Source: Mailhella sp.
Lineage (GTDB): Bacteria; Desulfobacterota; Desulfovibrionia; Desulfovibrionales; Desulfovibrionaceae
NCBI GenBank assembly: GCA_029258655.1
Contig: JARHYD010000111.1
Span: 1-35,507 of the forward strand
Direction of reading: 5' to 3'
Length of the DNA: 35,507 nt
The notes beneath the pieces were generated by a model that made no database searches, was not told the origin of the DNA, and worked only from the letters and a program-made list of their open reading frames with translations. Made by a program: the position numbers and the translations under genes. Below are positions 1 through 35,507 of the stretch, piece by piece (position 1 is the first letter of the stretch; each line of letters begins with the position of its first letter).

Positions 1-122
1 AAAACTCAAAACATATAAGCGAATTGCACTGCGTTCAGAAAAACTTTCCATAACGTTCAAAGCCTCAGTTATGATTGCTTCATGTCTAATCTGGTTACAA
101 TAATTTATTTAGAGACAGCCCC
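1..122 (+). mobile_element. 3' end of an IS5-family-like insertion sequence: transposase C-terminus plus terminal inverted repeat, truncated by window edge
   Basis: Frame 2 reads KLKTYKRIALRSEKLSITFKASVMIASCLIWLQ* (codons 2-103), resembling IS5-type transposase C-termini (KTYRRIATRYDK...F...IHLAA..IWL). It is followed by TTTAGAGACAGCCCC|TAG (108-125), which looks like an IS5-type end followed by a TA/CTAG target. Confidence 0.72.
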
Positions 123-256
123 TAGTATAAAAGGTTTTGTAGGGGGGGGAGGGAAGTTTTTTAAAAGTTTTCCCCTAAAAAATACGAAAGTGTGCTTTTA
201 ATTACTTTGAAAATATAGTTTTATTGAAAAGTTGTATAACGATTATGTTAGATTAT

Positions 257-296
257 AATAATAAAAAAGCGTGCTGTTGCACGCTTTTTTATTATT
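257..296 (-). terminator. Rho-independent terminator (probably bidirectional) of the redox operon
   Basis: Perfect 18-bp arms aataataaaaaagcgtgc / gcacgcttttttattatt, loop tgtt; T-run on both strands; overlaps the stop codon of the 292..1692 CDS. Confidence 0.85.
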
Positions 297-1692
297 CTTC
301 ATCTTCTTTTGGTTTTAAGTGATCAGGTACTATTACCATTTCAAGGAGAAGAGGTTTAATGAAGCTCCATTCTAGGTCTTTAGCGTCTTCTTCATAAACT
401 TCTTTCATATCACGAATAGCGTCCCAACAGTTATGACAAGGAGCAATAACTAAATTACAGCCAGTGTCTTTTATTTGTTTTAATTTTGGACGCAAGCCAA
501 TATTTCGTTCTTTACGATAACGGCCAATACCATTGAAACCGCCGCCACCACCACAGCAGTAGTTGTGATCTTTATTATTTTTCATTTCATGGAAATCTTC
601 GGCAATATAGCTCATAATGGTGCGTGTTGCTTCGGAAAGTCCATAGTTACGAACATAGTTGCAAGAATCTTGTAAGGTAACAGGTGTTTTGATGCGTTTA
701 GCTGGATCAATTTTTAATTTACCAGATTTTAATGCTTCTGCTGCCCATTCTACATAATGTACAAAACGCACAGGAGCTTCTCCATTTTCAATGCCTGCCC
801 AATAAGGACCTTCGATTGCCGTAGCACGGAAAGCGTGTCCACATTCTGTTGCAACAACTGTTTTGGGTCTTAAACGTTTTACTGTATCATAAATACGTTC
901 AACGTTCATTTTACAACCTTCCCAGTCGCCTGCGTACATGGTAAGAGAAGTGCTATCCCAACCTACGCTTGGTACAGTCCAATTTTCACCTGCAATATGG
1001 AATAAAATGGCAGCTTCTGCGAGGTCGTTTGGATAGTGTTTTACTTCGCGAGCATTGATAACGTACATAATGTCAGCGTCTTCTTTATCCACAGGAATTT
1101 CAAGGCCTGGCCATTGTTCTTCGTTTTCTTCCACCATCCATTCGCACGTATCCACGAAATCTTCGCTTGTAACGTCCATTTGTGCCCCATAGACACGGTG
1201 CATTCCAGAGCCGATTTTAAGTTCCCATGGAACAAAACCTTGCTTGAATAAAAGCCCACGTAAGTAACTAATCATTACTCCTGTATCAATACCGTAAGGA
1301 CAATATAAAGCACAGCGGTTACAGGTGGTGCATTGTGACCATGCTACGTCCATAGCATGGAGCATAAATTTTGTATCTACATTTCCTTTACGGCGAATCA
1401 TTTCGCCTAATGTGTGTTGTATTTTATAGGAAGGGATTTGTTTTGGATCATTATTATTTGCAGTGTAAAGAAAACAGCTTTCCGCACACATACCACAATG
1501 GGCACAAACATCAAGCCAAGTACGAGTACGAGATAAACAGGTTTCTTCTAAGTCTTTGCGAAGCATTTCAACATCGACTTCAAGATTTTCCATTTCCTTA
1601 TAATATTGTTGACCACCTTTATCACTAAGAAGGTGTTTTACGCCTTCAGCAGTATTAATAGGTTCTCTTTTACAGTAAATACCTTCAGGCAT
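292..1692 (-). CDS. HdrD/HmcF/DsrK-like iron-sulfur (CCG-domain) protein of a transmembrane redox complex
   Basis: 466 aa. Two 4Fe-4S motifs ([25 protein letters not shown]), a CCG-type domain ([10 protein letters not shown]...[19 protein letters not shown]) and CHNCWDA. Size and order resemble HmcF. Confidence 0.85.
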
Positions 1693-1743
1693 CGTAAGCT
1701 CCTTTATATGCTTAGGTTAACCTTATAAAATATAAATAAATTT

Positions 1744-2424
1744 CTACCAAGGGAAAGCAGGTCCACGATTTTGTCCACCACGTTTAATGGCAAAATCCAT
1801 ACCAATTTGTGCACGGCTCATAAAATATAAAACCATGTGATTAAGCTTTGTAAATGGTGCTAAGATAAGGAAAATTTCTGCACTTACAATATGAATAATT
1901 TCCCAATATTCATAACTTGATGTACTAAAACGGAACATAACACCTGTTACAAAAGGTAATGCAGCAAGAAATAAAATAAACCAATCGTAAGGCGTGGTTA
2001 ATGCACGAGCATAGGAAACTGTAATACGGCGAACAGCTAAACCCACAAGCCCAACAAGGGACATAATACTTAGAAAATCAGCAAGATGATTTGGTAAAGT
2101 AGGAAGATTAATTCCAAATAAATTTTCAATTACAACAGCGTGTTGCAAAAGAAAAAATGGTAATAAAATTGCCCCACAGTGAAACATAAAGAATACAAAT
2201 GTCATCATAGGACGTACTCGCCAGCCATGTGTAGCCCCTGGTATCATCCATTTTATGATAGACATAAAAGCACCAATTAAACCTTTGCCAAAATGTGCTT
2301 TATAGGCAACTCTATCTACTTTTTGGCTTAATCCCATAATGTATTTTATAATATGGTAAAACATTCCAAGAAAAAATACGGCAATAGAAAAATACAAAAA
2401 TGGACCATAAATTAAATTCATCAT
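1744..2424 (-). CDS. NarI/HmcE-like cytochrome b membrane subunit
   Basis: 226 aa, multiple TM segments with spaced His residues (FFLGMFYHIIKYIMG, MFHCGAILLPFFLLQHAVV). It lies directly upstream of the HdrD-like gene, as HmcE does with HmcF. Confidence 0.8.
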   Translation of the reverse strand: MMNLIYGPFLYFSIAVFFLGMFYHIIKYIMGLSQKVDRVAYKAHFGKGLIGAFMSIIKWMIPGATHGWRVRPMMTFVFFMFHCGAILLPFFLLQHAVVIENLFGINLPTLPNHLADFLSIMSLVGLVGLAVRRITVSYARALTTPYDWFILFLAALPFVTGVMFRFSTSSYEYWEIIHIVSAEIFLILAPFTKLNHMVLYFMSRAQIGMDFAIKRGGQNRGPAFPW

Positions 2425-2439
2425 ATTAAATTCTCCTAC

Positions 2440-2823
2440 TTAATTTGCTTTATAAGCTACACTATGGCAACTACGGCAAGCTGTTATTCTAGGTCCGCCC
2501 ATTTCAATATGGCATTTTGTACAGTTTTCATGTACATAAGACATCTTTTGATCCTGACCTTGAACAGCATTTAAACCCATAAAACTTTCGTAGTCATCGT
2601 TAATATGACAGACTGTACAGTCTTTTCCCATTGCTTCTAATTTTTCCACATGGAAATCATGTAATTTGTCACCGTCTTTCATGGTAATACCTGTCATCTT
2701 GTTTGGAATAATTCCAAAGGGATAACGTTCATCTTGAGGCTCATCGGCAATAGCTTGTACAGCTGAAAATGCAACTAATCCGCAGACAATTACTGCCACT
2801 TTTTTTATTGAACTAATTTTCAT
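2440..2823 (-). CDS. Periplasmic triheme c-type cytochrome (cytochrome c3-like)
   Basis: 127 aa with signal peptide (MKISSIKKVAVIVCGLVAFSAVQAIA) and three CxxCH motifs: CTVCH, CTKCH, CRSCH. Confidence 0.85.
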   Translation of the reverse strand: MKISSIKKVAVIVCGLVAFSAVQAIADEPQDERYPFGIIPNKMTGITMKDGDKLHDFHVEKLEAMGKDCTVCHINDDYESFMGLNAVQGQDQKMSYVHENCTKCHIEMGGPRITACRSCHSVAYKAN

Positions 2824-3015
2824 ACAGCCCTCTTGTGGGTAGGTTTTACTCTTTGTATAAAGTAATGCAAAAATGACTTATTTTTAACATTTTATTATAT
2901 AGAGTATCTCATCTTTACCCTAAGTTATTAATTTATGTCAACTATGGGTAAAATATCACAAAATATTTAAAAAAAAAGTTGTATTAACTACAATTTTGAA
3001 TTTTATTTTTTCTAA

Positions 3016-3239
3016 GGAGTGTTTTTAAATTAATCTTATTTTTTTCTTTTTTGGGGGTTGTACTGTCTTTATCCGTAACTTCCTATGTTAAGGCATTAAT
3101 AAAAATTTTTCTCCTAAAAAAGTTCTTTGTTTTACATCGTAACTATAAGTATTTTATAATATTATTATATTGTAAATCTTGAATGTTTATTATTAAGGAA
3201 CGAAGTTTAATAATTATGAATAATTTGAAAACATACCTT
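3016..3239 (-). repeat. MITE-like dispersed repeat, copy E (inverted orientation)
   Basis: Starts ggagtgtttttaaattaatctta and ends aataatttgaaaacatacctt (inverted ends). The interior, reverse-complemented, aligns along most of its length with the 17360-17631 copy. Confidence 0.7.
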
Positions 3240-3277
3240 AAATGAAATAAGAGTTCTGTTTTTTTGTGTGGTAAAAG

Positions 3278-3308
3278 AAAAAATCCTTTTGTAGACAAAA
3301 GGATTTTT
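3278..3308. terminator. Bidirectional hairpin terminator
   Basis: aaaaatccttttgt-ag-acaaaaggattttt: perfect 14-bp arms. Confidence 0.65.
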
Positions 3309-3332
3309 GGATTAAAAATTTTTGAAAGGGGG

Positions 3333-3374
3333 TTTTAGGGGGAGGACTTTTTATAAAAAGTCCTCCCCCTAAAA
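3333..3374. repeat. 42-nt perfect palindrome downstream of ftsK
   Basis: ttttagggggaggacttttta|taaaaagtcctccccctaaaa; a degenerate relative lies at about 134-183. Confidence 0.8.
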
Positions 3375-3384
3375 AAATAATTTA

Positions 3385-5832
3385 TTATGAATGGATAACT
3401 TTTCTTGCTTTTGAACCTGATCGTGCTTCAACATAGCCATCGCGTTCTAATTGGTCAATAATACGTCCTGCACGGCTAAAACCAAGTCTAAATTGTCTTT
3501 GGAGCATGGAAATAGAAACTTCATCGCGTTCTAGTACCCAGTTGAGAATAGTATCAAACATACTATCATATTCGCTATCATCGCCTTCTGAAAATGTTGC
3601 TTCTGTTGCGGAAGTACCAAATTGTGTAAAGTCAATTTTATAGTTTGGTTCTTGTTGTTTTCGCCAGTAATTTGTAACAGATCGGACTTCTTCATCTGTA
3701 ACAAATGCTCCATGAATACGCTGTAAGCCACCGGCACGGGGTTTGAAAAGCATATCGCCTTTACCAAGTAGGGCTTCTGCGCCTGATGTATCAATAATAG
3801 TACGGGAGTCAATGGGGCTTGATACTTGGAAAGCAATACGGGCAGGGAAGTTGTTTTTTATAAGTCCAGTAACAACATCAACGCTTGGTCTTTGTGTAGC
3901 GAGAATAATATGCATACCTGCAGCACGAGCTAATTGTCCTAAACGTGCAATTTGCCCTTCAACTTCTTTTCCTTTTTGCATCATAAGGTCAGCTAATTCA
4001 TCAACAATAATAACAATAAATGGTAATTCTTCTAAATTTTCTAATTCAATGGCTTGTAAGCGTTCTATAAGGTTTTCGCTTGGTTCTTTATCCTTATTTT
4101 TTTGGACAAAGGCATTATATTCTGTAATATTTCTCATTCCAAGATTTTCAAATAAACGGTAACGTTGATCCATTTCTGTTACAGCCCAGAGCAAGGCATT
4201 TTTTGCAAGTTCAACATCGGTAACAACAGGGTGGACAAGATGAGGCAATCCATTATACATGGAAAGTTCAACGCGTTTTGGGTCAATGAGAAGCATTTTT
4301 ACTTGGTCTGGCTGTGCTTTGTATAGAATACTTAAAATAATAGTATTAAGACAAACACTTTTCCCTGCACCTGTTGCACCTGCTACAAGAAGGTGGGGCA
4401 TATCGTCCATTTTTACACTTACAGGTGATCCAAAAATATCTTTTCCTAGTCCTAAAGTGAGTTTAGAGGGAGAGTCCGTAAAATTTTTACTTTGTATAAT
4501 TTCTTTAAAACTTACTAATTGGCGTTTATCGTTTGGAACTTCTACCCCAACAGTATCCGTGCCGGGAATAGGGGCTTGGATACGAACAGCAACGGCTTTA
4601 ATTTCCATTGCTATTTCTTTTGCTAAGGATTCAAAACGACTTACTTTTACTCCGCGTTCTGGACGTACTTCGTACATTGTAACCACAGGACCGGGCAAAA
4701 TGCCAGCAAGTTTTCCTTGTGCATTAAAATCACTAAGGCATTGAATAAGTTTTCTGCCTTTTTCTTCGAGATTTGCTTTTGTTGGTGCATCTTTTTGCTC
4801 TGGTATAGGGGAAAGCAAATCAAGGGGAGGTAAGGTGATTTCTTTTTGTTCTTCTTTGTTATACTCTTCTTTTTTCTGTTCTTCTTGTGAGGTATGTGTA
4901 GGTTGTTTTGTATTATTTTTTTGTGGAAATACAGTAGATAAAAAGCTTTTTTTGCTTTTTTCTTCTGTTTTTTCTATTTCTTGATTTGGTGTTTCGTCAG
5001 TATTTTTTGGTGTTTCATCAATTATGGTTAGAGTTTCTTTTGCTGTTGGTTTATCTTCTATAAGAGTTAAAGAATTTGTTTCTGAATGTGTAGGTATTTC
5101 TTTAGGTTGTAAGCTAAGATCAGAAATAATGTCTAATGTTTTATTATTTTCATCAAGAATATTTTCTTGTGTATTTTTTTCGTATTTTTTAAATAAAGGT
5201 AGTTTGAAATTTATTTGAAAACGTTTTTTAGTTTTTTCTTGTTCTTCATTTTGTTGAATAGGTGTTTCTGTTTCTTGTTTTTCTTCTTGTGGATATTTTT
5301 TTCTTAATAGAAAATGAATAAATTGGCTAAAAATAGTGACCCAAGAAACATGAAAACATAATTCTATACCAACCATAAGGCAGAAAAGCCAAATAAAAGT
5401 ACCCCCAATAGGGTTGAAATATTGGTGTAAGCTAGCATAAAGCCAAGCTCCGAAAAATCCTCCTCCTTGAATATCGCCAATGCCAAGAGTTACAGCTTCG
5501 GCAAAGCAAATAAAACAAAGAGCAAGAATAGTGTAGCCTAAAATAGTATACCATGGAATAACTACCCAGCGGATAATAAATCCAAGTCCCATTCCAAAAA
5601 AGAATAAAACCCAAATATAGGCAGCAAGCCCAAAGAAATCACTTAAAAAGCCTGATAAATATGCACCAAATGTGCCTGCATAGTTTTTTATTTCATAAGA
5701 TGAGCTGATAGATTGGTTAAGTGTTGGATCGTTAATATTGTAACTCCAAAGACTTATACCAATAAGCAAGCCTAAAAAAAGAAAAAGCAAGCCTAGAAGC
5801 TCTCTTATATGTCTTGAGCCTTTCGTAAGCAA
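3385..5832 (-). CDS. ftsK: DNA translocase FtsK
   Basis: 815 aa: N-terminal TM region, acidic/low-complexity linker, Walker A VAGATGAGKSVCLN, IIVDELADLMM, C-terminal gamma-like winged helix (SMLQRQFRLGFSRAGRIIDQLE). The predicted start is TTG; the exact start is uncertain. Confidence 0.95.
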   Translation of the reverse strand: MLTKGSRHIRELLGLLFLFLGLLIGISLWSYNINDPTLNQSISSSYEIKNYAGTFGAYLSGFLSDFFGLAAYIWVLFFFGMGLGFIIRWVVIPWYTILGYTILALCFICFAEAVTLGIGDIQGGGFFGAWLYASLHQYFNPIGGTFIWLFCLMVGIELCFHVSWVTIFSQFIHFLLRKKYPQEEKQETETPIQQNEEQEKTKKRFQINFKLPLFKKYEKNTQENILDENNKTLDIISDLSLQPKEIPTHSETNSLTLIEDKPTAKETLTIIDETPKNTDETPNQEIEKTEEKSKKSFLSTVFPQKNNTKQPTHTSQEEQKKEEYNKEEQKEITLPPLDLLSPIPEQKDAPTKANLEEKGRKLIQCLSDFNAQGKLAGILPGPVVTMYEVRPERGVKVSRFESLAKEIAMEIKAVAVRIQAPIPGTDTVGVEVPNDKRQLVSFKEIIQSKNFTDSPSKLTLGLGKDIFGSPVSVKMDDMPHLLVAGATGAGKSVCLNTIILSILYKAQPDQVKMLLIDPKRVELSMYNGLPHLVHPVVTDVELAKNALLWAVTEMDQRYRLFENLGMRNITEYNAFVQKNKDKEPSENLIERLQAIELENLEELPFIVIIVDELADLMMQKGKEVEGQIARLGQLARAAGMHIILATQRPSVDVVTGLIKNNFPARIAFQVSSPIDSRTIIDTSGAEALLGKGDMLFKPRAGGLQRIHGAFVTDEEVRSVTNYWRKQQEPNYKIDFTQFGTSATEATFSEGDDSEYDSMFDTILNWVLERDEVSISMLQRQFRLGFSRAGRIIDQLERDGYVEARSGSKARKVIHS

Positions 5833-5911
5833 CTCCTCAAAAGTATATTATATAGTGTATTAAATATATGTTATTAGGTAATTAGTCAAAAATTTAGAAA
5901 AGAGAAAAGGA

Positions 5912-5939
5912 AAATAAAAGGGGAAAACCCCTTTTATTT
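5912..5939 (-). terminator. Rho-independent terminator of efp
   Basis: aaataaaagggg-aaaa-ccccttttattt hairpin overlapping the efp stop codon. Confidence 0.8.
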
Positions 5940-6495
5940 ATTCACGACCTTGATATTCGTCAGTTTCGGTATTTACTTTTACTTTATCGCCAACTTTTAC
6001 AAAGGCAGGAACTTGGATAACAACGCCTGTTTCAAGTTTAGCTGGTTTTGTCACGTTATTTACTGTATCACCTTTAGCAATTTCTTCTGTTTCAATAACT
6101 TCAAGAATAAGAGAAAGTGGAATTTCAATATCAATAGGTTTATCATTATAAAGTAAAACAGCTACTTGTTGTGCTTCTTTTAAATAACGCTCTTTACCAC
6201 CACAAAAATCAGCTTCAAGGTGAAGTTGTTCATAGCTGACCATATCCATAAAAACGAGATCATCACCTTCTTTGTAAAGGAATTGCATATCGCGTTGTTC
6301 AAGGTTAGGGCGTTCTACTTTTTCTCCAGAACGGAAAGTATTATCAGCAATACGACCATTTAAAATATTGCGAAGTTTGGTACGTACCATAGCTCCGCCT
6401 TTACCTGGTTTAAAGTGTTGAAATTCAACAATTTCATAAGGTGTGCCATCTATTTCAATTTTAAGACCGCGTTTAAAATCCGTGGTGGAATACAT
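5938..6495 (-). CDS. efp: Elongation factor P
   Basis: 185 aa; [43 protein letters not shown] is a classic EF-P N-terminus with a Lys modification site in PGKGGA. Confidence 0.95.
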
Positions 6496-6514
6496 AGTTA
6501 CTCCTTGTAATAAA

Positions 6515-6988
6515 TTAAAGTGTGTTTGCTTTATAACGCATTAGAGCGTCAACTGCAAGTATATAAGAATCAAGTCCAAAACCTGCAATAATTCCAAGTG
6601 AATGCTCTGCAATAAGGCTTGTACCTCTTAGGGTATCAGCCATACTTTGGGCTTTGCCAGATCTTGCTAATGTATTGGAAATATGGACTTCTACAAAAGG
6701 AACTTTTATCCATGCAAGGCAGTCCGCCAAAGCAAGGGAAGTATGTGTAAAAGCACCAGCATTTAAAGCAATACCAAAAATTTCTTGATCATAATATTCT
6801 TGCCGAGCTTTTTCTAGTCGGTCTATAATTTCTCCTTCATGGTTTGATTGAAAATAAAGAGAATGTAGCCCTTTTTCTTGTATGGCTTGAAAAACATATT
6901 CCATTGTTTTTGAACCATAAATTTGTGGTTCTCTTTTTCCAATATTTCCAAGATTTGGACCATTAATAATAAGAACAGTGTTTGGCAT
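6515..6988 (-). CDS. aroQ: Type II 3-dehydroquinate dehydratase
   Basis: [25 protein letters not shown]...[16 protein letters not shown]...EVHISN. The supplied ORF extends to 7081, but the family N-terminus starts at the ATG at 6986-6988. Confidence 0.93.
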
Positions 6989-7141
6989 GAGTAATCCTTT
7001 TTCATGAAAATTTATCAGAAATACAGTAAGGAAAACTTGCAATTTGTGTATAAAATATATACAATAGAGAAAGTTTTTCAATTCATTTCAAAGTGATAAT
7101 TTTATCTGTTTTTTTGTGTTCTTGTCAACTCTTTGAAGAGA

Positions 7142-8065
7142 ATGAAAAATATATTGCTATGGTATGAGAATTATATGCAAAATGAAGATAAAAAAAATGC
7201 CCAAGAAGAATTTGTGTTTCCGCAATTAATTTTAGAAGAAACACTTTATACCTTAGGGCAGTTAAAAAATGCTGCACCAGAAAATGCTCATATAGCTTTA
7301 GCGGGGCGTTCTAATGTAGGGAAGTCTTCGCTTATTAATGCGTTAGCTAAAAGAAAACAATTAGCAAAAGTAAGCTCTACACCGGGAAAAACACGTTCTG
7401 TTAATTTATATAGAGTTGCACCATATAATTTTTTCTTAACTGATTTACCGGGTTATGGCTATGCAAAACGCTCAAAATCAGAACGGGAATTATGGGCAAA
7501 TCTTATTGAAAAATATCTTGTGGAATGTGAAAATTTAGTGGCAGTAGCTATTTTACTTGATTGCAGATTAGAGCCACAAGAAGCAGATAAAATGATGGTG
7601 CAATTTGCGTTAGCTCATCAAATTCCTATTATTCCTATTTTAACAAAAGCAGATAAATGTACGCAAAAAGAACGCAGTGAACGCATAAGCCAATGGACTG
7701 TGTTAATTCCTCGTGGTACGCCTTTGGCAGTTTCTTCTCATTCTGGTTTAGGGTTAAAAGAGTTGTGGAAAAAATTTATTGCAGTTGCAGAACATTCTTG
7801 TTTTGCACAACATATAGATTTACAACAAGAAGTAGAAGAAAATATTTGTTCTCAAAAAGAGGAACAAGAAGAACATGGGGAAAAAGAAAATCAACAGCAA
7901 AAAACAGTATTACAAGATAGTATAGCACAAGAACCACCTAAAAAGATAAGAACAAAACGTGGAGCTTTTGCACGTGAAAAAGAAATGCAAAAAAAAATAG
8001 CACAAGAAAAAGCACGAAAAAAAGCTCAAGAAGAAAAATCCAGAGCAAAACATAAGAAGAAGTAA
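7142..8065 (+). CDS. engB: Ribosome-biogenesis GTP-binding protein YsxC/EngB with a long charged C-terminal tail
   Basis: [47 protein letters not shown]; about 80-aa K/E/Q-rich tail. The ORF track opens at a TTG (7133); ATG at 7142. Confidence 0.92.
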
Positions 8066-8068
8066 AAT

Positions 8069-10285
8069 ATGCCAGATTTATCCCTTTTAAATGAAGCACA
8101 ATACAAAGCTGTAACAGCAGGAAATAATCCTTTATTAGTTATAGCAGGAGCAGGCAGTGGCAAAACAAGAACCATTGTGTATAGACTTGCTCATTTAGCA
8201 GAAAATGGGGTTAATCCATATTCTATTTTGCTTTTGACATTTACAAAAAAAGCAGCACAAGAAATGCTTCATCGTGCAACCCATTTGCTTGGAACAGATT
8301 TAATGGGGGTACAAGGTGGAACGTTTCATGCTTTTTCATATACATTATTAAGACAATTTCCTCCAAGTTGGGCAAAAAATGCGTTAAGTATTTTAGATAG
8401 TTCTGATTGTTCCAATATTATTGGACAATGTAGGGAAGAAAAAAAAATAGGAAAAGGTGATAGATCTTTTCCTAAAAATACAACTATTTTAGGTTTGATA
8501 AGTAAAGCTCGGAATAAAGAAACAACTCTTGAAGAGATTTTGCGTCGAGAAAATCAACATCTTTTGCCACATATTGACGCGTTAGCAGAATTGGAAACCA
8601 TGTATCATGCGTATAGAAAAGAACATAATGTGCTAGATTATGATGATTTGCTTTTTGAGCTTGAGGCAAGTTTACAAGAAAATCCTAATTTGCTTGCACG
8701 TATGCACGATCGTTTTCAGCATATTATGGTTGATGAATACCAAGATACAAATATGGTGCAGGCTCGTTTAGTACGCCTTTTAACAGGAAAAGAAACAGCT
8801 GTAATGGCAGTTGGTGATGATGCCCAGTCTATTTATGCTTTTCGTGGGGCAAATGTCCAAAATATTATGGATTTTCCAAAATTATTTGAAAATTGTGAAA
8901 TAGTACGGCTTGAAGAAAATTATCGTTCTGTACAGCCTATTTTAAATATTGCCAATAGCATTTTAGAAAATGCTCCTGTTGGTTTTCAGAAAAATTTGTT
9001 TTCACATAGAGAATATGATGAAAATCAAACAGTTGTACAAGTAGTGCGTCCTTTAAGTGATTTATCGCAAGCAAAAATTTGTGCAAAGTTTATTAATGAG
9101 CTTTTATTAAAAGAACAAGCTGATGATATAGCCGTACTTTTTAGAGCTGGGTATCAATCATACCATTTAGAAGTAGAATTAAATAAACTTGGCATTGCCT
9201 TTAAAAAATACGGTGGAGTGAAATATACAGAAGCTTCACATATTAAAGATGTGCTTTCTTATTTGCGTTTATTATTAAATCCTATGGATTTGCCAGCTTT
9301 TGAGCGTATGGCATCACTTTGTAAAGGTATAGGCCCTAAAACAGCACAAAAACTTTTTTCTCTTGCAATGGTGGGAGATAAAGAAGGTTTACAAAAAGCG
9401 TGTAAAAAATTTCCTGATTTTTGGTCTGATTTGCTACTGCTTATGGAAATTCAAAAAAATGCGTATACGCCAGAAAAAGCCTTAAGAGTGATTATTGATC
9501 AATACCAACCTCGTATGGAAATACTTTATCCAGATGATTGGCCACGCCGTCAGCAAGGTTTGGAGGAATTACTTGGTATTGCCTCTTCGTATACAGATTT
9601 GGCTGTTTTTATGGCTGATTTATCATTGGAAAATCCTGATGATAATGAAGAAGATATGCAAAAAAGTATTGTTCTTTCCACTGTCCATTCTGCAAAAGGT
9701 TTGGAATGGAAACACGTTTTTATTTTAGATTTGGTAGAAGATAGGTTTCCATCTCGCCATGCTTTGGTTCGTCCAGAAGATTATGAAGAAGAACGTCGTT
9801 TACTTTATGTGGCTTGTACAAGGGCAAAAGATAGTTTACGTTTATTTGTTCCGCAGAATGTTTTTCAGCGTGGGCAAGGGTATGAAGAAAGAGCAACTCC
9901 AAGTCCTTTTATTCGTGAAATTCACCCTCATTTATATGAAGAAGTTTTTGAACAATATGGCGGTGTGCTTGTAAAACAAGCAATGGCAAAAAGTGCTTTA
10001 AAAACAGTAGGACAAGCCAAAACTTCTATTTTAGATAGTTTTAAAAATGCTATGGATTTTGATGAAAAACAAGAAAAACAAGAAAAAAAAGCACCCCTTG
10101 TTTTTGATACTCCAAAAGAAGAAAATATTTCTGCTAATCCATTAAAAAAGTTAGGTTTTTGTAAGCATAAAGTTTTTGGCAGAGGAAAGGTTATTGAAGA
10201 AATTGAAGGAGAGAAAGTTCGAGTAAATTTTCCGGGAATGGGCTTAAAAGTTATAATGAAAAATTATTTAACGTTTGAAGATTAG
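8069..10285 (+). CDS. UvrD/PcrA/Rep-family ATP-dependent DNA helicase
   Basis: 738 aa; VIAGAGSGKTRTIVYRLAHL, LLTFTKKAAQEM, VDEYQDTN, VGDDAQSIYAFRGA, LEENYRS, STVHSAKGLEWKHVFI, RRLLYVACTRAK. Confidence 0.95.
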   Translation: MPDLSLLNEAQYKAVTAGNNPLLVIAGAGSGKTRTIVYRLAHLAENGVNPYSILLLTFTKKAAQEMLHRATHLLGTDLMGVQGGTFHAFSYTLLRQFPPSWAKNALSILDSSDCSNIIGQCREEKKIGKGDRSFPKNTTILGLISKARNKETTLEEILRRENQHLLPHIDALAELETMYHAYRKEHNVLDYDDLLFELEASLQENPNLLARMHDRFQHIMVDEYQDTNMVQARLVRLLTGKETAVMAVGDDAQSIYAFRGANVQNIMDFPKLFENCEIVRLEENYRSVQPILNIANSILENAPVGFQKNLFSHREYDENQTVVQVVRPLSDLSQAKICAKFINELLLKEQADDIAVLFRAGYQSYHLEVELNKLGIAFKKYGGVKYTEASHIKDVLSYLRLLLNPMDLPAFERMASLCKGIGPKTAQKLFSLAMVGDKEGLQKACKKFPDFWSDLLLLMEIQKNAYTPEKALRVIIDQYQPRMEILYPDDWPRRQQGLEELLGIASSYTDLAVFMADLSLENPDDNEEDMQKSIVLSTVHSAKGLEWKHVFILDLVEDRFPSRHALVRPEDYEEERRLLYVACTRAKDSLRLFVPQNVFQRGQGYEERATPSPFIREIHPHLYEEVFEQYGGVLVKQAMAKSALKTVGQAKTSILDSFKNAMDFDEKQEKQEKKAPLVFDTPKEENISANPLKKLGFCKHKVFGRGKVIEEIEGEKVRVNFPGMGLKVIMKNYLTFED

Positions 10286-10469
10286 GTTATTTAGGCTATA
10301 TAAAAGGAAGTTTAAAAATTTTTTATATTGTATGGGTATTGTTATAAATTGCTATTCTAAAGCTAGTGTTATTAGGTAGGTAAAAAGCTGCGTTAGAAAG
10401 TTTTTATATATGTAAGAGTAAGGTTTTTATTTAACATAATAATAAAAAAGTAAAGAAAAAGAGAAAATT

Positions 10470-11603
10470 ATGCGTAAAGGTGAAGACGGAATTTTAGATT
10501 TACTAGGAAAGTACTTTCCTCATAAACACCCACAAATGCCTATGGGGCGTGGTGATGATTGTGCGTTAATTACTGTTCCGTTTTCTTTTGATAAGATACC
10601 ACTTTTTGCTGTAACATCAGATATTTTTGCAGAAAATGCTCATTTTAGAACAGAATATTTTTCTGCAGAAGAAATAGGGCATAAGGCTTTGGCTGTGAAT
10701 ATTAGTGATTTAGCAGGAAATGGAGCAACACCTTTAGCTTTTTCTTTAAACCTTACATTAACAGAAAAACAAGATTATGCATGGCTTGAGGCTTTTTTTA
10801 GTGGCATGGCAAAATTAGCAAAACAATATAATATAGTGCTTTGTGGAGGAGATTTAACAAAAGTTCCTGTGCCTACTTTATTGCAAGAAAAAAGACAAAT
10901 AGACCCACATAGTATTAGTGGGTTAAATATTAGTATTACAGCATGGGGAAGTTATGAACATGGTGGTGTTCCACTTCTGCGACATAGGTCTTATGCAAAA
11001 AAAGGTTTGGCAGAACAAGCATTACCTATGATGAAAGAAGGAGATATTCTTTTTTATATTGGTGAAATAGGGTTAGCACGAACAGGCTTTTTTGCTTTAG
11101 AAGAATATGGCTCTAATGAGCAAGGGAAGCAATTATGCAAAAATACCTATCCACAAGCAGTAAAAGCACATTTAATGCCAGAACCAAAAATTAAAGAAGG
11201 GTTAGCATTATCTTTTTTTGCAAAAGATCAGCCTCTTTTTGTGATGGATATTTCAGATGGTCTTATGCGTGATATTCCTAGACTTTTGGCTTGTGAGGGC
11301 TTAGTCTTAGAAGATGAACAAGCTTTTGGTGCAGATTTGACTTTAACGCGTGAACAAATTCACCCAGAAATATGTTGTTATTGTCAAAAGAAAAATCTTG
11401 ATCCTGTGGAGTTTGCCTATAAAGGGGGAGAAGACTATGGGCTTTTAGGGGTATGTGCTAAACAAGCTTTTTCTGCTTTGCAAACCTATTGGCAAAAACA
11501 AGAAAATCTTTTGCCTTTGCATAAACTTGGTATAGTAACAAATTCAACTATTACTTTGAATAATGAACCAATAAAGGAAGCTGGCTTTGACCATTTTCAA
11601 TAA
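10470..11603 (+). CDS. thiL: Thiamine-monophosphate kinase
   Basis: 377 aa; GEDGILDLLGKYFP, GRGDDCALI, TSDIFAENAHFRTEYFSAEEIGHKALAVNISDLAGNGATPLAF, MDISDGL, YKGGEDYGLL. Confidence 0.93.
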   Translation: MRKGEDGILDLLGKYFPHKHPQMPMGRGDDCALITVPFSFDKIPLFAVTSDIFAENAHFRTEYFSAEEIGHKALAVNISDLAGNGATPLAFSLNLTLTEKQDYAWLEAFFSGMAKLAKQYNIVLCGGDLTKVPVPTLLQEKRQIDPHSISGLNISITAWGSYEHGGVPLLRHRSYAKKGLAEQALPMMKEGDILFYIGEIGLARTGFFALEEYGSNEQGKQLCKNTYPQAVKAHLMPEPKIKEGLALSFFAKDQPLFVMDISDGLMRDIPRLLACEGLVLEDEQAFGADLTLTREQIHPEICCYCQKKNLDPVEFAYKGGEDYGLLGVCAKQAFSALQTYWQKQENLLPLHKLGIVTNSTITLNNEPIKEAGFDHFQ

Positions 11604-13086
11604 AAAATTACAAAAAAATAAACAAGCAACGAATATTGCAGATATTATCAAAGAATTGCGTCCTTATTTTTGGTTGCCCTTTGTTGTCACTTCTCTTTTG
11701 ATTTTAATCGTTGTAGCTTTTATTACTGATTATAATATCAGGCAATCAGAAAAAGTGCTTGGCGAACAAATGGCAGATAAAGGAATACGTGTTATTTGGC
11801 TTTTTGAAAATGTTATTATGGATAGAATACAGTTTTCTTCTGAAACAGCACGTACAGATTATATCGAAGAACTTGGAACAGCAGATGATTTTGCTTTTGT
11901 TGCTGTAACAGATAATGAGGGAAAATTTTTATTTCATAGCAAAAAAGAAAAAGTAGGTACATATATTAATATTCAAGGTGAAAATAGTGAAGCAAGTTTT
12001 TGGGAAAAGCTTGATTTGTTATTGCCTAATAAGGACGGTCAAGGTTCGCATTGGGGTTTTGTGACGGTGAATAATGAAAGGCTTTTTTTAGTGCATAGAA
12101 TTTATGGGGAGAGTATACGGCAAGGTACTATACGATTTTTACACCCAGAAATTACAGATTTTTTTAATGCACAAAAAATAAATCACGTTTTTGCTGCAAT
12201 TTATCCGATAACGTTACAAAAGGATATTGCTCATTACCGTAAACGTGCTTTTAGTTTTTCTATATGGGTTATTGGTTTTTCTTTCTTATTTTTGTGGGTT
12301 TTATCACTTATTAATAGAATTATTAATAATAAGCATAATATGAGTGTTGCAGAAAAAACGATTGCACAAATGTATTCGGAAGTACAAAGACTTGAAAAAG
12401 AAATGACTAAAAAAGAAAAATTGGCAGCCATTGGGGATTTAGCTGCTTGTGTTGCTCATGAAATACGTAATCCACTTAGTTCTATAAAAGGATATGCAAC
12501 GTATTTTGCTAATAGTTTTTCTAAAGATTCTGTTGATTATAAAGCAGCTACAACCATGATTCAAGAAATAGAACGTATTAATCGTGTTGTTGGTGAGCTT
12601 ATGGGCGTTTCAAATCCAACTAATATTCAAAAAAAATTAGTTCCTGTTGATGGTATTATTGATAGCTGTGTTACTATGTTGCAAGCTGATGCAAAACATT
12701 TATCTATAACCTTTAAAGTGTTAGGACGTGGTAAAGTAATTGAAATGGATCCTGATAGGATAAAACAAGCTATTTTAAATATTTGTTTAAATGCTATTGA
12801 GGCTATTCGTGATGATCAAGTAAATAATGAACAAAAACAATATCATATTGTTATTTCTACCTCAGAAAATGAAAAAGATTATATTATTTCCATAAAAGAC
12901 AATGGACCGGGTATTGAAAAAGATGTGTTACGGCGTATTTTTGATCCATATTTTACAACAAAAAAAGAGGGAACTGGTTTAGGGCTAATTAATGTAAGTA
13001 AAATATTAGAAGCTCATGGCGGTTCTATTGAAGTAGAAAGTGAAAAGGGGCAAGGAACATTATTTAAATTGTACTTACCAAAGTGA
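11587..13086 (+). CDS. Membrane sensor histidine kinase (AtoS/ZraS-like)
   Basis: 499 aa; two TM segments flanking a periplasmic domain, VAHEIRNPLSSIKGYA (H box), NICLNAIEAI, DNGPGIEKDVLRRIFDPYFTTKKEGTGLGL. TTG start, overlaps thiL. Confidence 0.92.
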   Translation: MTIFNKKLQKNKQATNIADIIKELRPYFWLPFVVTSLLILIVVAFITDYNIRQSEKVLGEQMADKGIRVIWLFENVIMDRIQFSSETARTDYIEELGTADDFAFVAVTDNEGKFLFHSKKEKVGTYINIQGENSEASFWEKLDLLLPNKDGQGSHWGFVTVNNERLFLVHRIYGESIRQGTIRFLHPEITDFFNAQKINHVFAAIYPITLQKDIAHYRKRAFSFSIWVIGFSFLFLWVLSLINRIINNKHNMSVAEKTIAQMYSEVQRLEKEMTKKEKLAAIGDLAACVAHEIRNPLSSIKGYATYFANSFSKDSVDYKAATTMIQEIERINRVVGELMGVSNPTNIQKKLVPVDGIIDSCVTMLQADAKHLSITFKVLGRGKVIEMDPDRIKQAILNICLNAIEAIRDDQVNNEQKQYHIVISTSENEKDYIISIKDNGPGIEKDVLRRIFDPYFTTKKEGTGLGLINVSKILEAHGGSIEVESEKGQGTLFKLYLPK

Positions 13087-13094
13087 GGTTTCGC

Positions 13095-14459
13095 ATGAGT
13101 CAAAAAGCAAGACTTTTAATTGTAGATGATGACGATGCTCATAGAAATATGCTCAAACTTATGGTGGAGCAATGGGGATATGCTGCATTTGATGTACAAT
13201 CAGGGGAAGAAGCTGTACAGTTTGTGAAAAAACAAAATGTTGATTTTGTACTTTGTGATGTGCGTATGACACAAATGGACGGTTTTGCAACATTATCTGC
13301 AATCCATGAATGGAATCCTGTTATTCCTGTTATTTTGATGACTGCATATTCTTCTGTGGAAAAAGCGGTGGAAGCAATGAAAATAGGGGCATATTCGTAT
13401 GTTACAAAACCATTAGATTTTGAAGTTCTTAAAACAACACTATATAATGCGTTAGAACATACAAGATTAAAAGAAGAAAATGCTCAATTAAAAAATGCTC
13501 TTTCTCATAATACAATTATGCCACTTGGAAAAAGTGCAAATATGAAAGCCTTGCTTGAAATGATCCAAACAGTTGCACCAAGTGAAGCAACCGTACTTAT
13601 TACTGGTGAATCTGGTACAGGTAAAGAATTAGTTGCAAAAGCTATTCAAGCAAATAGTAATAGAAAAGATGAACCATTTATAACAATAAATTGTGCTGCT
13701 TTGGCAGAAAATCTTTTAGAGTCCGAACTTTTTGGACATGAAAAAGGTGCTTTTACTGGGGCAGATAAAATGCGTGAGGGACGTTTTGTACAAGCAGATA
13801 AAGGAACTCTTTTTCTTGATGAAATAGGGGAAATGCCTTTAGCTTTGCAGGCAAAATTATTGCGTGTTTTACAAAATGGGGAAATTCAACGTGTAGGTAG
13901 TGATAAAGTAAAGACTGTTGATGTTCGTATTCTTGCTGCTACAAATAGAAATTTAAAAGAAGAAGTTGAAGCAGGAAAATTTAGAGAAGATTTATATTAT
14001 CGTCTAAATGTTATTGCTCTTGAAGTACCTGCTTTGCGTGATCGTAAAGATGATATTCCAGTTTTAGCACAACGATTTATTGATACTTTTGCAACAGTAA
14101 ATCGTAAAACTATAAAAGGTATTACTCCTCGTTGTATGAATATTCTTATGCGTTATGAATGGCCTGGTAATGTGCGAGAACTTGAAAATGCAATGGAACG
14201 AGCAGTTATTTTATCCACAGGGGAATATATTTCTGAACGAAATTTACCTTTAGCTTTACAGCAAGTAGAAAAAAATACAGAAACTAATCATTCAAAAAAT
14301 CATTATTCATTAACAAATAAATCCTTAGATGATATTGAAAAAGATGCTATTAAAGCAATGTTGACAGAAACAGCAGATAATAAAAGTGAAGCAGCACGTA
14401 GACTTGGTATTACACGGGCAACATTGCATAGTAAATTAAAAAAATATAATTTAGAATAA
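13095..14459 (+). CDS. Sigma-54-dependent NtrC-family response regulator
   Basis: Receiver domain (VDDDDAHRNMLKLMVEQWGYAAF...LCDVRMTQMDGF), AAA+ GESGTGKELVAKAI, ELFGHEKGAFTGADKMREGRF, C-terminal Fis-type HTH (SEAARRLGITRATLHSKLKKY). ATG at 13095; the ORF track opens at 13083. Confidence 0.95.
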   Translation: MSQKARLLIVDDDDAHRNMLKLMVEQWGYAAFDVQSGEEAVQFVKKQNVDFVLCDVRMTQMDGFATLSAIHEWNPVIPVILMTAYSSVEKAVEAMKIGAYSYVTKPLDFEVLKTTLYNALEHTRLKEENAQLKNALSHNTIMPLGKSANMKALLEMIQTVAPSEATVLITGESGTGKELVAKAIQANSNRKDEPFITINCAALAENLLESELFGHEKGAFTGADKMREGRFVQADKGTLFLDEIGEMPLALQAKLLRVLQNGEIQRVGSDKVKTVDVRILAATNRNLKEEVEAGKFREDLYYRLNVIALEVPALRDRKDDIPVLAQRFIDTFATVNRKTIKGITPRCMNILMRYEWPGNVRELENAMERAVILSTGEYISERNLPLALQQVEKNTETNHSKNHYSLTNKSLDDIEKDAIKAMLTETADNKSEAARRLGITRATLHSKLKKYNLE

Positions 14460-14470
14460 AGGAATCTATC

Positions 14471-15328
14471 ATGCGTTTACTTGAAGGGAAAAGCGTATCA
14501 CAAAAACTTCGTGAAAATGTTAAAAATGAAATAAGCATATTAACTGCAAAAACAAAAAGAGAACCGGGACTTGCGGTTATTTTAGTTGGCGAAGATCCAG
14601 CCTCACAAGTATATGTTCGGAATAAAGAAAAAGCCTGTGAAGAAGTGGGGATTATTTCTTATTCTTATCGTTTGCCTGCGGATACTAAAGAAGAAGATTT
14701 GATAGCTCTTATTCAAGAACTTAATAATGATGAAAAAATAGACGGTATTTTATTACAATTACCATTACCACAAGGTTTATCTGCCCAAGCCTGTCTTGAA
14801 ACTATTGATCCTAAAAAAGATGTTGATGGTTTGCATCCAGAAAATCAAGGTAGGCTTGCTTTAGGATTAAAAGGACTTCGTCCTTGTACCCCAGCAGGAA
14901 CAATGTTTTTATTAAAATATTATGGTTATGATCTTGAAGGGAAAAATTGTGTTGTACTTGGTAGAAGTCCCCTTGTAGGAAGACCTCTTGCCATGATGTT
15001 AAATGCTAAACCAATTAATGCAACTGTGACCATGTGCCATTCTAAAACTAAAAATATTCAAGAAATTTGTCAAAAAGCAGATTTTATTTTCTTGGCTATT
15101 GGTATTCCACATTTTTTAACACCTGATATGGTAAATAAAGATGCTGTAATTATTGATATTGGTATTAATCGTACAGAAGAAGGGCTTTGCGGTGATGCAG
15201 ATTTTAAAGCATTAGAGGGAAAAGTTGCAGCCATAACTCCTGTTCCCGGTGGTATTGGGCTTATGACTATTTCACAGCTTTTAGAAAATACCCTTCAAGC
15301 TTGGAAAGATACTATGGGGTTAGAATAA
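14471..15328 (+). CDS. folD: Bifunctional methylenetetrahydrofolate dehydrogenase/cyclohydrolase
   Basis: 285 aa; LAVILVGEDPASQVYVRNKEKACEEVGI, DGILLQLPLP, PKKDVDGLHPENQGRL, PCTPAGTM, VVLGRSPLVGRP, TPVPGGIGLMT. Confidence 0.96.
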   Translation: MRLLEGKSVSQKLRENVKNEISILTAKTKREPGLAVILVGEDPASQVYVRNKEKACEEVGIISYSYRLPADTKEEDLIALIQELNNDEKIDGILLQLPLPQGLSAQACLETIDPKKDVDGLHPENQGRLALGLKGLRPCTPAGTMFLLKYYGYDLEGKNCVVLGRSPLVGRPLAMMLNAKPINATVTMCHSKTKNIQEICQKADFIFLAIGIPHFLTPDMVNKDAVIIDIGINRTEEGLCGDADFKALEGKVAAITPVPGGIGLMTISQLLENTLQAWKDTMGLE

Positions 15329-15353
15329 TATTATTTTTATTTATATTTAGTTA

Positions 15354-15545
15354 GAGTTTGTTTTAAAACTATTTATATTCAATAGATAAAATAAATAACT
15401 TTTCTATTTTTGAGAAAAAATTTTCTACTCATACCCTAAAATAGGTAAATTTATTGAAACGTCTTGTAATAAGTTTGCTTGATTGAGGGGGCTTGGGGGA
15501 AATCATTTCCCCCAAAGAAAAAATAAAATTAATTTAACATTATTA
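15354..15545 (+). repeat. MITE-like dispersed repeat, copy A
   Basis: Left end gagtttgttttaaaactatttata resembles the family end; contains the perfect hairpin ttgggggaaat-c-atttcccccaa (15493-15515) and the degenerate hairpin ggtaaatttattgaaac...; the right end is degenerate. Confidence 0.65.
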
Positions 15546-15579
15546 TAAAACATAATAAAAAATATTTATAAAAATAACT

Positions 15580-16236
15580 ATGTCTAGAAAAAAATCATTA
15601 AGTTTTAGAAAAGAACAAGCTGAAAAAGTGCTACGTGGTTTGCAAGAACGTTATCCTGTTCCAGAAACACATTTACAGCACAAGAATGCTTGGGAACTTC
15701 TTATTGCCACAGTGCTTTCTGCTCAATGTACAGATGCACGCGTAAATATGGTAACACCACATTTATTTGCAAAATGGAAAGATCCCTTTGCTCTTGCAGA
15801 GGCAGATATAAAAGAAGTGGAAGAAGTTATTCGTTCCACAGGATTTTATAAAAATAAAGCAAAAAATATTGTTGGAGCTGGAAAAGTTATTGCTACAAAA
15901 TATCATGGGCAAGTGCCTAAAACAATGGAAGAATTAATTCAAGTTCCAGGTGTAGCAAGAAAAACAGCTAATGTTGTTTTATATACAGCTTTTGGAATAA
16001 ATGTAGGTTTAGCAGTGGATACGCACGTTAAACGAATTACTCATAGGTTAGGATTAACAAATTCTACTGATCCTATACAAGTAGAAAAAGATTTAATGGA
16101 AGTTTTTCCTCAAGAAGAATGGGGGAATGTTAATCATAGGCTTGTTTGGTTTGGTCGGCATATTTGCGATGCAAGAAAACCTTTATGTGAAGAATGTGAA
16201 TTTAATACTATCTGTCCAAAATTAGAACCAAAATAG
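15580..16236 (+). CDS. nth: Endonuclease III
   Basis: 218 aa; LLIATVLSAQCTDARVN, IRSTGFYKNKAKNIVGAGK, VPGVARKTANVVLYTAF, VDTHVKRITHRLGL, C-terminal 4Fe-4S CDARKPLCEECEFNTIC. Confidence 0.96.
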   Translation: MSRKKSLSFRKEQAEKVLRGLQERYPVPETHLQHKNAWELLIATVLSAQCTDARVNMVTPHLFAKWKDPFALAEADIKEVEEVIRSTGFYKNKAKNIVGAGKVIATKYHGQVPKTMEELIQVPGVARKTANVVLYTAFGINVGLAVDTHVKRITHRLGLTNSTDPIQVEKDLMEVFPQEEWGNVNHRLVWFGRHICDARKPLCEECEFNTICPKLEPK

Positions 16237-16239
16237 GAG

Positions 16240-16375
16240 AAAATTTTTTTACGAATACCTTAACTAGGTAAATTTATTGAAACCTGTTTCAATAAATTTA
16301 CTTGATTGAGGGGGGTTGGGGGAAATCATTTCCCCCAAAGAAAAAATAGAATAAGATTAATTTAGAAACATACTC
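16240..16375 (+). repeat. MITE-like dispersed repeat, copy B (left part missing)
   Basis: Perfect hairpin gtaaatttattgaaac-ct-gtttcaataaatttac (16268-16301), hairpin ttgggggaaat-c-atttcccccaa (16316-16338), right end gattaatttagaaacatactc. Confidence 0.75.
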
Positions 16376-16505
16376 TATTTTGTTTTTATGGGGAATAATG
16401 GAGAGGTATATTTTAGTCTATTTATTGAAAAAGCTAAAAAAAATCAATTAGTAGTATGAATTTTTATAAGATTTAGTAAAAAAATAACATGAAGTAGGAG
16501 TTATC

Positions 16506-17357
16506 ATGCCAAGAAAAACAATTTTGAATATTATAGAAGCTAAAAATACAAAAAAACTCTCTATGATTACAGCTTATGATGCTACTAGTGCAAGAATAGC
16601 AGAAAAGGCTGGCGTAGACATGATTCTTGTTGGGGATTCCTTAGGTATGACCATGCAAGGAAATAATGATACAAATAGTGTTAGCCTTGACGAAATGATA
16701 TATCATATTAAAATAGTAGCTAAAAATGCTCCGAATACTTTTATTGTAGCAGATATGCCTTTTATGAGTTATGAAGTAAGTAAAGAGCAAGCCTTAGAAA
16801 ATGCAGGTCGTATTTTTAGGGAAACTGGTGCTAGATCTGTAAAAATGGAAGGTGGTAAAAATATTCTTCCACAAATTAAAGCCCTTACTGGTGCAGGCAT
16901 ACCTGTAATGGGACATTTAGGCTTAACGCCTCAACGTTCTGCTATGTTAGGTGGTTTTAAAGCTCAAGCCAGAACAGCAAAAGGAGCAAAAGAACTTTTG
17001 GAAGAAGCAATAATATTGCAAGAAGCAGGCTGTTTTGCTCTTGTTTTAGAAGCTGTTCCTTATACTGTGGCAGAAATTATTACGCAAAAATTACAAATTC
17101 CTACTATTAGCTGTGGAGCAGGAAAATATTGTGACGGGCAAGTATTAGTTTTCCATGATATGTTAGGCTTATCTGATTTTACTCCTCGTTTTGTAAAAGT
17201 GTATGCAAATTTAGCAGAGCAAGCAACGCAAGCTATTAAAACATATATTCAAGAAGTAGAACATACACAATTTCCAGAAGAAAAACATTGTTTTACTATG
17301 CCACAGGAAGAATGGGAAAAATTTTTACAAGAAATTAAAACTAATGATAATAATTAA
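16506..17357 (+). CDS. panB: 3-methyl-2-oxobutanoate hydroxymethyltransferase
   Basis: 283 aa; MITAYDATSARIAEKAGVDMILVGDSLGMTMQG, VADMPFMSYEVS, VKMEGG, PVMGHLGLTPQ, LVLEAVP, ISCGAGKYCDGQVLVFHDMLGL. Confidence 0.96.
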   Translation: MPRKTILNIIEAKNTKKLSMITAYDATSARIAEKAGVDMILVGDSLGMTMQGNNDTNSVSLDEMIYHIKIVAKNAPNTFIVADMPFMSYEVSKEQALENAGRIFRETGARSVKMEGGKNILPQIKALTGAGIPVMGHLGLTPQRSAMLGGFKAQARTAKGAKELLEEAIILQEAGCFALVLEAVPYTVAEIITQKLQIPTISCGAGKYCDGQVLVFHDMLGLSDFTPRFVKVYANLAEQATQAIKTYIQEVEHTQFPEEKHCFTMPQEEWEKFLQEIKTNDNN

Positions 17358-17359
17358 TT

Positions 17360-17631
17360 TAATGTGTTTTAAAAGTAGTTATAAGTATTAAATTTTGTTC
17401 TCTAATAATAGAAATAAAATATTTGCAATGTAATAGTATTAGAAAATAGTTATCGTTACAATGTGAAAACAAAGAACGTTTTTATTTTTGGAAAAAAATT
17501 TTTTATGAATGCCTTAACGTAGGCAAATTTATTGAAATGTATTTCAATAAATTTGCCTAATTGAGGGGGCTTGGGGGAAATTATTTCCCCCAAAAGAAAA
17601 AATAGAATAAGATTAATTTAGAAACATATCC
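17360..17631 (+). repeat. MITE-like dispersed repeat, copy C (most complete)
   Basis: Degenerate left end taatgtgttttaaaagtagttataa; right end taatttagaaacatatcc; perfect hairpin taggcaaatttattgaaat-gt-atttcaataaatttgccta (17520-17559); hairpin ttgggggaaat-t-atttcccccaa (17571-17593). Confidence 0.78.
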
Positions 17632-17661
17632 TAATTTAAAAGGTTTATAAAAAGCAAAATC

Positions 17662-20019
17662 ATGTATTGCCAAATAGCGTTATTGAGTCCTCCTTATTCT
17701 ATATTAACCTATGAAACGCCAAATTTTTTCCCAGAAAGTTTTTGGGGATTGGGTATGCGTGTGGCTATTCCTTTAGGGAATGGTGCTGTTCGCATTGGTG
17801 TTATTACAGCTTTGCATTGTGAAAAAGAAGGTGATTTTTTAATAAAAAAAATTGCATGGCCAATGGAAAATGCAAGTCTTTTATCTTCTTCCTATATGGA
17901 AATGATAGAGCAGTTGGCTAAAAAGCAATTTGTTAGTTTTGGGCGTATTTTAGGCAATATTTTACCTAGTAATTTAAAAACAACAAAAAATATTCGGGTA
18001 CGCCGTTTTCTTGCTAATCAAAAACCTGAATTGTATAAAATTCGAGAACTGCCAAGTCTTTCACAGGAATTGCAAGAAAGCTTGGCTCAAGATTTTATAC
18101 AAGGGCAAGCACAAATTTTAGAATTAGCAGAAGATACAAGTCTAACAGAAAAAATTTGTCTTTTGGCAGAAGCTCCTTGGAATATTCGTGCAAATGCTCA
18201 TAAGCAACGTGAAATATTAGATTTTCTTGCTGATAATGGAAGTGTTACACGAAAAGTTTTTTCACAAAAATTACATGATCATAGTTCGGCTTTAAATACA
18301 CTTATTCAAAATAAAATGGTGGCTATTATAGCATTAGAACAAGAAGAAAAATTAACAGAAGATTTTTTGCCACCACCTATGCCTTTATTTAATCTTAATG
18401 CTAAGCAACAAGAAATTTTTTCGCTTTTAAGTCCAAGTCTTGATGCTACTAATACAGAAAGCAAAACAGTTCTTCTTTTTGGGGTTACAGGAAGTGGCAA
18501 AACTGCTTTGTATCTTGAATTAGCACGTAAAGCTATGCTTGAAAAAAAATCTGTATTATTATTAGCACCAGAAGTTGCTATTGCTTTAAAACTTCGTCAA
18601 GATGCTATGAATAGAAATATGCCTGTTATATTGTATCATGGGTATCAAAGTCCAAAGCAAAAAGAAAAAGTTTTTCGTGAATGTGCTGAACAAACAGAAC
18701 CTCGCCTTATTATTGGAACGCGTTCTGCTTTGTTTTTGCCATTAACAAATTTAGGGCTTATTATTTTAGATGAAGAACATGATGATTCTTTTAAACAAGA
18801 TGAGGGACTTTTGTATCATGCAAAGGATATTGCTTGGTATCGTATGCAAAAAGCAAAAGGTCTTTTTCTTATGGGATCCGCAACGCCTGATATAAAAACG
18901 TATTATGCGTCAGAGCAAAAAGCTTATCAACGGGTAGAAATGTTAGAACGTATTGGTACTGCAGAATTACCAGAAATGCAGCTTGTGGATATAAGCCATG
19001 TTTCTCAAACCTTTGCTCCAGAAACTATTCTTGCATTAAAAGATTGTATTCAAAAAGGTGAACAAGCTATTATTATGCTTAATAGGCGTGGTTATGCTCC
19101 TATTATGTATTGTGTTGAATGTAAAAAAATAGTACGTTGTCCTCATTGTGATATTTCTTTATCTTATCATAAAAAAAGGGAAATTTTATCTTGTCATTAT
19201 TGCGGATATTTACGCCATGTTCCAAGTCCTTGCCCTTTTTGTGGTAGTTTGCATAGTGTACCACTGGGGGAGGGAACAGAACGTATAGAAGAACAAATAA
19301 CGGAAATCTTTCAAAATAGTAGTACATTTCCTCCCGCTGTTTTGCGTTTGGATAAAGATAGCACAAGGCGAGAAGGAAAAATGGAAGAAATTCTTAATGC
19401 TTTTGCTAAACAAGAAGCACAAATTCTTGTTGGTACGCAAATGCTTTCAAAAGGACATCATTTTCCTAATGTTACGCTTGTTATTATTGCAGACGCAGAT
19501 CTTGGTATTAATTTTCCTGATTATAAAGCCCATGAACGAACTTTTCAACTTATTACTCAAGCAGCAGGCAGAGCAGGACGTGGAGAAAAAAAAGGTAAAG
19601 TGATTATTCAAACTCGAGATAAAGATAATTCTTTTTGGAAACATATATTGTCAGGAAATTATTTGACATTTTATGAAGAAGAAATACTTGCTCGGCAAAA
19701 AAGACTTTATCCTCCTTTTATAAAACTTGCATTAATTCGTTGTTCTTATCCAAAAGATAATAAAAATGCACCTCAAATTTGGGAAGAATTTACGCGAACG
19801 TTACGTAAAAAAGCAAGTGAACTTGGTATCCGAGCAACTGGCTCTATTCCCGCACCTATTACAATGTTGCAAGGGCGTTTACGGTTTCAATGTTTTATTA
19901 AAGCATCAAATTGGAATGTGATTCGTTCATTATACGCAAGCACTCTTCCAAAACAAAATATTTTACAAAATAATGATATTCGCTTGCATTTTGATTTAGA
20001 CCCAGTGAATATGCTATAA
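17662..20019 (+). CDS. priA: Primosomal protein N' (replication restart helicase)
   Basis: 785 aa; LFGVTGSGKTALYLELARKAM, LIILDEEHDDSFKQDEG, zinc-binding Cys clusters (CVECKKIVRCPHCDISLSYHKKREILSCHYCGYLRHVPSPCPFCGS), GTQMLSKGHHFPNVTLVIIADAD. Confidence 0.96.
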   Translation: MYCQIALLSPPYSILTYETPNFFPESFWGLGMRVAIPLGNGAVRIGVITALHCEKEGDFLIKKIAWPMENASLLSSSYMEMIEQLAKKQFVSFGRILGNILPSNLKTTKNIRVRRFLANQKPELYKIRELPSLSQELQESLAQDFIQGQAQILELAEDTSLTEKICLLAEAPWNIRANAHKQREILDFLADNGSVTRKVFSQKLHDHSSALNTLIQNKMVAIIALEQEEKLTEDFLPPPMPLFNLNAKQQEIFSLLSPSLDATNTESKTVLLFGVTGSGKTALYLELARKAMLEKKSVLLLAPEVAIALKLRQDAMNRNMPVILYHGYQSPKQKEKVFRECAEQTEPRLIIGTRSALFLPLTNLGLIILDEEHDDSFKQDEGLLYHAKDIAWYRMQKAKGLFLMGSATPDIKTYYASEQKAYQRVEMLERIGTAELPEMQLVDISHVSQTFAPETILALKDCIQKGEQAIIMLNRRGYAPIMYCVECKKIVRCPHCDISLSYHKKREILSCHYCGYLRHVPSPCPFCGSLHSVPLGEGTERIEEQITEIFQNSSTFPPAVLRLDKDSTRREGKMEEILNAFAKQEAQILVGTQMLSKGHHFPNVTLVIIADADLGINFPDYKAHERTFQLITQAAGRAGRGEKKGKVIIQTRDKDNSFWKHILSGNYLTFYEEEILARQKRLYPPFIKLALIRCSYPKDNKNAPQIWEEFTRTLRKKASELGIRATGSIPAPITMLQGRLRFQCFIKASNWNVIRSLYASTLPKQNILQNNDIRLHFDLDPVNML

Positions 20020-20076
20020 TCCCTTGATTTTTTCTTGAAAAAACAATATTTTTTGCAAAGAAGAAAAGAGGGCAAT

Positions 20077-20949
20077 ATGAAAAAACAAGCTAAAAATAGT
20101 GGTGCATTACTTGTTTTATTAGGAGCTTTTTGCTTTAGTGGATCAGGAACTATACAAGCCCTTGCTCCAGAAAGTGCAACGCCTTTTGTTTTGGGAGCAA
20201 TTCGTCTTTTGTTTGGTGGTTTCTTTCTTTTATTATGGTGTGTTATTAATCGACTTTTAACTATTCCTAAAAATTGGGCTTGGAAAAATGTTCTTTTTTC
20301 AAGTTTAGCTCTTTGTGGTTTCCAAATTACGTTTTTTCTTGGCGTAAAAGAGGCTGGGGTTGCTGTTGGAACAATTATTGCTATTGGTATGACACCTATT
20401 ACTGCTGCAATTTTTGGGTATCTTTTTTATAAAGAAAAACCACAAAAGTCTTGGTATATTAGTACGTTTGTTGCAATTTGTGGACTTGTTTTACTTAATG
20501 TACATGGGGTTCATAAACCCAGTTTTTTAGGTGTTTGCTTGCCTATTCTTGCAGGTACTATTTATGCTTTTTATCTTTCACAAAGTAGAGCATTAGTAAA
20601 AGAAAATAGACCAGAATTAGTTATGACAATTTTATTTTTAATAAGTTCTGTATTTATGTTGCCAATTTTTCTAACATATTCTGTTGATTGGGTTTTTACT
20701 AAAAATGGTATTTTAGTAGCTCTAGGGCTTGGGATTATTACCACAGGCACAGCATATAGTTTAGTTATGGCAGGGCTTAGAACGTGTGAAACGGCTATGG
20801 CTGCAACGCTTAGTCTTGGTGAGCCTTTAGGTGCAGCATTATTAGGAATTTTCCTTTTAAATGAACCTATGAATTTTTTTAGTTCTGTTGGTATTATATT
20901 GCTATTTGCTAGTGTTCTTATTTTGGTTTATTTTCCAAATAAAAAATAA
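20077..20949 (+). CDS. EamA/DMT-superfamily permease
   Basis: About 10 TM segments, two EamA repeats (GALLVLLGAFCFSGSGTIQAL...; TIYAFYLSQSRALV...). ATG at 20077 preceded by an RBS-like agaggg; the ORF track opens at 20035. Confidence 0.85.
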   Translation: MKKQAKNSGALLVLLGAFCFSGSGTIQALAPESATPFVLGAIRLLFGGFFLLLWCVINRLLTIPKNWAWKNVLFSSLALCGFQITFFLGVKEAGVAVGTIIAIGMTPITAAIFGYLFYKEKPQKSWYISTFVAICGLVLLNVHGVHKPSFLGVCLPILAGTIYAFYLSQSRALVKENRPELVMTILFLISSVFMLPIFLTYSVDWVFTKNGILVALGLGIITTGTAYSLVMAGLRTCETAMAATLSLGEPLGAALLGIFLLNEPMNFFSSVGIILLFASVLILVYFPNKK

Positions 20950-20973
20950 TGTAAAATTTTTTAAAAATTTTTG

Positions 20974-21002
20974 TTGACATAAGGAATAAATCTGTGTAAA
21001 TA
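20974..21002 (+). promoter_or_regulatory. Sigma-70-type promoter for pal
   Basis: TTGACA (20974-20979), 17-nt spacer, TAAATA (20997-21002). Confidence 0.6.
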
Positions 21003-21065
21003 ATCTACACAACGTTTTGATAAACACTTCTTGAACTTTGTTCAGTTGGCGTTTAAGGAGAAGTT

Positions 21066-21527
21066 ATGAAGAGTTTAAAAGTTATTGCTCTCTTGTTTAT
21101 GGTAGTATTCGCTGCAGCTTGTTCTAAAACAGCTCCTGTTGAGTCAACTCCAGAACAAGGTCCATCAGCTATTGATGTGGCTGCACAAACTATTTCTGAT
21201 GGAATTATTTATTTTGATTTTGATAAATATGATATTAAAGACGAATATCGTGAAATCCTTAACCAAAAAGCAGCTATTATGCGTCAATTCCCAAGCATTC
21301 GCGTAAGAATTGAAGGTCATACTGACGAACGTGGTACTCAAGAATACAACTTAGCTCTTGGTGAACGCCGTGCTAAAGCTGCATACGAATATCTCGTACT
21401 TTTAGGTGTAAATCCTAATCAATTAGAAATTATCAGCTATGGTAAAGAACAACCAATAGTTGAAGGTACTGGCGAAAGCGTTTGGTCTGCAAACCGTCGT
21501 GATAACTTCCGCGTTATTGCTCGCTAG
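21066..21527 (+). CDS. pal: Peptidoglycan-associated lipoprotein (OmpA-family)
   Basis: 153 aa; lipobox FAAAC, YFDFDKYDIK, IEGHTDERGTQEYNLALGERRAKAAYEYL, ANRRDNFRV. Confidence 0.93.
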   Translation: MKSLKVIALLFMVVFAAACSKTAPVESTPEQGPSAIDVAAQTISDGIIYFDFDKYDIKDEYREILNQKAAIMRQFPSIRVRIEGHTDERGTQEYNLALGERRAKAAYEYLVLLGVNPNQLEIISYGKEQPIVEGTGESVWSANRRDNFRVIAR

Positions 21528-21543
21528 TTGATATAAAAAATTT

Positions 21544-21620
21544 CGGGACGTAGCGCAGTTTGGTAGCGCATCTGTTTTGGGAGCAGAGGGTCGCTGGTTC
21601 GAATCCAGTCGTCCCGACCA
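21544..21620 (+). tRNA. tRNA-Pro (anticodon TGG)
   Basis: cgggacg...cgtcccg acceptor stem with encoded gaCCA end; D stem gcgc/gcgc; anticodon stem tctgt-tttggga-gcaga; T arm ctggttcgaatccag. Confidence 0.96.
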
Positions 21621-21626
21621 TCTGAA

Positions 21627-21660
21627 AAAAAAAAGGAAGTCAAATGACTTCCTTTTTTTT
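21627..21660 (+). terminator. Rho-independent terminator after tRNA-Pro
   Basis: aaaaaaaaggaagtca-aa-tgacttcctttttttt. Confidence 0.9.
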
Positions 21661-21673
21661 GTATTTAATTTAG

Positions 21674-21744
21674 TTATCTTTCTAAATTATTTTTAGCTAT
21701 TAGACTTCAATTTCTAATAATAAATATAAAAGATTTACAATGTA
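21674..21744 (+). repeat. Fragment of the dispersed repeat (left-end part)
   Basis: tttctaaattatttttagctattagacttcaatttctaataataaatataaaagatttacaatgta aligns with the left half of the 26298 and 17360 copies. Confidence 0.5.
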
Positions 21745-21924
21745 GGGTGTGTTTCTAAATTAATCTTATTTTATTTTTTCTTTGGGGGAAATGATTTCCC
21801 CCAAGCCCCCTCAATCAAATAAAATTATTGGAACGTATTTCAATAATTTTGCTTGATTGAGGGGAGAAAATTATTTCATTTTAGCCGTTGTGACGTAGGA
21901 AGTTACGGATAAAGACTATAATTT
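21745..21924 (-). repeat. MITE-like dispersed repeat, copy D (rearranged composite)
   Basis: Begins gggtgtgtttctaaattaatctta (inverted right end); hairpin ttgggggaaat-g-atttcccccaa (21782-21804); large imperfect inverted repeat cccctcaatcaa...ttgattgagggg; 21-nt taggaagttacggataaagac (21896-21916) is an inverted exact match to 3065-3085. Confidence 0.7.
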
Positions 21925-21990
21925 GGGTGTGTTTCTAAATTATTTATAATTACTTTACTATATTAGACTTATAAAATAAAAAATATTTTT
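21925..21990 (+). repeat. Fragment of the dispersed repeat (left end)
   Basis: gggtgtgtttctaaattatttataatta; shares an 18-nt direct repeat gggtgtgtttctaaatta with 21745, exactly 180 bp away. Confidence 0.5.
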
Positions 21991-22009
21991 ATAAAGTCAT
22001 TGAGTTAAG

Positions 22010-22250
22010 AAGTTTCACTCTCTGGAAGTGAGGAACAAAGCGAGTTCTTGAAAGAGTGTGTATCAGAAAGAACTCCTTGGGGGCATTGCTTGGGGGTGGA
22101 GGGTGAGAGCTACTACCCAAAGGGTGACAAAGTCGTTTCCCTTATACGGAGTTTACAAGGTTTAGGGAAATAGACAGCAACGGGGGCTTCCCTCGTTAGC
22201 GTACTCCCTGCTCGGAACTTTCAGATTTAAGGGGGTGAAACACCTTATAA
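22010..22250. other. GC-shifted noncoding island of unknown nature
   Basis: Visibly richer in G/C than its surroundings; many short complementary segments; no ORF in the supplied track. Confidence 0.5.
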
Positions 22251-22432
22251 AACTTGATACTATGTATAATAGTATCATAAATAAGAAACTGTTATATAAA
22301 GAAGAAAAGTAAAAATAATTTAGAAAAATACGTTATTTGTTGTTATATTGGCTAAAATAAGGTAACGTCACTAAAAATATAGCGTATCTAGCTTAGTTAT
22401 GAAATTAAATCTCCTATACTTATAGAAAATTA

Positions 22433-22462
22433 TTGACAAAATTTTATATCTTACCATATAAT
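22433..22462 (+). promoter_or_regulatory. Consensus-like sigma-70 promoter for the hybrid kinase
   Basis: TTGACA (22433-22438), 18-nt spacer, TATAAT (22457-22462). Confidence 0.65.
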
Positions 22463-22496
22463 TTTACAAAAATATAAAAGGGATAGATATAGGGGA

Positions 22497-25400
22497 ATGG
22501 AAAATTTTAAAGACGAGCAATATTATATTGATCTTGTTGTATCATTTGTTGATAATTTTTTAAAAGAGAATATGAGAAAAGAGGCATTTGCTCTGTGTAA
22601 TATGCCATTTTCAATACTTTCTAATAATGAAACAACGATATTACATGATTTTGCAGAATTTAATCATTATTGTAACCAAGTTAATATACCTACTATTGGA
22701 ATTTCTACAATACAAAATGAAAAAGTTTTATTTTTAGATTCACATCATGCTTCAATTTATTTAGAGATTAATATACCTGTTACAAATGTTCTGCTTGAAT
22801 GTTTTTTTTCTCTTGCTGAGGAAAAAATTCATACTATTCACTATTCGTTTGCTAATACAAAAATAGAATCTTTTAAAGTAGTATCACCAAAAAAAGAATT
22901 AACTAGTTTAGAAAGTAATGATATATTAGTTGCTGCTCTTAATCAAACAGGTATGATTTTTTGGGAATATTTACCTTTTTATGATCAAGGAACTGTGGAT
23001 ATTATTAATACATCAAATCAAAAACAAACATTTAATAATTTCACAGAAATGCTTATTCGCTTTTTGAATATTGCACCTTCATCTCAAAGAGATTTAATTA
23101 ATTTGCATGAGGCTATTATTTATGGTCAAGCAGAAGCAAGTACAAATGTAAAAATTATTAATTTTGATGGAGAAGAAGAATGGCGAAAAATAAAGTATAC
23201 TGTTCTTCAAACTGAAAATAATTTTCCTGTGGCAATAGGTACAAGCGAGAATATTAATGAGTTAAAACAATTAGAAAAGCGTTTTTCTGTTGCTACGGCA
23301 CAAGCTGGTGTTTCTATATGGAATTATGATCTTGAAACAAGAACATTAAGTTTAGAAAATAATCCAGAATATAACTTTTTTAATGAAACAAGTTTTCCTA
23401 ATACGCCAGAATGTTTTTTTGAAAAAAAACTTGTTCATGATGAGGATATAGAAAATTTTAGAGAATTATTTCATCGAATAGGACAAGGGGATTCACTTGT
23501 AACAGGGGAAATTCGTTTTAAAAATAAAGATACCAATGAGTATACGTGGCATCAAATTGCTTTTTCTGTGGCATTAGATTCTGAAGGTTACCCAAGTTCT
23601 GTTATTGGAACGTCAATTAACATTGATACGCAAAAAAAAGCAGAAGAACAATATATAAGAGAATTAAAATTATTAGAGGCAGAAGATAGCACAACTCTTT
23701 TAAGTTTTATTTATAGCTTTGGCGAACAAAAGATAACGCGTATTAAATCAAAATTTGCTACTATTAAAAATTCTATAAAACATATCAGTACACTTTGTGG
23801 GGAAATTATAAAACTTTGTCCACGAGAGAACCATAAGAAATTTATTGAAGAAACATTTAATACGGAATTTTTTTCTGAATTACTTTTATCTTCGCAAGAT
23901 ACGCATACAATGTATATTACTTTGAAAACAAATGAAAATGAGAGTATCTGGGCAAAGATAGAACTTGAATTAATGAAAAATCCTACCACGTTTGAGCGAT
24001 ATGTAAAAATAAGTGTACAGGATATAACAAGAGAATATGTTTCCGATACTTATTTTAAAACAATTACAGATCAGCATTTTGATAGTATTTCAAGAATTAA
24101 TTATAAAACAGGTAAATATATTCATTATGAAAGTGAAGAAATAAAAAAAATAATACCAAAACAAGCATTATCAGACAATTTTTTTGCAGATGTTGATTAT
24201 GCAATAAAACATTTTCTTCTTGAAGAAGAACGAGAAATTTATATAAAAGCTATTGAAATTGATAATATTATTAACCATTGTAAAAATGAAGAATTTTATG
24301 ATATTTTTTATCGAATAAAAAGAGTTAATAATTCAATTCGTTATAAGCGATCACGATTTTTTATGCTTGATGAAAGCACGTCTACGGTGTGTTTAGGTAC
24401 AGCAGATATTACAGAAATGCATGAAATAGAAAAAGAACGTAGTGAAATGCTCCGTCAATCACTTTTATTAGCACAACAAGCAAATAAAGCGAAAAATGCT
24501 TTTCTTGCTTCCATGAGCCATGATATTAGAACGCCTATGAATGCGATTATTGGAATGGCAAATCTTGCTCTTGAAGATAGGGAAAATCAAGAACAAATTA
24601 CAGAAAGTCTTTCCGTAATAAAATCGAGTTCAGAACATTTGCTTTTGTTAATTAATGATATTTTAGAAATGTCACGTTTAGAAAGTGGAAATTTAACATT
24701 AAATAAAGAACCTTTTTCTATTATTACAGAGTGTGCTAATATTGCCAATGCATTTAAAGGTATTGTTATTCAAAAACATCAAGAATTTATTTTTAAAATC
24801 GAAAATGTTCGTGATGAATTTATCATAGGTGATACAAGTTGTTTAAAAAGGATTTTAAATAACTTATTAGGTAATGCACTTAAATTTACACCAAAAAATG
24901 GAAAAATTTATTTCAAATTATTTCAAGAGGAAACAGTAAAAGAAAATCAAGTTTCTTTTCGTTTTGAAATTCAAGATACAGGAATAGGAATTTCAAAAGA
25001 ATTATTACCTAAAATATTTGAACCTTTTCAAAGAGAGCAAAGCGAAGCAATTAATAATATAGAAGGTACAGGGCTTGGGCTTGCCATTGTAAAAGCTCTT
25101 ATTGAGTTACAAGGTGGAGCAATAAAAATAGAAAGCGAACAGGGAAAAGGTACTCTTTTTATTATTCATATTAGTTACTTAAAGGCACAGAAAAAAGAAA
25201 ATATAAGCAGTGTGCAAAGTGTAAAAATTTCTGATATAAATCTTCATAATCAAAAAATATTACTTTTTGAGGATCATCCTGTAAATACGCTTATTGCTAC
25301 TAAATTATTACAAAAAATGGGAGCAGAAGTTATATCTGCTCAAAATGGAAAAATTGGTGTTGAATTATTTGAAAAAAGTCACAAAGATGAATATAATTTT

Positions 25401-25631
25401 ATTCTAATGGACATTCAAATGCCAGTAATGAATGGATATGAGGCAACAAAAGCAATTAGAGAGTCAACACACCCAAATGCTAAAACTGTTCCTATTATTG
25501 CTATGACTGCAAATGCTTTTGCGGAAGATATTCATAAAAGTCTTAATTCTGGCATGAATGATCATATAGCAAAACCTATTAGTACAGAAAGTATTAAAAA
25601 TACATTAGAAAAATTAGGGATTATTTCATAA
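22497..25631 (+). CDS. Cytoplasmic hybrid sensor histidine kinase (multiple PAS-like domains, HisKA, HATPase, C-terminal receiver)
   Basis: 1044 aa; FLASMSHDIRTPMNAIIGMANLAL, NLLGNALKFTP, QDTGIGISKELLPKIFEPFQRE, GTGLGLAIVKALIELQGG, receiver LLFEDHPVNTLIATKLL...ILMDIQMPVMNGYEA...AMTANAF. PAC-like segments WRKIKYTVLQTENNFPVAIGTSENI and YTWHQIAFSVALDSEGYPSSVIGTSINI. Confidence 0.93.
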   Translation: MENFKDEQYYIDLVVSFVDNFLKENMRKEAFALCNMPFSILSNNETTILHDFAEFNHYCNQVNIPTIGISTIQNEKVLFLDSHHASIYLEINIPVTNVLLECFFSLAEEKIHTIHYSFANTKIESFKVVSPKKELTSLESNDILVAALNQTGMIFWEYLPFYDQGTVDIINTSNQKQTFNNFTEMLIRFLNIAPSSQRDLINLHEAIIYGQAEASTNVKIINFDGEEEWRKIKYTVLQTENNFPVAIGTSENINELKQLEKRFSVATAQAGVSIWNYDLETRTLSLENNPEYNFFNETSFPNTPECFFEKKLVHDEDIENFRELFHRIGQGDSLVTGEIRFKNKDTNEYTWHQIAFSVALDSEGYPSSVIGTSINIDTQKKAEEQYIRELKLLEAEDSTTLLSFIYSFGEQKITRIKSKFATIKNSIKHISTLCGEIIKLCPRENHKKFIEETFNTEFFSELLLSSQDTHTMYITLKTNENESIWAKIELELMKNPTTFERYVKISVQDITREYVSDTYFKTITDQHFDSISRINYKTGKYIHYESEEIKKIIPKQALSDNFFADVDYAIKHFLLEEEREIYIKAIEIDNIINHCKNEEFYDIFYRIKRVNNSIRYKRSRFFMLDESTSTVCLGTADITEMHEIEKERSEMLRQSLLLAQQANKAKNAFLASMSHDIRTPMNAIIGMANLALEDRENQEQITESLSVIKSSSEHLLLLINDILEMSRLESGNLTLNKEPFSIITECANIANAFKGIVIQKHQEFIFKIENVRDEFIIGDTSCLKRILNNLLGNALKFTPKNGKIYFKLFQEETVKENQVSFRFEIQDTGIGISKELLPKIFEPFQREQSEAINNIEGTGLGLAIVKALIELQGGAIKIESEQGKGTLFIIHISYLKAQKKENISSVQSVKISDINLHNQKILLFEDHPVNTLIATKLLQKMGAEVISAQNGKIGVELFEKSHKDEYNFILMDIQMPVMNGYEATKAIRESTHPNAKTVPIIAMTANAFAEDIHKSLNSGMNDHIAKPISTESIKNTLEKLGIIS

Positions 25632-25764
25632 AAGAATAATGATTTAATATTTTTAAAAATACTAGACAAAGCCTAACTCTTAGGCTAAATTCTCTTTGTG
25701 AAATTTATTGTATAATAAAAATAAATTTAGTGCCTAGCACCTAATACATAAAAGGAGTTTCCAA

Positions 25765-26163
25765 ATGAAAACACTTGATCAAATCGTTTTGCCTGAAGAA
25801 TTACGTTACACAGATGAACACATCTGGATTAAAAAAGACGGCGATAGCCACCTTATCGGTATTAGTGACTTCGCTCAAGACCAATTAGGAGAAGTTGTAT
25901 TCGTTGAACTTCCTTCTGTTGGTGATAGCTTTAAAGCTACTATTCCTTTTGGTGAAGTAGAATCTATTAAATCTGTTAACAAACTTTTTACTCCAGTTAA
26001 TGCTGAAATTATTGAAGTTAACGAAGTATTAAACGATGCTCCAGCAACTTTAAATGAAAGTTGCTATGGTAAAGGCTGGATTGTTCGTGTGAAAGTTGAA
26101 AATGAAGCTGACATTGACGGTCTTTTAACTGCTCAAGCTTATCGTGATTTCTTAAATAAATAA
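25765..26163 (+). CDS. gcvH: Glycine cleavage system H protein (lipoyl carrier)
   Basis: 132 aa; LRYTDEHIWIKKDGDSHLIGISDFAQDQLGEVVFVELPSVGD, lipoylation motif GEVESIKSVNKLFTPV. Confidence 0.93.
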   Translation: MKTLDQIVLPEELRYTDEHIWIKKDGDSHLIGISDFAQDQLGEVVFVELPSVGDSFKATIPFGEVESIKSVNKLFTPVNAEIIEVNEVLNDAPATLNESCYGKGWIVRVKVENEADIDGLLTAQAYRDFLNK

Positions 26164-26182
26164 TTTTTGAGAAACAATATTT

Positions 26183-26209
26183 AGCCCTGTTTATTGCAGG
26201 GCTTTTTTA
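26183..26209 (+). terminator. Rho-independent terminator of gcvH
   Basis: agccctg-tttattg-cagggct followed by a T-run. Confidence 0.85.
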
Positions 26210-26297
26210 TTGCCTTTTTTAGGGGGAATTGTTTTTCTAAATTTTCCTTAATTTGTAAAATTTTTGATAAGGTATAAATAAAAATTTTAGAATTAAG

Positions 26298-26440
26298 GTA
26301 TGTTTCTAAATTATTTATAATAAGTTAATTTCGTTCTTTAATAATGAAAATAAAATAATTGCAATGTAATAACGTTAGAAACTATTTATAGTTATTATAC
26401 AAAAATAAATAACTTTTTTATTTTTGTATATTGAGTTAGT
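26298..26440 (+). repeat. Dispersed repeat, copy F (left half only)
   Basis: ggtatgtttctaaattatttataataagttaatttcgttctttaataatgaaaataaaataattgcaatgtaataacgttagaaac aligns with the left half of copy C and with reverse-complemented copy E. Confidence 0.6.
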
Positions 26441-26752
26441 TAGTTGCTCAAACGTAATATTTTTATGCCTTATTTTTTTGAAAGTAAGTTTTTTAACAAA
26501 AATGTCGTTTTATTTAATTTTTATTGTTTATTTAACATATATGATTAGTTTTATCTTTTTATGTAACAAAAAAGGTATATTGCATAATTTTCTTTTAGGT
26601 TGATAAAAATTTTTTATATAATTTCAAGTTATTAGGCTGATAGGGGTATAATGCATTTAATCCCTTGCAATAATGTGTTTTTTTTGATATAAACAAATTT
26701 GTAATTTGAATTTACAATACTGTAATAACCTTTTATTTTTTGGGAGAAAACA

Positions 26753-27736
26753 ATGCATAAATTATTTAGCCGTGTTGCTCTTACAATGTTAGGTCTTGGA
26801 ATGGCTATTATGCCTATGAATGTAGCATCTGCTAAAACGACATTTATAACCATAGGAACTGGTGGTATTACAGGTGTTTACTACCCTACTGGTGGTGCTA
26901 TTGCAAAAATTATTAACGAACGTTTTGATCAACTTCAAATAAAAGCAACAGCAGAAGCAACTGGTGCTTCTATTTTCAATATTAATGCTGTTCATAGTGG
27001 TGACCTTGATTTTGGTATTGCACAAGCTGATAGTCAATATCTTGCGTATAATGGTCAAGGAGAATGGAAAGATAAGCCTGTAAAAGATCTTCGTGCTGTA
27101 TTTTCTTTAGCTCCAGAAATGATTACTTTTGTTGTTGCAGAAGATAGTAATATTAAAAAATTGGAAGATGTAAAGGGTAAGATTATTAATATTGGTAATC
27201 CTGGTTCTGGTAATCGTCAAAATGCTGTGGATATTTTTAATGCAATGGGTATTAATTACCAAAAAGATTTTAAAGCAGAAAGTTTAAAAGCAGCAGACGC
27301 ACCAAGAATGCTCCAAGATGGACGTATTGATGGCTTTTTCTATACAGTAGGACATCCAAACGGAAATATTAAAGAAGCAACTGCAGGTATGAGAAAAACA
27401 CGCATTGTTGCAATTCCAGAAATTAAAAAACTTTTTGAAGAGTTTCCATACTATTCTTTAGATACTATTGACATGAGTGCTTACCCAGAAGCTACTAATG
27501 CAAGCGATGGTAAAGTTACAACTGTTGGTATGAAAGCTACTTTTATTACTTCTGCTAATGTTCCAGATGAAGTTGTATATAATATTACAAAAGCAATTTT
27601 TGAAAATATTGATGAACTCCGTACCTTGCACCCTGCATTAAGTAACCTTACTAAAGAAGGTATGATTCAAGGTTTAACTGCTCCTCTTCATCCAGGTGCA
27701 GAAAAATATTATAAAGAAGTTGGGTTAATTAAATAA
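26753..27736 (+). CDS. TAXI-family TRAP transporter solute-binding protein
   Basis: 327 aa; signal peptide, TTFITIGTGGITGVYYPTGGAIAKIIN, DGRIDGFFYTVGHPN, HPGAEKYYKEVGLIK. Confidence 0.93.
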   Translation: MHKLFSRVALTMLGLGMAIMPMNVASAKTTFITIGTGGITGVYYPTGGAIAKIINERFDQLQIKATAEATGASIFNINAVHSGDLDFGIAQADSQYLAYNGQGEWKDKPVKDLRAVFSLAPEMITFVVAEDSNIKKLEDVKGKIINIGNPGSGNRQNAVDIFNAMGINYQKDFKAESLKAADAPRMLQDGRIDGFFYTVGHPNGNIKEATAGMRKTRIVAIPEIKKLFEEFPYYSLDTIDMSAYPEATNASDGKVTTVGMKATFITSANVPDEVVYNITKAIFENIDELRTLHPALSNLTKEGMIQGLTAPLHPGAEKYYKEVGLIK

Positions 27737-27748
27737 ATTTCTCAAGTT

Positions 27749-27772
27749 AAGGGGGAATTTCCCCCTTTTTTT
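27749..27772 (+). terminator. Hairpin with T-run between TAXI receptor and permease genes
   Basis: aagggggaatttccccctttttttt. Confidence 0.7.
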
Positions 27773-27813
27773 GTTTATAAACCAACAAAATTTGTTTTTT
27801 ATAAGGCTAACAC

Positions 27814-29919
27814 ATGAAAAAAAGAAAAGAATCAGAATTTCAGCCTAATTCTTATCGGGAAGAAATGCTTAAAGGTGAGCATGGGTTAAGGGGTGAAGGT
27901 TCAGGATTTACAGAAAATTTAACCATTATTATTGGTCTTTCTTGGGCATTATTTCAAATAGCCTCTGCGGGATTTCTTTTAATTGACTCCATTTTTGTCA
28001 GAGCAATACATTTAACTTTTGCTATTAGTTTAGTGTATCTTAATATTCCTATGCTAAAACGTGGTAAAAATGGTGATTGGGATAAAAGAATACTTCTTGC
28101 CATGAACCGAGTAACTATTATTGATTATATTTTTGCCATATTTGCTGCATTTTCAGCTCTTTATATTGTTATTGATTATATGGGAATCGCTACTCGTGCT
28201 GGTATGCCTGTTACCCGTGATATTATTTTTGGTTTTATGCTTCTTGTTCTTTTACTTGAAGCAACAAGACGTGTTATAGGCCCAGCTCTTCCTATTATTG
28301 CAATAGTTTTTATTGCGTATGTTTTTTCAGGTCCATATTTACCTGATTTTCTAGCATTTAAAGGTGCTAGTGTTAGCCGCTTTATTTCTCAAATGACAAT
28401 GGATTCCGAAGGGATTTATGGTGTTCCTTTGCAAGTTTCTGCTACTGTTGTTTTCCTTTTTGTTCTTTTTGGAACTATGCTTGAGAGAATTGGTGGTGGG
28501 CAATTTTTTATTCGATTGGCAATAGCAGGATTAGGACGTTTTAGAGGTGGTGCTGCAAAAGCTGCTGTATTAGGCAGTGCTTTAACTGGTATGATTTCTG
28601 GTTCAAGTATTGCTAACGTTGTAACAACAGGTACTTTTACTATTCCTCTTATGAAAAAAATGGGGTATCCTGCTGCAAAAGCTGCGGCTATTGAAGTTGC
28701 AGCCTCAACAAATGGACAATTAGCACCTCCTGTTATGGGGGCAGCTGCTTTTATTATTGCCGAATATGTTAATGTTCCTTATATTGAAGTAGCAAAAGCT
28801 GCTGCTATTCCTGCTTTTGCGTCTTATTTTGCTTTATTATGGATTACCCATGTAGAGGCGTGCAAACTTGGAATGCAAGGTTTACCAAAATCAGCATTGC
28901 CAGATGTTAAAGATACACTTAAAGAAGGCTGGGCTTTTCTTATTCCTATTGGAATGCTTTTATACGAACTTATTTTTATGCAACATTCTGCTGAAATGAG
29001 TGTATTCCGTGCTATTATGGTACTTAGTGTGATGATGATTGGTACACACGTTATCCGTGCTAGATTAAGTGGGGAAACATTTTGGTTTGGCTTAAAAATT
29101 GGCATAAAAGAATGGTTGTTATCTCTTTCTGCTGGTGCAACGAATATGGCAGGGGTTGCACTTGCAACAGCGTGTGCAGGTATAATTGTTGGTTGTATTT
29201 CTTTAGGACTTGGACAACAAATAACTACTTTTGTTGAAGTTCTTTCTATGGGTAATATTCTTCTTTTACTTGCAATTACAGCTATTGCTAGCCTTTTGCT
29301 TGGTATGGGATTGCCTACAACTGCAAACTATATTATTATGGCGTCTTTGACTGCACCAATTTTAGTACGTCTTGCTGCTAATGTGGATATACATGGAATG
29401 GATCTTGCCGTACCATTGCTTGCTGCTCACCTTTATTGTTTTTATTTTGGTATTTTAGCAGATGATACTCCACCTGTTGGTTTAGCTGCCTATGCAGGTG
29501 CTGCTATTGCAGATACTTCGCCTATTGCCACAGGGGTACAAGGTTTTTGGTATGATATTAGAACAGCTATCTTGCCTTTAATGTTTTTCTTTAACCATGA
29601 TATTATTTTGTGGAATGTTCATTCATTCCCTATGGCAATATTTATTTTTGCTATGACAATTTTAGGTTGTGTTTGCTTTGCTTCTTGGACACAAGGCTGG
29701 TTTGTTAATACTAATAATACACTTGAAAATGCTTTGTTAGCACTTTGCACCTTGCTTTTCCTTAATCCATTTTTAATTATGGGATTTGTTCTTCCTTATG
29801 AATATAGATATGTAGGAGTCTTTATTGCTATGGGTATTATGGCTCTTATTTATTTTATGCAAAAAGCAAGACCTAATAAAGTAAAACCTCTAAAAATGCC
29901 AAAATTTGGCAATATATAA
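27814..29919 (+). CDS. TRAP transporter fused permease (4TM/12TM)
   Basis: 701 aa, highly hydrophobic; GSALTGMISGSSIANVVTTGTFTIPLMKKMGYPAAKAAAIEVAASTNGQLAPPVMGAAAFI, LLGMGLPTTANYIIMASLTAPIL, DDTPPVGLAAYAGAAIA. Confidence 0.94.
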   Translation: MKKRKESEFQPNSYREEMLKGEHGLRGEGSGFTENLTIIIGLSWALFQIASAGFLLIDSIFVRAIHLTFAISLVYLNIPMLKRGKNGDWDKRILLAMNRVTIIDYIFAIFAAFSALYIVIDYMGIATRAGMPVTRDIIFGFMLLVLLLEATRRVIGPALPIIAIVFIAYVFSGPYLPDFLAFKGASVSRFISQMTMDSEGIYGVPLQVSATVVFLFVLFGTMLERIGGGQFFIRLAIAGLGRFRGGAAKAAVLGSALTGMISGSSIANVVTTGTFTIPLMKKMGYPAAKAAAIEVAASTNGQLAPPVMGAAAFIIAEYVNVPYIEVAKAAAIPAFASYFALLWITHVEACKLGMQGLPKSALPDVKDTLKEGWAFLIPIGMLLYELIFMQHSAEMSVFRAIMVLSVMMIGTHVIRARLSGETFWFGLKIGIKEWLLSLSAGATNMAGVALATACAGIIVGCISLGLGQQITTFVEVLSMGNILLLLAITAIASLLLGMGLPTTANYIIMASLTAPILVRLAANVDIHGMDLAVPLLAAHLYCFYFGILADDTPPVGLAAYAGAAIADTSPIATGVQGFWYDIRTAILPLMFFFNHDIILWNVHSFPMAIFIFAMTILGCVCFASWTQGWFVNTNNTLENALLALCTLLFLNPFLIMGFVLPYEYRYVGVFIAMGIMALIYFMQKARPNKVKPLKMPKFGNI

Positions 29920-29929
29920 GGAGGTAAAA

Positions 29930-30424
29930 ATGTTTAAAAAGAAAATTCATAAAAACTCGATTCCAAAGTTTAATCAAGGTGTAACCCCTCTTTTACGTAA
30001 AAGAAGAATAAAAAAACATGATCGCGAACCTGTTTTAGTATGCTCTAAATGTAAAACGGTTTTCCCTGAATTTTTAGCTCGTTGCCCAGAATGTGGAAGC
30101 CGTGATTGGCAAGGATTATCAGAGGTAAACCCTTATAACCATTTACCTTTAGAACAATTTTTAAAGCTTTGTGGGCATATTCTTTGGCTTGGTGGTTGTA
30201 TTGCTGCAATTTTCCTTTTATGGCAAACAACAACTGATGATTCATCATACAATGATTTGCTTATTCTTTCCGCCATCTTGGTGGCATCATTAGGCGTTTT
30301 TACTTCTGTTGCTTATTTTGGATTAAGTGAAATAACTAGACGTGTAGAACGCATACAAAAACGCCTAAGAGCTTTTCACGAAAATTATCGTATTCATCAA
30401 AGAAAAACACTTAATAAACGCTAA
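29930..30424 (+). CDS. Small membrane protein with N-terminal zinc ribbon, unknown function
   Basis: CSKCKTVFPEFLARCPECGSRDWQG zinc ribbon plus two hydrophobic segments; ATG at 29930 behind a strong aaggaggt RBS. Confidence 0.8.
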   Translation: MFKKKIHKNSIPKFNQGVTPLLRKRRIKKHDREPVLVCSKCKTVFPEFLARCPECGSRDWQGLSEVNPYNHLPLEQFLKLCGHILWLGGCIAAIFLLWQTTTDDSSYNDLLILSAILVASLGVFTSVAYFGLSEITRRVERIQKRLRAFHENYRIHQRKTLNKR

Positions 30425-30493
30425 AAAAGGTTTTTCAATATGATTTGTTAGTAATTAGTATTGAATTTTTAATCTAAATATACCATTAAATAC

Positions 30494-30525
30494 AAAGAGG
30501 GAAATTTTCCCTCTTTTTTTGTGTA
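30494..30525 (+). terminator. Rho-independent terminator
   Basis: aaagagggaa-aatt-ttccctcttttttt. Confidence 0.85.
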
Positions 30526-30543
30526 GTTATATCACAATTTATT

Positions 30544-32499
30544 TTAATAATTATCTTTAATTGAGTTATTTTTTATATCAAGAAAAATTTGTTGATAGAG
30601 TGGAGCAAGTAAATTTACTCCTTCCATACTGAGATGATCATCATCGTAATATAAGGCATGATTATTTTTTACTACTATATAGTGTGTGTTATTAGTATTA
30701 GTAAAATATGGTCGTGGATCTATTATATGAACATTTGCGTATTTCTTTTTTATTGTATAATAAATTTTAAAGGTTGTTTTAGTTCTTTTATTATAATCTT
30801 GAATACTTTCTCCAAGTTTATTATTAATTTCATCATCAGAATAATTAAGTATTGTATTCATTTTATAGGCATAATGAGGAATAGATTTATAAGGTTCTGG
30901 AAGAGGTAGTTGAATAAAAATATCTTTTACACCATTTTGTTTTGCTTCAAGAATAATTTCTTCTAAGGATTTAGAAATAGCATTTTCTATATTTAATGTA
31001 GGATATAAACTATGTTTTAATTGATTATTAAATGTCGTTTTTTCATAAAAAAAACCTAATTTTGAGGGAAGTCGATATGTAAGAAAAATAGCATTGATAG
31101 TTTGTGTTTTGTATATCTTATCAATTTTATCCCATAAGTTATTTATTTGTTTTAAATCTTTTGAGTTTGAAGAAAGGTTTTTTAATTGAGATAGGAAGAA
31201 AGCAATACTAATTGAGTTTTTTTGTGATAAATTTTGCATTAAAAAATATTGTGCTCTTGCATGGCTATCTCCTAAAAATAAGAGATTAATTTGATTGTTA
31301 CGATAGAGAGTGATATTTTCTTCTGTATTTTTGTGATAATGAACAGAATATGAAAATGGATAAGTAGAAGAATTTAATGGACTAGAAATTGTATCTGTTA
31401 AAATAAATAATAATGCAAAGCTAATAATTGTTATTGGCCATAAAATACGGCGAATTTTAAAAAGTGGATTTAATCGAAATGGTCTTTCAATAAAATACCA
31501 AGATATTATTGCAAAAATAAAGGAAAGAAAAATTAATGAAAATAAAAATAAATAATTAGGTTTAGGTAATAATCCAAAGAAAAAAACAAGAATAGGCCAA
31601 TGCCATAAATAAAAAGAATACGAAATAACCCCTATGAAAATAAGAAGTTTATTATTTAAGATGTAGTAACATAGTGATTTTCTATATATATATATATAAT
31701 TAGTACAGCCAGCAATATAAAGAAAAGCTCCTACACAAGGAAATAATGCCCAAAAACCTGGAAAAGAATTTTCACCAAAAAAGATAATAGAATAAGCTAT
31801 AAGGAATAATCCTATTAAAATACAAAAAGATTTACCTTTTTGCGTTTTGGGTGTCCATTTTGTGTATGCTAGTAATGACCCCATAAGTAGTTCCCATGCA
31901 CGTGTGGGAAGCATATAAAAAGTAAATTTTTGATCAAATTGTATACAAATTACAGAAGCAACGAAACTTAATAATGTTAGAGAATAAAGAATGTATAGTG
32001 TATTAATTGAATGTTTATATTTATAAAAAAGAATAAGTAAACTTGGAATAATAAAATAAAATTGTTCTTCAACAGCTAGAGACCAAGTATGAAGCATAGG
32101 GATTAAGTTTACATCTTGATCAAAATAGCCTGTATGTAAATAAAAATGAAAATTTGAAAAAGCAAATAATGCTCTTTTTGTTGCTCGTCTAAGAGCATAG
32201 ATTTCTATATTATCAATAGCAAAATAAGAAAAAATAAGGAATACAAGGAAAAACATAACAAAAAGAGCAGGTAGAATACGACGTATTCGATTTTCATAAA
32301 ATTCTAAAAAACTAAAAGTGTTATTTTCTAATTTTCTTTTAATGATACTTGTAATTAAATATCCAGAAATAACAAAGAAAATACTTACTCCTACATAACC
32401 GCCTTGAAAATAAGGAATTTGGGCATGATAAAAGACCACAGCTAAAACAGCAATGGCACGGAGTACATCTATATCTGGTCTATATTCTTTTGCTTGCAT
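30544..32499 (-). CDS. Acyltransferase-3 (OafA/YrhL-like) with C-terminal SGNH domain, paralog 1
   Basis: 651 aa; YRPDIDVLRAIAVLAVVFYHAQIPYFQGGYVGVSIFFVISGYLITSII, FLGDSHARAQ, DDDHLSMEGVNLL. Confidence 0.92.
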   Translation of the reverse strand: MQAKEYRPDIDVLRAIAVLAVVFYHAQIPYFQGGYVGVSIFFVISGYLITSIIKRKLENNTFSFLEFYENRIRRILPALFVMFFLVFLIFSYFAIDNIEIYALRRATKRALFAFSNFHFYLHTGYFDQDVNLIPMLHTWSLAVEEQFYFIIPSLLILFYKYKHSINTLYILYSLTLLSFVASVICIQFDQKFTFYMLPTRAWELLMGSLLAYTKWTPKTQKGKSFCILIGLFLIAYSIIFFGENSFPGFWALFPCVGAFLYIAGCTNYIYIYRKSLCYYILNNKLLIFIGVISYSFYLWHWPILVFFFGLLPKPNYLFLFSLIFLSFIFAIISWYFIERPFRLNPLFKIRRILWPITIISFALLFILTDTISSPLNSSTYPFSYSVHYHKNTEENITLYRNNQINLLFLGDSHARAQYFLMQNLSQKNSISIAFFLSQLKNLSSNSKDLKQINNLWDKIDKIYKTQTINAIFLTYRLPSKLGFFYEKTTFNNQLKHSLYPTLNIENAISKSLEEIILEAKQNGVKDIFIQLPLPEPYKSIPHYAYKMNTILNYSDDEINNKLGESIQDYNKRTKTTFKIYYTIKKKYANVHIIDPRPYFTNTNNTHYIVVKNNHALYYDDDHLSMEGVNLLAPLYQQIFLDIKNNSIKDNY

Positions 32500-32508
32500 T
32501 TTTTTCCT

Positions 32509-34479
32509 TTATTTTTGTATGGTATTATTTTTTATAGTGGTATTTTCTTTTGCTATTTGAGCAAAAATTGTATCATAAATAGGATAATGTTGCATAGTTC
32601 CTTCATAACTTAGGTGGTCATCATCATAGTAATAGGAAATATTATCTGTGACAACTTCATAATATGTTTTTTCTTTATTAAGAAAGCTTGGTGCAACATT
32701 AATAAAATGAATATCTGGAAATTCTTTTTTTAATGTGGAAAGTAAATCCATAACGGTTTTGGTTCGTTTATGATATTCTTCTGTACTTTCGCCTAAGGTT
32801 TTGTTGATTTGTTCCTTACTGTAATCATAGAAGCGATGTAGCACACTGGCTTTTTGTGGAACAAAAGCTTTTGGTTCTGGTACTGGCAGTTGAATATAAA
32901 TATTTTGCACACCGTGTTCTTTAGCTTCAAGAATCATTTCTCGTAAACCTTGCAAAAAGCCTTGTTCTGGTGAGAGTTTTTTATTAGGCAAGTAAACAAG
33001 AGGGCGTTCTGGGCTAAAACTATTATAATAAACGTCCTTGCCAGAAATTTTTTCTGTTAATCGAAAAGCAATAATAAGGTTTTTTACTTTATACTGAGCA
33101 TAAATTTGTGATAATTTGTTCCATTGCTCTTGATACTCTTGGATACGTTTTTGATCATCTTTGATGCTAACACAATTTTTAATTACTTGCCAATTATGCA
33201 TTCCGTATAGGTGGTATTTTTGGGCTAATTGATTAACAAGTTCTTCTATACTAAGTGCATGGCTATCACCTGTTACAACAAAATCAAGCTCTTCTTTTTT
33301 ATCTGCAATATTGTATTCAAGATAACGATTAGGGGCAGTATATTTATAAATAACACTGACATTTGTATGTCGATAAAGTGTTGCAAGAGCAAGTACTAAA
33401 CCTATTAATATAAGACTAAAGATCCAAATAACAGCTCTTTTTTTGAAAAATGGATTATAGCGAATGGGATTTTCAACAAATTTCCAAGAAAGGCTCGCTA
33501 TTACAATAGCAAATAGGCTTAGCATTAATCCTTCAACTGTGCTAATTTTTGTATAAAAAGGAAATGTTTGATAAAAAACAAAAATAGGCCAGTGCCATAA
33601 ATACAAGGAATAAGAAATAAGCCCTATAAAAAGTAAAATTTTATTATAGGTAATAGTGTGGATAAGGGATTTTTGGGCATTATTTCCTCCTGCAATATAA
33701 AGACAAGCCCCTAAGCAGGGAGGTAAAGCCCAAATACCTGGAAAAAGAACATTTCCGTAATATACAATGGGAATAAGAATAAGTAAAAGTCCTAAAACAG
33801 TACAAAACAATTTATTTCTTTGTTTTTTGGGTGTCCAATTTGTATAAGCTAAAAGGCTACCCATGAGTAATTCCCATGCACGCGTAGGAAGCATATAAAA
33901 AGTGAATTTTTGATTATATTGAATAAGAATAAGGGAGCTAATAAAGCTTAAAATAAAAAGAATAACTAATACATGAATAATGGTTAATTTGCCTTGCAAT
34001 TTTTTATGTAAAAGAAAAAGTAAGGCAGGAACAACAAAATAAAATTGTTCTTCAACACCAAGTGACCATGTATGCAAAAGAGGCATTGTTTCTGCTGCTT
34101 GGTCAAAATAATTGGTATTAAAATAAAAGAAAATATTGGCAAAACCCACAATGGCTCTTTTCATAGAACGTTGTAAAGGAAGTAATTCTAAGTGACTTGT
34201 AAAAATATAATATACCCCCATTACAAGCAACATCATTACAACAAGAGCAGGTAAAATACGGCGTAGTCGGTTTTCATAAAATTCTAAAAAGCTAAAAGAA
34301 TTATGTTCTAATTTCTTTTTAATAATACTAGTAATAAGGTAACCAGAAATAACAAAGAAAATACTTACCCCCACATATCCACCTTGAAAATAAGGGATAT
34401 GGGCATGGTAAAAGACCACAGCTAAAACAGCAATGGCACGGAGTACATCTATATCTGGTCTATATTCTTTTTTTTGCAT
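32509..34479 (-). CDS. Acyltransferase-3 with C-terminal SGNH domain, paralog 2
   Basis: 656 aa; near-identical N-terminus to paralog 1; VVTGDSHALSIEE, YDDDHLSYEG. Confidence 0.92.
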   Translation of the reverse strand: MQKKEYRPDIDVLRAIAVLAVVFYHAHIPYFQGGYVGVSIFFVISGYLITSIIKKKLEHNSFSFLEFYENRLRRILPALVVMMLLVMGVYYIFTSHLELLPLQRSMKRAIVGFANIFFYFNTNYFDQAAETMPLLHTWSLGVEEQFYFVVPALLFLLHKKLQGKLTIIHVLVILFILSFISSLILIQYNQKFTFYMLPTRAWELLMGSLLAYTNWTPKKQRNKLFCTVLGLLLILIPIVYYGNVLFPGIWALPPCLGACLYIAGGNNAQKSLIHTITYNKILLFIGLISYSLYLWHWPIFVFYQTFPFYTKISTVEGLMLSLFAIVIASLSWKFVENPIRYNPFFKKRAVIWIFSLILIGLVLALATLYRHTNVSVIYKYTAPNRYLEYNIADKKEELDFVVTGDSHALSIEELVNQLAQKYHLYGMHNWQVIKNCVSIKDDQKRIQEYQEQWNKLSQIYAQYKVKNLIIAFRLTEKISGKDVYYNSFSPERPLVYLPNKKLSPEQGFLQGLREMILEAKEHGVQNIYIQLPVPEPKAFVPQKASVLHRFYDYSKEQINKTLGESTEEYHKRTKTVMDLLSTLKKEFPDIHFINVAPSFLNKEKTYYEVVTDNISYYYDDDHLSYEGTMQHYPIYDTIFAQIAKENTTIKNNTIQK

Positions 34480-34481
34480 AG

Positions 34482-35507
34482 TTAGTTCTTAGGGTAGAGG
34501 TTTTGAAAAATTTCTTTATATGCAGGGGAAATTAACTTTACTCCCTCAACACTTAGGTGATCATCGTCAATATAATAGGAAATATTGCCATGAATAACGT
34601 TATATAGTTGTTCGTTTTGATTTTCAAAGTAAGGCAATATATTGATAAGATATACATTAGCATTTTCTTTTTCAAGTTTTTTGAGTACGTCAATAATTTT
34701 TTTATTGCGTTTATCGTATTCAGAAAATTTTTCGCTAAGAATAGTATTGATTTTATTTTTTGAATAACCAAATAATGAAGCAAGTTTTCCAGCACTTTCA
34801 GGAACAAAACCCTTTGGCTCTGGCACAGGAATTTGTATATAAATATTTTTTACTCCATGCTGTTTTGCCTCATCAATCATATCTTTTAAGGAACAATAAA
34901 GAGCCTCATAGGAGCGAATAGAAGGATTTTTTCCATAATAAGAAGGAATAAATTCTTTTTCATTTTTTAGTAAATCAACATTGGTAATATAAATAATAAA
35001 ACGGAAATTAATAAAAATATTCTGTACTGCATAATTATTATAAATTGTGGTTAATGTTTGGTATCGATCATTGATTTGTTTTATTTCTTCTTTGTTTGCT
35101 GTGAGTTTATAAAGATTTTTAGGTTGTAAATGCACACGTTTGCCGTAAAGATGATACTCTTTTGCTAGTTCCTTAAAAAGAGGGGGAAGCATTGCTGCAT
35201 GGCTATCACCTATTATAACAAAATCAAGAATGTTATTAGTGTGTTGAGTTCCAAATTCTGTTTCTTGGTTTGGAAGTGTTGCTGTAAAAAGGTTTTTTTG
35301 ATTTTGTCCATAGGGAAAACCAATAGTAGAAACAGGAAGTAAAATAGCTCCAATGCCTAAAATCGCAAAAGACCAAATTACTAGATGTTTTTTGAAAAAA
35401 GGATTATAGCGAATAGGATTTTCAATAAATTTCCAAGAAAAACTGGCTATAATAATGGTAAGTCCAGAAAGAGCCAAGCCCATAGTTAAAGGCATTTCTC
35501 GTCTAAA
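34482..35507 (-). CDS. Acyltransferase-3 with C-terminal SGNH domain, paralog 3 (5' end outside window)
   Basis: IIIASFSWKFIENPIRYNPFFKK, VIIGDSHAAMLPP, DDDHLSVEGVKLI. The frame stays open through FRRE to the window edge, so the ATG at 35495 is internal. Confidence 0.88.
   Translation of the reverse strand, partial: FRREMPLTMGLALSGLTIIIASFSWKFIENPIRYNPFFKKHLVIWSFAILGIGAILLPVSTIGFPYGQNQKNLFTATLPNQETEFGTQHTNNILDFVIIGDSHAAMLPPLFKELAKEYHLYGKRVHLQPKNLYKLTANKEEIKQINDRYQTLTTIYNNYAVQNIFINFRFIIYITNVDLLKNEKEFIPSYYGKNPSIRSYEALYCSLKDMIDEAKQHGVKNIYIQIPVPEPKGFVPESAGKLASLFGYSKNKINTILSEKFSEYDKRNKKIIDVLKKLEKENANVYLINILPYFENQNEQLYNVIHGNISYYIDDDHLSVEGVKLISPAYKEIFQNLYPKN

Follow-up and report, generated by a model that had tools for sequence, protein, structure and literature searches.

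Three consecutive intergenic spacers of a Mailhella genome (folD-nth, nth-panB and panB-priA) carry the same block of noncoding DNA. We consider it very probable that this block is the core of a ~275-bp IS5-type MITE moved in trans, in which hairpin 1 is palindrome-corrected and hairpin 2 is a captured, older palindrome. The initial annotation of the window (the whole stretch of 35,507 nucleotides analysed here) had proposed a dispersed noncoding element with compensatory hairpin arms in all three spacers. Both proposals hold, and the block corresponds to a 145-nt repeat family at 15388, 16211 and 17466; what had been overlooked are the terminal inverted repeats (TIRs), and with them the IS5-type MITE nature of the element. 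The IS5-derived MITE is a kind already known; the unexplained part is a palindrome that occurs across the bacterial family.

Anatomy and copy number of the element

A full copy opens, at its 5' side, with a left TIR and ~120-150 bp of AT-rich DNA. A weak left hairpin comes next, then hairpin 1, GAGGGGG-N and hairpin 2 (TTGGGGGAAAT-N-ATTTCCCCCAA), and an A-rich tract leads to the right TIR. The ends are degenerate TIRs (TAGGGTGTGTTTCTAAAT...ATTTAGAAACACACCCTA), as would befit a non-autonomous DNA transposon. A TA dinucleotide occupies both tips and is probably the target duplication, which is indistinguishable from TIRs that themselves contain TA. MITEs of similar size with TA termini, which are intergenic and form stem-loops, have been described (PMC5896051, PMC10969869).

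Copy C, in the panB-priA spacer, is the most complete of the window (17360-17633, + strand). The block had previously been drawn too small: copy C begins at a degenerate left end at 17360 and finishes at 17633 with the right TIR (17616-17633, ATTTAGAAACATATCCTA). Between these lie hairpin 1 (17521-17558, AGGCAAATTTATTGAAA-TGTA-TTTCAATAAATTTGCCT), GAGGGGG (17563-17569) and hairpin 2 (17571-17593); the last two form the G5-N3-hairpin 2 module (17563-17593, GAGGGGG-C-TTGGGGGAAATTATTTCCCCCAA). Copy A, in the folD-nth spacer (15352 to approximately 15541, + strand), has an eroded right end and consists of a degenerate left TIR (15352-15369), an imperfect hairpin 1 (15443-15480), GAGGGGG (15485-15491) and hairpin 2 (15493-15515). 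Copy B, in the nth-panB spacer (16237-16377, + strand), is cut short on the left by the stop codon of nth, and retains hairpin 1 (16266-16303), a G-run from 16308, hairpin 2 (16316-16338) and the right TIR (16360-16377, ATTTAGAAACATACTCTA). As the initial annotation stated, hairpin 2 is perfect in all three spacer copies, and the arms of hairpin 1 are perfect in copies B (~16 bp) and C (19 bp).

A fourth hairpin 2 lies inverted at 21782-21804, within copy D (21743-21922, - strand). Here a perfect TIR (21743-21760) precedes hairpin 2, which is followed by hairpin 1 and then by a long form of the hairpin-2 region. In total, the window holds eight exact hairpin-2 half-sites, compared with ~1 expected from shuffles (≤1 mismatch allowed).

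The element, which contains no genes, is present in ~150 copies. In the 2.14-Mb genome, hairpin 2 has 167 matches (≤2 mismatches), the string GAGGGGG-N-TT-hairpin 2 has 149, and hairpin 1 has ~157; each reversed-pattern control gave none. Thus, the possibility that few further copies exist can be set aside. The TIR sequence TAGGGTSTGTTTCYAAAT (≤1 mismatch) has 162 matches genome-wide and none for the reversed control. Individual copies were read in stretches of the genome taken around them. Among 120 copies, about half have a left TIR (≤6 mismatches), whose usual position is -217 or -188 relative to hairpin 2, and about half have a right TIR at ~+42; shuffled TIR controls gave none with fewer than five mismatches. 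In approximately half the copies no TIR can be recognised at one end or at both, which counts against a MITE.

The same TIR also bounds further MITEs whose contents differ. Furthermore, ~11 of the 19 hairpin-1 sites that have no listed hairpin 2 carry a long form instead (~46 nt between ATTTC and CCCCC), and the remaining sites are mostly decayed short forms. The element is therefore a modular IS5-type MITE family.

Further MITEs lie elsewhere in the window. One at 3013-3240 has a TIR at either end, and part of the long form (TTGTACTGTCTTTATCCGTAACTTCC) stands in place of hairpin 2. Nested insertions occur 3' of a tRNA gene (21670-22335), where a MITE remnant with a TIR-like end at 21670-21687 holds copy D. 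A second MITE type (21923-22335, GTTTCACTCTCTGG...) abuts copy D; this type recurs at L264-L266 and L279-L282.

A probable IS5-family partner and the placement of copies

Elements with the ends of the MITE also occur as insertion sequences. A decayed 833-bp element with these ends is present in this genome (L267, 231-1063) and contains a DDE_Tnp_1 fragment (E = 1.5e-12). A near-intact 832-bp element with the same ends is present in G004, a complete genome from the same genus (L293, 1481-2312), and encodes a two-frame transposase that matches the NF033580 IS5 family transposase (E = 6e-41 and 4e-24). No intact transposase was found in the present assembly, the remnants being broken or partial; this counts against the MITE reading, although the genome is split into 166 contigs. 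Because the insertion sequence in G004 and the decayed one here share the MITE ends, we infer that the mobiliser is an IS5-family element. Its transposase, encoded elsewhere on an 832-bp insertion sequence with the same TIRs, would move the element in trans. The 832-bp insertion sequence thus links the element to the IS5 family (NCBIfam NF033580, transpos_IS5_3), whereas the element in the window encodes no transposase.

Copy C fills nearly all of the panB-priA gap, which is 304 bp long here. Two sister species, Desulfovibrio sp. UBA8003 (L139) and an uncultured Mailhella (L140), have a few to ~50 bp between the two genes, and in each the compared panB-priA stretch lacks both the TIR and hairpin 2. 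This comparison concerns insertion length between species and is not a strain-level empty site.

Nearly all copies lie in DNA between genes. At most one of 121 copies lies inside an ORF, itself doubtful (99 aa). With genes predicted by a simple ORF criterion, convergent contexts hold 40 of the 121 copies, tandem contexts 43 and divergent contexts 8, and the remainder lack a callable neighbour to one side; because the background sample was drawn around the copies and is no fair control, only the direction of this bias is claimed. We propose that insertions into genes or promoters are lost, so that copies accumulate in intergenic DNA, mostly near the 3' ends of genes. The element itself probably has no host function.

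That copies face gene 3' ends could also be expected of a functional RNA or 3'-end element (a terminator, a protector of mRNA ends or a small RNA) whose copies are kept for their role. The copies fold very stably as RNA, with z-scores of -6.1, -4.7 and -4.2 on the + strand and -6.6 on the - strand of copy C, and hairpin 2 is conserved between genera while the pairs beside it covary; both agree with such a role. We nevertheless regard it as unlikely. No U tract follows either hairpin on either strand, hairpin 2 being followed by an A-rich tract on the + strand and by CCCCCTC on the - strand. A terminator scan detected three sites against 2.3 expected, none of them at hairpin 2. With no T run and a scan at chance level, we reject a role as Rho-independent terminator. 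Apart from tRNA, no Rfam family exceeded its gathering score in the window, and the panB-priA spacer of the sister species does without the element.

Compensatory change in hairpin 1

The arms of hairpin 1 differ between copies and stay complementary within them. Across 99 alignable copies, 1553 of 1683 cells are Watson-Crick pairs (92%), compared with 1452 ± 6 when arms are shuffled among copies. Pairing thus lies ~16 standard deviations above arm shuffling, a figure that overstates significance as the copies share ancestry. Independently of the shuffle statistic, the same copies show 65 compensated double changes, spread over many positions and of many types, against 125 one-sided changes. 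Compensation at chance level can therefore be dismissed.

Two mechanisms had been offered for this pattern: selection on structure and palindrome correction. If a + strand RNA were selected, G-U mispairs should outnumber A-C mispairs; we observe 46 of the G-U type on the + strand and 40 of the A-C type, which are equal within error (p = 0.59). Without a preference for wobble pairs, RNA-structure selection on hairpin 1 is rejected; the same result speaks against the functional RNA discussed above. The loops of hairpin 1 are seen in both orientations (TTTA/TAAA, CTTG/CAAG, TAAG/CTTA and CGTA/TACG), where a four-base coincidence by chance is possible. Template switching is known to yield both compensatory changes and loop inversions (PMC8794818). 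The lack of wobble bias and the loops in both orientations thus favour palindrome correction in DNA over selection on RNA as what keeps the arms complementary. Template switching during DNA replication (quasipalindrome correction) would be the main process maintaining them.

Confusion of palindrome correction with RNA selection touches many covariation claims. With ~150 copies, known ends, a named partner insertion sequence and dozens of compensatory changes, this element offers a natural data set for telling the two apart.

A family-wide palindrome probably captured by the MITE

Hairpin 2 occurs independently of hairpin 1. Approximately 20 sampled copies come after other hairpins. At least four such hairpins, some of them terminator-like, each stand a short and constant distance before GAGGGGG and hairpin 2 (L051, L076 and L121; L085 and L130; L080, L096 and L098; L064 and L092). 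As the G-run trails several hairpins, targeting of stem-loops in the manner of group IIC introns was considered; no intron sequence was seen.

The pattern G5-N3-G5-AAAT-N-ATTT-C5 recurs across this bacterial family, in 13 genera or more; 53 of the 288 family genomes compared carry its form G5-N-TT-G5-AAAT-N-ATTT-C5 (≤2 mismatches). In an order-wide sample, 42 of 297 genomes carry the module with any N3, every carrier belonging to this family, and none of ~60 sampled genomes of sister families has the G5-N3-G5 module. The 32 copies of the hairpin-2 module examined from outside the genus all lack the TIR beside them. Between genera, the two flanking base pairs that extend the stem covary (TT/AA, CC/GG, CT/AG, TC/GA, GT/AC and AT/AT). 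To judge from this distribution, hairpin 2, together with the G-run before it, is an older and REP-like family palindrome, separate from the MITE, which would have picked it up and amplified it.

Among sampled copies, GAGGGGG and hairpin 2 are 99.5% conserved, compared with 92% for hairpin 1. This higher conservation could mean selection, in copies mostly chosen by hairpin 2; the near-invariance of hairpin 2 in this genome is partly ascertainment for that reason. An almost invariant sequence, a perfect palindrome in many copies, might also serve as the binding site of a nucleoid or segregation protein, given a 23-bp palindrome at ~160 sites. This seems highly improbable, because copy number varies widely, many genomes of the family have no copies, and the flanking pairs change jointly while the palindrome is preserved.

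Y1 transposases are known movers of REPs. The copies might accordingly be REPs or REPINs mobilised by a RAYT, a Y1 tyrosine transposase reading hairpin 2 as single-stranded DNA, with the two-sided palindromic layout of other genera representing a REP and an inverted REP. Several relatives do show an arrangement, [hairpin]-C5-centre-G5-[hairpin], that resembles a BIME or REPIN, and the intergenic, convergent bias of the copies would fit as well. Nonetheless, a search for Y1_Tnp (PF01797) found nothing in this genome or in further genomes rich in copies, G169 and G084 among them. Within the 288 genomes of the family, 18 of the 53 that carry the module have Y1, as do 105 of the 235 non-carriers (p = 0.17), which is no positive association. 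The copies that were read have GAGGGGG-NNN before hairpin 2 where a GTAG-type tag would be expected beside it, and copies in this genus often carry DDE-type TIRs. With no Y1 in the genome and no association across the family, we reject RAYT as the mobiliser here, and think it improbable that the copies are elements of this kind.

The element shares with REP, BIME and REPIN sequences (PMC8266576, PMC3116915) the form of short intergenic palindromes, ~150 in number and in some cases arranged as inverted pairs that flank a variable centre, but differs in lacking the GTAG tag and, in this genome, a Y1 transposase. REP-containing MITEs are already known from QMITE2 of Coxiella burnetii (PMC5896051; reviewed in PMC10969869). 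QMITE2 is a 150-190-bp MITE, mainly in 3' untranslated or intergenic DNA; a repetitive extragenic palindrome lies inside it, and some of its copies are shortened and have no TIRs (PMC5896051). It has other TIRs, direct repeats of 7-11 nt and a GTAG REP, whereas the present element has IS5-type ends, TA tips and an internal G5-N3-G5-AAAT-N-ATTT-C5. We found nothing relevant on REP or MITE elements in Desulfovibrio, and no earlier report of this element, in the open-licence literature; phage records had no match to the block.

An IS5-type MITE that captured the palindrome thus remains our preferred explanation for the copies in this genome. More tentatively, G5-N3-G5-AAAT-N-ATTT-C5 may constitute an undescribed REP-like class of one family that spreads without RAYT, beside many unrelated hairpins, and that an IS5-type MITE acquired and amplified to ~150 copies in one genome; we hold this to be a possibility rather than the probable case. 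The family-wide palindrome poses the question of how a REP-like sequence can spread where genomes lack RAYT.

Genomes of other genera have 35-105 copies of the G5-N3-G5 palindrome (G228, G229, G223 and G169). In genome G067, a tandem array of 141-bp units (L219, 1500-1810) has a hairpin and a G5-N3-G6 palindrome in each unit. A second dispersed hairpin with a G5-spacer-G5 plan (AAAAGTTTTGTAAGGGGGTTATAGGGGGAGAAACTTTTTCAAAAGTTTTCCCCCT) occurs at L065, L121 and L301 and at ~130-190 of the window, and similar sequences are found in relatives (L034 and L237).
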